The notes under the pieces: model-generated
What the model was told of the DNA's origin: nothing
Seen by the model: only the letters and a program-made list of their open reading frames with translations
Databases searched by the model: none
Shown here: positions 1-64,000 of the stretch, one piece after another
How positions within the stretch are numbered: the first letter of the stretch is position 1
Layout: each line of letters begins with the position of its first letter
Program-made: the position numbers and the translations under genes
NCBI GenBank assembly: GCA_024279275.1
Contig: JAJRRS010000136.1
Location: forward strand, 1-64,000
Direction: 5' to 3'
DNA length: 64,000 nt
DNA from: Planctomycetota bacterium
Lineage (GTDB): Bacteria > Planctomycetota > Phycisphaerae > Phycisphaerales > Phycisphaeraceae

Positions 1-2640
1 CCGCACGGTGGCGTCGATCCGCTGGGCGTTCACATCGAACGAAAGATTCACACCCGGGTCTTCCTTTAAGCGGACCTCACCATCCACCTCGAACAGACCC
101 GAAGCAAACCGCCCGCCCAGCCCGTGCAACACGACACGCTGCGAGGTGAGTTCAGCCTGACCGGTCATGTCATCCAGTTCGATCCGCTGCCCCGCGTAAT
201 CAAGGCTCAAAGACCTGGGTTCCAGGCCGAGCGTGAACCGATCGGGTTGGCCGTTGCCCCCCCTATAATGCAGCTTCACATCCATCTCGCCGTCGGGCTT
301 GTAGTCCGCAAATAATCCGTCAAGCACGGAACGGCCATCGTGATCTGCGGGCAACAGGTCGATCAGCCCCGGCTCGATCCGCAGATCGTCGCCAACGAAT
401 CTCAGATCGGCTCCGAAGCCTTGCTCTGTAAAATCGGTCTGCCCATTGAGTGTGATGGTGCCGTCGCCGTGTCGGCAGATCAGTTTTTCAATCTGGACTC
501 GGCCACGTTCAACCGTGACGTAGCCTTGGATGTCGTCGAACGGATACCCTCCATCATTGGGCTTCGCGGTCCCGTCTTTTAACCGAGTATCGATGGTAAA
601 AGCCACCTGCCCGTCGGCGTCGGCGTAGACCTCGCCTGTGCCGATCAGGGTGCCGGTCAGATGCAGCGACCGGACCCATCGGTCCTTAGGCTCGGGGATG
701 GACGCGATCAACACGTCATCGATCGGCAGCCGGATACTGGATAGCTGAAGCGAAGGCGTGAGCTTGCGCCCGTCGTTTGGGAGTTCAAGCCGCCCGTGAA
801 CCACCCCCCCGCCGCCACTGACCGACCGCAGATGCACGCCGTACACCCGCACGTCCTCCGGCGTAATCACCACCCGGCCCCGCTCCACAAACATCGGGTA
901 GCGCCAGAAACTAAAAACACTGCGCAGGCCCGCGACATTCAGATCGGTCGTCACCCGGGTCTTCTTCCCCGGACCGGCGGGACGTTGGATACGCACGACC
1001 ATCGAAGCGGTGCCCCCGGGGACAAACACGGGCACATCGGGATCACCTTGCGCATCGGTCGATGCAGTATCGTCGGCCCGGACCACGCCGTGGGCGAGCA
1101 GGTCTTCGTAGCCCTCTTTGTTAAAGAAGATGTCCATCACCTTGCGGTGTTTGGGCTTCATCGCATCGAGCAGGTAGTCATCGACGGCGAAACCTTCGCC
1201 TCGGATCGTGATATCGACTTCGCCCTCGCCGCCGGGGGGGATGATCGTACCGCTGACAATACCCCGGCCACCGGACGGCCCGATACCCACCAGGTCATTC
1301 AGCTCGACGCGCTGATGGTTAAACGTCACACGGCCGGTGAGTTGGTCGGCGGGGTAAGGGAATTTGTTGTACTTAAACCGCGTATCCAACAGGTCCAAAT
1401 AGCCACTGAACTGCAACAAGCCCCCGGGTGTCAGCCTGTCGATCGTGACCTGGGCCTGATACGTCCCCTGCGGTGAAAAACGCTCCTGGTACCGGCGGAT
1501 CTGCTGGGGAAGCTTGGGCCATATCCCCCCTTCGGCCGGGATATCAAAGGGCTTGGTGGATACCGTGATCGACAGGGGCGCGTGGGCCTCGAAGCCACCC
1601 ACATGGCCGTTGGCTTTGAACGTGATGCCTTCCAACTCCCCGGTGATGCCCTTGAGTTGAACCACGCCCCCGGTCAGAATCGCCAACCCGGTTACGTTGG
1701 ACAAACGCAACGGATCGCCCGCCTGGATCGGCAGTGACAGACCGATGCCGTCCAACCGCATCTCCGCAGACAGAGCGACCAACTCGGACTCATCCAGCCG
1801 GGCACTGAAGATCACCCTCGGCAAAGCACCCTCCGGCGACAAACGATCCCACCACTGCCGCATCGCCTGGGGCAAAAGATATCGGTGCGGCCCGGTGAAC
1901 GTGAAGTGGTCCACCTGAACCTCCACCCTCGGCTCAGTCAGGTCGATCTCCCCCTGAATCGACGGGCCGGGCGCGGCGTCCTTTTTGCTATCCCCCGCGG
2001 TGTGCTGGTTCAAGCTAAACGTGTACCCACCTGCGCGGCTGGCATCGGCGGTCAGTGTCCCGTCAAAAGTAAAACCCTGCACCGGTTTATACACACCCGA
2101 AGCGACCTGGCCGAAGCGTACTTCACCCCCATTTAGAAACAGCTCGGGCAAGACCTTGGGCAGACCGCCTCGCTCCTGCCCGTCAGGCGGGCCGGCGATC
2201 AGTCTTTCGTAATTGAATCGGCCGTCATCCAGGTCTTCGGTCAGGTACAGGATCGGATGCGTCAGCGCGACCGAGGCGGCGCGTGCCCGACCGATCAGCA
2301 TGGGCAGGAACCGAAGCCGCACCACGACGCGATCCGAGTACAACAGCCTGGCGGCTTCACCCTGCATACCCGGGACCGCCAACTCGATCCCGTCCACGGT
2401 CAATTCGCCGTCCCACGCCAGATGAACCTGCCCGACCTTGGCATCGCACCCGATGGAATCTTCCAGCACCGATTCGATGATGCTCACCAGTCGGGCCGAC
2501 CGGGTCATAAAGGAAACCCCACCAACAACGATCATTAACAAGACAAGCGTGAAAATGACATAGCGCCGCCGCCGCCGACGACGCGGCTTGGCGGGGGGAG
2601 GGGGCGACGAGGGGATCGTATCTGAGGGCGCTTCCATCAT
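1..2640 (-). CDS. AsmA-like / DUF3971-type large membrane-anchored protein (3' end outside window)
   Basis: Long open minus-strand frame with ATG at 2640 and no stop before the left edge; translation begins MMEAPSDTIPSSPPPPAKPRRRRRRYVIFTLVLLMIVVGGVSFMTRSARLVSIIESVLEDSIGCDAKVGQVHLAWDGELTVDG (single N-terminal TM, AsmA-like start). Not in ORF track because it is truncated. Confidence 0.7.
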   Translation of the reverse strand, partial: MMEAPSDTIPSSPPPPAKPRRRRRRRYVIFTLVLLMIVVGGVSFMTRSARLVSIIESVLEDSIGCDAKVGQVHLAWDGELTVDGIELAVPGMQGEAARLLYSDRVVVRLRFLPMLIGRARAASVALTHPILYLTEDLDDGRFNYERLIAGPPDGQERGGLPKVLPELFLNGGEVRFGQVASGVYKPVQGFTFDGTLTADASRAGGYTFSLNQHTAGDSKKDAAPGPSIQGEIDLTEPRVEVQVDHFTFTGPHRYLLPQAMRQWWDRLSPEGALPRVIFSARLDESELVALSAEMRLDGIGLSLPIQAGDPLRLSNVTGLAILTGGVVQLKGITGELEGITFKANGHVGGFEAHAPLSITVSTKPFDIPAEGGIWPKLPQQIRRYQERFSPQGTYQAQVTIDRLTPGGLLQFSGYLDLLDTRFKYNKFPYPADQLTGRVTFNHQRVELNDLVGIGPSGGRGIVSGTIIPPGGEGEVDITIRGEGFAVDDYLLDAMKPKHRKVMDIFFNKEGYEDLLAHGVVRADDTASTDAQGDPDVPVFVPGGTASMVVRIQRPAGPGKKTRVTTDLNVAGLRSVFSFWRYPMFVERGRVVITPEDVRVYGVHLRSVSGGGGVVHGRLELPNDGRKLTPSLQLSSIRLPIDDVLIASIPEPKDRWVRSLHLTGTLIGTGEVYADADGQVAFTIDTRLKDGTAKPNDGGYPFDDIQGYVTVERGRVQIEKLICRHGDGTITLNGQTDFTEQGFGADLRFVGDDLRIEPGLIDLLPADHDGRSVLDGLFADYKPDGEMDVKLHYRGGNGQPDRFTLGLEPRSLSLDYAGQRIELDDMTGQAELTSQRVVLHGLGGRFASGLFEVDGEVRLKEDPGVNLSFDVNAQRIDATVR

Positions 2641-2773
2641 AGAATCCGAACTATCCGGGGGCTTATCCGGGGGCATATCCGGGGCGGGGTCCGTTGCTGC
2701 TGCCACGACACCGATGCGACGGCGTCGAGCATATCCGTTATCTTCTTCGGCCCGACCCGATGCCAACCGACCT

Positions 2774-3136
2774 ATGGAGAATCATATGGACCCTAAGCCG
2801 ACCATCCAAATCGACGACTTTATCAAGCTGGACCTGCGCGTCGCCACCATCACGACCGCCGAGCCGCACCCCAACGCCGACCGCCTGCTGAAACTACAGG
2901 TCGACTTAGGCGACCATCAGCGCCAAATCTGTGCCGGGATCAAGCAGTTCTACGACCCCGAGAACCTGGTGGGCAAGCAGATCGTCGTCGTCACCAACCT
3001 CAAGCCGCGGAATATCCGTGGCGAAGAGTCCAACGGCATGCTGCTGGCCGCCAGCGTGATGGACGGCGAAGACCTCGCGGACGTGGTCGTGCTGTCCCCC
3101 TCTAAGCCGGTGCCCGCTGGCTCGACGGTGGGGTGA
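2774..3136 (+). CDS. tRNA-binding (EMAP/MetRS C-terminal-like, CsaA-like) domain protein
   Basis: IDDFIKLDLRVATITTAEPHPNADRLLKLQVDLGD...RQICAGIK...VVVTNLKPRNIRGEESNGMLLAA is the canonical OB-fold tRNA-binding domain; ATG at 2774 or 2786 preferred over the 2588 ORF start. Confidence 0.85.
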   Translation: MENHMDPKPTIQIDDFIKLDLRVATITTAEPHPNADRLLKLQVDLGDHQRQICAGIKQFYDPENLVGKQIVVVTNLKPRNIRGEESNGMLLAASVMDGEDLADVVVLSPSKPVPAGSTVG

Positions 3137-3240
3137 GGAAAATTAAGAAAAGCTGAAAATTAAGAAAATAAGACAGTGCTACAGAAGCTGTCCGGTATTC
3201 TGCTTCTTAATTTCCTGCTTTTCTTGATTTCCTGCTTTTC

Positions 3241-5190
3241 CTAATTTTCTCCGCCCTCACCGCTGTCGTAATTCAGGCGGTGGGACAGGGACTTGAGCGA
3301 CAGCGGGTTATCTGCCCGGGCCGGCAAGAGGATCGTCGAATCGATCATCGTCGGTAGCATCGGATTATTAGCGTATTGGCTGTATTCCTCGCGGGTCAGC
3401 GGCTTGTAGCTGTCGATCTTGTAGACCGCCAGGGCCAACCTGGAATCAATCCCCACGACGCCGGTGGTCAGCTCATCGGCGGCGTGCTGGACCTCGCCGT
3501 TTTCTCGCGCCACGTTAGCGGTTGTGAAAAACGCCTCGACAAATTCTTCGCTCTGCCCGACCCCGGGGATCAACGGTGCTATCAGCAGGCCGTTGGACAA
3601 TCGCACACGCCGGGGACACGGAGGGATCGGAACGATCGCTGTGTCACCACGGGTCGCGACCGCTTCAAGCCCACCCTCGACTGCCTGACCAAGCCAGGCA
3701 TCCGAGTCCGCGACCAGCTTGTTGTAAGCGTTAAGTAGTCGCGTATCCTGCGTGACCTGGTTCCGCACAGCGTCCAGTGACTCGGGCAGGTGCGTCGATT
3801 GTGCGTCGATCAGGCGGAAGACGTAACGCGAGTAGTCAGGCCCGATCAAGGGCGACCCGGCCAATCCCACCTGGAGACGACGCGGCAGCAGCGGGTTGTC
3901 CCTCTTAGGCTCAAGCTCTTTTGCACTGAGTACAAACGAGGCAAAACCCACACGCGGGTTATCCGCAAGCCGACTCTGGCCGATACCTGCAAGCCCGATC
4001 AAGGCCTCGGCATTAACCCAGTTGCCGTCCGAGGCGTGGACCTTCGGCAGCAACCCGTATTCCGTCTCAAGCTGCTCGGCAACGCGACGCATGGAGGTCA
4101 ACGCCGAAGCATCGGCGATCACCCGGTAGTCGTCCTGTTTGGCCATACCACGCGTGTCTTCGTAGAGATACAAATACGCGGACTTGGTTATCTTCTCGAC
4201 CAGCTCGAACGCATGCTGGTTGGTGAGGTTCTCGATCACGTCATCGCGGACCTCGTTATAAGGCTTGGCCGCAACCGCTTGCTGCTCATCACTGGCGGGC
4301 GTCCCGCCGAACCGCTCGGGGTACTTGCGGTGATGCCCCAATGCGTCGGCCTCGGAGATCTTGACCAGCTGGCGGGCCTCGTCCATCGAGACCGACAGGT
4401 ACTCGATCTTGACACGGTCGGGGACGCGGTAGCCAAACCCGTAGGGCTTGCCCCGCCCGGGAAGCGCATCCTTGAATTGCTCATATAACGCCTGGATTTC
4501 TGCTTCGGAAGGTGTCGGCGTTTCATCCAGAAACTGCTCGGCCTGGATCACGACGACCTGGCCTGAAACCTCGGCTCCCTGGTCCTGAAGGAAGTGCTCG
4601 ACCAGCGGCTGGCTGAGCATGGACGTGCCGTACGCCACAGCTTCATACTGACTGTAGTTCTGCGGGTCTCTGAACGCGCCACGGAACATCAACGCGCGGT
4701 GCAGGCCGGGGAGGTGGGTCTGCCCAGCCATCAGTTCTTTGTACTGCTGAACGATCAGCCAGCGGCGTATCGTCTGGCGGATATAGCCCGGCGTGGCTTT
4801 CATCTGGCTGGCCATCAGTTCCACATCGGCCTCGGATTGGCCAAGCTGCTGTTGAAGCTGCGTGACCTCACTGAGGCTGGCGGACAGGCCCAGGCCTTGT
4901 GCATCCTTGAGGATCAGTGCCCAGCGAAGCGCATTGATATCGGCGTTGGAGTTATGCTCGTTGGGGTCACTATCCAGGATCAGCCCGAACCGTCGCAGCA
5001 CGTTCAGGTCCGACTTGGCCCCCATCACGTCGCCGCGGGTGATCTCACCGCCTTCGATCGTTCCCATGGGTATCTTCATCCGATCCGCTTGGAACATCGA
5101 CATGACCGGCTGGATCAGGAAGACGATCATCAGCAGGCTGCCGCCGACACCAAGGATCCACTTGTTATATTTTCTGAAGAACTTGAGCAA
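3241..5190 (-). CDS. SurA/PpiD-like N-terminal domain foldase (peptidyl-prolyl isomerase-like)
   Basis: 649 aa; MLKFFRKYNKWILGVGGSLLMIVFLIQPVMSMF N-terminal TM followed by SurA_N-type helical region. Confidence 0.65.
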   Translation of the reverse strand: MLKFFRKYNKWILGVGGSLLMIVFLIQPVMSMFQADRMKIPMGTIEGGEITRGDVMGAKSDLNVLRRFGLILDSDPNEHNSNADINALRWALILKDAQGLGLSASLSEVTQLQQQLGQSEADVELMASQMKATPGYIRQTIRRWLIVQQYKELMAGQTHLPGLHRALMFRGAFRDPQNYSQYEAVAYGTSMLSQPLVEHFLQDQGAEVSGQVVVIQAEQFLDETPTPSEAEIQALYEQFKDALPGRGKPYGFGYRVPDRVKIEYLSVSMDEARQLVKISEADALGHHRKYPERFGGTPASDEQQAVAAKPYNEVRDDVIENLTNQHAFELVEKITKSAYLYLYEDTRGMAKQDDYRVIADASALTSMRRVAEQLETEYGLLPKVHASDGNWVNAEALIGLAGIGQSRLADNPRVGFASFVLSAKELEPKRDNPLLPRRLQVGLAGSPLIGPDYSRYVFRLIDAQSTHLPESLDAVRNQVTQDTRLLNAYNKLVADSDAWLGQAVEGGLEAVATRGDTAIVPIPPCPRRVRLSNGLLIAPLIPGVGQSEEFVEAFFTTANVARENGEVQHAADELTTGVVGIDSRLALAVYKIDSYKPLTREEYSQYANNPMLPTMIDSTILLPARADNPLSLKSLSHRLNYDSGEGGEN

Positions 5191-5294
5191 CGTGAGAGTC
5201 TCCGGGGGGATTCCGGGGTATAGCCGGGGATGATTTTGCGAGCCGGTCAGTATAGCGGGGGTGGGGAAAAGCAGGAAACGCAGGATGCCAGCCC

Positions 5295-5368
5295 GTTTAG
5301 CGGCGGATCGCAGATCCGCGTGTCGGTCTCACGAGCCACACCCGGCGATTTGCGATCGCCCGCTAAAC
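5295..5368. repeat. REP-like bipartite inverted element (family A)
   Basis: GTTTAGCGGCGGATCGCAGATCCGC...GGCGATTTGCGATCGCCCGCTAAAC; ends are inverted, each with an internal hairpin; related copies at 24763-24845 and 21537-21563. Confidence 0.75.
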
Positions 5369-5377
5369 AGTAGAAAT

Positions 5378-8300
5378 TCAGCGGAGCAACGGGCTAGGCC
5401 CGCCGCCGAAGCCCTCGGGGATCAGGACGATGCCGATGCTCTGGTTGTTCTCGATCTCATCGATACGGGTGGTCAGGCGGATACGCCACTTGGGCACCCG
5501 CCTCTCCAGCCACAGATCAACCGCCCGGGACTGATCGCGCTCGAAGTCGATCCGCTGGCGGAAGCCAAACTCGTACTTGAGGGTCAGGACGTAGGTGAAC
5601 CCGTAAGACAGCAGCCGACTGTCGAGGATGTCGATCTCGTCGTAACGGACAAACGAGCTGAACCTGGGCGTGTGCTGCAACGTCCCGCCGAAGCGCCACT
5701 GCACGACCCGGTCGGTCTCCAGGCTGTGTGTCAGCTCGCCGGCCAGGCCCAGGGTGTCCGTCACCATCCACAAAAGCTCGGTGTAAAGATGGTCCCCACC
5801 GGTGCTGTATTCCGGGCGGTAGTCGAAGTACCGGGCGATGTTGGTGTCCACGTCTGAATCGTCGCTGCGCAGGACCAGGTCGGTCTTGAGGACGACCCAA
5901 TCCACCGACCGCATCCGCCCCGGGCCGCCGCGCTTGGTCTGCAGGGTATTAGTCAAGCCAAGCCGAAGCCCCGCGCCGTCCTGGATCCCCTCGACGCCGG
6001 GGTCGTAGATCGGAAGATCGTCGGAATCGATATTCGCGCCCGAGACAAACACATCCACCCGGGGCACCACCACATGCCGGATGCCGTGGATATTCAATAG
6101 ATCGCTGCTCTTGTCGTAGGTCTTGAACCGCGAGGTGCTGGCCCGCACACCCAGCGAACCCCATAGCCTGATTTTCTCATCTTCCCCGGCGAAAGCCGAG
6201 AAGTTTTCATCGTAGGCCGTGACCCGACCCACCGCGTAAGGCACGACCCGGACGTCGCCCAGGTCCATCGGTGCGCTGACCTCCTGCCTGGAGTCGGCCC
6301 GGAAGACCCACTCGTCCGGGACGCCGGTCGTGAACAGCGCGTCCTCAAACGACGTGGTGTTGGGTATCCCAAAAAGCGTCATGGACGAGGCGTTGGAAAA
6401 ACCGCGGTCAAAGGGCGTATCTTCCCCGGCCCGGGCGCGGACAAACCCCGCCCGGTTCTCGCTGAACCAGGTGAACCGATCCCCGCCGAAGCTGGTCCCC
6501 GTGCGGTAGTACGCGACCTCCGGGGCCTTGTCCACCGTGTACCCGGGGGTCTGCAGGGTCGTTATCTGAGGCGTGAAATCAGTCAGATCGTAGCGCGTCA
6601 GGAAGGTCAGTGCCTGATCGCCGTCCTGCTTCTTCCAGTAGATCGACGTCTCATACTGCTTGGCTTCGTTGGCCTCACGGCGGAAAAATTCTTCCAGGAA
6701 CGTCTCATCGGAAACGAAGGCGCTTTCGATCGAAAGCTCCGAGCCGTTGTCCAGATACTGGCGGTGCTGCCACTGGTAGAACCCGCGTGTGCCGCCATCA
6801 TGGTCGACGTCGCGCCGCCCGCCGATCGTGTCGGCCCCGTTGTCGTCAAGCACGAGGTAGGCCTGTGCCCGGCCGAACATGTTGCTCAACCCGTACTCCA
6901 GGTCGGCCCCGGTCGCGGGTCCGTGCTTGCCGATCCAGTCCGCCTTGCCCTGCAATTCTACCCCGTCGGGTGCCTCCCGGCCCGCCAGCGCAAAGACATC
7001 CCACTGGGTCCGCAGTTCCGGGCCGTTATTGCTGTCGTTGCCGATCTTGACTGTCTTGATCGGGATGTCGGTCGGGCTGCCTTCGAGGTAAGGCCAGTAA
7101 AATAGCGGTGCCCCGCGGACCCGAAGCGTGGTGTGGCGAGCAGTGAACTTATTGGTGACGCCCGGGGTGCCGGGGGTGCCGGGGGTGCCGGGGGTGCCGG
7201 GGGTGCCGGGGGGGGAGCCGTTGGCGGAGGCGACCTGCTCCTGGTTGAGGGTGATCCGTGCGGCACCGATCGCGAAGTGCGGCTCAGCAAACTCGCTGGT
7301 GGTGAGTTGGACCTCTTCGGCCTCAAAACTCGTGGCCGAGGTCTGGCGGACGACCTGGGCACGCATATATAAAGGAAGCTGGCGCGTGGCGTCGAAGCTG
7401 TACATGACAGCCTCGAGGAGCGTGGCCTTGTTCTGGCGGACATCGTAATACACCCGAGGGGCGCGGACGGTGAAGCCGGTGTCGGCGACGATGACGTTGT
7501 CTTCGAGATAGACGCCCAGGACACGCCCAGCAGGCACCTTGGTCGAGGTGATCGAGGAACCGGGGGCAGACCCGGGGGCGTCGGATTTGCTCTCATCTAG
7601 AAATACCACGACCCGTTCCGCCTGAAGCGTGACCTCGCGTTGCTTGTCGTAGTCCCCGTAGAACAGCCGGACGTTCCCGATCAACATCACGGTCGATTCA
7701 TCGTCACCCTGGTCAAACACAATCCGATCCGCGTTGAAGCTGACCCAACCCCTGGTCGGCAGAACGCCAGTGTCTGGGGTCGGTGTGTCTGGGGTCGGTG
7801 TGTCGGCGGCGGCGGTGGCGACTGTGTCGGCGGGGACAGGTGCTTCGCCGGGGGCGACTCCGGGGGTGACTCCGGGGGTGACTCCGGGGGTGCCGGGGGT
7901 TGGGACCTGTGCGGTTTGATCCGGCTTAGGTTCAACGGTGTCAGCCGGTGCGTTTGGGATCGGCTGAGGTGTGGGAGTCGTGCCGTGTACAACGGTCTGT
8001 TGCGCGGTGGTATCGGTCGGTTCTGGCGATGATGTATCCGGGTGTGGTTGTGGGGCGCGGCGCGGTGTCGGGTCTGACTCGCGTTGCTTAGCCAGGCGCG
8101 TCTCGAATAGTGCGGGGTCGAAAAGTGGATCGATCGGTGCCGGGATGGTGACACGGGCAAGCGCCGCCTGTCTGCGTTGGAAGCGTGCGTTGGCGTCGGC
8201 GATCAGATCTGACTTAGGCAACCCCGCATTGATGAAGAGGTCGTTGTGGACCTGAATCTCGCCGAGTGTCGAGGCGGTGACCAGCAGGCGTTTGGCCTCG

Positions 8301-8761
8301 GCACTGACCGGGCCCTTGCCGCGGAGGTGTCTTGCGTTATCCAGATAGATCGAGAGGTGCTTGACTGATTTGCCGGGGACCAACTCGGTGTCGATCCTGA
8401 CGACAGCCGAATCGGCGCGGAAGCCGTAGACACCGATTGAAAAACCTGCATCACCTTCGAGCAACAGGTAGGACGCGCCATCGTCGGCCCATGCGGTGAC
8501 TGTATTTGCGAAGAACACCGCGTCGCTGTGAACGACCGGATCAGCCAACGGGCTTGAGACGCTGGGTGAATACTCCCCCCCCGCCGCACCGGCCGGGACC
8601 GCCGACATCAACAGCACACCAAACACCACGAGCAGCACGACTTTGCCTGCCTCGAGCCATGTGCGCTTGTGACGGCACGGGGCCGATTGTGTGTTATTCC
8701 GGGGAAACCGGGGGTGTTGGGGGAGCCGGGGGAGCCGGGGGTGGTCGTTGCGTGTCATCAT
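5378..8761 (-). CDS. lptD: LptD/OstA-like outer-membrane LPS assembly protein
   Basis: OstA-like segment (GWVSFNADRIVFDQGDDESTVMLIGNVRLFYGDYDKQREVTLQAERVVVFLD...VYYDVRQNKATLLEAVMYS) followed by a long beta-rich barrel region; start uncertain (ATG 8761, 8758, 8827 or 8923); earlier starts overlap the next gene. Confidence 0.75.
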   Translation of the reverse strand: MMTRNDHPRLPRLPQHPRFPRNNTQSAPCRHKRTWLEAGKVVLLVVFGVLLMSAVPAGAAGGEYSPSVSSPLADPVVHSDAVFFANTVTAWADDGASYLLLEGDAGFSIGVYGFRADSAVVRIDTELVPGKSVKHLSIYLDNARHLRGKGPVSAEAKRLLVTASTLGEIQVHNDLFINAGLPKSDLIADANARFQRRQAALARVTIPAPIDPLFDPALFETRLAKQRESDPTPRRAPQPHPDTSSPEPTDTTAQQTVVHGTTPTPQPIPNAPADTVEPKPDQTAQVPTPGTPGVTPGVTPGVAPGEAPVPADTVATAAADTPTPDTPTPDTGVLPTRGWVSFNADRIVFDQGDDESTVMLIGNVRLFYGDYDKQREVTLQAERVVVFLDESKSDAPGSAPGSSITSTKVPAGRVLGVYLEDNVIVADTGFTVRAPRVYYDVRQNKATLLEAVMYSFDATRQLPLYMRAQVVRQTSATSFEAEEVQLTTSEFAEPHFAIGAARITLNQEQVASANGSPPGTPGTPGTPGTPGTPGVTNKFTARHTTLRVRGAPLFYWPYLEGSPTDIPIKTVKIGNDSNNGPELRTQWDVFALAGREAPDGVELQGKADWIGKHGPATGADLEYGLSNMFGRAQAYLVLDDNGADTIGGRRDVDHDGGTRGFYQWQHRQYLDNGSELSIESAFVSDETFLEEFFRREANEAKQYETSIYWKKQDGDQALTFLTRYDLTDFTPQITTLQTPGYTVDKAPEVAYYRTGTSFGGDRFTWFSENRAGFVRARAGEDTPFDRGFSNASSMTLFGIPNTTSFEDALFTTGVPDEWVFRADSRQEVSAPMDLGDVRVVPYAVGRVTAYDENFSAFAGEDEKIRLWGSLGVRASTSRFKTYDKSSDLLNIHGIRHVVVPRVDVFVSGANIDSDDLPIYDPGVEGIQDGAGLRLGLTNTLQTKRGGPGRMRSVDWVVLKTDLVLRSDDSDVDTNIARYFDYRPEYSTGGDHLYTELLWMVTDTLGLAGELTHSLETDRVVQWRFGGTLQHTPRFSSFVRYDEIDILDSRLLSYGFTYVLTLKYEFGFRQRIDFERDQSRAVDLWLERRVPKWRIRLTTRIDEIENNQSIGIVLIPEGFGGGPSPLLR
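7161..7216. repeat. 9-bp tandem repeat inside lptD-like CDS (GTP tripeptide repeats)
   Basis: (GGGGGTGCC)n on + strand = PGTPGTPGTPGTPG in the protein. Confidence 0.9.
7850..7905. repeat. 12-bp tandem repeat inside lptD-like CDS (TPGV repeats)
   Basis: (ACTCCGGGGGTG)n = TPGVTPGVTPGVAPG. Confidence 0.85.
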
Positions 8762-8804
8762 AAACGGGCGTCCCCAAGCGTTAGCGGAGATGAAAAGCCG
8801 GGCA

Positions 8805-9536
8805 TCAGTCCATCGCCAGTGCCGCATGAGACTTGCCTGCGGGTCCGTCGCCTGAGACCCCGGAGGCCGTGGTGGCGGGCTTGACCTGCCGGGGGAGTTG
8901 GGGGGCCTGTTCGGCGGACTCATCGCCCAGGACGACGATCTGCCAGAGGTCGAAGTAGCTCATCTTAAAGTTGTATTGAACGGTCAGGTCCGTGCCCTTG
9001 AGGCAGTCTTCGAGCGCCAGGTCGCTGTGCCAGCCGATCTTCACGAAGATGGGGTTGAGGATTTTTTCCCACCAGGCGATAAACGCGTTGGTGCTCAGGA
9101 AGTGGTTGAGTACGACGATGCGCCCGCCGGGCTTGACGATGCGCTGTGCCCAGAGCATGAGTTTTTGTGGGTCGCTGACGACGGTGACGACGTGGGTGAT
9201 CATCACATGGTCGAAGCTGTGTTCTGCGAAGGGTGGAGTCATCGCGTCGCCCTGCACAAGTACGCAGTGGTGCATGCCATCGCGATTGATTTTCTTTTGC
9301 GCCTTGGCGAGCATGCCAGCGGAGAGGTCCATGCCGACGACGGTGATGTCTTTGCGGTAGTGCTTGAGGGTCATCCCGGTGCCGACGCCGATGTCCAGGA
9401 CCTTGTCGCCGGCGGATGGACGCAGTTGTTCCAGCGCGCGGGTCTGGCGATTGCGGACCAAGGCCCCAAACGTGTAGTCGTAGAACTTGGCCCACAAGTC
9501 GTAGAGAGGACTGGTCGCCTCTTCGGTCATTCTCAT
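8805..9536 (-). CDS. class I SAM-dependent methyltransferase (PE N-methyltransferase-like)
   Basis: VLDIGVGTGMTLKHYRKDITVVGMDLSAGMLAKAQKK, FDHVMITHVVTVVSDPQK; ATG at 9536 gives ATGA-type overlap with the upstream thioredoxin gene. Confidence 0.85.
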   Translation of the reverse strand: MRMTEEATSPLYDLWAKFYDYTFGALVRNRQTRALEQLRPSAGDKVLDIGVGTGMTLKHYRKDITVVGMDLSAGMLAKAQKKINRDGMHHCVLVQGDAMTPPFAEHSFDHVMITHVVTVVSDPQKLMLWAQRIVKPGGRIVVLNHFLSTNAFIAWWEKILNPIFVKIGWHSDLALEDCLKGTDLTVQYNFKMSYFDLWQIVVLGDESAEQAPQLPRQVKPATTASGVSGDGPAGKSHAALAMD

Positions 9537-10120
9537 GGCTGGCCTTCCTGGTCTGATGTCAAAAGCGTTTTTACCAACTCGATGATCTGCGGCGCGGTCC
9601 CGCCTTCCAGGAACTCGCCGACCAGACCTCTTTGGGGATCGTAAACTAAAATAGCCGGGACAGCGAGATTGCTCCACCGCTCGCCCAACCCATCGACCAG
9701 GGCCTGCTGGGCGGCGGAGTCGGACTTGAAGATATAGGCGTCTGTGAGGGCGTGGTGATCGCTTAGAAACGCGATCGCAGCGGCCTCCCGGCTGGGGTCG
9801 TCCAGCGTCACCGTCACCGCCCGAACCCGGTCGCCCTGGGCTAGAAGTCCTTCGTGTAGTTCGGGGAACATATCCACGCAAGGCACGCACCAGGTCGCCC
9901 AGAAGTCGATGACCAGCACCCGGTCGCTGGCGGCTGTCTCGACGATGATCGCTTTAATGTCCTCAAGCATCACGATTTGGAGGTGGTACACCGCACCCTC
10001 GGCACCGGATGCCGCGTCGGGCTGCTCGCGATCGCCCATAAACTCAAAGACCAGGCCCAGCGAGCATACAATCAACAGTAGAAATAGCCCCGTCGCTTTG
10101 ATAACAGATCGCTTGCTCAT
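9533..10120 (-). CDS. thioredoxin-fold protein
   Basis: [25 protein letters not shown] with CxxC; N-terminal TM. Confidence 0.85.
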
Positions 10121-10183
10121 GGAGCGGCCTCCTGGATCAACTTACTTATTATAACGACGACGATCCGATACACTAAGGCCAAC

Positions 10184-10387
10184 ATGACCCAAGAACTGAT
10201 TATCAACGGCAAACCCCAGCGTGTCGAGGCGGGCAACGTCCGCGAGCTGGTCGTGGCGCTGGGCCTGGGCGAACAGGCGGTGGCGGTCGAGGTCAACCGG
10301 GAGGTTGTGCCCAAACGGCTGCACGAAGAAACCCTGCTGAAAGACGGCGATGCGGTCGAACTGGTCACGCTGGTGGGGGGAGGGTAG
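10184..10387 (+). CDS. thiS: sulfur carrier protein ThiS
   Basis: 67 aa ending ...LVTLVGGG; adjacent to thiG. Confidence 0.9.
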
Positions 10388-10391
10388 GAGA

Positions 10392-10419
10392 AGCCGTTAG
10401 CGGTTAGCCTTTAGCTATG
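10392..10419. repeat. GCTAAYR-type heptad repeat
   Basis: AGCCGTTAGCGGTTAGCCTTTAGCTATG between thiS and thiG. Confidence 0.6.
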
Positions 10420-10487
10420 AAGGGGTCGCGGTGTTTGTTTGATAGTTGGTCGTGTTATGATAAACGGGATGGCTACGGGGGGAGCCT

Positions 10488-10512
10488 CCCGGACGTAGTC
10501 CGGGGGCTAATA
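10488..10512. repeat. hairpin with GGCTAA tail (family B)
   Basis: CCCGGAC-GTA-GTCCGGG followed by GGCTAATA. Confidence 0.65.
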
Positions 10513-10596
10513 AAAAATACGTTTTCTGCCACCCCCCGGTATCCTAATCCCCGACGCACCGAGTTTTATTCTTACTTCAGCATTCAGAAATCCGCC

Positions 10597-11451
10597 ATGC
10601 CCACCCTCCCCCCCCCTACCGCTGAAACACTTGACACTCCCTTTAATGTTGCTGGGCGGACGCTCACATCTCGGCTGATCGTTGGCACGGGGAAGTATGC
10701 TGATTACCCGACGATGCAGAAGGCGCTGGACGCCAGCGGTGCGCAGGTCGTCACGGTGGCGGTTCGACGCGAGCGGCTGGTGAATGAAAAAGGCGAGTCG
10801 CTGCTGGATTTTATTGATACGTCCCGTTACACGATCCTCCCAAACACCGCTGGGTGCTTCACGGCCCAGGATGCGGTGCGTGTGGCTCGGCTTGGGCGTG
10901 AATTGCTGGATCAACTGGATAATCCCGGGAAAGAGTGGGTGAAGCTGGAAGTTCTGGCGGATAAGAAGACGCTGCTGCCGGACCCGGTGGGGACGCTGGA
11001 GGCGTGTGCGGAGTTGGTGAAGGACGGGTTCAAGGTGCTGTGCTACACGTCGGACGATCCGGTGATGGCGGTGAAGATCAAGGAGGCGGGCGCGTCGAGC
11101 GTGATGCCTGCGGGGTCGCCGATCGGGTCGGGGCAAGGGGTTCTAAATCCCAATGCGATCCGGATTATTTTGGAATTGCTCAAGGACGGCGACCCGGACT
11201 ACCCGGTGATACTCGATGCGGGAGTGGGGGCGGCCAGCGACATCACCATCGCGATGGAACTGGGGGCTGATGCAGTATTACTGAATACCGGGATCGCTCA
11301 TGCGAAGGATGCGGTGCGGATGGCCCACGCGATGCGGCATGCCTTGGAGGCTGGGCGGTTGTCTTATCTTGCGGGGCGCATACCTAAGAAGCTCTACGCG
11401 ACAGCGAGCAGCCCGTGGAGCGGGGTGATTAGCTATATTCCCGGGGAATAA
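10597..11451 (+). CDS. thiG: thiazole synthase ThiG
   Basis: [43 protein letters not shown]...[20 protein letters not shown] 10597 preferred over ORF start 10417. Confidence 0.95.
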
Positions 11452-11458
11452 CGGGGGT

Positions 11459-11632
11459 TTTCACCGCAGAGAACGCGGAGGGCAGAGAAAACGGGGGAGG
11501 GGGAGTATCCGCAGATTGCGCAGATGACACAGATTTGGAAGGGGACGCGACAAGTCGCGGCGCTTCGTGTGAGCCATTTTTGATTTTCTCCGTGTCTTCG
11601 TGTCCCCGCGCCCTTCGTGATTTTCTTTCTGT
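11459..11632. repeat. ORF-less element bounded by inverted CACRGAG-type repeats
   Basis: Left CACCGCAGAGAACGCGGAGGGCAGAGAAAACGGGGGAGG; right (rc) GAAAATCACGAAGGGCGCGGGGACACGAAGACACGGAGAAAA; centre CCGCAGATTGCGCAGATGACACAGATT. Confidence 0.6.
11545..11573. repeat. CGCGACAAGTCGCG hairpin repeat (family C)
   Basis: ACGCGACAAGTCGCGGCGCTTCGTGTGAG; other copies at 29042, 33241, 34613. Confidence 0.75.
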
Positions 11633-11635
11633 TCT

Positions 11636-11670
11636 TCACATCATCCATCATCAATCCTAGATCAGAAATC
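11636..11670. repeat. GATNNNN heptad repeat
   Basis: rc reads GATTTCT GATCTAG GATTGAT GATGGAT GATGTGA. Confidence 0.6.
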
Positions 11671-12189
11671 TAAGGCCTCACGGTGTTCCGGCGGTAACGG
11701 CAGCCATCGGATCGTCGGGACCGGGTCGGGCCGGTGTGCTGTGATCCGTCATCTGGCCGGGGCGATCCGCTACCAAGTCCCCCCCCCGCCCCCGGAAGCT
11801 TTCGAACTTTCATTCGTAAGTGTTCCGAGTGACGGATTCCCGGTTGTGTAGCAGATGAAATCTGACACACATCCGTGGGTGGGGGCAGCCCGCGAGTCCC
11901 GGTCCTTTTAATCTTTGGATACTCAGGGCAGCTGTCGATCGTCGTCGTGAGGTTGTCGGCAGACGCCCCCCCCGGTCACCCGGCCCCCGGAGTAGTTCCA
12001 AGGATAAGTTGCGTCTCCACTCTTGGTGGAAACGTCGGGTTTGTGCGCATGGATGTGGTTTGGGCGTGAGTCAGGCAAGAATAAGTCGTGCTGACAGGGT
12101 TGGTAATGAATTGTGTGTCGTGGTGGATTTTTGATTGGAAACTTGGCGCGCGTGTGCGCACGGCGTTGGCTTGTGGGATATGCAGAGAA

Positions 12190-12335
12190 GACGGGGGGGA
12201 GGTGTCCGCAGATTGCGCAGATGACGGAGATTAAGAAGATGGACGGTCAAGAGGCGGAGGATGCCGAGGAGGATGAGCAAGAGAAGGCGGTGTCACGGAG
12301 GGCACGGAGACACGGAGACACGGAGGAAGAATCGG
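12190..12335. repeat. CACRGAGR octamer / CCGCAGATTGCGCAGATGAC repeat copy
   Basis: AGACGGGGGGGAGGTGTCCGCAGATTGCGCAGATGACGGAGATT and CACGGAGGGCACGGAGACACGGAGACACGGAGG. Confidence 0.65.
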
Positions 12336-12345
12336 GGGAAGAGTT

Positions 12346-13050
12346 TCAGGCTGGGGATGAGGTGGATAGGTGGCTTTGCTTGTAGCGTTTGATGCGTCGG
12401 GCGGAGAGGTGGAGGATTGTTTTGTATAGGAGGACGGCGATGAGGAATGAAGTGAGGAGGCCTACGATGCCCCACGGTTCTTTGGGGACGCTTGTGTAGC
12501 CGGATTCTTTGGGGACCAGTTGTTCGGCCAATGTGGACAGGTCTACCCAGATAAAGAAACAGAACATGGCAACCAAACTCGGTGAAGCTGGTGAGGGTGG
12601 TTTATGACTGAAGGATGAACGGGCGATCAGCCAACGTGAAACGTAGGTGTAGAAAAGAACCGCCAGAACCAGCAAGATTGAGCCGGTGATTGCGAAATAA
12701 ACAGGCTCGGACAACGTCTGCTCATGGGGCGGGAGGTATTGAAGGGAGTTGGCTAGCACACCCCAGACGACGACCGCGCCGATGGCGGCGAGGCGGTGGA
12801 TCAGGGATGCGGTGAGGCGGGTCCATGCCTTGATGGCGGTGTGGATGGCAAACAGGCCAAGGGCGAGAAAGGGTGTGATGAAAAACAGGGTGAAGAGTCC
12901 GTCGAAGGTGGCAGGCGGGTTTTCGGAAGCGAAGAAAGAAAATACCTGGCGGTAGATCTCCAGCGATAAGGCCGCGACGATGGCGATGCCGATCACGCCT
13001 ACAAGGAGCGACAGGATTCGGATGAGGCGGTCGGTGGTTTTGACAGTCAT
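12346..13050 (-). CDS. hypothetical multi-pass membrane protein
   Basis: 234 aa with several predicted hydrophobic segments; no family recognised. Confidence 0.6.
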   Translation of the reverse strand: MTVKTTDRLIRILSLLVGVIGIAIVAALSLEIYRQVFSFFASENPPATFDGLFTLFFITPFLALGLFAIHTAIKAWTRLTASLIHRLAAIGAVVVWGVLANSLQYLPPHEQTLSEPVYFAITGSILLVLAVLFYTYVSRWLIARSSFSHKPPSPASPSLVAMFCFFIWVDLSTLAEQLVPKESGYTSVPKEPWGIVGLLTSFLIAVLLYKTILHLSARRIKRYKQSHLSTSSPA

Positions 13051-13323
13051 ATCCCAGGTTCCTGCGGGGCTTGGGGACGGTGGTTAGATGAGCCATCGGC
13101 CAGTCGCGCCGATCCATTATACCTTCTGCGTCTGGCGGAACTGTCATATAGGGATAGGCTGGACTGTCAGGATGACAGCGGGCGGGTGTTGAGCGAGGAG
13201 AGGGGGGAAACGTTGAAGCGATGTAAAACGCTTTGAGAAGTGAACTTACGTCATAAGCGTTGGTGTTGAGGCGTAATTTTTGATGGGTATGGGGGTTGCG
13301 ACATGTTTAGGGAGCGGGGAGAC

Positions 13324-13350
13324 CCGCACCTTCGCTGCGCTTAGGTACGG
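13324..13350. repeat. TCGCTGCGCTY-loop hairpin (family D)
   Basis: CCGCACCT-[TCGCTGCGCTT]-AGGTACGG. Confidence 0.7.
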
Positions 13351-13439
13351 CGTTGGGGGGGCGTGTGTTTTGAGATGTTGGAATGAATGAGACTGTTAAA
13401 CGAATCAACCCGAACCTTATTTCGTGGAGATGAACTGAT

Positions 13440-15128
13440 ATGGCTGTGAAAGACCTTGCATTTGAGGCGGATGCTCGCAAGAGCTTGTTGTTGGGCGTTG
13501 AGAAGCTGGCGGCGGCGGTGAAGAGCACGCTTGGGCCGAGGGGTCGTAATGCGATCCTGGATAAGTCCTGGGGTGGGCCGACGGTGACCAAGGATGGTGT
13601 GACGGTCGCTGAGGAGATCGAGCTTGCGGACAAGAGCGAGAACATGGGCGCTCAGCTCGTGAAGGAAGCGGCGAGCAAGACGTCTGACAAGGCTGGGGAC
13701 GGGACGACGACGTCGACCGTGCTGGCGGAGGCACTCTTTAAGGAGGGGCTGCGTCAGATTACCGCGGGTGCTGAGGCGAATGCTTTGGTACGCGGGATGC
13801 GTAAGGCAGTAGACGTGGTGGTCGATGAGATCGCCAAGCTGAGTAAACCTGTTAAGGGCAAGAAGGATATCGCGAGCGTTGCGGCGATCAGTGCGAATAA
13901 TGATGGGACGATCGGGAAGATCATGGCGGATGCGTTTGATCGTGTGGGCAAGGACGGGGTGATCACGGTCGAGGAAGGCAAGAGCCTGGAGACGTACTTC
14001 GATGTCGTTGAGGGGATGCAGTTTGATCGCGGATACCTTTCGCCGAACTTTATTACCGATGCGGATGAGATGCAGACGGTGATGGATAAGGCTCTTGTTC
14101 TTGTTTACGAAGACAAGATCGATTCGATCCAGAAGCTTGTGCCATTATTGGAAAAAGTGCAGCAGGCGAAGAAGCCGTTGTTGATTATTGCTGAGGATGT
14201 CGAGGGGGAAGCCCTGGCGACGCTGGTGATGAACAAGCTGCGAGGCGTGTTGAACATCTGTGCGGTGAAGGCTCCCGGATACGGCGATCGTCGCAAGGCG
14301 ATGCTGGGGGATATCGCGGTGCTGACGGGTGCGACGGCGATCATGAAGGATCTTGGGATTGACCTTGATAAGGTCGAGCTGGATCAGTTGGGTCTTGCCA
14401 AGAAGATCACGATTGATGCGGATAACACGACGATTATTGAGGGAGCAGGTGCGAGCAAGGATATCCAGGGTCGTATCGCACAGATCCGCCGAGAGATCGA
14501 GACGACGACCAGCGATTACGATCGTGAGAAGCTGCAGGAACGGCTGGCGAAGCTGGCTGGTGGCGTGGCTCAGATCAATGTCGGCGCGGCGAGCGAAGTT
14601 GAACTCAAAGAGAAGAAGGCCCGCGTTGAAGATGCGTTGCACGCGACGCGTGCGGCGTTGGAAGAGGGCATCGTGCCCGGCGGCGGGGTGAGTTTCATCC
14701 GTGCAATCGCCAAACTCAAGAATATCAAGACAAACAATCAGGACGAGGCGGCTGGCGTGGCGGTGGTGGCGAAGGCGTTGGAAGTGCCGACGCAGACGAT
14801 CGCTGATAACGCTGGCGAACGCGGCACGGTTGTCGTGCGAAAGGTTGAGGCGGGCAAGGGCGCGTTTGGCTTTGATGCGTTGAAGCTTGAATATGTGGAC
14901 CTGGTTGAGCGTGGCGTGATTACGCCGGCGAAGGTGGACCGGACTGCGTTGCAGAACGCGGCGAGTGTGGCGGCGTTGCTGCTGACCACGGACTGCATCA
15001 TTACCGATGCACCCAAGGATGAAGAGCCAGCGGGTATGCCGGGCGGCGGCGATCCGATGGGTGGCATGGGCGGTATGGGAGGCATGGGCGGGATGCCTGG
15101 GATGGGTGGCATGGGCGGGATGATGTAA
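13440..15128 (+). CDS. groEL: chaperonin GroEL (copy 1, with GGM-rich tail)
   Basis: 562 aa; [25 protein letters not shown]-like motifs; C-term [22 protein letters not shown]. Confidence 0.98.
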
Positions 15129-15214
15129 ACCCGGCGTGACCGACTGCCCGTTGATTTAAGTTCTATTAACTAAAAACGAACACAAACCTAAACATAAACG
15201 TGGAGATTAAAACG

Positions 15215-15541
15215 ATGGCAACTGCAACCAAGAGCAAGCCCAAGACCAAGACGACTGTTCGACCGATGGAAGATCGCGTGTTGGTGAAGCCGACGGAGGC
15301 TGAGACGAAGACCAAGAGCGGGATCTTTTTGCCGGAGAGTGCGACGGAGAAGCCGATGACCGGGAAGATCATCGCGGTTGGGCCTGGGGCATTGAATGAT
15401 GATGGCAAGCGAATCTCGTTGTCGGTGAAGAAGGGCGACACCGTGATCTACGGGAAGTACGCTGGGACCGAGGTTGATATTGATGGCGTTGAGCACATGA
15501 TCGTGAAAGAGAGCGAGTTGCTGGGCGTGATAGAGAAGTAA
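15215..15541 (+). CDS. groES: co-chaperonin GroES
   Basis: VRPMEDRVLVKPTEAETKTKSGIFLPESATEKPMTGKIIAVGPG...VIYGKYAGTEVDIDGVEHMIVKESELLGVIEK. Confidence 0.97.
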   Translation: MATATKSKPKTKTTVRPMEDRVLVKPTEAETKTKSGIFLPESATEKPMTGKIIAVGPGALNDDGKRISLSVKKGDTVIYGKYAGTEVDIDGVEHMIVKESELLGVIEK

Positions 15542-15681
15542 AAACGCTTTACCCCGGATTTTCCCCGGAAGTTACCAGGATTCATCCTGTGAGTTTCCCG
15601 AACGTTTCCCGTATTACTGAACACACATACTGACATCGCCAAACTGACCGGCGTGTCTAAGCAAACAACGGAGCCAAGATA

Positions 15682-17295
15682 ATGGCAAGTAAGCAGATGA
15701 TTTTCGGAGCTGAGGCGGCGGTCGAGCTTAAGAAGGGCTTGGAGAAGCTGTCGGCGGCGGTGAAGGTAACACTTGGGCCGACGGGTCGGAACGTGGTGTT
15801 GCAGAAGTCTTTTGGTGGGCCGACGGTGACGAAGGATGGTGTGTCGGTCGCCAAGGAGATCGAGATCAGTGAGCCGTTCCAGAATATGGGCGCGAAGATG
15901 GTGGTCGAGGTCGCCAAGAAGACATCGGATACGTCCGGCGACGGGACGACGACGGCGACAATCCTGACGGAAGCTATTTTTAACGCGGGGCTGCGTCATG
16001 TGACCGCGGGTGCGAACCCGATGGCGGTACAGCGTGGGATTCTTGCTGCGGCGGATGCGGCGATTGCGGCAATTAAGGCGTCGGCGATCCCTTGCAAGGG
16101 CAAGGCGGACTACCAGAAGGTGGCGACGGTGTCGGCGAACCATGATGTCGAGATCGGCGAGCTGATTGCTGAGGCGATTGCGAAGGTCGGGGCCGATGGT
16201 GTGGTTGAGGTTGAGGAGGGCCAGGCTGCGGAGACGAGTCTGGATTATGTCGAGGGTATGCAGTTCGACAAGGGGTATTTGTCGCCTTACTTCATGACGG
16301 ACCCTGCGAGCCAGGAGTGTGTGCTGGAGGACTGTTTGATCCTGGTGCATGAGAAGAAGATCGCCAGCCTGCCTGACCTGCTGCCGTTGTTGAACAAGGT
16401 GGCGATGGCGCAGAAGCCGTTGCTGATTATTGCGGAAGATGTTGAGAACGAAGCACTGGCTGCGTTGGTGGTGAACCGTTTGCGTGGCGTATTGAAGATC
16501 GCGGCGGTGAAGGCCCCCGGATTTGGGGATCGACGTAAGGCGTTATTAGGCGATATCGCGACGCTGACCGGTGCGACGTTTATCAGCGAAGACCTGGGCG
16601 TGCAGCTTGAAACACTCGAGTTGGATGCGCTGGGCAAGGCCAAGAAGATCGTTGTCGACAAGGACAACACGACTGTTATCCAGGGTGCTGGCAAGAAGAA
16701 AGATATCGAGGCACGGGTCGAGCAGATCAAGGTGCAGATCGAGAAGACGACCAGCGACTATGACCGCGAGAAGCTCAAGGAACGGCTGGCGAAGCTGACC
16801 GGCGGGGTGGCGATCATCCAAGTCGGTGCGGCGACTGAAACCGCTATGAAAGAACGCAAGGATCGTGTGGATGATGCGCTGCATGCGACGAAGGCGGCGG
16901 CGCTGGAGGGCTACGTCCCCGGCGGCGGGGTTGCGCTGATCCGTGCGATTGGTGCGGTCGAGAAGGCGCGTGACAAGGCCCGTGGCGATGAGAAGCTGGG
17001 GCTTGATGCGGTGGCTGCTGCGTGTGAAGCTCCGTTGCAACAGATCGTTGAGAACTCAGGCGAAGATGGTTTCATCGTGGCTGAGGAGGTCAAGGCCTCG
17101 AAGGGCAACCGTGGTTATGATGCGGCAAAATCGCAGTATGTTGACATGGTGAAGGCTGGGATTATTGACCCGGCGTTGGTGCCTTGCACGGCGCTGCTGC
17201 ACAGTGCGTCGGTCGCGGGGCTGATGCTGACGACGAACGTGCTGATCTCTGATCTTAAGGAAGATGAGCAGGCGGTGGCGGGGGCGGTGTCGTAA
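15682..17295 (+). CDS. groEL: chaperonin GroEL (copy 2, no GGM tail)
   Basis: 537 aa; [14 protein letters not shown]..., [14 protein letters not shown]; ends ...[10 protein letters not shown]. Confidence 0.97.
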
Positions 17296-17305
17296 AGAAG
17301 GAGCA

Positions 17306-17755
17306 GGATTGAAACACAGAGGCACAGAGACACAGAGGGATCCTTTGACAGAGCGGGTCATTGGGTTGGCGATTGAGGTTCATCGCCAATTGGGGCCGGG
17401 CCTACTGGAATCGGTGTATGAAGCATGCCTCTGCTACGAATTGAGCCAAGTTGGGATACATCACGACCGTCAAAGCCATCTGCCCGTCAGCTATAAAGGG
17501 CAAAACCTTGATGAAGGGTTTCGGGTAGACATCCTGGTTGAAGACCGATTGGTCTTGGAGTTAAAAACTGTCGAGCGGCTGTTACCTGTACATGAAGCTC
17601 AGTTGCTTACCTACCTAAGACTTAGTGAGTGCCGTGTAGGCTTACTAATGAATTTCAATACGGCGGTATTGAAAGATGGGATCAAACGCCTTGTATTCTG
17701 ATTGCTAACCGTATCGCCCTGTCCGTTTCTTCTCTGTGTCTCTGTGGTTAATTAA
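17306..17755. mobile_element. candidate cassette: GxxExxY gene bounded by inverted CACAGAGR repeats
   Basis: Left AAACACAGAGGCACAGAGACACAGAGG (17312-17338); right rc AATTAACCACAGAGACACAGAGAAG (17728-17752). Mobility is inference. Confidence 0.5.
17309..17701 (+). CDS. GxxExxY family protein (PD-(D/E)xK-like)
   Basis: AIEVHRQLGPGLLESVYEACLCYEL (GLLESVY = GxxExxY) and FRVDILVEDRLVLELKTVERLLPVHEAQLLTYLRL; alternative start TTG 17309 or ATG 17264. Confidence 0.9.
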   Translation: MKHRGTETQRDPLTERVIGLAIEVHRQLGPGLLESVYEACLCYELSQVGIHHDRQSHLPVSYKGQNLDEGFRVDILVEDRLVLELKTVERLLPVHEAQLLTYLRLSECRVGLLMNFNTAVLKDGIKRLVF

Positions 17756-17760
17756 TACTC

Positions 17761-18888
17761 ATGCCAACTCAGCTTGACTACTACGAGGCACTGGGGATCG
17801 AACGCGGTGCGAGCGAGGCGGATGTTAAGCGTGCGTATCGCAAGCTGGCGATGAAGCACCATCCTGATCGGAACCCGGGTGATGCGGCGGCTGAGGCGAA
17901 GTTCAAGGAGTCGGCGGAGGCGTATGAGGTCTTGAGCGATGCGGAGAAGCGGCAGCGTTATGACCAGTACGGTCACGCGGGACTGAAGGGGACCAGCGGG
18001 CACGATTTCAGTCATATGGATGCTGGGGACATCTTCTCGATGTTCGAGGACATCTTCAGCGGCGGACCGTTTGGTGGGCAGCGGAGGCGACGGGGCGGGC
18101 AGGGGCCGCAGCGCGGTTACGATTTGCAGACCCAGGCCGAGATCACGCTCGAAGATGTGGCGAACGGGGTTGATCGAGAGATCGAATTTACGCGTCAGGA
18201 CCTTTGCGAGAGTTGTAAGGGGAGCGGCGCTGCGCCGGGTGCTAAGCCGGTGGCTTGTGTGAGTTGCGGGGGCGCGGGGCAGGTGGCACAGAGCGGTCTG
18301 GGTGGGATGTTCCGGATGGTTACAACATGTCCGGCCTGCGCGGGCGCGGGGAAGGTGATTAAAGATAAATGCAAGACCTGCGCGGGTGATGGAAGGCGGC
18401 CTAAGAAGCGTGTGTTGAGTGTGAAGATCCCTGCGGGTATTCACGACGGGCAGGCGATCCGTGTCGGCGGGGAAGGCGAGCCTGGCGCGATGGGTGGGCC
18501 TCACGGGGATTTGCATGTGGTTGTGCGGGTTGAGGAACACGATCTATTCACACGCGAGGACGATCATCTGATATTGAAGATGCCGATCAGTTTTACGCAG
18601 GCGGCGTTGGGTGCGACGCTTAACGTGCCTGTGATTAATGGGCAGCATGAAATTACGATCAAGCCTGGCTCGCAGCACGGGGATCTGATCCGTGCATCGG
18701 GCAAGGGGTTGGCGAATCTGCGTGGTGGACGGTCTGGTGATTTGGTGATCGTGTTGTTGATTGAGGTGCCGACGAAACTGACGGGGAAGCAGGAGGAGTT
18801 GCTTCGTGAGTTTGCGGACACGGAGGATCGGGATGTGATGCCACACAGCCAGGGGTTCTGGGACAAGATTAAATCGTATATCAGTTGA
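17761..18888 (+). CDS. dnaJ: chaperone DnaJ
   Basis: J-domain with HPD (MKHHPDRNPGD), four CxxCxGxG-type zinc motifs. Confidence 0.97.
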   Translation: MPTQLDYYEALGIERGASEADVKRAYRKLAMKHHPDRNPGDAAAEAKFKESAEAYEVLSDAEKRQRYDQYGHAGLKGTSGHDFSHMDAGDIFSMFEDIFSGGPFGGQRRRRGGQGPQRGYDLQTQAEITLEDVANGVDREIEFTRQDLCESCKGSGAAPGAKPVACVSCGGAGQVAQSGLGGMFRMVTTCPACAGAGKVIKDKCKTCAGDGRRPKKRVLSVKIPAGIHDGQAIRVGGEGEPGAMGGPHGDLHVVVRVEEHDLFTREDDHLILKMPISFTQAALGATLNVPVINGQHEITIKPGSQHGDLIRASGKGLANLRGGRSGDLVIVLLIEVPTKLTGKQEELLREFADTEDRDVMPHSQGFWDKIKSYIS

Positions 18889-18897
18889 GACAATAAG

Positions 18898-19040
18898 AAG
18901 AAGAAGAAACACAGAGGCACAGAGACACAGAGAAGACGGGGAGAGTTGGAACAGGCATGAACGCGGATAAGAATGTTTGGTTTGTGAGTTCGCGGAGCGG
19001 TGAGCATCTGCGTTTATCTGCGTTTGTCTCTGTTTCAAGA
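18898..19040. repeat. CACAGAGR repeat copy between dnaJ and grpE
   Basis: AAACACAGAGGCACAGAGACACAGAGAAGACGGGGAGA and GAACGCGGATAAG ... CATCTGCGTTTATCTGCGTTTGTCTCTGTTTC. Confidence 0.7.
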
Positions 19041-19096
19041 GTTTTGCCTGTGCTTCTGCGATTCAACCCGTTACACCCGAGCCGACGAGGGCTGAC

Positions 19097-19681
19097 ATGA
19101 ATGAGCATGATGAGAAGATCGACGATGTGAATGAGCCAAGCGAGTCCGAGTTGGATGAGGCTGCTGATGCGTTGGCGTTTCCCGGGATGGATGAGTCTGA
19201 TGAAGATGGGGGGCTGGCTGCCGAAGATGTCGATCCGTTGACGGCGATGCGGGGTGAGCGTGATGCGTTGGAGGACAAGCTCAAGCGGATGATGGCGGAT
19301 TACCAGAACCTTGCCCGGCGGGCGAAGCAGAACGAGGTTGCGGCGCGGCAGTATCAGTTGATCGAGGTTGCCAAGCAACTGGTCCCGGTGCTGGACCACT
19401 TCGACAGCGCGTTGGGTGTGGATGCTGAGACGTCTTCGGTTGAAGATTTGCTTAAGGGCGTGAACATCGTGCGTGATGAGTTGATGCGGTCGCTGGCGTC
19501 GTTTGGTGTGCAGCGGCTGGACGTGGCGGTGGGTGAGGTGTTTGATCCGAATCGTCACGAGGCGTTGATGCGTCAGGCGGATACGGACATTGAGCCGAAC
19601 CATGTGACGGCACAGTTGCAGCCGGGGTATTTGTTGAATGATGTGACAATTCGGGCGGCGAAGGTGAGTATTGCGGAGTGA
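19097..19681 (+). CDS. grpE: nucleotide exchange factor GrpE
   Basis: KRMMADYQNLARRAKQNE..., VLDHFDSAL, FDPNRHEALMRQ...; follows dnaJ. Confidence 0.92.
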   Translation: MNEHDEKIDDVNEPSESELDEAADALAFPGMDESDEDGGLAAEDVDPLTAMRGERDALEDKLKRMMADYQNLARRAKQNEVAARQYQLIEVAKQLVPVLDHFDSALGVDAETSSVEDLLKGVNIVRDELMRSLASFGVQRLDVAVGEVFDPNRHEALMRQADTDIEPNHVTAQLQPGYLLNDVTIRAAKVSIAE

Positions 19682-19781
19682 GGGGGAGTTGTTGGCGGTT
19701 CGCTGCTCGCGTGTGGCTGTTGGCTGGCAGTGGTTAGTGATTTGTTTTGTGTTTTTTGTCCGTGTGGTAGATTGAGCGAAA

Positions 19782-19806
19782 CCCCGGGCTTCCGCCCGGG
19801 GCTATG
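19782..19806. repeat. hairpin with GGGGCTA tail (family B)
   Basis: CCCCGGGC-TTCC-GCCCGGGG followed by CTATG. Confidence 0.7.
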
Positions 19807-19837
19807 TGTAAATTGTGATACGGGGGGGGCTTAATCT

Positions 19838-19873
19838 TTAGACCCTGAACCCTAGACCCTGAACCCTAGACCC
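19838..19873. repeat. CCCTGAA/CCCTAGA heptad repeat
   Basis: TAGACCCTGAACCCTAGACCCTGAACCCTAGACCC. Confidence 0.85.
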
Positions 19874-19881
19874 ACCAGCCT

Positions 19882-20250
19882 ATGCCTACTTACGAATACA
19901 TCTGCGATGCGTGTGGCCACAAGCTCGAAGAGTTCCAGTCGATGACCGCCAAGGCGTTGAAGAAGTGCCCGGCTTGCGGGAAGAACAAACTGGTCCGGCA
20001 GATCGGGATCGGTGCGGGGATCATTTTCAAGGGTTCGGGGTTCTACGAGACGGACTACCGATCTGAGGGGTATAAGAAGGACGCCAAGGCGGAGAAGGAC
20101 GCGGCGAAGCCGAAGAAGGATAGTAAGAGTGACGCCAAGGGCGGCGGCAGTGATGCAAAATCCTCGTCGTCTGATAGTGATTCCAAGAAGGCTTCCTCTG
20201 CCGGAAAATCCGACCCGAAAAAAGCCTCCAAGAAGCCGAAGAAGGATTGA
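19882..20250 (+). CDS. FmdB-family zinc ribbon protein with Lys/Ser-rich tail
   Basis: MPTYEYICDACGHKLEEFQSMTAKALKKCPACGKNKLVRQIGIGAGIIFKGSGFYETDYR. Confidence 0.9.
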   Translation: MPTYEYICDACGHKLEEFQSMTAKALKKCPACGKNKLVRQIGIGAGIIFKGSGFYETDYRSEGYKKDAKAEKDAAKPKKDSKSDAKGGGSDAKSSSSDSDSKKASSAGKSDPKKASKKPKKD

Positions 20251-20698
20251 TCCGGCTGAGTTCTGCGGGGTCGTTATGGATGAGAACAGAGCAACCCGGT
20301 CCGCCTGGGCAGACATCCCGACCTATCCATGCGACCTCTGAATAACCCCGGCGGAGGCCGGTTTACCCGCCATGACAAACCCGAATCACGCGCAACGACA
20401 GGTTATCCAGAGGCTCCCCATGTGAACCGACCTAAGGCGAATGGCCTGATTATTCGAAAATGTTAAACCGGGCAACCTGGGTAAAGAACCTGTCGGTTAA
20501 TCTGTTAGCCCATATATATACACTGATTACGAAAAAACGCCTCCTGTCTTCTCCATGATAATTTCGGGAATCTATTAAAACGTTTCACCTGAACCCTGTT
20601 TTGTCTTGTAATCGGCTGGTCCGGTGATACCTTTGGGGGACAGGAGGGCTTTTATAGAGCCTTGGTAGACCCTATTTACTGGAGAGGAAGGAAGACCT

Positions 20699-21391
20699 AT
20701 GAGATTGCGAAATGTGATTGCGAGTTTTGCGGTGGCTATGACGGCCTCGGCGGCGATGGCTCAGGCGCCGTACTACGTCCGTGGCGACTTCAACGGCTGG
20801 GCGGGGACGGCTGACCTGATGGTCGATCAGGGCGGCGGGCTGTTCACCTACACGGTGACCGGGCTGACCCCTGGCACGTCCTACGAGATGAAGGCCACGA
20901 CTGATGACTGGTCCTTCACCGGTCCCGGCAGCAACGCCAGGATCCCTGCGGATGCCAACGGCGAGATCAACCTGAACTTCTTCGAGAACACGACTTGGGC
21001 TGACGGCTGGTTGCCTGATTCCAAGCAGCGTCTGGGCTGGGATGATCCCGGCACGTTTGACTGGGAAGTCGCTGGTGCGATGAACGGCTGGCCTGCGGCT
21101 GGCACTTTGCTGATGACTGATATGGGTAATGGGTATCATGTGGGCGACTTCGCGTTGCTCGCGGGTAACTACGACTTCAAGTTCCATCAGCAGGGTTCCT
21201 GGGATCACTCGATGGGTGACGACTCGGGCAACGCTGCGGCCAACAACAACATCACGGTCGCCAACGACGGCGATATCTGGCGGTTCGAGATCGACCTGCC
21301 CAACGGCCGATGGAACGCCAGCCTCGTCCCCGAACCTGCCAGCCTGGCGCTGATGGGCCTGGGTGGTCTGGCGATGCTTCGTCGTCGATAA
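20699..21391 (+). CDS. PEP-CTERM sorting domain protein with two CBM-like modules
   Basis: Signal peptide; GDFNGW... and AGAMNGW... modules; C-term VPEPASLALMGLGGLAMLRRR. Confidence 0.88.
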   Translation: MRLRNVIASFAVAMTASAAMAQAPYYVRGDFNGWAGTADLMVDQGGGLFTYTVTGLTPGTSYEMKATTDDWSFTGPGSNARIPADANGEINLNFFENTTWADGWLPDSKQRLGWDDPGTFDWEVAGAMNGWPAAGTLLMTDMGNGYHVGDFALLAGNYDFKFHQQGSWDHSMGDDSGNAAANNNITVANDGDIWRFEIDLPNGRWNASLVPEPASLALMGLGGLAMLRRR

Positions 21392-21428
21392 TCTGTATCG
21401 ACGTTGGTTAGGAAAACCTTTCATACCA

Positions 21429-21465
21429 CGACTGCCCGCATGAACCATGCGGGCAGTCGTTTTTA
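21429..21465 (+). terminator. Rho-independent terminator
   Basis: CGACTGCCCGCATG-AAC-CATGCGGGCAGTCG-TTTTTATTT. Confidence 0.92.
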
Positions 21466-21536
21466 TTTGGAGGGGGTGTTGCGTCTGGCGGATGACTGCT
21501 TCACATGTTTGGGGGGCTTGGCCTGTTGGGCCAACG

Positions 21537-21563
21537 CGCGGATCTATGATCCGCCGCTAAACG
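21537..21563. repeat. REP-like half element (family A)
   Basis: CGCGGATCTATGATCCGCCGCTAAACG; rc matches the left half of the 5295 element. Confidence 0.7.
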
Positions 21564-21676
21564 GCAAGCCTACACAGAGCGCGTCATGACACCGTTGAAT
21601 ATTATTTTGTGAGTTCATCCACCGCATTCAAGGAACATCGACCTCACAGACGCACGGGAGGCAATCTGAAAGTGCC

Positions 21677-22906
21677 TTACTCCCCCCCACTTCCCAATAG
21701 CGCTTCGATCTCTGCTTTTATCTGTGCGCCCATGCCGGGGGCGAAGCCTTCGTGGACGTGTTGGACCTTGCCGTTGGCGATGATGACGGTTTGGGGGATG
21801 CCTGTGATATGGAAGGGCTTGGCGGCGGTGAAGTTTTCATCCATGAGGACGGGGATGGTGAGTCCATTTTCCTGCCAGAATTGCTTGATTTCCTCGGCGG
21901 TTTCGCCTTGGTTGACGGCGTAGATGGCGACGGGTTTGTTGTTGTCGATGACCCAGTCGTGGACCTCTTGGAGTTCGGGGAGTGCGGCGATACAGGGGGG
22001 GCACCAGGTGGCCCAGAAGTCCAGGACGATGACCTTGGCGTTGGGATCGTCGGTGGCGATGTCGTGGTCGTTGCCGTCGATGTCGGGGAGTTTCAGTTCG
22101 GGTGTGGGTTGGCCGAGCAGTGGGTGGGGCGCGTTGGAGCCGCTGGCCATCATGTGTTGCATGGAGGGGGAGGCGATTGAGCCGGCGGTGTCGAAGGCGA
22201 AGCGGTCTGCGTCGAGGGGCTGATCGATGGAATTAATGTGTGTCTCAAACTCGTAGGCCATCTGCGTGCCAGCGGGTGCACCCATCGCGGAGACGTCCAT
22301 TTGGATGACGGCCTTGTCGATGAGGAAGGTGGTTGGGTTGATGGTCAGGGTCATCATGCCGTCCATAAGTGCGCTCTGGATGCGTGGGCGTTTTTGGGGA
22401 TCGTCGGCGTCTGGAGGAAGCCGGACGGGTGCGCCTGCGGCGTCCTTGCTGACGAATGCGAGCGGGTCATCCGAGAGGAGGAAGGCGAAGTCGATGGGTG
22501 CCATGGGATAAACCAGGGTCGGGACCTGCTGGGCGATCCAGGCGCAGTTAAGTGGGGTGGCGTCGAGAGGGGTGGCGAGGTGCTTGCCGGGCATTTGTGG
22601 TGTTTTGTAGAAGAGTGTTTGGCCGTCGGCGACGAGGAGTTGGTCGGGGGTGTCGATGGTCAGGCGGTTGTTGGGGCGATCCAGGGCGATGAAGTAGTCA
22701 CAGCTTCGAGTCATGGTCCAGCGGCCTTGGGTCTGGCGCATCTGGAATCGCAGGGTGGCGTCGTATTGCTGGATGTCCTGGTAGGCCTGGGTGACTTTAT
22801 CGATCAACTGATCGCCGGGCGGGTCGGCGGAGGCGGGCTGGGGAGGCGATGCAAATGCCCCAAGGCAAAGGGCTAACATCCAGACGGTTGAGCGGTGGTG
22901 CATCAT
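21677..22906 (-). CDS. TlpA-like thioredoxin protein with N-terminal DUF2092-like domain
   Basis: VTQAYQDIQQYDATLRFQMRQTQGRWTMTRSCDYFIALDRPNNRLTIDTPDQLLVADGQTLFYKTPQM; VIVLDFWATWCPPCIAALPELQEVHDW. Confidence 0.85.
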   Translation of the reverse strand: MMHHRSTVWMLALCLGAFASPPQPASADPPGDQLIDKVTQAYQDIQQYDATLRFQMRQTQGRWTMTRSCDYFIALDRPNNRLTIDTPDQLLVADGQTLFYKTPQMPGKHLATPLDATPLNCAWIAQQVPTLVYPMAPIDFAFLLSDDPLAFVSKDAAGAPVRLPPDADDPQKRPRIQSALMDGMMTLTINPTTFLIDKAVIQMDVSAMGAPAGTQMAYEFETHINSIDQPLDADRFAFDTAGSIASPSMQHMMASGSNAPHPLLGQPTPELKLPDIDGNDHDIATDDPNAKVIVLDFWATWCPPCIAALPELQEVHDWVIDNNKPVAIYAVNQGETAEEIKQFWQENGLTIPVLMDENFTAAKPFHITGIPQTVIIANGKVQHVHEGFAPGMGAQIKAEIEALLGSGGE

Positions 22907-23073
22907 CGGTTTACTCCTGCTGATAAAGGCCAATTTGCCTAGATTACGCCACTTGGGATAAACACACAATGGGAGATTTGCCCCCGGATTCTCCCGGGTT
23001 TGCAGCTAAGGGCTTGGGGCACTACTATCCTTGGTCCTCACTAACCCCCGTTTCGACAAGGATTCACAAAACA

Positions 23074-24264
23074 ATGTCCAGTCACCTGATTCAGCCGCAC
23101 GGCGGCAAGCTTGTTAACCGAATAGTAGATGCCGACCAGGCCAGCAAGCTCAAGGCGGCTGCGGCTGATCTGCCGAAGATCACGCTCAGCGCCAAGCAGG
23201 CGTGCGACCTGGAGATGATCGCGATTGGTGCGTTCAGCCCACTGACCGGGTTTGTTAAGAAGGCGGACTTCGAAGGCATCTGTAAGGACATGCACCTTGC
23301 TAACGGCACGGCCTGGCCTATCCCGATCACGCTGTCGGTCGATGATGCGGTCAAGGGCACGCTCAAAGAAGGCGGGCAGGCGGCTCTCTATCACAACGAC
23401 GGCACGCTGCTGGCGGTGATCGATTGTGAAGAGATTTACGCACACGATAAGAAGATGGAAGTTCCCAATGTGTTTGGGACTGAGGATGAGGCGCATCCGG
23501 GCGTGAAGGCCGTACTCGATGAGGGCGATTGGTGCGTGGGTGGCGATCTTCATGTGATTACTGTGACGCCTGAGAAAGAACCCGGCGAGCAGTTCACCGA
23601 GCATCGTCTGGCCCCGGCGCAGACACGCGAGGCGTTTGAGAAGAAGGGTTGGAAGACGGTCAGCGCGTTCCAGACGCGTAACCCGATCCACCGTGCTCAC
23701 GAGTATCTTTGCAAGTGTGCTCAGGAAATCACCGACGGCCTGCTGATCCACCCGCTGGTGGGCGAGACCAAGCCCGGCGACATCCCTGCTGACGTGCGGA
23801 TGGAATGCTACCAAACGATCATCAAAAACTACTTCGTTGAAGACACCACGATGCTGACCGTCATGCCTGGTGCCATGCGTTATGCAGGGCCACGCGAAGC
23901 GGTGCAGCACGCACTGACCCGGCAGAACTACGGGATCAGCCACTTTATTGTTGGCCGAGACCATGCCGGGGTGGGTGACTACTACGGCACATACGATGCA
24001 CAGAACATCTTCGACAAGTTCGCGGATGGCGAGATCGAGATCAACCTGCTGAAGTTCGAGCACGCCGCCTGGTCTAACAAGGCTCAGGGCATGGTGTCCG
24101 GCAAGACGTTCCCGAAGATCAAGGGCGACCAGGTCTTCCTCTCCGGCACGAAGGTTCGCGAGATGCTGGGTAACGGCGAACGGCCACCGGCGGAGTTTAG
24201 TCGGCCGGAGGTTGCGGATGTGCTGATTAAGTGGGCTACGAGTGAGGCGACGGTCGGGGCCTGA
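23074..24264 (+). CDS. sat: sulfate adenylyltransferase
   Basis: FQTRNPIHRAHEYL, HFIVGRDHAGVGDYYG, LSGTKVREMLGNGERPPAEFSRPEVADVL. Confidence 0.97.
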   Translation: MSSHLIQPHGGKLVNRIVDADQASKLKAAAADLPKITLSAKQACDLEMIAIGAFSPLTGFVKKADFEGICKDMHLANGTAWPIPITLSVDDAVKGTLKEGGQAALYHNDGTLLAVIDCEEIYAHDKKMEVPNVFGTEDEAHPGVKAVLDEGDWCVGGDLHVITVTPEKEPGEQFTEHRLAPAQTREAFEKKGWKTVSAFQTRNPIHRAHEYLCKCAQEITDGLLIHPLVGETKPGDIPADVRMECYQTIIKNYFVEDTTMLTVMPGAMRYAGPREAVQHALTRQNYGISHFIVGRDHAGVGDYYGTYDAQNIFDKFADGEIEINLLKFEHAAWSNKAQGMVSGKTFPKIKGDQVFLSGTKVREMLGNGERPPAEFSRPEVADVLIKWATSEATVGA

Positions 24265-24293
24265 TCGGTAAGTCGATAATCTAAATAACTATG

Positions 24294-24325
24294 AACCGCC
24301 GATCTGTGAAGGTCGGCGGTTTTTG
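24294..24325 (+). terminator. Rho-independent terminator after sat
   Basis: AACCGCCGA...TCGGCGGTTTTTGTT. Confidence 0.8.
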
Positions 24326-24353
24326 TTATGCCCCACTCACCAACGCACGCCTC

Positions 24354-24710
24354 TTATTTGCCGGCAACGCTAGCGAGATTTTTGGCATAACGCTTTTCGG
24401 ACAACTTCCACACCCAAACACCCCAAAAATACCCAACGGTAGGAAGTATAATGAATCCGAATCCCACTTGAAGAAAATCGATATCAGTTGTCCATCCAAT
24501 GAGGCCCGTGATGAAGGGGGTGATCACTGCGACACTCACGCCCCATATAAAGGCGCCGTAAAACCAGATGAAATGCTTCCGGCCTCGGCTTCGAGTGTTA
24601 CGCCAACGTTCGATTTGCTTAGTGGTCACGTCCGCATCTTTCACAGAGAATAAACGACCAGCCAAAACCTCTACCCGTGTAGTGTAAGCCCACATAACGA
24701 TGCGGATCAA
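24354..24710 (-). CDS. hypothetical membrane protein
   Basis: 118 aa with two hydrophobic segments (FIWFYGAFIWGVSVAVITPFITGLIGW; VGFGFIILPTVGYFWGVWVW). Confidence 0.55.
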   Translation of the reverse strand: MIRIVMWAYTTRVEVLAGRLFSVKDADVTTKQIERWRNTRSRGRKHFIWFYGAFIWGVSVAVITPFITGLIGWTTDIDFLQVGFGFIILPTVGYFWGVWVWKLSEKRYAKNLASVAGK

Positions 24711-24762
24711 GCATAAACTGGATGCGAACCATCGAATAGCTATAAAAAACGTGGCGTTCCCT

Positions 24763-24845
24763 TTTAGCAGCGGATCGCAGATCCGCGTGTTGTGGTGATG
24801 TGTGGTCGGAAGGCCGACACGGCGATCTTCGATCGCCCGCTAAAC
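24763..24845. repeat. REP-like bipartite inverted element (family A)
   Basis: TTTAGCAGCGGATCGCAGATCCGCGTGT ... ACACGGCGATCTTCGATCGCCCGCTAAAC. Confidence 0.75.
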
Positions 24846-24860
24846 GGGGAGGGGGGGGGA

Positions 24861-24893
24861 GATTTGTGATCTGTGATTTATGATTGCTGATGT
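24861..24893. repeat. TGATNNN heptad repeat
   Basis: TGATTTG-like units: GATTTG TGATCTG TGATTTA TGATTGC TGATGTG. Confidence 0.6.
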
Positions 24894-24976
24894 GGGGAGA
24901 GGTCGTATTTTGTATGCGGGTGGGCAAGTTTCTATGATGCGGGCGTTGACCAATACCCCCTACTCGGAGACCTGCC

Positions 24977-25354
24977 ATGCCTGCCCCTGATGATCGACGA
25001 TACCTGGAGAGCCACGAGTGGCATAAGCCCGAGGGGGACCTGGTGGTGATCGGGATCAGCCGGTTTGCGGTGGAGGAGTTGACGGACATTACTTATCTGG
25101 AAGTCACGGCCCAGGGGGCGATTGGTAAGGGCGATCCGTTGGGGGAGATCGAGTCGGTGAAGGCGACCAGTGAGCTGTACTGCGGGATATCGGGGGAGGT
25201 GGTTGAGGTGAATCAGGCGGTGGTGGATGATCCGTCGCTGATTAACCGGGACTGCTATGGGGAGGCGTGGATTATTAAGATTCGGCCAAGCGTCGCGGGG
25301 GAGTTGGAGGGGCTGATGTCGGCTGAGGATTATGTGAAGCAGGCGGGGCGTTAG
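24977..25354 (+). CDS. gcvH: glycine cleavage system H protein
   Basis: YLESHEWHKPEGDLVVIGISRFAVEELTDITYLEV...GEIESVKATSELYCGISGEVVEVN with lipoyl-Lys context. Confidence 0.95.
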   Translation: MPAPDDRRYLESHEWHKPEGDLVVIGISRFAVEELTDITYLEVTAQGAIGKGDPLGEIESVKATSELYCGISGEVVEVNQAVVDDPSLINRDCYGEAWIIKIRPSVAGELEGLMSAEDYVKQAGR

Positions 25355-25389
25355 GCATTTATGATGTGTGATTGCTGATTTATGATTTC
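25355..25389. repeat. TGATNNN heptad repeat
   Basis: GGCATTT ATGATGT GTGATTG CTGATTT ATGATTT. Confidence 0.55.
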
Positions 25390-25566
25390 AAGAGGGGATG
25401 GGTATCGGGGGTCGGGAAGAAGATTGAAACTCGGATTGATCGGATTGATCGGATAAGGCGGGGGTTGTAGGGGGACGCAGCCTTACGGCAGCGGCTCGTT
25501 GGGTTGGGTGGTTGGGTTTGGGTGGCGGGTTTGGCTCTGGGGTGCTGAGGTGGTTAGACTATTTAC

Positions 25567-26499
25567 ATGATTACGGACGTGCATACGCGGGTATGGGATA
25601 ATGCGGATCAGTTGGGTCGTGCGGAGGAGACGCTTCGGCGTCGGCCGAGCAAGCCTTGGCAGCGGCCGGACGCCTGCCCGGATGCGCATCATGAGGCGAT
25701 GGTGCCGGTGCGCAGCGCGCTGATCCTGGGTTTTGATAGCGACTATCTTGGGGCTTGCATTTCGCACGAGCAGGTGGCGAGCTATGTGTGCAAAGACCCG
25801 GCGAAGTATCTGGGGGTGGCGGGGATCGACCCGACACGTGGGGATGCGGTGAAGAGCCTGGAGCGTGCGCGTGAGCTTGGGCTGGTCGCGGTGACGGTAA
25901 GCCCGGCGGCGCAGGCGTGCCATCCTTGTGATACGCGGGCGATGGAGTTGTATGAGGCTTGCCAGGCGATGCATGTGCCGGTGATGTTTGAGTCGGCGAC
26001 GTTGCTTGCGCGGGACGCGAAGCTGGAGTTTGCGCAGCCGTACTTGTTGGACGAGGTGGCGCGGACGTTTCCTGAACTGAAGATTGTGATTTCATCGCTG
26101 GGTGATCCGTGGGTGCATCAGTGCCTGGCGTTGATCGACAAGCACCCGACGGTGTATGCGGATTTGTCTGATTTATCGACGCGGCCTTGGCAGTTGTATA
26201 ATGCCTTGATCCTGGCGCATCAGCAGAACGCGACGGGGCGGATATTATTTGGGAGCAACTACCCGTTCTGCGATCCGGAGAAGGCGATCGTTTCGATTTA
26301 TTCGATTAATACGTTTACTCAGGGGACGCCTTTGCCGAGCATTCCGCGGGAGCAGTTGCGTTCGATCATAGAGCGGGACACGCTGGCGTGTTTGGGGCTG
26401 CGTGAACCGCGGGGGGAGGACACGTCGGGCGATACGTCCGAGCACGAGACGATGAAGATTCCCTCGGCCCACTCGTTCAAGGACGCGGACTCGGCATGA
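25567..26499 (+). CDS. amidohydrolase-family (TIM-barrel) protein
   Basis: MITDVHTRVWDNADQLG..., GVAGIDPTRGDAV, PTVYADLSDL, RILFGSNYPFCDPEKAI. Confidence 0.85.
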   Translation: MITDVHTRVWDNADQLGRAEETLRRRPSKPWQRPDACPDAHHEAMVPVRSALILGFDSDYLGACISHEQVASYVCKDPAKYLGVAGIDPTRGDAVKSLERARELGLVAVTVSPAAQACHPCDTRAMELYEACQAMHVPVMFESATLLARDAKLEFAQPYLLDEVARTFPELKIVISSLGDPWVHQCLALIDKHPTVYADLSDLSTRPWQLYNALILAHQQNATGRILFGSNYPFCDPEKAIVSIYSINTFTQGTPLPSIPREQLRSIIERDTLACLGLREPRGEDTSGDTSEHETMKIPSAHSFKDADSA

Positions 26500-27131
26500 C
26501 GCCAAATTTAATTGCACATCGGGCATGGAAGCTGTGGACCCTGGCTGTATTTTCGGTCGTGGTGTTTGGGTGCGCGGCGGGGAGCGATCCGAACGACGGG
26601 AACCTGACCATTCAACGCCGGGCTGATCCTGATGATATTTCGGCTGGGGGATTTGATCGTGGGATATATAGTTTTGATGGTCCGAGCGTGTTGACGGTGT
26701 TGCTGACGGAGGGGCCAGCGGATCATCCGAATCGTGCGTTGATCGTACGGATGTTCTGGAAGCCTAAGGCCGCATCGACCCCGCTGGATGAGACGGCGAC
26801 CAACGCGACGGTGCAGTACATCGTGTTTAGTGATGGTGATGATGCGGGCGTGTCCAACACACCGCAGAGGCAAGTAGGTATCTATTCAGGTGGCGGGTTT
26901 TTATTCCCCGAGACCGAGCCGGGGGGCGCGGTGCTGACGGCGAATCTGTGGCAGGCGACGCTGAGCCTGGCGGATAAGAGCGAGGGTTTTGAGGATGTGC
27001 TTGGGCCATCGATATTGCGGGGGCGATTTAATGCGCAGCGGGATGATGAGGGGATGATCGATGCGGTACGTCGTGTGAATATTGCGGTGAGCGAGGCGTT
27101 GGGGGTGCCGAGGTTTGTGCGGGGGGATTAG
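26496..27131 (+). CDS. hypothetical lipoprotein
   Basis: ATGA overlap with upstream gene; lipobox-like VVFGCAAGSD. Confidence 0.7.
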   Translation: MTPNLIAHRAWKLWTLAVFSVVVFGCAAGSDPNDGNLTIQRRADPDDISAGGFDRGIYSFDGPSVLTVLLTEGPADHPNRALIVRMFWKPKAASTPLDETATNATVQYIVFSDGDDAGVSNTPQRQVGIYSGGGFLFPETEPGGAVLTANLWQATLSLADKSEGFEDVLGPSILRGRFNAQRDDEGMIDAVRRVNIAVSEALGVPRFVRGD

Positions 27132-27173
27132 GGGCGGGGCCGGGGAAAGATATAGGGGGGACCGGGGGCGGGG

Positions 27174-29021
27174 ATGGGCGTCAGAATCAATTTCATTTCA
27201 TCAACCAGGAGACGGACCTTGATCGCTACACGCTTTCGCCCGTTGCCGACCAACTTTTTCACACTGCTGGCCTGCCTGATCATCTCGATGATGTCGTTGC
27301 CAGACATGGCAAATGCGCAGGATGGGCTGGTGGGCGGCTCCGATGCGGGTGCGCAGGTACAAGAGGCAGCAGGCGAAACATTGCCTGAGACGTCAGCGGA
27401 GATCGAGGCTGCGGCAGAGGATTCGGTTAAAGAAAAGTCGATCGAACAGAAACTGGACGATGCGTTCAAGAAGGTGAATGAGGCGCTGGAGCCGATCCTG
27501 TTTTTTGACATCGCTTGGGGTTCCATTCAGCAGACGCTGGTCGATACTGATGGGGTAGCGGTGTTGGATGATGCGGGGCAGCCCGTCACAGAGGTTGTGG
27601 TGGTGCCGTTGCTTATTATATTGCTGCTTGCAGGGGGCATATTTTTTACGTTCCGGTTTGGGTTCATCAACGTCCGGCTGTTTTTCCACAGTATCGCGGT
27701 GCTCCGAGGGAAGTACGACAACCCGGATGACCACGGTGAGATCACGCACTTTCAGGCGTTGACGTCTGCGTTGTCGGCGACGGTGGGGTTGGGGAATATC
27801 GCGGGGGTTGCGATCGCGATCAACCAGGGCGGTGCCGGTGCGGTGTTCTGGATGTGGGTGGTGGCGGTGTTTGGGATGTGCTCGAAGTTTTCGTCTTGCA
27901 CGCTGGCGCAGGTGTATCGACGGATTGAGCCGGGGGGCAAGAAGACGGAGCATATTCTGGGTGGGCCGATGCTTTACCTGGATAAGGGGATGCGCGACAT
28001 GCTGGGGAACGTGATCGGTTGGCCGGTGGGGAAAGTGCTGGCGATCTCGTTCGCGGTGTTTGCGATACTAGGCTCACTTGGCGGCGGCAATCTGTTTCAA
28101 GTCAACCAGACCGCCGAGATCGTTTCCTACGTCGCGCTGGATGGGAACACGGACTACGCGTTGCTGATGGGTATCACGATGGCGTTTCTAGTCGCGCTGG
28201 TGATTGTCGGGGGGATCAAGCGGATCGGCGAGGTGACGTGTCGGATCGTGCCTGCGATGTGTGTGTTTTACTGCGTGGCGTGCGGTCTGATTATTGCATC
28301 CAACTACCAGGCGATACCACAGTTGATCGGATCGATATTCACCGAGGCGTTTACGATCAAGGCCGCGGGCTGGGGTGGGTTGATGGCGATCTTTGTCACG
28401 GGCTTGAAGCGTGGCGCGTTCTCGAACGAGGCGGGCCTGGGTTCGGCGGCGATCGCACACTCGGCGGCGAAGACGGACGAGCCTGTGCGTGAAGGTGTGG
28501 TCGCGATGATCGGGCCGTTCATTGATACGATCGTGGTCTGTACGATGACGGCGTTAACGATCCTGATTACACGGGGGCAATTCGATGAATCCGCGTTGGG
28601 CCAGACCGAGGGCTGGACACGTGGTGCTGCCATGACGGCGGAGGCATTCGGCACACTGCACGGCTACCTGCCGTTTATGTTATGTATCGCGGTGTTTGTG
28701 TTTGCGTATTCGACGATGATCTCGTGGAGCTATTACGGGGAGCGTGCGACCGAGTATTTGTTTGGGAAGGCGGGGATATGGCCGTTTCGGCTGGTGTTCC
28801 TGCTGTTTATCTGTATCGCGCCGCTGATCAGCCTGAAGAACGTGATCGGGTTCACGGACTTGTTGATATTGTCGATGGCGTACCCGAATATAGTTGGGAT
28901 GATGATCCTGTCGCCGAAGGTTGCGAAGCTGACGAAGGATTATGTGCGTCGGTTGAAGTCGGGGGAGATGAAGCCTTATAAGGCGAAGAAGGAAGAGATC
29001 GATGGGGAGCCTTCGATTTAG
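27174..29021 (+). CDS. alanine/glycine:cation symporter family (AGCS) protein
   Basis: FQALTSALSATVGLGNIAGVAIAINQGGAGAVFWMWVVAVFGMCSKFSSCTLAQVYR; KRGAFSNEAGLGSAAIAHSAAKTDEPVREG. Confidence 0.95.
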   Translation: MGVRINFISSTRRRTLIATRFRPLPTNFFTLLACLIISMMSLPDMANAQDGLVGGSDAGAQVQEAAGETLPETSAEIEAAAEDSVKEKSIEQKLDDAFKKVNEALEPILFFDIAWGSIQQTLVDTDGVAVLDDAGQPVTEVVVVPLLIILLLAGGIFFTFRFGFINVRLFFHSIAVLRGKYDNPDDHGEITHFQALTSALSATVGLGNIAGVAIAINQGGAGAVFWMWVVAVFGMCSKFSSCTLAQVYRRIEPGGKKTEHILGGPMLYLDKGMRDMLGNVIGWPVGKVLAISFAVFAILGSLGGGNLFQVNQTAEIVSYVALDGNTDYALLMGITMAFLVALVIVGGIKRIGEVTCRIVPAMCVFYCVACGLIIASNYQAIPQLIGSIFTEAFTIKAAGWGGLMAIFVTGLKRGAFSNEAGLGSAAIAHSAAKTDEPVREGVVAMIGPFIDTIVVCTMTALTILITRGQFDESALGQTEGWTRGAAMTAEAFGTLHGYLPFMLCIAVFVFAYSTMISWSYYGERATEYLFGKAGIWPFRLVFLLFICIAPLISLKNVIGFTDLLILSMAYPNIVGMMILSPKVAKLTKDYVRRLKSGEMKPYKAKKEEIDGEPSI

Positions 29022-29041
29022 CGTTCACCGGGAGTTAGCCG

Positions 29042-29068
29042 GCGCGACAAGTCGCGGCGCTTCGTAAG
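29042..29068. repeat. CGCGACAAGTCGCG hairpin repeat (family C)
   Basis: GCGCGACAAGTCGCGGCGCTTCGTAAG. Confidence 0.75.
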
Positions 29069-29109
29069 AGTAAGACACGGTTGATCACGACCCATGACCA
29101 TGCCGTTAG

Positions 29110-30318
29110 ATGATTTTTGATATGCAAGAACCGCAACGAAGCCGTGTCGAGTCTGAAACCGATACCCCCCCACTGCCGTTGTTGGCGGTGCGTGGCGCGA
29201 TTGGGGGAGTGTTGATGGGGTTGGCGAATTTGGTGCCGGGGATCAGCGGGGGGACGATGCTGCTGGCGGCGGGGGTTTATCCGAGGTTTATCAATGCGAT
29301 CGGTGAAGTGACGACGTTGAAGTTCCGCAAGGCTTCGTTGTTGTTGCTTGGGTCGGTGGTGTTGTCGGCGTTGGTGGCGATCGTGCTGCTGGCTGGGCCG
29401 GTGAAGGATTTGGTGGTGGATCATCGTTGGGTGATGTACAGCTTGTTTATTGGATTGACGCTTGGGGGTGTGCCGGTGGTTTGGCGGTTGATCGCCGCGC
29501 CTGGGAATATGGAGACTTCGTTAAAGACTCGTGGCGATGGCCAGGCTGATCCCCCGGCAGAGCCGGGGGCTGAGGGGGAGACAGTTGCCGTTGAATCTGA
29601 TGGGACGCGGGTTGGTGTCGATTGCGGGGGCGCTGGGACTCCGGGGGCGGGGGCGGGGGTGGATGTGTGGGTGTCTGCGGTGTGTGGGTTTATTGCGATG
29701 AGCGCGTTGGCGTATTTTCAGATGCGTGGGGGTGGTGGTGCTGAGCGTGCGGGGTTTATGATGATGTTGTTTGCGGGGGTTGCGGGGGCGAGTGCGATGA
29801 TATTGCCTGGGGTCAGTGGTGGGTATTTGTTGTTGGTGTTGGGTGTGTATGTGCCGATCTTAAACGGGATATCATTGGCGAAGGATGCGGCGAAGGCGGG
29901 GGATGTTGGCGCGTTGATGGAGCCGTTGCTGGGGGTGGTTTTGCCGGTGGGGATTGGTGTGGTGATCGGTGTGGTGGTGGTGAGTAATGTGTTACGGCTG
30001 TTGTTGAGGCGGTACGAGAAGCCCACGCTTGGTGTGTTGTTGGGGCTGTTGCTGGGAGCGGTGGTTGGGCTTTGGCCTTTCCAGCAGGGAGTTGAGCCGG
30101 AGGTCGGGACGATACTCAAGGGGCAGATGGTCGCGGTCGATGATGCAGGGGGGTTGGTGTTTGAGAGTTCAGGTAAGCCGGTGGAGGCGGACGATTACGA
30201 GGCCAGGGTTTTTTATCCGGCTACGGTGCAGGTGATGGCGTCGGCGGGGTTGGTGGTTGTTGGTTTTTTGATTACGTTGGGGGTGGATCGTGTGGGTGGG
30301 GGCAAGGGTGCTGGGTGA
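29110..30318 (+). CDS. DUF368 domain membrane protein
   Basis: GVLMGLANLVPGISGGTMLLAAGVYPRFINAIG; MILPGVSGGYLLLVLGVY. Confidence 0.85.
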   Translation: MIFDMQEPQRSRVESETDTPPLPLLAVRGAIGGVLMGLANLVPGISGGTMLLAAGVYPRFINAIGEVTTLKFRKASLLLLGSVVLSALVAIVLLAGPVKDLVVDHRWVMYSLFIGLTLGGVPVVWRLIAAPGNMETSLKTRGDGQADPPAEPGAEGETVAVESDGTRVGVDCGGAGTPGAGAGVDVWVSAVCGFIAMSALAYFQMRGGGGAERAGFMMMLFAGVAGASAMILPGVSGGYLLLVLGVYVPILNGISLAKDAAKAGDVGALMEPLLGVVLPVGIGVVIGVVVVSNVLRLLLRRYEKPTLGVLLGLLLGAVVGLWPFQQGVEPEVGTILKGQMVAVDDAGGLVFESSGKPVEADDYEARVFYPATVQVMASAGLVVVGFLITLGVDRVGGGKGAG

Positions 30319-30479
30319 GCGGTGGGGAGACGGCGGGCGGAGGTGGTTGATTGTAAAGATAAGCTTGTAGGCTGATTGATACCCAAAGCGTAAAGAAATC
30401 GTGCGTTAACCTGTGACATCGTGCCCACGTTCTGCTGAACATGGGCTTCGCAGAAGCACGAGAATAAAACTGGATTGGT

Positions 30480-30564
30480 ATAATTGTGAAGATGCCCCGC
30501 CTGGATGGTGATTGTAAAGATGCGCGGGCAGGATGGTTGATTGTTCAGAACCCCGCCGGGATGG
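30480..30564. repeat. three degenerate 28-29 bp direct repeats upstream of galE
   Basis: ATAATTGTGAAGATGCCCCGCCTGGATGG / TGATTGTAAAGATGCGCGGGCAGGATGG / TTGATTGTTCAGAACCCCGCCGGGATGG. Confidence 0.7.
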
Positions 30565-30574
30565 CGGGGCTATA
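30551..30574. repeat. hairpin with GGGGCTA tail (family B)
   Basis: CCCCGCC-GGGAT-GGCGGGG followed by CTATA. Confidence 0.65.
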
Positions 30575-30605
30575 TAGGTGCGGTGTTTTGCTACACATGG
30601 AGTGA

Positions 30606-31604
30606 ATGATGAATGTATTGGTGACAGGTGGAGCTGGGTATATTGGTTCGCACGCGGTACGGCATCTGCTGGGGGGCGGGCATGGTGTGGTGGTGTTGGA
30701 CAATCTTATCCGTGGGCATCGTGCGGCGGTGCCTGAGGGTGTGGCGTTGGTTGAGGCGGATTTGCGTCAGACCGATGTGGTTAAGCGGGCGTTGGCGGAT
30801 CATAAGATTGAATGTGTGATGCACTTCGCGGCGTTGTCGTATGTCGGGGAATCGGTGGATGAGCCGTTGATGTATTACGACAACAACACGGCGGGGACGA
30901 TCAGCCTGCTGCGTGCGATGGATGCGCAGGGGGTGAAGCGGCTGGTATTTAGTTCGACGTGCGCGACTTATGGTGAGCCGGAGTCGATGCCGATCGTTGA
31001 GACGATGCCACAGAGGCCGATCAATCCTTACGGGTGGTCGAAGCTGTTTATTGAGCGTGTGCTTGCGGATTACGCGGCGGCGAACGAGGATTTTGCGTAT
31101 GCGGCGTTGCGTTACTTCAACGTGGCGGGGAGTGCGAGCGACGGGTCGATCGGCGAGGATCATACTCCGGAGACGCATATTATTCCGGTGTTGTTGAATG
31201 TGGCGTTGGGGAAGGTGGCGAAGGTGACGGTGTTTGGGGATGACTATGACACGCCTGACGGGACGTGTGTGCGGGACTATATTCATGTGGAGGATCTGGT
31301 GGATGCGCACGCGGTGGTGATGGATGCGTTGAGGCCTGGGGATCAGAGGCATTACAACCTTGGGATCGGGCAGGGGCGGAGCGTGAAGGAGTTGATCGAT
31401 GCGGCGCGTGAGGTGACGGGGCATGCGATCCCTGCGGACCAGGGGCCGAGGCGGGCGGGCGATCCGCCGATGCTTTATGCGAATGCGGATAAGATTAAGA
31501 ATGAGCTAGGGTGGTCAGCGAAGATAACGGATATCAAGCAGACTATTGAGACGGCATGGGGGTGGTTTAGGGAACATCCGGATGGGTATGGGGATGGGGT
31601 CTAG
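30606..31604 (+). CDS. galE: UDP-glucose 4-epimerase
   Basis: VLVTGGAGYIGSHAVRHLLGGGHGVVVLDNL; Tyr-Lys-like NPYGWSKLFIERVL; YFNVAGSASDGSIGEDH. Confidence 0.95.
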   Translation: MMNVLVTGGAGYIGSHAVRHLLGGGHGVVVLDNLIRGHRAAVPEGVALVEADLRQTDVVKRALADHKIECVMHFAALSYVGESVDEPLMYYDNNTAGTISLLRAMDAQGVKRLVFSSTCATYGEPESMPIVETMPQRPINPYGWSKLFIERVLADYAAANEDFAYAALRYFNVAGSASDGSIGEDHTPETHIIPVLLNVALGKVAKVTVFGDDYDTPDGTCVRDYIHVEDLVDAHAVVMDALRPGDQRHYNLGIGQGRSVKELIDAAREVTGHAIPADQGPRRAGDPPMLYANADKIKNELGWSAKITDIKQTIETAWGWFREHPDGYGDGV

Positions 31605-31679
31605 GGTCTGGGGTCTGGGGTCTGGGGTCTGGGGTCTGGGGATGCGCATGGGGGATGGGGGATGGGGGATGGGGGATAC
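31591..31679. repeat. GGGTCTG / GGGGGAT heptad tandem repeats
   Basis: GGGTCTAGGGTCTGGGGTCTGGGGTCTGGGGTCTGGGG followed by (GGGGGAT)n. Confidence 0.9.
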
Positions 31680-31706
31680 CCGCCTCTTCGCTGCGCTTAG
31701 GGGCGG
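31680..31706. repeat. TCGCTGCGCTY-loop hairpin (family D)
   Basis: CCGCCTCT-[TCGCTGCGCTT]-AGGGGCGG. Confidence 0.75.
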
Positions 31707-31741
31707 CGTTGGGGGTTGAGGGGAGTTTTAATTTTTATTTT

Positions 31742-32317
31742 TTAGTAGGCGCGTTCGCCGCGGGGGCCGGCGGTGAAGTTGAAGGCGTGGCGTAGGCGGA
31801 TGAGGATGAGGCCCAGGGGGATGGCTATGAGGGCGGAGTAGAGCAGTTCCAGGAAGCGGTGGACGAGTTGGTCGGAGGCGCTCCAGTTGGGGATGGGGTC
31901 ATTTAGGAAAATCGGCAGGCCTCGGGCGCTGTAGAGGAAGACGGTGACGAGTTGGATGAAGATGCCGACGACAAAGACCATGATGACCAGGGAGAAGACG
32001 GACTCACGGAAGACGAGTGTGCGTAGTTGTAGGATGGCGAAAGCGCCGGCGAGGTAGCCCAGTGTTTCTGGACCGAGGATCGGGCCGGTGTGTGCGGGGT
32101 CGCCGGGGAGAAGGATCAGGAGGTTGGCGAGGAGGCCGAGGGCGAGCATGCCCCAAGCGACTGTTTTGGCGGGGGCGAGCAACCCGATGTAGACGGCGAG
32201 GATTAGGAGGAAGTCTGGTGAGACGCCTTGTGCGTCGGGGATGCCCATCAACGACGTCAACCCGACCTGCATAAGCAGGAAGATGTAAGACGTGATGGCG
32301 AAGACGAGCCAGTTCAT
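31742..32317 (-). CDS. mreD: rod shape-determining protein MreD
   Basis: 191 aa multi-TM; immediately downstream of mreC in mreBCD order. Confidence 0.8.
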   Translation of the reverse strand: MNWLVFAITSYIFLLMQVGLTSLMGIPDAQGVSPDFLLILAVYIGLLAPAKTVAWGMLALGLLANLLILLPGDPAHTGPILGPETLGYLAGAFAILQLRTLVFRESVFSLVIMVFVVGIFIQLVTVFLYSARGLPIFLNDPIPNWSASDQLVHRFLELLYSALIAIPLGLILIRLRHAFNFTAGPRGERAY

Positions 32318-32333
32318 AGAATTGCTCTGGTTG

Positions 32334-33176
32334 CTAATCCACGGGAACGAGTACGGCGACGCGGGTGAGGGATGGTAGGGATAGTGTGGGTCGGATGACG
32401 ACCTTGCTATTTAGCAGGGGTCTGTCGGATTTGCCGACTTCGGTGACGATGCCGACGAGGAAGCCGCGTGAACGTGACTGCCAGCTATCGTCTGCGAGGT
32501 GTACGAGGTCGCCGACGGCGACGGGGGCATCGACTGAGAATTCTTCGGTAGTGAAGGATCGGCCGTCGTCTGCGACTTCGATGAATGCGGGGAGGGAGGC
32601 GGCGATGCCGTCGGTGGTTGGTTTGGCGATGCGGACTTGCAGCTTGGTGCCAGCGGTGGTGACGAGTTGGATGTCGGCGGTTTTATCCGAGGTACTGATA
32701 ACTTTGCCGACGAGTCCCGCGCCCCAGACGACGGCGAGGCCATCGCGGATGCCGGCATCTTCGCCGGCGCCGATGGTGAGGATGGGATTTTTCAGGTCGC
32801 CGTTGAATCCCAGGACGTTAGCGCCGATCAGCCGGATGCCGCCGAGGTCTAAGAGCGCATCGATTTGAGCGAGGCTCTGGCTGACGTCGCGGAGTTCGAG
32901 TATTTCTTGCTCGAGCGTGTTGATGTAGACCCTTGCTTGGGCTAGTTGATCGGCGAGGTCGCCGCCGCCGGCGAAGTTGGGGAGATTGGTACGAGCCGGG
33001 CGCAGTGTTGCGGACATGCGGTGGAGCATGGCGGAGGGTTTGCTGATGAACCTGACGAACGATCGTGGGATGCTGGAGATGGTGGTGGCGGCGCGAGTGG
33101 GTAGTTGGCTGGAGATCAGCAGGAGGACCGCGGCGGCGATCAGGATTTTTTTGGGTGTGATGGGCGGCCTGTTCAT
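32334..33176 (-). CDS. mreC: rod shape-determining protein MreC
   Basis: N-terminal TM, coiled coil, VVWGAGLVGKVISTSDKTADIQLVT...; downstream of mreB. Confidence 0.88.
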   Translation of the reverse strand: MNRPPITPKKILIAAAVLLLISSQLPTRAATTISSIPRSFVRFISKPSAMLHRMSATLRPARTNLPNFAGGGDLADQLAQARVYINTLEQEILELRDVSQSLAQIDALLDLGGIRLIGANVLGFNGDLKNPILTIGAGEDAGIRDGLAVVWGAGLVGKVISTSDKTADIQLVTTAGTKLQVRIAKPTTDGIAASLPAFIEVADDGRSFTTEEFSVDAPVAVGDLVHLADDSWQSRSRGFLVGIVTEVGKSDRPLLNSKVVIRPTLSLPSLTRVAVLVPVD

Positions 33177-33240
33177 GCCCGCGTCGCCTTGGCTGGTGGA
33201 TTGCTTGTGGTCACGGGATACTCAGGGTTGCTGTGGTCAG

Positions 33241-33268
33241 ACGCGACAAGTCGCGGCGTTTCATGGGG
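33241..33268. repeat. CGCGACAAGTCGCG hairpin repeat (family C)
   Basis: ACGCGACAAGTCGCGGCGTTTCATGGGG between mreB and mreC. Confidence 0.7.
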
Positions 33269-33319
33269 AGTTTCCGCAGCATGTTGATCGTGTGAAGCGA
33301 GTACTCGCCGGCCCGGGTG

Positions 33320-34372
33320 TCATGCGTCGTCCATGTCGCTTTCCATGGTGGCTTTCCATTCCTCGAGGTGTTCGAGGTAGATGGCGGTGCCGCGAGCGAC
33401 GCAGGTGAGGGGGTCTTCGGTGACTCGGCAGTCCAGGCCGGTGGCGTTGCTGATGACGGTGTCGATGCCGCGAAGTAAAGCACCGCCGCCTGCGAGGACG
33501 ACGCCGTTGTCGACGAGGTCCGCGGCGAGTTCAGGCTCGGTGCGTTCGAGCGTGCGTATGACGGTTTCGATGATGGCGGAAAGCGGTTCTTGTAGAGCTT
33601 CGCGTATTTCTTCGCTGGTGATGACGGTTTTGCGTGGTAGGCCTGAGATCATGTCTCGGCCTCGTACTTCCATGGAGCGGTCTTCGCCGTCGGGCGCGGC
33701 GGAACCGATTTCGATCTTGATGCGTTCGGCGGTCTGTTCGCCGATCATGAGGTTGTATGCTTTTTGCATGTGGACGATGATGGCTTCGTCCATGTCGTCG
33801 CCTGCGACGCGTACGGATTCGCAGTGTGCGATGTCTGCGAGTGACATGATGGCGACCTCGGTGGTGCCGCCGCCGATGTCGACGATCATGCTGGCGGTGG
33901 CTTCGACGATGGGGAGGTTGGCACCGATGCCAGCGGCCATGGGTTCTTCAACGAGGAAGACGCGGCGAGCGCCTGCGCGTTCGGCGGAGTCGAGTACGGC
34001 ACGTTTTTCGACGGCGGTGATGCCTGAGGGAACGGCGATGACGACGCGGGGTTTGACGAAAGGGCGTTTGCCGTTGACCTTGCGGATGAAGTAGCCGAGC
34101 ATGGCTTCGGTGATCTGGAAGTCGGAGATAACGCCGTCTTTGAGGGGACGGATGGCGGTGATGGAGCCGGGGGTTTTGCCGAGCATTTCCTTGGCGACCC
34201 AGCCGACGGCGTTGCCGTTTTGGAGTACCTGGTTGGTGCCTTTCTTCACGGCGACGACGCTGGGTTCGTTTAGAACGATACCTTCGCCGCGCACACACAC
34301 AAGAGTGTTGCACGTGCCCAGATCGATCCCCATGTCGACGGAAAACCAGCTTAGTATGCTGTCAAGATTCAA
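33320..34372 (-). CDS. mreB: rod shape-determining protein MreB
   Basis: MGIDLGTCNTLVCVRGEGIVLNEPSVVAV; VDIGGGTTEVAIMSL; VLAGGGALLRGID. Confidence 0.97.
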   Translation of the reverse strand: MNLDSILSWFSVDMGIDLGTCNTLVCVRGEGIVLNEPSVVAVKKGTNQVLQNGNAVGWVAKEMLGKTPGSITAIRPLKDGVISDFQITEAMLGYFIRKVNGKRPFVKPRVVIAVPSGITAVEKRAVLDSAERAGARRVFLVEEPMAAGIGANLPIVEATASMIVDIGGGTTEVAIMSLADIAHCESVRVAGDDMDEAIIVHMQKAYNLMIGEQTAERIKIEIGSAAPDGEDRSMEVRGRDMISGLPRKTVITSEEIREALQEPLSAIIETVIRTLERTEPELAADLVDNGVVLAGGGALLRGIDTVISNATGLDCRVTEDPLTCVARGTAIYLEHLEEWKATMESDMDDA

Positions 34373-34612
34373 GCGACAAAGCCCCTGTTGCCCGGTGAGT
34401 CGGATGTTGATCCGGGTCGGGCACGATTGTATCTAATCGCCGTGAACGTGCGCGGCGGACGCGCAACGGGGGTAACGATGCCCCGTGATATAGGGAGTTT
34501 ATCGGTGATTAGAGGCGGCGGGATTGAGTTTTATCGGAATCCGAGCGTGTAAAACGTACGGGATGGGGGATTGAGCATTTTCCCGGTGTTTGTGGGGGTT
34601 TTCTTGTTGCCT

Positions 34613-34640
34613 GGCGCGACAAGTCGCGACGTTTTGTATG
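34613..34640. repeat. CGCGACAAGTCGCG hairpin repeat (family C)
   Basis: GGCGCGACAAGTCGCGACGTTTTGTATGG. Confidence 0.7.
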
Positions 34641-34675
34641 GCGTAGCGGGGTTGATGAATGGCGTGGTGGCTGGC

Positions 34676-34819
34676 TTAGGGGAGGAACCAAGTGGCTTTG
34701 CCGAAGACCTGGAATCCGCGGTACCAGACGTAGCCTACGCCGGCGAGGAGGGATATCAAGGCGATGAAGACTAAGCCGGTGTAGATGCTTTCGCTGGAAC
34801 CTGAGCCGGTATCTGCCAT
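34676..34819 (-). CDS. 47-aa small membrane protein (not in ORF track)
   Basis: MADTGSGSSESIYTGLVFIALISLLAGVGYVWYRGFQVFGKATWFLP*, one TM. Confidence 0.55.
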   Translation of the reverse strand: MADTGSGSSESIYTGLVFIALISLLAGVGYVWYRGFQVFGKATWFLP

Positions 34820-34895
34820 GACTGAATACTCCGAGGCGTGTGCTGTGTGAGAGCGGTGTGTGTAACGGTTTCGTTAGCCGGTCGAGGTTCGCGGA

Positions 34896-35771
34896 TCAAT
34901 ACGGGCCGGTGTAGATCTGATCGCCTGCGACGACCTGGCCGCGGGAGAGAGTCATGCGGCCTGCAGCGATGGCGGATTCGACACGATCGACGACAAAGGT
35001 GCCGACGTATTGGTCGTCACGGTGGACGAGGAACTTCATGTTTGCTTCAACGCCGTCCTTAGAGCCGACATCGACCTGAATGAGTTGACCGCTGGCGGAG
35101 TTGTCGACGATGGTGACGGTGCCAGCGATGGAGACACTAGACTCGATTGGAGTCTGAGCTTCGGTGCCGGTGCTGAGGTCTGTGCGGAATTTCTTGGGTA
35201 CGCGGGCGAGTGAGCCACGCAGTGCGATGTTGTCCTGCTCGAGGCTGACCATCTGTTCGCCGATGCGTCGGACCTGACGGTTGAGGCTGTCGCGTTGGCT
35301 TTCCAGTTCGTTGTTGCGGTCGCCGAGCTGGACGAGCTTGGTCTGAGAATCGACCAGCGACGTGCGAGTTTCCTTGAGGTCGCCGGTGGTGAGGGTCAGG
35401 AGGTTGGCGTCCTGAACCGCTGCGGCGGAGAGTCGTGACAACTCGGCTTTAAGCTGGTTGAGTTCGCGTTGGCCTAAGAGAACTTCGCCGCTTTTCTGAT
35501 CGGCCTGCTCGCGGAGCTGGTTCATCTCGCTGGTGAGCGCGGTGATGCGCTGGCTGTGGAGTGCAGACTTTTCGGAGTCGCCTGCGAGAACCGCTGATTT
35601 TTCCTGCTCGGCGAGGCTGGCGCTTAACCTGGCGGCGGTGGCTTCGGATTTAAGGTTGGTGATCTGGCTGGCGTAGTCCTCGGTCTGTGCGACGTAGGGC
35701 ACGACCAGAGCGACCAGCAGGACGGACATGACGGTGACAAATACCACGAGGAGTTTGGTCAACGGACTCAA
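34896..35771 (-). CDS. N-terminally TM-anchored coiled-coil protein
   Basis: MSPLTKLLVVFVTVMSVLLVALVVPYVAQTEDY then long heptad-like coiled coil. Confidence 0.75.
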   Translation of the reverse strand: MSPLTKLLVVFVTVMSVLLVALVVPYVAQTEDYASQITNLKSEATAARLSASLAEQEKSAVLAGDSEKSALHSQRITALTSEMNQLREQADQKSGEVLLGQRELNQLKAELSRLSAAAVQDANLLTLTTGDLKETRTSLVDSQTKLVQLGDRNNELESQRDSLNRQVRRIGEQMVSLEQDNIALRGSLARVPKKFRTDLSTGTEAQTPIESSVSIAGTVTIVDNSASGQLIQVDVGSKDGVEANMKFLVHRDDQYVGTFVVDRVESAIAAGRMTLSRGQVVAGDQIYTGPY

Positions 35772-35929
35772 TGGAACATCCTCTCAAAGCGAGATAAGGA
35801 ACAACTTGATTTACACGGGTGCGAGGCGGCAAGTGGCCCCACGCTGAAGTCCATTATCTACTTGCAGGGCTGGGTTTGTCAACCGTCGCGAGTTGGGTCG
35901 AGGGCGTGGGGCTGTGAGGGCAGATTTTA

Positions 35930-37132
35930 TCAGGGTTGTGCCCGTAGCACGGCGGCGGCGGCGGAGAGTCGGACCTGAGGGTCAGGGTCCTGCATGAGCT
36001 TGGCCATGGTGGCGATCAGGTCGGTATTCTCGAATAGACGCCAGATATAAGGCGGGTCGGAGGGCAGAAGCTGTGTATAGATCCGGGTTCGTGCGGAATC
36101 CAAGGCTCCGGCGGTGATGACGGCCTGGGCACGGAGGACGGGGTTTTTGGAATGGCAGGCTTGAGTGACGAAGCCGGTCTGCTCAAGGATTTGCTTGATG
36201 GCGGCACGTCCGCCGATGTGTGAGACGGCTTCGGCGGCGGCGAGCCGAAGTTCGATAGGCTGGGGCTGGTCGCGGCGTTCGATCATGGCCATGAGTGCGG
36301 TTTCGGCTGAGGCGTCGCGGAGTCGGCCGAGCATGGTGACGGCCAGGACGCGGACCTCATCAAACTCGGAGAACGCGGCGGCACGCAGCGGGCTGATGGC
36401 TTCCTGATCGCCCAAGAGGAACTGAGCTTCGGCGACCTGGACCCGGACGATGGTGCGGTGGAGATTATCGACGCGCTGGGTGGGCATGGGGACTTTTGCC
36501 TGGGCTTCGATCATGGGTAGTGCGCTGGGTTCGCCCATCAAACCCAGGAGCATGACGACGTTGCTGCGGACGGAGGGGTTGGGGGAGGCGAGCATCTGTG
36601 CCATCTCGCTGATGTCTACTTCCTGGTCACAGCGTCGGGCGGCGTACATGGCGGCGGCGCGGACGGAAGGGTCGGGGTCATTGATGCAGCGAGCGGCGGC
36701 GGGGCCGAGTTCGCGCAGGCGCATCTTGCCGATGGTGACTAAAGAGGTGAATCGCACGACGGGGTGTACGTCATCCAGACCGATCTGCGCCAGAGGGAGC
36801 GCTCGGCTGGGAACGCATTGCATGGCTTCGATGGCGTTGGCACGGAGGAAGGGGTCTTTATCGCTGGAGGTGATCTGCAGGATTTGGATCGCGCTTTCGC
36901 GTAGTTCGGTCAGGGTTTTGGTGGCGTCTGCATCTTTTTTATTACCGCCTGCGTTGACTGGGGCGGGCGAAGCCATAGTCCAGAAAACAGTCACTATCAA
37001 AAGGGTCAAGAGGCTGAGTGTCAGGGGTCTGGATACCGGGGGTTGGCTAGTCGGTCGGGTCACGTCGTCGCTCCTTGGTTCGGTCGAGTGTGAAGCAGGT
37101 CTTGTGCGTGGGTGAGCCGGCGTGGTAGGCAA
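35930..37132 (-). CDS. HEAT-repeat domain protein
   Basis: Repeated HEAT units: DPDPSVRAAAMYAARR, SPNPSVRSNVVMLLGLMGEPSAL, DPDPQVRLSAAAAVLRAQP. Confidence 0.88.
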   Translation of the reverse strand: MPTTPAHPRTRPASHSTEPRSDDVTRPTSQPPVSRPLTLSLLTLLIVTVFWTMASPAPVNAGGNKKDADATKTLTELRESAIQILQITSSDKDPFLRANAIEAMQCVPSRALPLAQIGLDDVHPVVRFTSLVTIGKMRLRELGPAAARCINDPDPSVRAAAMYAARRCDQEVDISEMAQMLASPNPSVRSNVVMLLGLMGEPSALPMIEAQAKVPMPTQRVDNLHRTIVRVQVAEAQFLLGDQEAISPLRAAAFSEFDEVRVLAVTMLGRLRDASAETALMAMIERRDQPQPIELRLAAAEAVSHIGGRAAIKQILEQTGFVTQACHSKNPVLRAQAVITAGALDSARTRIYTQLLPSDPPYIWRLFENTDLIATMAKLMQDPDPQVRLSAAAAVLRAQP

Positions 37133-37134
37133 GG

Positions 37135-38967
37135 CTAATCCCGGATCTTACGGGGGACTATCTTACCCCATACGAGCAAGAGTGCGGTGAGGGTCGCGAG
37201 GCAGGCTACGGGTAAATCGCCGAGTGTGCCGTAGAGGGTCAATCGGGAATCCAGTCTTGGTTGAGCGGTGGCGAAGCCGTCGACCCATTGGTGCTGCCCC
37301 CCCACTTCCACGAGTGTGCCGACACGCCCGAGTGAGTCGATGAAACCGCTGATGCCGCCGTTGACGCTGCGGGCCATGGGTATGCGGTTTTCGATACAGC
37401 GGAGGGTGGCGATCTGGAAGTGCTGGGGCTGTTGGACGTAGTTTGGATACCAGGCGCTGTTGGTGAGGTTGACGAGCAGATCGGCACGTTTCTGGCCGTC
37501 GGGTTGGTAGACCAATCTGCGGACGACCCGGCCGACGGCGTCTTCGTAGCAGATGGGGGTGACGACGCGAACGATGTTGATGCTGGGAGGTGTTGGGGAA
37601 CCCCGAGTCTTCGCTGCGCTCAGACTCGGGGTTGAGTTGTCTTGGGGTTGTTGTGGGTCGGGTTGAGGTTGAAAGGGAATATCGAAGACGGTGAGTGCGG
37701 TGCCTTGGGCTAGTGAGTAATCGCGGTCGTAGGGGGTGAACCATTTGAGGAAGAGGTTTTTGATTGGTGGGATGGCGCCGACCCAGGGGATGAACTCGCC
37801 GAAGGGTACGCGGTGGATCTTGTCGTAGCGGTCAAGAGATTGTTCACCGTCGGCGTAGTAAAGGAAGGCGGAGTTGTAGCGTGGGCTGGGGATGTAGCCG
37901 GGGGAGCCGTCGGGGAATGGTTCTTCTACAAAGCCTTCGTAGGCATGTGAGCCGACCATGAGGTGGGTGCCGATGGATTGAACGGTTTTGCGGATCAGTT
38001 CGTGGTAGATCTCGCTGCCGCCGCCCATCTCGCGGTAGAAGGCGAGTGCTTTGGGGTTGATGGCTTTGGGGACCATGGTTTCGGGCCAGACGATCAGGTC
38101 GGGTGTAGGCGAAGTGCTGGCGGCGAGGCGTGTCAGCTCGATCATGCGTCGCCAGTTTTCGGCGTCCTGCGTGGGCGTGCTGTGGTTCTTGTTGTCTTGG
38201 GGGACGTTGGTCTGGATGACGGCGATTTGTGGGCCGGGTTGTGTTGCTTGTTCCCACTGGCCGATGCGGTATCCGCCGTAGAACCAGGACGTTGACATGA
38301 CCAGGAGCCAGAGGATCAGCGAGCCTCGGATGGTGCGGTGCATGCGGTATTTATTCTGTCCGATGGGCGTGAATAGCGGGTGGATCATCAGATCGACGAG
38401 CAGGCCGGAGGTCATGACGACGATGAGGCTGACGCCGAGTTCACCAAAGAGGTCCGCGGTCTGGATGATCCGCCCCGCCGCCTGGCCGGGTATGTAAGAG
38501 GCTTGGGTGTGGCCGAACATGAACCAACTGAAACCGCCGGCAAACAATCGGCCTCGGACGTATTCGCTGGCGACCCATACGACAGGCAGGAGGAGGATCA
38601 TCGCGGTGCGGAAGCGTTTGTGCAGCGCGTGGGTGATGACCAGTGCCAGTGACCAGTAGCTGGCCATGAGCGCAGCAAGCACGACGTAGCCGCCGCCGGT
38701 GACGGGGATGAGCCAGGAGATCAAGAAGAGCCAGACCGCCCAGAAGATGACAAAGGAGGTCCAAGCCAACTGTTTAGCCGAGGCTGCGCGTGCGGCCAGT
38801 AAGCCTGCGGGCCAGAGCGCGATGTATGCCAACCATGCGAAGCCGAAGGGCGGGAAGGACAGCACGATCAAGACGGCTGAGATACTCAGGAGGATCAGGT
38901 ACACCGGGACGGAACGGATGCCGGTCCGGGGTAAGGCGATGTGTGATGGGCGGTGGGGAGAGGGCAT
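37135..38967 (-). CDS. lnt: apolipoprotein N-acyltransferase
   Basis: Multi-TM + nitrilase-like domain: LIVWPETMVPKAI, VPFGEFIPW, PICYEDAVGRVVRR, LLVNLTNSAWYPN. Confidence 0.9.
   Translation of the reverse strand: MPSPHRPSHIALPRTGIRSVPVYLILLSISAVLIVLSFPPFGFAWLAYIALWPAGLLAARAASAKQLAWTSFVIFWAVWLFLISWLIPVTGGGYVVLAALMASYWSLALVITHALHKRFRTAMILLLPVVWVASEYVRGRLFAGGFSWFMFGHTQASYIPGQAAGRIIQTADLFGELGVSLIVVMTSGLLVDLMIHPLFTPIGQNKYRMHRTIRGSLILWLLVMSTSWFYGGYRIGQWEQATQPGPQIAVIQTNVPQDNKNHSTPTQDAENWRRMIELTRLAASTSPTPDLIVWPETMVPKAINPKALAFYREMGGGSEIYHELIRKTVQSIGTHLMVGSHAYEGFVEEPFPDGSPGYIPSPRYNSAFLYYADGEQSLDRYDKIHRVPFGEFIPWVGAIPPIKNLFLKWFTPYDRDYSLAQGTALTVFDIPFQPQPDPQQPQDNSTPSLSAAKTRGSPTPPSINIVRVVTPICYEDAVGRVVRRLVYQPDGQKRADLLVNLTNSAWYPNYVQQPQHFQIATLRCIENRIPMARSVNGGISGFIDSLGRVGTLVEVGGQHQWVDGFATAQPRLDSRLTLYGTLGDLPVACLATLTALLLVWGKIVPRKIRD
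37601..37631. repeat. TCGCTGCGCTY-loop hairpin (family D) inside lnt CDS
   Basis: CCCCGAGTCT-[TCGCTGCGCTC]-AGACTCGGGG, perfect 10-bp stem. Confidence 0.85.
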
Positions 38968-38974
38968 GGGGGGG

Positions 38975-39018
38975 ATGGGGTTTGGGGTCTAGGGTCTGGG
39001 GTCGGTCTGGGGAGTCGA
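38975..39018. repeat. GGGTCTR heptad repeat
   Basis: GGGTTTGGGGTCTAGGGTCTGGGGTCGGTCTGGGG upstream of lnt. Confidence 0.7.
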
Positions 39019-39080
39019 AATTGTTTATGAAACGCCGTAAGTTGTTGGGTCAGGTGACGAACTACATCCTCGTCCATTAT

Positions 39081-39115
39081 AAAAACAACACCCACACATG
39101 CGATGTGTGGGTGTT
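39081..39115 (-). terminator. Rho-independent terminator downstream of the xerC-like operon
   Basis: AACACCCACACAT-GCG-ATGTGTGGGTGTT with U-tract on minus strand (TTGTTTTTATAA). Confidence 0.88.
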
Positions 39116-39146
39116 GAGGGTTATTTTGGTTAAGCACCCATGAGGG

Positions 39147-40190
39147 TCAGATCGCCCGGGGATGGGCCTCGTCGTAGGCGGTGCGTAGCCGCATGGACGA
39201 GAGGTGGGTGTAGATCTGAGTGGTGGACAGGGACTGATGGCCCAGTAGTTCCTGGACGCTGCGGAGGTCTGCGCCGTTGTCCAGGAGGTGGGTTGCGAAG
39301 CTGTGACGGAGTGTGTGCGGGCTGATGGTTGAGTCCAGGTCGCAGATTTTCAGGTACTTATCGAGCTTGCGGCGTACGGAGCGGGTCGAGAGTCGGCCAC
39401 CATTTTTGTTGACGAAAAGCGGGATGGCGGGGTCGGTCATCGACTGCTGACGTAGCGCGGTGAAGCGTTGGTCAGGCTCGAGGAGTGTGATGTAGTGGCG
39501 GATGGCGGCGATGGCGTGTGAGCCGAGGGGGACGATGCGTTCTTTCCTGCCCTTGCCTCGGATGTTGACCGTCTGGCCGACCTGGTCGAGGTCGTTGCGG
39601 TTGAGTTCGACCAACTCGCTGACGCGGACGCCTGTGGAGTAGAGTGTTTCGAGGATAGCGCGGTCACGGGAGCCGAGGGTGTCTCGGTTGTCCGGGGCGC
39701 TAAGGAGTTTTTCAACCTGCTCGACGGTGATGGCCTTGGGCAGTCGTTTGGTCTGCTTGGGCGTGCGGATCAGGAGCATGGGGTTGGTGTGGCAGGTGCC
39801 GCACTTGAGCATCCATTTATAGAAGCTGCGAAGGGTGGCTATTTTTCGAGCGGTGGTGGCGGGTGAGTAGCCAAAGCCGTCGAGGTGCGTGAGGAAGCCG
39901 CGGATGACCATGGCGTCGGCGGACTTGAGGCGTGCGTCGAGCTTGGTCAGGCCGTCGCCGATGTCCTGGGACTGAGGCTGGTCGGCGGCATCTTGCGTCT
40001 GCTGCTGGCCCGGGGCGTCGCCGTTGAGGAATTCACTGTACTGGCGGAGGTCCGCGCCGTAGCAGCGTGCGGTGTAGGGGCTGAAGTGCCTCTCGTAGCG
40101 CAGGTAGTTGACGAACTGTTCGAGCGTTTTATTTTTAGCAACCATGGCTGTTTCCTCTTCTGTCATCGGCGTAAGTGGCTGATCGGCCAC
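39147..40190 (-). CDS. tyrosine recombinase XerC/XerD
   Basis: ETLYSTGVRVSELVELNRNDLD, ISPHTLRHSFATHLLDNGADLRSVQELLGHQSLSTTQIYTHLS. Confidence 0.95.
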   Translation of the reverse strand: MADQPLTPMTEEETAMVAKNKTLEQFVNYLRYERHFSPYTARCYGADLRQYSEFLNGDAPGQQQTQDAADQPQSQDIGDGLTKLDARLKSADAMVIRGFLTHLDGFGYSPATTARKIATLRSFYKWMLKCGTCHTNPMLLIRTPKQTKRLPKAITVEQVEKLLSAPDNRDTLGSRDRAILETLYSTGVRVSELVELNRNDLDQVGQTVNIRGKGRKERIVPLGSHAIAAIRHYITLLEPDQRFTALRQQSMTDPAIPLFVNKNGGRLSTRSVRRKLDKYLKICDLDSTISPHTLRHSFATHLLDNGADLRSVQELLGHQSLSTTQIYTHLSSMRLRTAYDEAHPRAI

Positions 40191-40241
40191 ACGAAATTGT
40201 TGGACACTGGATCGGGCGAAGCCCGTGTGGGTATTGGCGGG

Positions 40242-40523
40242 TTACGTCCCCGGGTTTTCTTTGACCTGTTGGAGTTGATCGACCATTTTGGTGCCCAGTT
40301 GGTGGCTGAGCATGGCGGCATCGAACCATTCGATGTCGGAGTCGGTGTCGCGTGCCATCTCGATAAGCTGATCCAGGAGTTGAGGCTCCTGGCCTGGGGC
40401 ACAGCGGAAGACGTAGCGTTGGCCTTGTTTGACGAGGACCAGCTCGCGTGTGCCGTCGGGGTCCGTCTGCTCGTGCAGGGTCGGGCCGGGGGTTGGGTTC
40501 TGGATGGGTTCGGTCATAGGCAC
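40242..40523 (-). CDS. hypothetical protein
   Basis: 93 aa in collinear operon; MPMTEPIQNPTPGPTLHEQTDPDGTRELVLVKQGQRYVFRCAPGQEPQLLDQLIEMARD. Confidence 0.7.
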   Translation of the reverse strand: MPMTEPIQNPTPGPTLHEQTDPDGTRELVLVKQGQRYVFRCAPGQEPQLLDQLIEMARDTDSDIEWFDAAMLSHQLGTKMVDQLQQVKENPGT

Positions 40524-40562
40524 GTCCTGGATCCCGCGAAGGATCGGCGGCGTGCCGACCCG

Positions 40563-41318
40563 TTAGGTAGCGGGTTCTGCGGCGAGCAAGGGCGGTGCGA
40601 GTCGGTTCTGTTCGACGCGCAAAAGTTGCTTGCTCACCAAGTAAGTCACAAACTCGGTGTACAGGTCCATGTCGATCTGATAGAGGCGCCAGCTTCTGTC
40701 GGGGTCGTATCCGTCTTGTCTGCTTCGCGAGTTGGCGTACTTAACTAACTGCTGATGCACCGCCGGGTCGGATGCGTCGTAGAAACCGGATACGACGCTG
40801 ACGGGTCGGCGGGAACGGGTCGGCTGATCGTCGGGCGGGGTGATGTCATCGGTCCCTGCTCGAACCAAGTCGCGGAGGTCGGTGGCGTGAGCACTTTCCC
40901 GTTGAGGATTGAAATACAACTCAATGGTAATCCCCAGCTTGGGTGGGTCGTAGGGGTCGTACGCGGTGAGCGTCCCGACGACCAGGGCATCGACACCCAA
41001 AACGTCTCGCAAATCAGCCACGTCCTTGGCGTCGGAAACAGCCGACATTTCCAGGGACTGCATCGCTGCGAGCACGCGGTTGACGGGGATTGTGTCCAGC
41101 CCCATGACGGTTTCGAGCCGTTGTGCGAGCTGGTCTGCTGCTTTGAGTCCGTCGGCGTGTAGGCTGCCGGACTCGTTGCGTAGAGGTACGACGGCCCAGA
41201 CCTGACGATCCCCGTAGGGGGCCGAGAGGCGTTGGGGCTTTTGGGCACCTCGGTAGGTACAGCCGGCGGTTACAACCACCATTAGCACTACCATCCACAT
41301 GGCCTGTTCACTTTTCAT
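40563..41318 (-). CDS. hypothetical lipoprotein
   Basis: VVVTAGCTYRGAQKPQRL lipobox. Confidence 0.75.
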   Translation of the reverse strand: MKSEQAMWMVVLMVVVTAGCTYRGAQKPQRLSAPYGDRQVWAVVPLRNESGSLHADGLKAADQLAQRLETVMGLDTIPVNRVLAAMQSLEMSAVSDAKDVADLRDVLGVDALVVGTLTAYDPYDPPKLGITIELYFNPQRESAHATDLRDLVRAGTDDITPPDDQPTRSRRPVSVVSGFYDASDPAVHQQLVKYANSRSRQDGYDPDRSWRLYQIDMDLYTEFVTYLVSKQLLRVEQNRLAPPLLAAEPAT

Positions 41319-41431
41319 GGCATCCTGCCAAAAGTTTTCCGGTCAGCCTCCGCTGCCGGCATGGGTCTTGTCGCTGCGGTCCGTGGCGCTGGACAGTCCA
41401 GGCTCAGGCCGGTGCCGACGTGTGTCGGTCT

Positions 41432-42766
41432 TTATTCGGTCGGCACCATGGCCTCGGTTCCTTCACTCTGAGCGGGGGGCATGGGTTGGGCACCCTGCGC
41501 CAGGACGGGTTCAACCGGCCGGGCGGCGAGCCGTTGGGCACGGTCGGGGGTGATCGACCAGATGTTTTCCATGCCCAGGCCTGAGCGGTCTGAGGTAAAG
41601 AAGATCGTGCCGTTGCTGGCCCAGTTGGGCTGGATATTGGCGAATCGGCCCATGGTCAGGCGGACGCGGTTGCTTCCATTGGTGTTGACCAGCCAGAGGT
41701 CTGCCTGCAGTGGGCCGTCCGAGCCGTCGGCGTCGGGGTCGATGACGGTGCAGAAAACAATCTGCTTGCCGTCGGGAGACCAGTCGGGGGTGATGGCGGC
41801 GGCGTTGGAGCTGGCGGTGATTTCGGTGGGGTACATCGGCTCGCCGTTGACCAGGTCGATGGTCCAGATGCTGAACCAGCGTGTGCCGCGTTGGCGTGAA
41901 CGCTGGAAAAGGATCTTGTCCTGTGTGGGGGACCATGAGGGGAACAGGCCGTGGCCGATGTATCGTTTGGTGGCGGGGTTGTTCAGATCGACGATGACCA
42001 TTTCCCATTGGCCTGACTGTGTGCCGAAGGTGCTGTAGATGAGTTTTTGGCCGTCACGGGAGAAGCTTGGGTAGAAGTCGTCGGTGGCGGCGCGTGTAAT
42101 CTGAACGGATCGGCCGCCCGCGGTATCCATGACGTAGATGTCCCAGTTGCCCGCTCGGTCGGAGGCGTAGGCTACGCGGGACCCATCGGGGCTGAAGACG
42201 GGCATGACCTCGTTGGCGGGGTCGTCGGTGAGTTGGCGCAGAGCCGAGCCGGTGATGGCCTTGATGTAGAGGTCTGATTTTTCGCGGTGGCGTGTGGAGG
42301 CGTAGACCAGCATCGTGCCTGAAGGGTCGATGTCGGGATCGAAGTCGGCACCCTCACTGGTGAAGGTGATCTGCCGGAGGTTATTGATGCCGTCCAGGGG
42401 GCTGGTTCGTTGGTTGTTGGTGGTTCGGATCTGGCCGTAGAGTCCCATGGTCCCGATGGAGCGTTTGGCGACGTTCTGAGTGTATTGGGGGCGTGTGGCG
42501 TTATTGGGAAAGCCGGGACGGGGGACGGGGCCTGTCTCGATGGTCTGTCCGCCGGCCTGGAAATCGACGGGTCCGGAACGTTTGGTGGCGAGTTTTGTGG
42601 CCTTGACGCTATCGGCACGCTTCTGCTTGGCTTGCTCGTAGGCGAGGACGGCCTCGCGGTCCTGACTCTTCAGGCCGTAGCCCCCGTTGTAATACTGGCT
42701 GCAACCCGGGCTTGTGAATAAAAACAAGGTCAAGGTGGTTAGCGTTAGTATGCCTCGAAGCGTCAT
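41432..42766 (-). CDS. TolB-like WD40/PD40 beta-propeller lipoprotein
   Basis: FTSPGCSQ lipobox; repeats DPDIDPSGTMLVYASTR, PVFSPDGSRVAYASDRAGNWDIYVMD, PSFSRDGQKLIYST, PDWSPDGKQIVFCT. Confidence 0.88.
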   Translation of the reverse strand: MTLRGILTLTTLTLFLFTSPGCSQYYNGGYGLKSQDREAVLAYEQAKQKRADSVKATKLATKRSGPVDFQAGGQTIETGPVPRPGFPNNATRPQYTQNVAKRSIGTMGLYGQIRTTNNQRTSPLDGINNLRQITFTSEGADFDPDIDPSGTMLVYASTRHREKSDLYIKAITGSALRQLTDDPANEVMPVFSPDGSRVAYASDRAGNWDIYVMDTAGGRSVQITRAATDDFYPSFSRDGQKLIYSTFGTQSGQWEMVIVDLNNPATKRYIGHGLFPSWSPTQDKILFQRSRQRGTRWFSIWTIDLVNGEPMYPTEITASSNAAAITPDWSPDGKQIVFCTVIDPDADGSDGPLQADLWLVNTNGSNRVRLTMGRFANIQPNWASNGTIFFTSDRSGLGMENIWSITPDRAQRLAARPVEPVLAQGAQPMPPAQSEGTEAMVPTE

Positions 42767-43043
42767 GACCCACCTTTGTTACAGACTCCAAACCGTGTCC
42801 CGCCGTATGCCGTTATCGGGTCGGCGGGGGCTGCTGGCTTAAGCGCAGTGCGACTGTAGGTTTATCGGACGGGTGGGCCGATCGGCTTGAAGTGGTGTTT
42901 GAGGTGGTTTGATGGCTGATGGCGTGGTCAATCAACAGGCTTACAGGTAGGATGGGACGGATCAACTGGGGCTTGGGTGTGCGGCAAGGCAAGAACCCGG
43001 CACCTGAACCAGGTCCGGTAACCAAAAAGAAAAATACGACCCG

Positions 43044-44666
43044 ATGACCGAATTGCTATCAATGCTCAGTTTGCCCACCTGGATGGACCCTCAGATATTA
43101 CGTTGGCCGGTCACGGGGCTGTACCTCGCGCTGATGATGGTCATCAGTGTGTACGGGCTGCATCGGTACTGGCTGGTGTATCTATATGGAAAGCACCGTC
43201 GGGTGAGGCCCCGGCCGCAGCGGCGGTATGAGCAGTTGCCCCGGGTCACGGTGCAGTTGCCGATCTATAATGAAGGTGCGGTGATACATCGGATCATCGA
43301 CGCGGCTTGTGCGATCGAATACCCCGCAGATCGTTTTCAGGTACAGGTGGTGGACGACTCGACCGATAGCTCAGCCAAGCTGGCCAAGCAGCGTGTGGCG
43401 TATTGGGCAAAACGGGGGGTTGATATCCAGTACCTGCACCGCAAGGATCGCACCGGGTACAAGGCCGGGGCACTCCAGGATGCCACCTCATCGGCGACCG
43501 GCGAATTGATCGCGATCTTCGACGCGGACTTCATCCCCCCACCGTCCTTCCTTAAGCGCACGGTCCATTACTTCACCGACCCAAGCCTGGGGATGGTGCA
43601 GACACGCTGGTCGCACATCAATAGAAACGACTCGATCCTCACCCGAGGCCAGGCGATCTTCCTGGACGGGCACTTCGTGATTGAACACACCGCGCGGAAC
43701 CGCTCGGGCGCATGGATCAACTTCAACGGCACGGCTGGGCTGTGGCGGCGCGAGGCGATCCAGTCCGCGGGCGGCTGGCAGCACGACACACTCACAGAAG
43801 ATGTCGATCTATCGTACAGGGCGCAGTTGGCGGGCTGGCAGTTTTTGTTTTTGCCTTGGGTGCAGTGTCCCGCGGAGTTGCCGCCTGAGATTAACTCTTT
43901 TAAGAGCCAGCAACACCGGTGGACCAAGGGGTCGATACAGACGGCGATCAAGCTGCTGCCGACGGTGATGCGTGCGAACGTGCCTTGGAAGGTGAAGATC
44001 GAGGCGTTCTTCCACCTGACCAGCCCGATGGTGTATCTATATATCACACTCTTCGCGGCGTTGTTCTACCCGGCGATCTCGATGAACATCAAGCCGTTCG
44101 GGCAAGGCTCATGGTTCGCGGTCGCGGCGGGGATGAGTCTGTTTGGCTTGGGCACGATCTCGGCGACGATCTTTTATGTCACAAGCCAACGGGCGCAGAA
44201 ACGCAGCGGGCTATTAACGATAGCGCAGGTCCCGGTGCTGATGGCGATCGGTATCGGGATCGCGTTGAACAATGCGATCGCGTGCATCGAGGCGTTGCTC
44301 GGGCACGAAAGCCCGTTTATCCGTACACCGAAGTACAATACGACTTTGGATCGTGCTGAGTTGCCGGGCGTGACGGGGGAGGTTTCGGATCAGGTTGAAG
44401 CGGACAAGCCGGGTAAAACTAAAAATAGAATCGCGCGGGTGATCCCGATCCCTTCGATGAAGCGGTCGATTTGTCTGCTTGAGTTGGGGATGGGTCTCTA
44501 CATGCTGGTATGTGTGTGGCTGTCGCTGACTTCGCATCACCGGGCGATCAGCGTGCCTTTCCTGCTGCTGTTCGCGTCGGGTTATCTGTATGTCGGCGGG
44601 TCGAGTTTGTGGGTGTATGTGCGGGCATACCTGGAAAGCCGACGGCCACTGCCGCAGACGGCGTAG
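43044..44666 (+). CDS. family 2 glycosyltransferase (cellulose synthase-like)
   Basis: LPIYNEGAVIHRIIDAACAIEYPADRFQVQVVDDSTD; AIFDADFIPPPSFL; TEDVDLSYRAQLAGW; QQHRWTKGSIQ. Confidence 0.92.
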   Translation: MTELLSMLSLPTWMDPQILRWPVTGLYLALMMVISVYGLHRYWLVYLYGKHRRVRPRPQRRYEQLPRVTVQLPIYNEGAVIHRIIDAACAIEYPADRFQVQVVDDSTDSSAKLAKQRVAYWAKRGVDIQYLHRKDRTGYKAGALQDATSSATGELIAIFDADFIPPPSFLKRTVHYFTDPSLGMVQTRWSHINRNDSILTRGQAIFLDGHFVIEHTARNRSGAWINFNGTAGLWRREAIQSAGGWQHDTLTEDVDLSYRAQLAGWQFLFLPWVQCPAELPPEINSFKSQQHRWTKGSIQTAIKLLPTVMRANVPWKVKIEAFFHLTSPMVYLYITLFAALFYPAISMNIKPFGQGSWFAVAAGMSLFGLGTISATIFYVTSQRAQKRSGLLTIAQVPVLMAIGIGIALNNAIACIEALLGHESPFIRTPKYNTTLDRAELPGVTGEVSDQVEADKPGKTKNRIARVIPIPSMKRSICLLELGMGLYMLVCVWLSLTSHHRAISVPFLLLFASGYLYVGGSSLWVYVRAYLESRRPLPQTA

Positions 44667-44735
44667 ACGCCATTTTGCGGTGATCCGGCAGCAACTACCC
44701 AGCTATGGGAGTCGATCTGCCGATACGATACAGCG

Positions 44736-45302
44736 TTAGGCCTGAAATGCTTGCTCGATCCGAACGATGAGCTGGTCAAAATGGTGGCCGTCGATCACGG
44801 GCGTCGCGTCGGTGTCATCAACCGCATCACCGGGTCGTAAGGCCACCCAACTACGGCAGCCGGAGTACTCGGCATGGTTCTTGACGGTGTGCGGGTTTGG
44901 CAATCGGTAGGCGCGGACGGCGACGAGGTAGAGTGGGCGGTCGGGCTTGTAATTGAAACGCATGTCGATCTGTGCGGGCGACCAGCAGTGCAGGTCGTCG
45001 AGTTGATCGAAGGCTTTGCGGGATGGGACGTGCCAAATCTTTTCAGCCATACCCAGGCCTTGGAATGTGATCTCGGCGGGTTCCTGGTCCAGGACGTTGA
45101 CCCTGTCGCGCAGCGCGGGCTTAATCATCTGGGGTTTCTGATGCACATAGGAGGGGTAGAGAAGGAAGCGCGGGTGTTCCAGCTCGAAGACGCCGGGGCC
45201 GGCGGGTTCGTGGATGCCGCCTTTGCGCAGGAGCAGAGACAACTCGCCGGACAACAGCAGATCACAGACGATGGACCATTCTTTTAGGGCGGTGTCGAGC
45301 AT
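44736..45302 (-). CDS. DUF1802-like protein
   Basis: LDTALKEWSIVCDLLLSGELSLLLRKGGIHEPAG..., resembles DUF1802 family. Confidence 0.7.
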   Translation of the reverse strand: MLDTALKEWSIVCDLLLSGELSLLLRKGGIHEPAGPGVFELEHPRFLLYPSYVHQKPQMIKPALRDRVNVLDQEPAEITFQGLGMAEKIWHVPSRKAFDQLDDLHCWSPAQIDMRFNYKPDRPLYLVAVRAYRLPNPHTVKNHAEYSGCRSWVALRPGDAVDDTDATPVIDGHHFDQLIVRIEQAFQA

Positions 45303-45393
45303 GGGGGTCTGGGGGTTGGGGCTGGGGGTTGCTGGGTTGCTGGGTTGCTGGGTTGCATTCTTCCCCGGCCTTACGGCCGAGGCTCGTATGTGT

Positions 45394-47163
45394 TTACATG
45401 CGTTCGACGGTGTTGATGCCTAGTAGTTCCAGGCCTTGCTTGAGTGTGCGGGCGACGAGGTCGCACAGTGTGAGGCGGCTGTCACGTCGGGCGTCGGTAT
45501 CGGCGGCGAGGACAGGGCACTTCTCGTAGAACTTGTGGAATGATGAAGCAAGTTCGTAGAGGTAGGTGCACAGGCGATGGGGTTCGAGGCTGTCGGCGAC
45601 GGATTGGATGATGCGCGGGAGTTGCAGGAGTTGCAAGGCCAAGGCCCGTTCCGCTTCGTGCTCCAACTTGATCGCGTCGGCACCCCCGCCCCCGTCCCCG
45701 CCCCCGGTAAGGGTCGAAGGATCGACTTCACCTTTTCGGAAGATTGAGCGGATGCGGACGTAGGCGTTTTGCAGGTAAGGGGCGGTGTTGCCTTCGAGTG
45801 CGAGCATGCGGTCCCAGTCGAAGACGTAGTCTTTGATGCGGTAGTTAGAAAGGTCGAAGTATTTGACTGCGCCGATGCCGACCACACGGGCGATCTCTTC
45901 ACGCTCTTGAGCATTCAGATCGGGTGCTTTGTCTGCGATGACCTTGCTGGCCCGATCGACAGCCTCGTTCAAGACGTCTGCGAGGCGGACGGTGTCGCCT
46001 TCTCTTGTCTTGAACGGTTTGCCGTCCAAACCCATGATGGTGCCGAAGCCTACATGTACAAGTTCAGCGCCACTGGTCAACCAACCGACATCTGCTGCGA
46101 TCTTAAAAAACTGCCTGAAGTGATCTTTCTGTCTGGAGTCGACGACATAAACAACACGATCGGCCTGCAGGTCTTTGACGCGGTACTGTACCGCTGCGAG
46201 GTCTGTCGCGGGATAACCGAATCCGCCGTCTGCTTTTTTAACCGCCATCGGCAGCGGTTCGCCCTCTTTGTTGAAGAAGCCTTCGACGTAGACAACTTTC
46301 GCCCCTTCACAATCACGGATCAGGCCCGCGTTTTCAATCGCTTCGATAACGCCCGGCAGCCTGTCGTTGTAGAAACTCTCGGGCTTAAGATCGTCGTCGG
46401 TAAGCTTAACGCCCAGGCAGCTAAACACCTGATTCATGTGGCGTATCGACTCGACAATTAATTGTTCCCATATCTTGCGTGCTTGCGGGTCGCCGGACTG
46501 TAGATCAACGACCCGCTTGCGGGCGCGTTCTGCGAAAGCGGGATCGGTGTCGTCCCTGACCTTGGCTTCTTTATAGAGCACGTTTAGGTCACTGATACTT
46601 GTGTCGGTCGAATTGGCCCAGCCGGTTTCGATCAGGTGTTCAAGAAGCAGGCCGAACTGCGTACCCCAATCACCGATATGGTTGTGCCGGGTGACGTGCT
46701 GGCCTTGGAACTCCAGGATACGTGCGATGGCGTCGCCGATGATGGTGGAGCGCAGGTGGCCGATGTGCATTTCTTTGGCGAGGTTGGGGCTGGCGTAGTC
46801 GACCACGACCTTCATCGGCGGATCGGCCACGGCCACACCGAGCCGGTCGGACTTAAACATGGCCGCGAGTTGCGAGGCCAGGAGGTCGGGGTTGAGTGTG
46901 AGGTTGATAAAGCCTGGGCCAGCGACCTGGGCGTCGGTGAGAACGTCGCCGATCGGGAGTTTTTCCTTGATGGCTTCGGCGATATCGCGGGGCTTTTGAT
47001 TCAGGCGTTTGGCGAGGCCCATAGCGAGGTTGGCCTGGTAATCCCCGAACTTGGGGTTGGTGGCCTGGCGCAGGATAGGGTCGGCGTCGGCGAACTCGTT
47101 GCCGAAGGCTTTGGCGACCGCTTCGCTGAGCAGCCTTTCAAGGGTGGTCTGGATATCAGGCAT
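45394..47163 (-). CDS. argS: arginyl-tRNA synthetase
   Basis: VDYASPNLAKEMHIGHLRSTIIGDAIARILEFQGQHVTRHNHIGDWGTQFG; C-terminal LELLGINTVERM. Confidence 0.97.
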   Translation of the reverse strand: MPDIQTTLERLLSEAVAKAFGNEFADADPILRQATNPKFGDYQANLAMGLAKRLNQKPRDIAEAIKEKLPIGDVLTDAQVAGPGFINLTLNPDLLASQLAAMFKSDRLGVAVADPPMKVVVDYASPNLAKEMHIGHLRSTIIGDAIARILEFQGQHVTRHNHIGDWGTQFGLLLEHLIETGWANSTDTSISDLNVLYKEAKVRDDTDPAFAERARKRVVDLQSGDPQARKIWEQLIVESIRHMNQVFSCLGVKLTDDDLKPESFYNDRLPGVIEAIENAGLIRDCEGAKVVYVEGFFNKEGEPLPMAVKKADGGFGYPATDLAAVQYRVKDLQADRVVYVVDSRQKDHFRQFFKIAADVGWLTSGAELVHVGFGTIMGLDGKPFKTREGDTVRLADVLNEAVDRASKVIADKAPDLNAQEREEIARVVGIGAVKYFDLSNYRIKDYVFDWDRMLALEGNTAPYLQNAYVRIRSIFRKGEVDPSTLTGGGDGGGGADAIKLEHEAERALALQLLQLPRIIQSVADSLEPHRLCTYLYELASSFHKFYEKCPVLAADTDARRDSRLTLCDLVARTLKQGLELLGINTVERM

Positions 47164-47214
47164 GGGGGCGATAGGGTCAGCGACCTTGGGTCTGGAGTCA
47201 AATATGGGGCGGTG

Positions 47215-47249
47215 GATTGATGATTTGGGATTGATGATTGGTGATTTCC
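47215..47249. repeat. GATTNNN heptad repeat
   Basis: GATTGAT GATTTGG GATTGAT GATTGGT GATTTCC (five units). Confidence 0.7.
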
Positions 47250-47403
47250 GGAGGGCATGCCCGGGCGGAACTATCGGCGGCCACCGATCGGGGATGTGTC
47301 ACGGATCATAGTGGTCATTGAAAAACCTATCGGATACCCCACCGAAGCGCCGGGGCGGTGCATCAGTGGGCTTTGTTGGGCAGTGTCAGGGCGAGTGTGG
47401 GAA

Positions 47404-47578
47404 TGATACGGATTCCAGTTAATCCCAGCGCGCTTACGAAGCGCACGGTTCACCTGTGTTTAGCCCGGTCGCTTGCGACCGGTACTGGCCGCAAGTGGCC
47501 AGGCTAAGCGAACAATGTTCCTAGAAACCCGGCCCGATCAGCGGTTGAACGCGAGGGGATTAACCTGAATCCGTATGA
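47404..47578. mobile_element. MITE-like element with 23-bp imperfect terminal inverted repeats
   Basis: TGATACGGATTCCAGTTAATCCC vs rc TCATACGGATTCAGGTTAATCCC (20/23); internal hairpins GCGCTT-ACG-AAGCGC, CCGGTCGC-TT-GCGACCGG, CTGGCC-GCAAGT-GGCCAG. Confidence 0.65.
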
Positions 47579-47656
47579 CACGGTAAAAAAATCCCACGGG
47601 AGGTCGCGGGTGCGGCCTAGCGTGGGCATTTGTGGGTTGAATTTATTGCGAGGTTG

Positions 47657-48469
47657 TTAGAGCGCTTCTTGTTGAAGGTCTGCGCCGCGGTGCTGGAGTT
47701 GTGCTTTGAGTCTTGCGAGGATGGAGCTGTGCATCTGGCTGACGCGGGACTCGGAGAGGTCCAGTGTGACGCCGATCTCTTTCATGGTCATCTCTTCGTA
47801 GTAGTAGAGTATGACGATGAGGCGCTCGGCGCGGCTGAGACCTTTGGTGATGAGTTCTTTGAGGTCGCGTTTCTGAACGACCTTGAAGGGGTTGACCTGC
47901 TTGGCGTCTTTGAGGACGTCGATTTCGCGGACGTCTTTGTTGGAGTCTGTCTCGAACCACTTGCGTGAGAGGGAGACGACGCCGACGGCACCGGCGTCTT
48001 TACGAATCTTGGCGTACTCGTCATCATCGACGCCCATCTTTTCGCAAAGTTCGTCGTCGGTGGGTTTGCGTCCCAGTTGCATCTGCAGCGAGCGGCGTGC
48101 TTTTTCGACGATGCTGGATCGGCTGCGGACGAGCCGTGGGACCCAGTCCATGGAGCGAAGCTCATCGAGGATCGCGCCACGGATGCGTGGTGCGCAGTAG
48201 GTCTCGAACTTAACGCCACGATCCAGGTCGAAGGCATCAATGGCATCCATGAGGCCGAAGATGCCGGCGCTCATGAGGTCATCTACATCGACTTCGTCGG
48301 GGAGCTTGGAGTAGATGCGCTCGGCGTTGTACTTGACCAGATGGAGGTAGTTCTCCATAAGCTGGTTGCGTAGCTGCTCCGAGCCGGTTTTTTTGTATTC
48401 GCTCCAGACCTCGAGGATCGGGTTGGGGCCTGGGGGTGCTGTCTTGACTGCTTGCCTGGTTTTCGCCAT
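47657..48469 (-). CDS. fliA: RNA polymerase sigma factor FliA/WhiG family
   Basis: NYLHLVKYNAERIYSKLPDEVDVDDLMSAGIFGLMDAIDAFDLDRGVKFETYCAPRIRGAILDELRSMDWVPRLVRSR. Confidence 0.96.
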   Translation of the reverse strand: MAKTRQAVKTAPPGPNPILEVWSEYKKTGSEQLRNQLMENYLHLVKYNAERIYSKLPDEVDVDDLMSAGIFGLMDAIDAFDLDRGVKFETYCAPRIRGAILDELRSMDWVPRLVRSRSSIVEKARRSLQMQLGRKPTDDELCEKMGVDDDEYAKIRKDAGAVGVVSLSRKWFETDSNKDVREIDVLKDAKQVNPFKVVQKRDLKELITKGLSRAERLIVILYYYEEMTMKEIGVTLDLSESRVSQMHSSILARLKAQLQHRGADLQQEAL

Positions 48470-48550
48470 GGCCTACTCCTTGACCGGCTGAACGCCTGGT
48501 GCGAATCCGTTCGCGGCGTTGAGGATGAATCGAAACGGGTGAGGTAATAA

Positions 48551-48594
48551 AAAACCGTCGTCGCCCCGGGTTACGGGGTTCGTGATGACGACCG
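48551..48594 (-). terminator. Rho-independent terminator
   Basis: Minus strand GTCGTCATCACGAACCCCG-TAAC-CCGGGGCGACGACGGTTTTTTATT. Confidence 0.75.
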
Positions 48595-48609
48595 CGCCTC
48601 TGCGCGGGG

Positions 48610-48879
48610 TTAAGAATCAGGTACGGTGTCGTCGGGTATCGGATGCTGTTGTTTGTAACGGTTGATGTGATCCATGATCGCCCACTGCGCGACGGCGCCG
48701 ACCAGTCGGCCGATGAACCAGCAGATAATCATGACGCAGATGGATCTAAAGAGGATGGTGGTTGTGCTGTTCCCGGCAGCGATACCGACGACGATAGCGG
48801 CGACGAAGCTCAGTAGCGCGAAACAGGTTGCGATGACACGTGCTGGGATAGTTGAGCACTCCTTGCTCGTTGGGGTCAT
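48610..48879 (-). CDS. hypothetical membrane protein
   Basis: 89 aa, two TM segments, between flhG-like and fliA-like genes. Confidence 0.65.
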   Translation of the reverse strand: MTPTSKECSTIPARVIATCFALLSFVAAIVVGIAAGNSTTTILFRSICVMIICWFIGRLVGAVAQWAIMDHINRYKQQHPIPDDTVPDS

Positions 48880-48983
48880 TCCGTTGAGTGAATAATATAA
48901 CGTATCGCGCGCGCCTGTGAAGGGGTAAAAGGGTGAGACGTGAAAAAAATAAAAAACAGTTGATCGGCAAGAACTGCGCGGTG

Positions 48984-49877
48984 CTACCCGACGAGCCAGG
49001 CGGCCATGCGTCTGAGTAGTCCGTGGTCGCGCGGAGTCGAGGCGTGTCGGTCAATACGGTGGGCCAGCCGATGTATGCAGACGCTCGCCGGGCTGGTGGG
49101 GTGTTCGAGGACGAAGGGCTGTCGGCGGCGCACGGCGTATGGGACGCGCGGGTCGGAAAGGATGTGCCCGGCGTAGCGTGGTGAGACGTTCAGGAAACGG
49201 CGACAGACCCCAGTGATGCGGTCGTATACGGCGCGGGCTTCACGCTCGTCGCGAACCATGTTCACTAAGAGTCGGATATCCAGCTCATTGTCGTGGCGAG
49301 AGACGGTTTTGATGACGGCGTAGGCGTCGGTGATGGCGGTGGGTTCGGGTGTGGTGACCACAAGGATTTGATCGGCGGCGACGAGGAACCCCAAGACATT
49401 GGGGCCGACGCCTGCACCGGTGTCGATGAGGATAAGGTCGGCCTGCTCTTCGAGAGAGCGCATTTGGTCCATGAGGCGGGCACGCTCGAACTCACTGAGG
49501 GCGGCCATCTGGGACAGGCCGGAGGCGCCTGCGATCATGCGGAAACCACCTGGCGCATCGACCAGGGCGTCCTCGAGTGAACATCGTCCAGCGACGACGT
49601 GGGAGAGGTTTTTCTGGGGGTTGATATTGCAGATAACGTCTGCATTGGCGGTGCCCAGGTCGGCATCCAGGAGGATGACATCCCGGCCCATCTGGGAGAG
49701 TTGGACGGCGAGATTGACGGAGATGGAGGTCTTCCCGACGCCGCCTTTGCCGCTGGTCACGGCGAGGGTGGTCGCGCGCGGCGAGGTTGGGGCCGACCTG
49801 TCGGCGTGTGTAGGGGCCTGTTGGGCACGGTCTTCGGCGACCAGTTCCCGCAATGCTTCGGCTTGATCAGCTATCAC
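48984..49877 (-). CDS. flhG: MinD/ParA-like ATPase FlhG/FleN
   Basis: TLAVTSGKGGVGKTSISVNLAVQLSQMGRDVILLDADLGTANADV; next to flhF. Confidence 0.93.
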   Translation of the reverse strand: MIADQAEALRELVAEDRAQQAPTHADRSAPTSPRATTLAVTSGKGGVGKTSISVNLAVQLSQMGRDVILLDADLGTANADVICNINPQKNLSHVVAGRCSLEDALVDAPGGFRMIAGASGLSQMAALSEFERARLMDQMRSLEEQADLILIDTGAGVGPNVLGFLVAADQILVVTTPEPTAITDAYAVIKTVSRHDNELDIRLLVNMVRDEREARAVYDRITGVCRRFLNVSPRYAGHILSDPRVPYAVRRRQPFVLEHPTSPASVCIHRLAHRIDRHASTPRDHGLLRRMAAWLVG

Positions 49878-51180
49878 GTCTCTCTCCCACCTCTAATCCG
49901 AGCACGAGTCCGGCCAGGCGGTTTGGGCAGCCTGGTTCGATCTGGTGCGGCACTTCCTGTCCCGTAGTCACATAGCTAAGACGCATGTCGGCCTTGCCAA
50001 GGACGTTCAACAACACCCCAAAGGTAACGGCTTCGTCGAGTTTGGTAAAGATGATCCTGTCGGTACGCACTTGGCTGAACCGCTGAACGGCTTCCATGAG
50101 GACTTTCTGGGAGCAGGTCGAGGAGAGAACCAAGTGGACTTCGTGGGGCTTGGCGGCGTCCAAGAAGGTGGAAAGCTGGGTAAGACGTTGGTCGTCGCGC
50201 TGGCTTCGGCCGGCGGTATCGATGAGGACGACGTCGCAGGCTTTGCAGTTGTCCAAGGCTTTTTGGATCTCGTCGGGGTGGGAGACGACGTGCAGGGGGA
50301 CGCCGATGATGCCGGCGTAGGTGCGAAGTTGATCGACGGCGGCGATGCGGTAGGTGTCGAGTGTGATGAGCGCGACTTTTTTCTTGTGCTTGAGCTTGAA
50401 GGTGGCGGCGAGCTTGGCGATGGTGGTGGTTTTGCCGACGCCGGTGGGGCCGATCAGCGCGATGGTGCGGGGTCGACCGTCTTTGGTGGGTTTGTGTTCG
50501 GAAGCGTCGGCGTCGATGGGCATGTAGCTGGCGAGTTCTTTGCGGACGGCCTTGAAGCAGGCGTCTTCGTCGTGAAGGTCTTCTTCGCTAAGCTGACGGC
50601 GGACCTTATTCACCACTTCGTCGGCCAACTCGCAGGCGACCTCCTGCTGGATCAGCGTGGCGTACTGCTGGCTGAGGGCTTTGGGGAGAGATGAAGGCGC
50701 GGCGTCGGATTTTTGTTGGTGCATCATCTGCGAGACGAGGTGCTTGACGGCACTCATCTCTTCGGCGAGTTGTCTTGCGTCGGGGGCGATCGGTGTGGTG
50801 ACGTAGGCCGGGACCGGCATGATGGCTGTGGCGGCGGCCTGGGTTTGCTGAGTTTTTTCGATCTCGGCTTTGGCGGCGGCGTAGGTTTTGCGGATCAGGT
50901 CGCCGGCGGCGATGTGTTCTTTGGGGTCGGCGTGGGTGATGGTGGGCCGACGTTTGGGCAGTGCGGCGGCTCTTACCGAGGGATTGGCAAGGCGGCGTGC
51001 GCGTCCGACGTCGGCACCTCGACCTGCGGTGACTTCGACAACGGTTTTTGCGCCGATGCCGAGCAATCCCCCTTTTTTATAGCTTCGTGTATGCAACACA
51101 ACCGCGTCAGTACCCAGCTCGCGCTTGACCAATGCCAGCGCCTGGGCCATGGATGGTGCGGTGAAAGTCTTCAGATTCAA
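49867..51180 (-). CDS. flhF: flagellar biosynthesis protein FlhF (SRP-like GTPase)
   Basis: IALIGPTGVGKTTTIAKLAATFKLKHKKKVALITLDTYRIAAVDQLRTYA; VLIDTAGRSQRD. Confidence 0.96.
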   Translation of the reverse strand: MNLKTFTAPSMAQALALVKRELGTDAVVLHTRSYKKGGLLGIGAKTVVEVTAGRGADVGRARRLANPSVRAAALPKRRPTITHADPKEHIAAGDLIRKTYAAAKAEIEKTQQTQAAATAIMPVPAYVTTPIAPDARQLAEEMSAVKHLVSQMMHQQKSDAAPSSLPKALSQQYATLIQQEVACELADEVVNKVRRQLSEEDLHDEDACFKAVRKELASYMPIDADASEHKPTKDGRPRTIALIGPTGVGKTTTIAKLAATFKLKHKKKVALITLDTYRIAAVDQLRTYAGIIGVPLHVVSHPDEIQKALDNCKACDVVLIDTAGRSQRDDQRLTQLSTFLDAAKPHEVHLVLSSTCSQKVLMEAVQRFSQVRTDRIIFTKLDEAVTFGVLLNVLGKADMRLSYVTTGQEVPHQIEPGCPNRLAGLVLGLEVGERRDS

Positions 51181-53381
51181 TTCGCGGCCCCTTGTAGCGT
51201 TTGCTCAATCTTATCACTGGTTTCATTGACCTGCACAAGCCCGACGGCCTCGACTTCGACGCCCTTACTGACTTCGTTGTATCCAAGCACAGCGGCGTTG
51301 GGGAGATGTGGTTCGATCAGTTGCCGGACCTGGCCGCGGACCTGCGGGGACGCGAGGACGACGGGGTGGTGGCCGGCCTGGGTGAGGCGTTGAAGTTCCT
51401 GCAGCAGTGCCGTGGTGATGCGGTTGGCTACCGCTGGGGGCATGGTCATGCTGGTGCCTTCGTTGGAGCGCTCGATGTATCCACTAATCTGATCTTCCAA
51501 CGCCGGGTCGAGGCTGACGCAGTAGAGTTTGTTCACGTTCTGCCCGCTTGGCATCACGCCGTCACCCACGGGTTCTGACACAGTGTACTGGTTACAGATT
51601 GTTCGGCACAGGGCGTTGCGTACATATTCCGTCAACACGTCCATGTCACGCGTGCGTGTGGCCCAGTCGCCGAGTGTTTCGACGATGACTTCGAGATCGC
51701 GGATGGAGACGCGCTCGGTCAGGAGGTTCTGCAAGACGCGTTGAAGTTCGCCGGGCTTGACCAGTGGTGGCTTGTCGCCGATGGGTTGCAGGACCTCTTC
51801 GCAGAGTTTGGGCGCGCGTTCCTTGAGCTGGATGATGAGGTTGTTGGTTTCTTCGCGGGTGAGTAGTTCGCGGGCGTGGTTGCGGACGACTTCGGTGATG
51901 TGGGTCGCCAGGACGTCGGTTGCGCCGACAACGGTGTAGTTCAGTGCTTCGGCGCGTTCTTTCTGTCCTGGGTTGATCCAGACGGCTTCGAGTCCGAATG
52001 CCGGTTCGGTGGTTTTCACGCCTTGTATAGGTTCTGAGGCGAGGCCGCTGTCCATAGCGAGGAACTGGCCGGGGTGGAGTTGGCCCTCGGCCATCGAGTT
52101 GCCACGGATCTTGATGCGGTAATCGTTTGGCTGGAGCTGCATATTGTCGCGGATACGCACCGGCGGCATGACAAGGCCCATCTCCGCAGCGAGTTGGCGA
52201 CGGATCATGGTGATGCGGTTGAGAAGATCGCCGCCCTGGGTCTGATCGACGAGCCTGACCAGGCCGTACCCGACTTCCAGCTCAAGGGTATCAACCTTCA
52301 TGACCTCTTCGACCGGGCTTTCCTCGGGGCGGGCTGCTTTGGTCTGTTCGGCCTGGGTCTGAGCCTTATCCTGGGTCTCCGATCGCTGCCTGACTAATAG
52401 GAACAGCCCCATGCCGCCACCCAGCAGGAGCATCGGCATGGTGGGCAGTGGTGTGAGTACACCCATCAGCACGAGGAACGCTGCGGTGATCCCGACGGCT
52501 GCGGCGCGGCTGGTGAGTTGGCTGGTGAGTTCGGTGCCTAGGTCCTGGCGGCTGCTGGAGCGTGTAACGATCAGGCCGGCGGCGATGGAGATGACGAACG
52601 CGGGGAGTTGAGATACTAGGCCGTCGCCGACGGTCAGGCGGGTGAAGACATCGATGGATTCCCCGACGGTCCAGCCGTTCATGAATACGCCGATGGCGAA
52701 GCCGCCGAGGATGTTGACAGCGGTGATGATGATGCCCGCGATGGCGTCGCCGCGGACGAACTTGGCGGCACCGTCCATGGCCCCGTAGAAGTCTGCTTCC
52801 TGTGCGATCTCCTCACGACGATGCTTGGCCTGCTGTTCGTCGATCAGGCCGGCGTTGAGGTCGGCGTCGATCGCCATCTGTTTGCCGGGCATGCCGTCCA
52901 ACGTAAAACGCGCGGCGACCTCGGAGATGCGTGTGGCACCTTTGGTGATGACAACGAATTGGATGATGATCAGGATGCTGAACATCACGACCCCGACCAC
53001 GACGGACGAGCCGGTGACGAACTCGGAAAAGGCTTGGATCACCTTCCCCGCCGAGGCGGTGGCCTGCGTGGGTGAACTGGCGTCGGCAGAGAGGATCATC
53101 TTGGTCGTGGCGATGTTCAGGACCAGCCGAAACAGGGTTGTACCCAGCAGCAGCGACGGGAAGACAGAGAAGTCCAGCGGGCTTTCAACGAAGATCGTCG
53201 TCAGGAGGATGATCGTCGCCAGCGCGATGTTGGCGGCGATCATCAGGTCCATGAGCATCGGCGGCATGGGCACGACGATCATCGAAAGCATCCCGATGAA
53301 GGCGATAGGGACGAGCAGATGCCGGTACTGGCGGAACAGGTTGACCAGGGACTGCGAGTTATGTGGGAGACTATTAGCCAT
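51177..53381 (-). CDS. flhA: flagellar biosynthesis protein FlhA
   Basis: FVITKGATRISEVAARFTLDGMPGKQMAIDADLNAGLIDEQQAKHRREEIAQEADFYGAMDGAAKFVRGDAIA. Confidence 0.97.
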   Translation of the reverse strand: MANSLPHNSQSLVNLFRQYRHLLVPIAFIGMLSMIVVPMPPMLMDLMIAANIALATIILLTTIFVESPLDFSVFPSLLLGTTLFRLVLNIATTKMILSADASSPTQATASAGKVIQAFSEFVTGSSVVVGVVMFSILIIIQFVVITKGATRISEVAARFTLDGMPGKQMAIDADLNAGLIDEQQAKHRREEIAQEADFYGAMDGAAKFVRGDAIAGIIITAVNILGGFAIGVFMNGWTVGESIDVFTRLTVGDGLVSQLPAFVISIAAGLIVTRSSSRQDLGTELTSQLTSRAAAVGITAAFLVLMGVLTPLPTMPMLLLGGGMGLFLLVRQRSETQDKAQTQAEQTKAARPEESPVEEVMKVDTLELEVGYGLVRLVDQTQGGDLLNRITMIRRQLAAEMGLVMPPVRIRDNMQLQPNDYRIKIRGNSMAEGQLHPGQFLAMDSGLASEPIQGVKTTEPAFGLEAVWINPGQKERAEALNYTVVGATDVLATHITEVVRNHARELLTREETNNLIIQLKERAPKLCEEVLQPIGDKPPLVKPGELQRVLQNLLTERVSIRDLEVIVETLGDWATRTRDMDVLTEYVRNALCRTICNQYTVSEPVGDGVMPSGQNVNKLYCVSLDPALEDQISGYIERSNEGTSMTMPPAVANRITTALLQELQRLTQAGHHPVVLASPQVRGQVRQLIEPHLPNAAVLGYNEVSKGVEVEAVGLVQVNETSDKIEQTLQGAAN

Positions 53382-53395
53382 TAGCTGTTAGTAGC
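53372..53395. repeat. GCTAAYR-type heptad repeat overlapping the flhA start
   Basis: rc CGCTACTAACAGCTAATGGCTAATAG. Confidence 0.6.
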
Positions 53396-53404
53396 GGTCA
53401 CTTT

Positions 53405-54475
53405 CTAAGCTGTTTTCTTTCCACTAAGACGGTAAACATATGCCAGTATTTCCGCGATGGCGGCGTAGTGTTCGGGGGGGACTTCTTCACCGATCTCGAC
53501 GGTTTTGTAGAGGGCTTGCGCGAGGGGTTTACGTTCGACCAGGGGGATGCCGTGGGCGATGGCGATCTGTCGGATGCGCAGGGCCATGAAGTCGGCACCC
53601 TTGGCGATGACCTTGGGAGCGTGCATCGAGCCGGACTCGTATTTCAGTGCGATCGAGAAGTGGGTGGGGTTGGTAACGATGACGTCGGCCTGGGGGACGG
53701 CCTGTGCGACGCGCTGCATCGCCAGTTGCCTTGCGACGCGGGTACGGCGTTGCTTGATCTGCGGGTCGCCTTCCATGCGTTTCATTTCTTCCTTGACGTC
53801 CTGCTTGCTCATTTTCAGGTCCTGCGCGTGCTGCCAGCGTTGGAAGGCGTAGTCGATCAGGGCCATAATCAGCAGGAGGATCGCCAGCTTCAGCGCGAGG
53901 TAATAGACCAGTGAGCCAGCGGCACCGAAAGCCTGGAGCGCGCCCATCTCAGCGATGTGGATGATCTTGGGCATGTCCCGGATGATAAACCAGACCGAGA
54001 CAGCAGCGATCAAAATAACTTTTTGCACACTCATCACCAGTCGCATGACGGCGCGCATGTTGAACAGGTTGGCGATGCCTTTGAGCGGTGAGAGCTTGCC
54101 GAAGTTCGGCTCCAGGGGTTTGGTAGTCAGGAGGAAGCCTACCTGTCCAAGCGAAGCGAGCAGGCCGACGGCGGCGACCGCCAGGATGACCGGGCCTAGC
54201 GAGGTGGCAAACATGTAGGCGCTGTAGTAGACGGTTTCGCCCAGGCCGTCGATCCGGGTCGGGTTGGCGGCGTGTTCGGTCATCAGCAGGACGCGTGTCG
54301 CTGCGCCGAGGCCCTCGAACATGTGTGTGCCGAGCATCTGCAGCGCGACGATACCACCCAGGAGCATCAGCGCGGCGGTCAGGTCGGTGCTGCGGGCGAC
54401 GTTGCCGTCGTCCCGTGCTTCCTGCAGACGCCTGGGTGTCGGCGCTTCGGTTTTTTCGAAATTATTCTCTGCCAT
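53405..54475 (-). CDS. flhB: flagellar biosynthesis protein FlhB
   Basis: EAPTPRRLQEARDDGNVARSTDLTAA; ADVIVTNPTHFSIALKYE autocleavage NPTH. Confidence 0.97.
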   Translation of the reverse strand: MAENNFEKTEAPTPRRLQEARDDGNVARSTDLTAALMLLGGIVALQMLGTHMFEGLGAATRVLLMTEHAANPTRIDGLGETVYYSAYMFATSLGPVILAVAAVGLLASLGQVGFLLTTKPLEPNFGKLSPLKGIANLFNMRAVMRLVMSVQKVILIAAVSVWFIIRDMPKIIHIAEMGALQAFGAAGSLVYYLALKLAILLLIMALIDYAFQRWQHAQDLKMSKQDVKEEMKRMEGDPQIKQRRTRVARQLAMQRVAQAVPQADVIVTNPTHFSIALKYESGSMHAPKVIAKGADFMALRIRQIAIAHGIPLVERKPLAQALYKTVEIGEEVPPEHYAAIAEILAYVYRLSGKKTA

Positions 54476-54484
54476 AGGAAACCA

Positions 54485-55291
54485 CTACACACCAAAGAAG
54501 CCAGCGACCAACTCCAGTAATTTGTACATCTCGTCTATATAGACCCAAGCGGCGATGGAGATGAATGCAATGAGGAAAGTCACGCCGTTGAGTATGCGGA
54601 TGGTGAAGCCGACGCTCATGATGTTCAACTGGGGGACGGTGCGGGCGATAAAGCCCAGCGCGACGGTCTGCAGGAAGATCAGGCAGAGCAATGGCGCGGC
54701 GATGCGGAAGGCCATCTGGAAGATCAGAGTGAGCATGCCCTGGACCATGGTGAAAAGCCCGGCAAAGTTGTTGAACCCGCCGATGGGGACGGTATTGAAA
54801 CTGCCGACGAGGATATCGAACATGATGCGGTGTCCACCGAGGATCGCGAAAATGGCGAGGCCCATCATGAACAGCGAGTTGGCGATGACGCCCGACTGTT
54901 CGCCGGACTCGGGGTTGACGATATTGGCGAACCCAATGCCGATCTGTTTATCGATGATGTCTCCGCCAAACTGCATACCGATCAGCGGTAGGCTGGCGCA
55001 GTAGCCGATGATCAGGCCGACCAGAAGTTCCATGGCGATGTGCGGAAGGAGCGTCCAGAACGACAGGCCGTGATCGATCACGACACCGAGCATCGCGGCG
55101 GACGGTTGGCTTGGTGAAAGGAGTATGGGGTAGACACAGAAGGTCATCGAGAAGACGAGCATGACCTTGACGATGCGTGGGATGGTTGCGCTGCCGAGGA
55201 TCGGTGCGAGTATGAAGATGCCGGACAGCCTGAACATGACCATGAGCCATGCGGGCATGTGATCCAGTAATGGTCCAAGGTCTCCGGGCAA
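54485..55291 (-). CDS. fliR: flagellar biosynthesis protein FliR
   Basis: 268 aa multi-TM; order flhB-fliR-fliQ-fliP; MFRLSGIFILAPILGSATIPRIVKV. Confidence 0.94.
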   Translation of the reverse strand: MPGDLGPLLDHMPAWLMVMFRLSGIFILAPILGSATIPRIVKVMLVFSMTFCVYPILLSPSQPSAAMLGVVIDHGLSFWTLLPHIAMELLVGLIIGYCASLPLIGMQFGGDIIDKQIGIGFANIVNPESGEQSGVIANSLFMMGLAIFAILGGHRIMFDILVGSFNTVPIGGFNNFAGLFTMVQGMLTLIFQMAFRIAAPLLCLIFLQTVALGFIARTVPQLNIMSVGFTIRILNGVTFLIAFISIAAWVYIDEMYKLLELVAGFFGV

Positions 55292-55366
55292 CGTGTCGGG
55301 CCTCCATACCCTTTAACAAATACAAGCAGGCTCCGCCCGCCGAATAACAAACTGACTGATACCGCC

Positions 55367-55633
55367 CTACCCGTTCATCCCGCCGAACATGCGGGTGGCG
55401 AAGTCCATGATTTGTGTGATGATCCAGGGGAGCACGAGAATGGCGGCGACACCCATGCCGACGATTTTGGGAACGAAGCTGAGCGTCTGTTCCTGTACCT
55501 GGGTGACGGCCTGGAGCAGGCTGACGATCAGCCCGATGATCAACGCCGCGGCGAGGATCGGCATCGAGAGCATCAACATGAGCGTGAGCGTCTCACGCAC
55601 CACGTCGATCGCCTGTTCTACGGTCATGGCCAT
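55367..55633 (-). CDS. fliQ: flagellar biosynthesis protein FliQ
   Basis: MAMTVEQAIDVVRETLTLMLMLSMPILAAALIIGLIVSLLQAVTQVQEQTLSFVPKIV; ATG 55633 preferred over the longer ORF. Confidence 0.96.
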   Translation of the reverse strand: MAMTVEQAIDVVRETLTLMLMLSMPILAAALIIGLIVSLLQAVTQVQEQTLSFVPKIVGMGVAAILVLPWIITQIMDFATRMFGGMNG

Positions 55634-55685
55634 ATCATTTCCTTCCAACTTCGGTCGGCGCGCAACATCACTACGCCGACGATAC

Positions 55686-56564
55686 CTATGTCGTAACTCC
55701 CGGCACAGCAAAACTCGTCAGCAGGTTCCCCGCGATCAGCATCCAACCATCAACCAACACAAACAACAGCAGCTTAAACGGCAACGAGATCAGCACCGGC
55801 GGCAGCATCATCATCCCCATTGAGATCAAGATGCTCGATATCACCATGTCGATAATCAAGAAAGGCAGGTAGAGTTGGAAGCCCATCAGGAACGCGACCT
55901 TCAGCTCGCTTAAAATAAACGCGGGGACAAGCGTGATGATGTCTACGTCTTTTTCGAGTGTGAGCAGCTCAGGCCGGCTGGTGTCCACGCCGCGGTATTC
56001 GAGGATCATGAAGATGTCGGCCTCGTTGCCAGCGTACTGGATCTGGTCAAACATGAATGACTTGATCGGGGCCTTGGCGAGGTTCCAGGCTTCCATTTCG
56101 TTGATCTTGTTTTCGGTCAGCGGGATGATCGCGTCTTCGTTGATTTGTTGGAAAGTCGGCGCCATCACAAGCAGGGTCATAAACAGCGACAGGCCGACCA
56201 GGATTTGCGAGGGCGGGAGCGATTGCGTGCCCAACGCCTGCCGGAGCAACGCCAGGACGATGATGATTCGTGTGAAGCTGGTACACATGACCAGGATCGA
56301 AGGCGCCAATGACAAAACGGTCATCAGCAGGACGATGGATATGGTGGCGTGGAAGTTGCCGGTGGTGTCGCCTTCTTTGGCACCGGGGAGTACGCGGCCG
56401 GCCTCTTTGATGATCGAGCCGACGTTGGTCATGTCGAACGCGGCCTGGTCAGCCTGATCGCTTTGAGCGGACTGGCCATGCGCGGACGGCGTAGCGACCA
56501 GCAGCATGGCGAGCGCCGCCAGGCCGATCACCCACCACATGATGATTGGGCGGTGGCGTATCAC
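55686..56564 (-). CDS. fliP: flagellar biosynthesis protein FliP
   Basis: MTVLSLAPSILVMCTSFTRIIIVLALLRQALGTQSLPPSQILVGLSLFMTLLVMAP. Confidence 0.97.
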   Translation of the reverse strand: MIRHRPIIMWWVIGLAALAMLLVATPSAHGQSAQSDQADQAAFDMTNVGSIIKEAGRVLPGAKEGDTTGNFHATISIVLLMTVLSLAPSILVMCTSFTRIIIVLALLRQALGTQSLPPSQILVGLSLFMTLLVMAPTFQQINEDAIIPLTENKINEMEAWNLAKAPIKSFMFDQIQYAGNEADIFMILEYRGVDTSRPELLTLEKDVDIITLVPAFILSELKVAFLMGFQLYLPFLIIDMVISSILISMGMMMLPPVLISLPFKLLLFVLVDGWMLIAGNLLTSFAVPGVTT

Positions 56565-57418
56565 GATGAACCCCCCTGCCGCCCCAGCGAGCGGACTCTT
56601 GCGAGCAGGCCCGAGACGCTGTCGCGTGTCCCTGTTTCGGTATGCGGGTCGTTGCCTGCGGGATCCTGGTCGTTGGGCTGTTGATCGTGGTCTTCATTGA
56701 AGCGGTTGAGGAGTTGGCCGAAACCGCGTGTGATGCTGTTGGGTTTGGCTGCGCTGACGGCACCGAGGATGTCGGCGACTTCCTGGGCGTCTTCCAGGCT
56801 CGCCAGGGTGCGCATGCCAGCGGAAGAATCACTGACGACAAGGACGCGTCCGCCGACACGCAGGAGCATGACGTGGCTGCGGGGCGCGACAGTTGTTCGG
56901 CTGAGGACTTCAACCACCGGGCTGCTGCTGGCGGCAATCTTCCCGCCCAGACGGACGTAGCCCCAACGCACGAGCAACGCCAACCCGATTACAAGACCAA
57001 GCGAGGTCAGTGTTTTCAGACCCCAAGACGATGGGCCGGGGCGTTCGGAGTCATCGACGGCATCGGTGCGGGTCGAGCCGGGACGGATCAGAGGCGTGCT
57101 GCTGATTAACGGGGTGGTGCCTGAACTTGCCGAGTCGGAGTCGGGGCCTGAAGCATCCTCATCTATATAGCTTGGCTGCGCATCGGATTCGGTGTCGGCT
57201 AACCGCTGGGCAAGCCGGGCGAGCCTGGATGGGTCGGCGTCGCTCGTCTGGATTTGTGCGTTGGCGTTCGCGGATGAAGTGAGATCGGTGTCGGTCGGTG
57301 CGGCGTCAACCGAAGCGCTAAACAGCAACGCCCACGCGATCAACGCTATGAATACCGTCCTTGTCACCTTGGCCCTCCTTGGCCTGTTGTCATGCGAACG
57401 TGTCGCTGCCGACCGCAT
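56561..57418 (-). CDS. fliO: flagellar biosynthetic protein FliO-like
   Basis: LGLVIGLALLVRWGYVRLGGKIAASSSPVVEVLSRTTVAPRSHVMLLRVGGRVLVVSDSSAG; overlaps fliP start. Confidence 0.8.
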   Translation of the reverse strand: MRSAATRSHDNRPRRAKVTRTVFIALIAWALLFSASVDAAPTDTDLTSSANANAQIQTSDADPSRLARLAQRLADTESDAQPSYIDEDASGPDSDSASSGTTPLISSTPLIRPGSTRTDAVDDSERPGPSSWGLKTLTSLGLVIGLALLVRWGYVRLGGKIAASSSPVVEVLSRTTVAPRSHVMLLRVGGRVLVVSDSSAGMRTLASLEDAQEVADILGAVSAAKPNSITRGFGQLLNRFNEDHDQQPNDQDPAGNDPHTETGTRDSVSGLLARVRSLGRQGGSS

Positions 57419-57523
57419 CCTGCTGTCAGCATCCCCCGGCCCCCGGGATTTCCCCTCTGTGTTATTCGACGTTACCGAAAAAACTTCCTGGATTTTCCAT
57501 AACCGCCCATCAAGGGTCGGTCA

Positions 57524-57985
57524 TCATACTGCCTGAGTCTGCTCTTGAGTTGCCTGTTTCGCCTCTTCTTGAAGATTGGCGACAATTTCACTGATCCGGA
57601 TGCAGAAGTTGTCGTTGAGGACGAGGACTTCGCCGCGTGCGACGAGTCTTTGGTTGACATAAATGTCGACGGGGTCGCCGGCGAGTTTGTCGAGTTCGAC
57701 AACGCTGCCGGAGGAGAGCTTGAGTACGTCTTCGACGAGCATCTCGGTGCGGCCCAGTTCGACCATGACGTGCAGATCGACGTCGCCGAGCATCTCCAGG
57801 CCGGGGGGCAAGGGGGCTTCACCCGTTGCTCCGAAGTCGGGGAGGTCGGGCGTAGCGGCGGTATCGGCCGATTCCTTGATCTCGTTGAGCGAGGACTGGG
57901 CTTCACTGAGCGCGGCGAGCATTTGCGCCTCGGCTTCGGCCTCAGTAGCGTTCTTGGTCTGGTCGTTAGTTCCGTCTTCTGCCAT
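57524..57985 (-). CDS. fliN: flagellar motor switch protein FliN
   Basis: [71 protein letters not shown]. Confidence 0.95.
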
Positions 57986-58009
57986 GGCTGCTTCCCTGCT
58001 TGCCTTGGG

Positions 58010-58546
58010 TCACATATCCGCGCGGATGCGGATGCATTTCCTGATCAATGTGCCCAGTACGAAAGGCTCTGAATCGGAATCCGTTCCGATTTTATCAACT
58101 AACACGGACTCAACCTGTCGGGTGAGTGTCGCGAGATTGGGTTCCATGAGGTAGGAAGGCTCGGCCCGTCGGAAGATGGTGGCGATCTCGGTGGTGAGCT
58201 GGGCCTGCATCCCCTGGATATTCATATCGACAACTTCGACGTGCTTTTGCCTGATCATGACGTAGATCTCGGTGTCGTAGAGGTAGCTGCGTCCGGTGCG
58301 GGTGTTCTGGAATTTTTCCTTGATGACCAGAACCTCGACCTGTTTTTCTTCGTCGGCCAATTCTTCTGCCAGGCCGGCGTCGGCCTTGATGGTCTCGGGG
58401 CCTTTGGCCATGATGAACACCGCCGAGATCGCCACCCCTTCGATCAATAGCGCCATCGCCAGGATCAGGATGGTCTTGATCGGCAGCTTCTTCTTGCCGT
58501 CCGCCTCGGGGGCGTTGGTTGCGTCGTTGTTGTTCTCATCAGCCAT
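58010..58546 (-). CDS. fliL: flagellar basal body-associated protein FliL
   Basis: N-terminal TM and position between motB and fliN. Confidence 0.75.
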   Translation of the reverse strand: MADENNNDATNAPEADGKKKLPIKTILILAMALLIEGVAISAVFIMAKGPETIKADAGLAEELADEEKQVEVLVIKEKFQNTRTGRSYLYDTEIYVMIRQKHVEVVDMNIQGMQAQLTTEIATIFRRAEPSYLMEPNLATLTRQVESVLVDKIGTDSDSEPFVLGTLIRKCIRIRADM

Positions 58547-58570
58547 GGTCGGTCCGTCCGTCGTCTTGGG

Positions 58571-59332
58571 TTACCAGGAAGTCTTTGCCCGGGTCACGGA
58601 ATAATCATTGATCACGTTCTCGCTGACGAACACCTCAACCCGGCGGTTGATCTGTCGTTGCGAGGCGGTATAGGCCTGTTTCTTGAGCGGTTCGCGGTCA
58701 GCGGCCCCGATCAGCCGAACCTGCTCCTGCTTCAGTCCGATCTCGTCACTGACCAGATACTCCATTACGGACTTAGCGCGGTCGTAGCTAAGGTCCCATA
58801 AGTCTTTGCCTGAATCGCCTATCAAGGCGGTTTCGGCGGTTGCGGCGTGTCCCCGCAGCTCGACTATGTAGTTGGTGCCACGGATGTCGAACTCCTCCTG
58901 CTCGATGAAGGCGCGTATTTTGCGCCTGGTCACGTCATTAAGATCGGCCGATCCAGGCTCGAACGTGATCCGCCCGCCCACCGGAATGTATTCTCCCGGG
59001 CGGACAGTGGTAACCCGTTGATCGCGGCCTGACATGCCTGGGTCGTCGGCATTGGAGGTATTCTGCTCCTTGCGTTGCTGGTTCTGAACGGTCTCAAGTA
59101 TCTTCACGAGGGTCAGGGCCGGGTCATTATCGGTCGGTAGACGCCCGCCGCCGCCCTTCATCCCGAAGGATTTCTTAACTTCCTCGACCACGGCCTTCCA
59201 TTCGTCTTCTTTCTTGATCTCGGACAGGGACAGCAGAAGGATAAAGAAAGTCAGCAGCAGCGACATCATATCGCCGTAGGTCATAACCCATTCAGGGGCA
59301 CCGGGGGGTGGACATTTACACTTGCTGGCCAT
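58571..59332 (-). CDS. motB: flagellar motor protein MotB
   Basis: PPPGAPEWVMTYGDMMSLLLTFFILLLSLSEI; OmpA-like C-terminal domain. Confidence 0.95.
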   Translation of the reverse strand: MASKCKCPPPGAPEWVMTYGDMMSLLLTFFILLLSLSEIKKEDEWKAVVEEVKKSFGMKGGGGRLPTDNDPALTLVKILETVQNQQRKEQNTSNADDPGMSGRDQRVTTVRPGEYIPVGGRITFEPGSADLNDVTRRKIRAFIEQEEFDIRGTNYIVELRGHAATAETALIGDSGKDLWDLSYDRAKSVMEYLVSDEIGLKQEQVRLIGAADREPLKKQAYTASQRQINRRVEVFVSENVINDYSVTRAKTSW

Positions 59333-59340
59333 GGGTTAGG

Positions 59341-59412
59341 TTAGGGGCTGGGGTTCGGGGTCTGGGTCTGGGTCTGGGTCTGGGCTAAAGGCTAATAGCT
59401 AACGGCTAACAG
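59341..59412. repeat. GGGTCT and GCTAAYR short tandem repeats in motB-motA gap
   Basis: GGGGTCTGGGTCTGGGTCTGGGTCTGGG CTAAAGGCTAATAGCTAACGGCTAACAGC. Confidence 0.85.
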
Positions 59413-59417
59413 CTTTC

Positions 59418-60197
59418 CTACGCGGCGTCTTTATCTTCTTCCTCTTCGGAGCGTTCGCTTGGTGGGAGGTAGGTGCGGAGTTTTTGTTCAACGATGCGGG
59501 GGTTGTCGCCGCTTTGGATCGACATGACGCCCTTGATGATGATCGTGCGGTAGAGGATTTCCTCGGCGGAGCGTCGGCCGAGGCGGTCTGCCAAGGGGAG
59601 CGACACGGCGTTGGCGATGATCGCGCCGTACATGGTGGTGAGCAGCGCAACCGCCATACCGGGGCCGATGGCTGCGGGGTCGTCCATGTTGCTGAGCATG
59701 ATGACCAGGCCGACCAGGGTTCCGATCATGCCGAACGCCGGTGCGTACTTGCCGATGGTTTCCAATAGAGCTTTGCCGACGTCGTGGCGGTCGGCGAGGT
59801 TTTCCAGGTCATTGGTCAGGACCTGCTCAATGAGTTCAGGGTCCGTGCCATCGACCGCCATCTGGATGCCCAGGACGATAAAGGGGTCTTCGATGTCTTT
59901 GGTCGTGCTTTCCAGGCTCAGGATGCCGTCGCGGCGGGCGATCTCGGCGTACGAAACCATGTCCTCGATCAGCTTGGAGGTCGAGGGCGAGCTGAAGAAC
60001 ACCGCCCGCTTGATGATCTTAATCAACGACTTGACGTTGCCCGCCGGGAAGGCGAAGAAGATAACCGTCGAGGTCATCCCGATGACCAGGATGAGGCTGT
60101 TTTGATCGATGAACATCGTGATGTCACCACTGCCGAACAGCGCCCACATCAACAACACCCACGTGCCGAGAAAACCGTACAGGATACCTAAGTCCAT
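59418..60197 (-). CDS. motA: flagellar motor protein MotA
   Basis: APAFGMIGTLVGLVIMLSNMDDPAAIGPGMAVALLTTMYGAIIANAVSLPLADRL. Confidence 0.96.
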   Translation of the reverse strand: MDLGILYGFLGTWVLLMWALFGSGDITMFIDQNSLILVIGMTSTVIFFAFPAGNVKSLIKIIKRAVFFSSPSTSKLIEDMVSYAEIARRDGILSLESTTKDIEDPFIVLGIQMAVDGTDPELIEQVLTNDLENLADRHDVGKALLETIGKYAPAFGMIGTLVGLVIMLSNMDDPAAIGPGMAVALLTTMYGAIIANAVSLPLADRLGRRSAEEILYRTIIIKGVMSIQSGDNPRIVEQKLRTYLPPSERSEEEEDKDAA

Positions 60198-60211
60198 AAG
60201 CGCACCTCAAC

Positions 60212-60260
60212 CCGGACCCGAAAGGGGTCCATTGTTTTCTTATCGGTCTATCGGGTCCGG
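60212..60260 (-). promoter_or_regulatory. candidate alternative-hairpin leader of motA
   Basis: CCGGACCCG...CGGGTCCGG 9-bp outer stem competes with GGACCC-CTTTC-GGGTCC local hairpin. Confidence 0.4.
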
Positions 60261-60374
60261 AATAATTAAGAACGGATGGTGTGTGGTGTCGGCGGTGAAA
60301 GAGCTTGTGGCTTGAGCGGTTTTTTGATTCGGTGGATCGTTAGTGTGGCGATGCTGTGGATGAAATCTTAAGAA

Positions 60375-60399
60375 CCCCGCATGACATACGGGGCTTTAT
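60375..60399. repeat. hairpin with GGGGCTTTA tail (family B)
   Basis: CCCCGCATGACATACGGGG followed by CTTTATA. Confidence 0.5.
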
Positions 60400-60412
60400 A
60401 CATAGGGTTGTG

Positions 60413-60610
60413 TCAGCTTGGCGGTAACAGACTTCGGAGGCTTCGGCCGTAGTCCACGGCGAGTTCAACGACGCGCTGCATATCTTCCTTGACGATAATG
60501 TGATCGCCGTTCATCAGGATGATCGTGGTGTCGGGGTTGGACTCCACGGTGCGGATGATCTCGGCGTTGATGACGAATTGTTTGCCGTTGAGGCGGGTGA
60601 CGGTGATCAA
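60413..60610 (-). CDS. flbD: FlbD-family flagellar protein
   Basis: MITVTRLNGKQFVINAEIIRTVESNPDTTIILMNGDHIIVKEDMQRVVELAVDYGR. Confidence 0.92.
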   Translation of the reverse strand: MITVTRLNGKQFVINAEIIRTVESNPDTTIILMNGDHIIVKEDMQRVVELAVDYGRSLRSLLPPS

Positions 60611-60642
60611 GGTTGAGGGTCGGGGTACAGGGTTTAGAGATC

Positions 60643-60683
60643 GGGCTGACTAACAGCTAATGGCTAACGGCTAATGGCTTCCT
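60643..60683. repeat. GCTAAYR heptad repeat between flbD and flgE
   Basis: GGGCTGACTAACAGCTAATGGCTAACGGCTAATGGC. Confidence 0.8.
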
Positions 60684-60686
60684 TTA

Positions 60687-62411
60687 TTATCGGACCGCTG
60701 CGAGAAGTTCCTGGATAAGTTCGTCGCTGGTGGTGAGGACTCTGGAGTTGGCGCTGAAGCCGGTGCTGGCGCTGATGAGGTTGATGAACTCCTCTGCGAG
60801 TTCGACATTGGAGAGTTCAAGTGCCCTGCCGATGACCCGGCCCGAGCCGCCCTGGCCTGCGGAGACGACGGTGGCGATGCCTGAGTTGATGGTGGGTCGG
60901 TAGAGGCTACCGCCGAATTCTTCCAGGCCGTTGTTATTAGCGAAGACGGCGATGGGAACGCGGCCGAGGTTTCGCAGCAGGCCGTTGGAGAAGACGCCGG
61001 AGATCGTGCCGTCCTCACCGACGCTGAAGTCTTCCAGTGTGCCGATCTGTGAGCCGTCCTGGTTGCGGGCGGCGATCTGGCTGGAGGTGTCTGTCAGGGA
61101 GGTAACGGTGTTAAACGGGTCAGCGAACTTGAGGGTGATATTCATCGGGGTGACGGCACCGGTATTCAGTCGGTCGATCGAGATGCTGGGGTTGCTGACG
61201 GTCAGGAGGTTGCCCTCGGTATCGAAGCTCAGGACGCCGGTACCCAGGAAGAGATCCAGGTCGGTGTCGTCGGTGGAGTCGGCGTAGTAGCGCCAGGTCG
61301 CGCCGGTGGTGGTCTTGCTTTCCAGTACGAAGCGAAGATCGATCACGACCTCGGAGCCGAGGCTGTCGAAGGTGATGAAGGTGGTGCGTGTGGAGCCGCC
61401 GTTGGCATCCTGTGTGCCGGTGAACCCGTAGGAGACGGCGTTATTGTTCTTGATGCTGGAGGCGCTAAAGAGGATCCCGTTATCTTCGCCGATGTTGCTC
61501 TCGACGAGTATCTGGCCGGCAACGATGGTGACGCCGGGTGTGGACGTCGCGGTCGTGGGTCGGGAGGTGTCGATACCCAGAATTTCGTCGAGGAACGCGG
61601 TGAAGTCGTCCAGGGTTGTGCCGAAGTCGTGGCTGTTGGTGGTATTGGCTGGCCCGATCTCGAAGGTTCGGTCGGCGATGGCGGCTCCACCCTTGGCCAC
61701 GCCGGCGATGGTGATGACATCACCGAGTGCGTACAGCGCGGTCCCGGTACCGGTGCCGTCGTCCTTGAAGAGGCTGGTCAAAGCGTCGGTTCCAAGGGCC
61801 TGAGTCGTCACGAGCGCATCAGAATAGAGCACGGCACTGGTGCTGATGCTGCCGACCGTGGCGACGTCGCCGCCGGCGTTGAGGTTGCCGGCGAAAGTGA
61901 CGTTCTCGGTCGCCTCGGCGATGGTCAGGACGCCGGTGGGAATGGTCAGGTTAACGAGCAGGCCCTCGACGACGTCGAAGTTTTCATCGATGCCGAAACC
62001 CTGAACGAGTCCGCCGTCGGCGTTGACGAGGTTGAAGCTGCGGTCCAGAACGAAGTTGCCCGTGCGTGTGTAACGCGTGTTGCCCTCGGTGTTGACGATG
62101 AAGAAGCCGTTGCCCTCGATAGCCATGTCGGTGTTGACGCCGGTGGGCTGGAGCGATCCGGTGGAGAAGTCGCGGGTGATAGTGCTGGTGCGTACGCCCA
62201 GGCCCATCTGTGTGGGGTTGGTGCCGCCGAGTGTGCCGGTGGGTGCCGAGCCGCTGGTGATGCGTTGTGATATCTGCGTCTCGAAAGTGATCCGGCTTTT
62301 CTTATACGCGGTCGTATTGACGTTGGCGATGTTATTGCCAGCAACCGCCAGAAGTTTGGCGTTGGAGGTGATGCCGGTGAGGCTGCTGAAGAGTGCGGTC
62401 TGTAACGCCAT
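60687..62411 (-). CDS. flgE: flagellar hook protein FlgE
   Basis: MALQTALFSSLTGITSNAKLLAVAGNNIANVNTTAYKKSRITFETQ; C-term NVELAEEFINLISASTGFSANSRVLTTSDELIQELLAAVR. Confidence 0.96.
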   Translation of the reverse strand: MALQTALFSSLTGITSNAKLLAVAGNNIANVNTTAYKKSRITFETQISQRITSGSAPTGTLGGTNPTQMGLGVRTSTITRDFSTGSLQPTGVNTDMAIEGNGFFIVNTEGNTRYTRTGNFVLDRSFNLVNADGGLVQGFGIDENFDVVEGLLVNLTIPTGVLTIAEATENVTFAGNLNAGGDVATVGSISTSAVLYSDALVTTQALGTDALTSLFKDDGTGTGTALYALGDVITIAGVAKGGAAIADRTFEIGPANTTNSHDFGTTLDDFTAFLDEILGIDTSRPTTATSTPGVTIVAGQILVESNIGEDNGILFSASSIKNNNAVSYGFTGTQDANGGSTRTTFITFDSLGSEVVIDLRFVLESKTTTGATWRYYADSTDDTDLDLFLGTGVLSFDTEGNLLTVSNPSISIDRLNTGAVTPMNITLKFADPFNTVTSLTDTSSQIAARNQDGSQIGTLEDFSVGEDGTISGVFSNGLLRNLGRVPIAVFANNNGLEEFGGSLYRPTINSGIATVVSAGQGGSGRVIGRALELSNVELAEEFINLISASTGFSANSRVLTTSDELIQELLAAVR

Positions 62412-62479
62412 GATAAACTCCTGCGTGTTCCACCCGTGCGAGACGGGCGGGTGGGTGCTTGCTTGAAATACCTAACTAA

Positions 62480-62794
62480 CTACTTGCCGGTCGCTTCCGC
62501 GACGATGCGCCTAAGTGACGCGTTCTGGATTGATTCGATGCCGGTCAGTGGGGCGAGTGCGTCGATCTTCGCCGTTTGTTCGGGTGGTTTGACGTTGTCT
62601 GTCGGGGTGGTGGGGTCTACACCTGTCAGTGGATCTAGCTTTGTATTGATCTGACTTCCGGGCTGCCTTGCGTCTGCCAAAAGAGAATCGAAGCTGAGCG
62701 ATTCGATCGGCGGCTTGCCGGGGCGTACACCTGTGGTCGGCACGGGGCTGACCGCTGGCATGAGCATCCGTAATAAGTCGCCGCCGTTAGACAC
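62480..62794 (-). CDS. hypothetical protein between flgD and flgE
   Basis: 104 aa, collinear with flagellar genes. Confidence 0.65.
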   Translation of the reverse strand: MSNGGDLLRMLMPAVSPVPTTGVRPGKPPIESLSFDSLLADARQPGSQINTKLDPLTGVDPTTPTDNVKPPEQTAKIDALAPLTGIESIQNASLRRIVAEATGK

Positions 62795-62821
62795 GTTGAA
62801 TCCTTCTATAAGTCCGGTTAA

Positions 62822-63460
62822 TTATTTCTGCACATCCGAGAACCGCGTCACGGCCCCGGCTGAAAGTTTTTGGCCTGTGTCCAGTTCGAGGATCAGGTCG
62901 TCCTCCTCGGTCACGACACTGGTGACGACGCCCTCTACCAGTGCGTTGTTCTTATCGAATCCGCTGACCATCTTGCCGACCAGCGCGCTGGAGTTGAGGA
63001 TGATGAGGTTGCGCAGCAGTTGCTGGACGATCTGTGTGTCCAGGTCGCCGAGGTTCCCGACGTCGGTGATGCGTGAGGCATCGATACGGCTGCCGTCGGT
63101 GAATTTGAGGATGGGGTTGCCGTTCTCGATAACAAGGGATTGCACGACACCTTCGACAACCTGGTTGTTGGCATCCAGCCCCTTGACGGATTGCCCGATC
63201 AGGCCGCTGGCGGAGGAGATGGCGTTCTGGTCAACCATGGTTTGGAGCTGTTCCTGCAGCGAGACCTGGCTTTCGATGTTACGCAGGCTGGACAATTGAT
63301 CGAGGATGGCCGAAGAGTCGCTGGGCGCGAAGGGGTCCTGGTTGCTCAGTTCTGCGACGAGGATATTGACAAACTCTTCGCTGGAGAGGTCCGCAAACGC
63401 GGTGCTGTTGCGTTGGGTTGGTTGTGCGGTGGTGATCCCGCCGATGGCGCCTGCTGACAT
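62822..63460 (-). CDS. flgD: flagellar hook capping protein FlgD
   Basis: FADLSSEEFVNILVAELSNQDPFAPSDSSAILDQLSSLRNIESQVSLQEQLQTMV. Confidence 0.93.
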   Translation of the reverse strand: MSAGAIGGITTAQPTQRNSTAFADLSSEEFVNILVAELSNQDPFAPSDSSAILDQLSSLRNIESQVSLQEQLQTMVDQNAISSASGLIGQSVKGLDANNQVVEGVVQSLVIENGNPILKFTDGSRIDASRITDVGNLGDLDTQIVQQLLRNLIILNSSALVGKMVSGFDKNNALVEGVVTSVVTEEDDLILELDTGQKLSAGAVTRFSDVQK

Positions 63461-63518
63461 AGTCTGGTACTCCGAAGTTCACAAAGCCGGTGTTACGGCC
63501 CTGATGTATCTGTGTTAA

Positions 63519-64000
63519 TTACGCGGCGTGGTTGAGTTCTTGCTCGAAGCCGGTCTGTTCTTCTGATGCCTGTTGGCCTTGCTGGTTGTCACCTTGGCGT
63601 GTGAAACTGCCGCGGCTTCGTCCGTCATTGGGTTGGCCGTCACGGTCGGACTGTGATTCGTTGTGGAGGTTTGATCCGGAGGTTTGATTCAGGGTTTGTA
63701 CGCTGAGGCGTTCGACTGACAAACCCTGCTGCTCAAGCGAAGTGCGGAGATGGGACATCTGCTGGTTCAACAGTGTGCGTGTCGATTCGTTTTGGGCGTG
63801 GAACTGTGCGTTGACCGTGCCGTTTTGCATCTGCAGTTGTATCCGAACCGTGCCCATATCCGGGGGGGTGAGTCGGAGTGTGACCGCACCGCCCTTTTGC
63901 AAGACGGCGTTTTGCAATCCGCGAGCGATCCGTGCGGTGTTGAGCTGGGTGTTGCTTGCGTCCTGTGCCTGTGTGGTGGGGGCGGCTTGTTGTGCGGAAC
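63519..64000 (-). CDS. fliK: flagellar hook-length control protein FliK, C-terminal part (5' end outside window)
   Basis: TLRLTPPDMGTVRIQLQMQNGTVNAQFHAQNESTRTLLNQQMSHLRTSLEQQGLSVERLSV; frame open to right edge. Confidence 0.88.
   Translation of the reverse strand, partial: SAQQAAPTTQAQDASNTQLNTARIARGLQNAVLQKGGAVTLRLTPPDMGTVRIQLQMQNGTVNAQFHAQNESTRTLLNQQMSHLRTSLEQQGLSVERLSVQTLNQTSGSNLHNESQSDRDGQPNDGRSRGSFTRQGDNQQGQQASEEQTGFEQELNHAA

Follow-up and report, generated by a model that had tools for sequence, protein, structure and literature searches.

What is the hairpin-rich segment that separates argS (47163-45394, minus strand; start codon at 47163) from a FliA/WhiG-like sigma-factor gene (48469-47657, minus strand), and what brought it there? 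A sequence-only reading had taken it for a 175-bp MITE-like element without an ORF, containing three hairpins and perhaps a nested REP-like pair. We find good support for that reading, in which a MITE encloses a REP pair, but the MITE is 169 bp long (47407-47575), bounded by TACGGATTC...GAATCCGTA with TAC...GTA ends. The inverted repeats quoted in that reading are at the places it gave, but their outermost TGA/TCA letters are a target-site duplication and not part of the repeats, which are 20 bp each. The MITE is located approximately 240 bp upstream of argS, as the reading had it, and approximately 80 bp past the stop codon of the sigma-factor gene (47657), with a terminator-like hairpin (47593-47610) adjoining it between that stop codon and the MITE. 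Within the window (the whole 64,000-nucleotide stretch of DNA that was analysed) its features are as follows.

47404-47406, no strand: left copy of the target-site duplication, TGA (on both sides); the family has TNA direct repeats, as does ISAli3.
47407-47575, plus strand: the MITE, 169 bp, TAC...GTA, without an ORF; further copies in the genome and in a congener.
47407-47426, plus strand: left terminal inverted repeat TACGGATTCCAGTTAATCCC, by pattern match; its inner TTAATCCCAGCGCGC is common to the type B IS630 end.
47430-47444, plus strand: small hairpin GCGCTT-ACG-AAGCGC, read in the sequence; both stem sides changed in sister copies.
47458-47509, plus strand: core, an inverted REP pair (BIME/REPIN), GTTTAGCC...GGCTAAGC; nearly identical between types 1 and 2; occurs without MITE ends at locus L012.
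47458-47482, plus strand: REP 1, GTTTAGCC-CGGTCGC-TT-GCGACCG-G; single free copies elsewhere and around a RAYT gene.
47485-47509, minus strand: REP 2, reading GCTTAGCC-TGGCC...GGCCAG on the minus strand; single free copies at L015, L017 and L019.
47556-47575, minus strand: right terminal inverted repeat, by pattern match; covaries with the left repeat between types.
47576-47578, no strand: right copy of the target-site duplication, TGA (on both sides).

The inverted-repeat pattern (47404-47426 and 47556-47578) has no other match in the window and none in 100 shuffles. All three hairpins claimed for the segment are present, and the MITE strand folds, as DNA, well below chance (minimum free energy -44.4 kcal/mol, z = -5.6). 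In most sister copies the small hairpin is GCGTTT-ACG-AAACGC, so that both halves of its stem differ from the window copy. No ORF of 80 or more amino acids overlaps the MITE, in agreement with the earlier claim.

A strongly folding segment between two co-oriented genes, beside a terminator-like hairpin, might be a conserved part of the interval between the sigma-factor gene and argS, acting as a regulatory RNA or a terminator, and not mobile at all. We located the sigma-factor and argS flanks in four congeners (G001, G002, G003 and G005), and all four retain the genes and lack the MITE. Between the flanks that can be aligned, these congeners have 97-196 bp, compared to approximately 370-470 bp here; G002, for example, has 97 bp where 371 bp are present here. 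This difference exceeds the 172 bp of the MITE plus its duplication because a repeat upstream of it (approximately 47316-47380) is also missing or unaligned. The intergenic alignment is divergent, so it shows the absence of the MITE but not the exact bases present before insertion. Together with the copies at unrelated loci with duplications, described below, and the lack of any Rfam match at E up to 1 across 44000-51000, the empty site leads us to reject a locus-specific regulatory feature, which we consider very improbable. Conservation at this locus in distant relatives, which the sequence-only reading had named as evidence against its own proposal, was thus not seen. A host function is not needed to explain the MITE, though it may have a secondary effect on expression of the sigma-factor or argS mRNA.

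The repeat that adjoins the MITE at 47316-47380 (CCACCGAAGCGCCGGGGCGGTGCATCAGTGGG...) is a dispersed one: it matches the genome in at least 25 other places and is also present in congeners. Reading by eye, we saw a different REP-like hairpin in the G002 interval.

We searched for further copies in the bacterium's own genome assembly (3.76 Mb in 200 contigs), sampling the family by pattern searches and fetched regions, so that all counts are lower bounds. The sequence-only reading had proposed looking for other copies, for an IS with related ends and for a target-site duplication, and each was found; the other outcome that it had named as counter-evidence, a lone copy without related IS ends, therefore does not apply. 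Seven full-length copies, including the one in the window, form a group that we call type 1, in which the six others are 89-92% identical to the window's. Four more copies, whole or decayed (L009, L010, L011 and L013), were at first matched only partly and form type 2: their interiors align as homologs of type 1, but their ends are TACCAATCCCATTAAG instead of the TACGGATTCCAGTTAA of type 1. Among congeners, only G005 has full copies (two, 78-79% identical), and no match at E = 1e-8 was found in 45 members of other genera in the family.

The terminal inverted repeats covary between the types: at alignment columns 4/173, 5/172, 8/169, 18/159 and 23/154 both sides change in three type-2 copies. 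Because these columns are shared by descent within types, they represent few events, not many. Comparing the two types, we find 95.5% identity in the core (columns 51-104); the corresponding values are 63.1 and 51.9% for the two terminal repeats, and 58.9 and 70.1% for the flanks. The near-identity of the core could be due to gene conversion, to recent exchange or to selection on the hairpin. One copy in the genome, L008, is a hybrid of the two types. In the orientation of the alignment, its left half is 95.0% identical to type 2 and 61.4% to type 1, while its right half is 85.7% identical to type 1 and 58.3% to type 2, with the switch in or near the core. Its flanking triplets are unequal (TTA/TGA), which is what recombination between two insertions would produce; where triplets disagree elsewhere in the family, either such recombination or mutation may be responsible.

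To characterise the flanking duplication, we scanned fetched regions for paired ends, requiring TA inside both ends but leaving the three flanking bases free, and curated 33 elements by eye. TNA is present on both sides in 26 of the 33, including elements with quite different interiors; the remaining seven are without TNA on one side. The middle base is the same on both sides in 17 of the 26 TNA/TNA elements, compared to 6.9 expected, and differs in nine. Only 3 of 100,000 permutations of the right-hand letters reached 17, so we estimate the significance as P of approximately 3e-5.

The genome also contains resident IS630-type elements with similar ends, although no complete IS630 copy is present in the assembly and the IS ends are seen at contig breaks only. 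By eye, we assigned these ends to two types. Type A has a 5' end TACCAATTCCAATAATAACTCGTGCGCG at approximately 12 contig ends and a 3' end TACCAATTCCGATTAAAACTCGTGCG at 10 contig ends, which we attribute to one element because they have a terminal repeat in common and are present in similar numbers; TNA, again read by eye, precedes all type A ends. The type A 3' end encodes SNRVLEGEADIDHACKDSWNRLTPERLKTITATDWLTHEF, whose stop codon falls within the terminal repeat. Searched alone against Pfam, this 40-residue C-terminus has no DDE_3 match; it shares 74% identity, however, with the end of a protein fragment in G016 that does match DDE_3 (58.7 bits) and comes from an IS remnant (L075) truncated by neighbouring sequence, so that only its 3' end is left. 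Type B ends read TACGCCTTCATCTTAATCCCAGCGCGC and have TTAATCCCAGCGCGC in common with the MITE, and two type B C-termini match DDE_3 above the cut-off. Type-2 MITE ends resemble type A over approximately 25 bp. The MITE may therefore derive from IS630, since its ends match IS630 elements in the same genome except at the outermost bases, where TACGGATTC is not identical to the resident TACCAATTC and TACGCCTTC.

The duplication of IS630 is given as TA in the literature (PMC6267812, PMC2229807), but here we see instead a 3-bp TNA outside TAC...GTA. We therefore examined ISAli3, the nearest named relative among the plasmid hits listed, which is annotated as IS630-like and whose transposase is approximately 49% identical to the G016 fragment over approximately 105 amino acids. 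It is present in three copies on Azospirillum lipoferum plasmids, bounded by TACCAGCGG...CCGCTGGTA. Like the MITE it has TAC...GTA ends, and the triplets outside them are TTA/TTA, TGA/TGA and TTA/TTA in the three copies; it differs in being a full autonomous IS with a gene, and in its inner terminal sequence. If TA were the duplication of ISAli3, the matching outer TNA would be left unexplained, so the TNA rule appears to be a property of an ISAli3-like IS630 group. TA duplication is thus not universal in the IS630 family, and we assign the MITE to the ISAli3-like group only.

TNA-type duplications are also reported for the IS1031 and ISL2 groups of IS5, and TA is the usual duplication for IS630. 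On this general ground the mover could belong to another TNA-duplicating family such as those IS5 groups, with the likeness to IS630 incidental. This is improbable: the multi-copy elements of this genome that have such ends code for IS630-type DDE_3 C-termini whose stop codon lies inside the terminal repeat, and ISAli3 itself makes the same TNA duplication. Judging from the ends and duplications, an ISAli3-like IS630 transposase is probably the mover.

The 52-bp core (47458-47509) consists of two inverted REPs, each with a hairpin, which is the structure of a REPIN or BIME. In known systems with RAYTs, two inverted REPs form a larger hairpin, and related REPs flank the RAYT gene (PMC3116915, PMC2817692). 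The pair exists without the MITE: the whole REP pair occurs without MITE ends at L012, and single REPs of either half occur free, also without MITE ends, with a common boundary at the GTTTAGC motif. Contig C149 carries a RAYT gene (19048-19641) that matches Y1_Tnp with 24.3 bits (cut-off 23), and seven REPs of the first kind are present within 10 kb on this contig, three of which (at 18997, 19666 and 19744) flank the gene in opposite orientations. REPs hugging a Y1 transposase gene are the usual RAYT arrangement. By eye, similar REPs also surround a RAYT-like gene in the congener G005 (L073). The suggestion that a REP-like pair is nested in a MITE is thus borne out by the pair at L012 and the single REPs around the RAYT gene. 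REP super-families are marked by a GTAG or CGTC end tag (PMC3733652), but the REP here starts with GTTTAGC; the MITE-borne REP appears to behave as a RAYT-linked REP outside the GTAG and CGTC super-families.

The direction of transfer could be the reverse, with the hairpins having arisen in MITEs and the free REPs being remnants of decayed MITEs, so that nothing was captured from outside. There is a precedent in the QMITE2 of Coxiella, where shortened MITEs resemble REPs (PMC5896051), and many copies of another hairpin of this family (hairpin B, below) keep one or two MITE ends. Against it, the REP family of the core has a RAYT gene to itself, with REPs on either side that point in opposite orientations, similar REPs surround the RAYT-like gene of G005, and free single REPs of both halves lack MITE ends and break off at the common GTTTAGC boundary. 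We consider an origin inside the MITE unlikely; the link to a RAYT gene and the existence of free copies favour capture of the REP without proving it. Automatic counts of free and MITE-borne hairpins are biased, because most loci were fetched for their ends, and may include double counts, so they show only that both classes exist; copies were called free or MITE-borne by eye.

Our main reading, to which we give a probability of roughly 0.87, is that the MITE was mobilised in trans by an ISAli3-like IS630 transposase while carrying a RAYT-type REPIN, and that its copies exchange at the shared core. The DDE transposase of such an insertion sequence would recognise the TAC...GTA ends of the gene-less MITE, insert it at TNA and duplicate those three bases. 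An ancestor of types 1 and 2 would have captured the REP pair once, and the pair would then have spread with the MITE, its core providing a near-identical stretch in which copies can swap halves, as L008 seems to have done. That the MITE has moved is suggested by its copies, duplications and empty sites. Since the family of the REP pair has a Y1 transposase gene (RAYT) of its own, the MITE joins two independent mobile systems.

Ends of this kind are not confined to elements with this REP pair. A short end pattern, ATACSRATYC, has 128 matches in the genome compared to 20 for the reversed control; the matches whose positions we used are on contigs up to C157. Other hairpins, several of them also found free, are carried by some 20 or more additional short elements whose ends are of this kind. 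At least four such hairpins are present in paired elements 92-225 bp long: hairpin B (CCCCCGGC-TTT-GCCGGGGG), hairpin C (CCCACGTTC...GAACGTGGG), hairpin D (GCGGATC-GCA-GATCCGC, preceded by GTTTAGC) and a fourth (CCCGGCGT...ACGCCGGG). Hairpin B is found 36 times in exact form across the genome; reading 18 regions outside known elements, we found MITE ends or remnants of them in about half and none in the rest. Hairpin D is present in the window at 5295-5319, 21538-21562 and 24762-24786, in all three cases without recognised MITE ends. A longer end pattern matches 19 of 51 genomes of the family, with two control matches in total. Most of the elements that we sampled from other genera measure 100-125 bp and have TNA duplications and other interiors.

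Several individual cases were also seen. The window contains a wider-family MITE with hairpin C (30380-30480, minus strand; ends TACCAATCC...GGGTA, triplets TTA/TCA) and a copy of hairpin B (29548-29572) adjoined by a possible MITE remnant, GTTAAAGACTCGTGG. The G005 copies match half of hairpin C at 18 of 22 bases, compared to 16 of 22 for the window copy, which is too weak to serve as evidence that they keep it. Two loci (L119, 356-580; L137, 447-670) appear to hold nested MITEs, the insert having its own AGAGC...GCTCT ends, and at three others (L120, L148 and L125) two MITEs that differ in their hairpins are direct neighbours; L120 and L148, both contig ends, agree in the order of the two. 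In a Phycisphaerae MAG (GZL_ISSM_2_bin.34; L099) we found an element with TCA/TCA flanks, a TACGGATTC end and a CTGAGGTACTCCGAAGGATCT hairpin, which extends the end family further within the class. Two of seven exact-pattern contig matches (L098 and L100) look like chance on reading their sequences.

We advance only tentatively, with the odds against it, the broader view that ISAli3-like MITE ends act in this bacterial family as a general carrier, in which capture of different REPs has happened repeatedly, a DDE transposase has spread them and carriers have exchanged them.

REP-containing MITEs and IS630-driven MITEs are each already known. QMITE2 of Coxiella burnetii, a MITE of 150-190 bp, has a repetitive extragenic palindrome within it, and shorter forms that resemble REPs are present in the same genome (PMC5896051). 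In our search of mainly open-access literature, it was the only close precedent for REP pairs nested in IS630-type MITEs. The two systems are alike in having an internal REP and REP-like forms elsewhere in the genome, but the direct repeats of QMITE2 are 7-11 bp (3-bp TNA here), its REP is GTAG-tagged (a GTTTAGC-led pair here), and here several different hairpins lie within similar ends. RUP of Streptococcus pneumoniae is a 107-bp non-coding repeat with ends that match IS630-Spn1, for which mobilisation in trans by that IS630 was proposed (PMC2229807); it targets TA, and no REP core has been reported for it. MITEPlu5 of Photorhabdus, a short, strongly folding MITE with ends like those of resident IS630-type elements (PMC6267812), differs in its TA duplication, in being a single 123-bp family of 467 copies, and again in that no REP core is reported. 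Unlike the REPINs known with RAYTs, the pair described here resides in a DDE-type MITE, together with which it spreads.

RAYT transposases alone are the usual explanation for REPs. A RAYT-linked REP pair that spread inside an IS630-ended MITE would represent a second route of dispersal for REPs, and its near-identical shared core would let MITE copies with different ends recombine. The elements also point to a 3-bp TNA duplication in an IS630 group that is usually described as duplicating TA. If the carrier reading is true, the dispersal of REPs in this bacterial family would depend partly on IS630 and not only on RAYTs.
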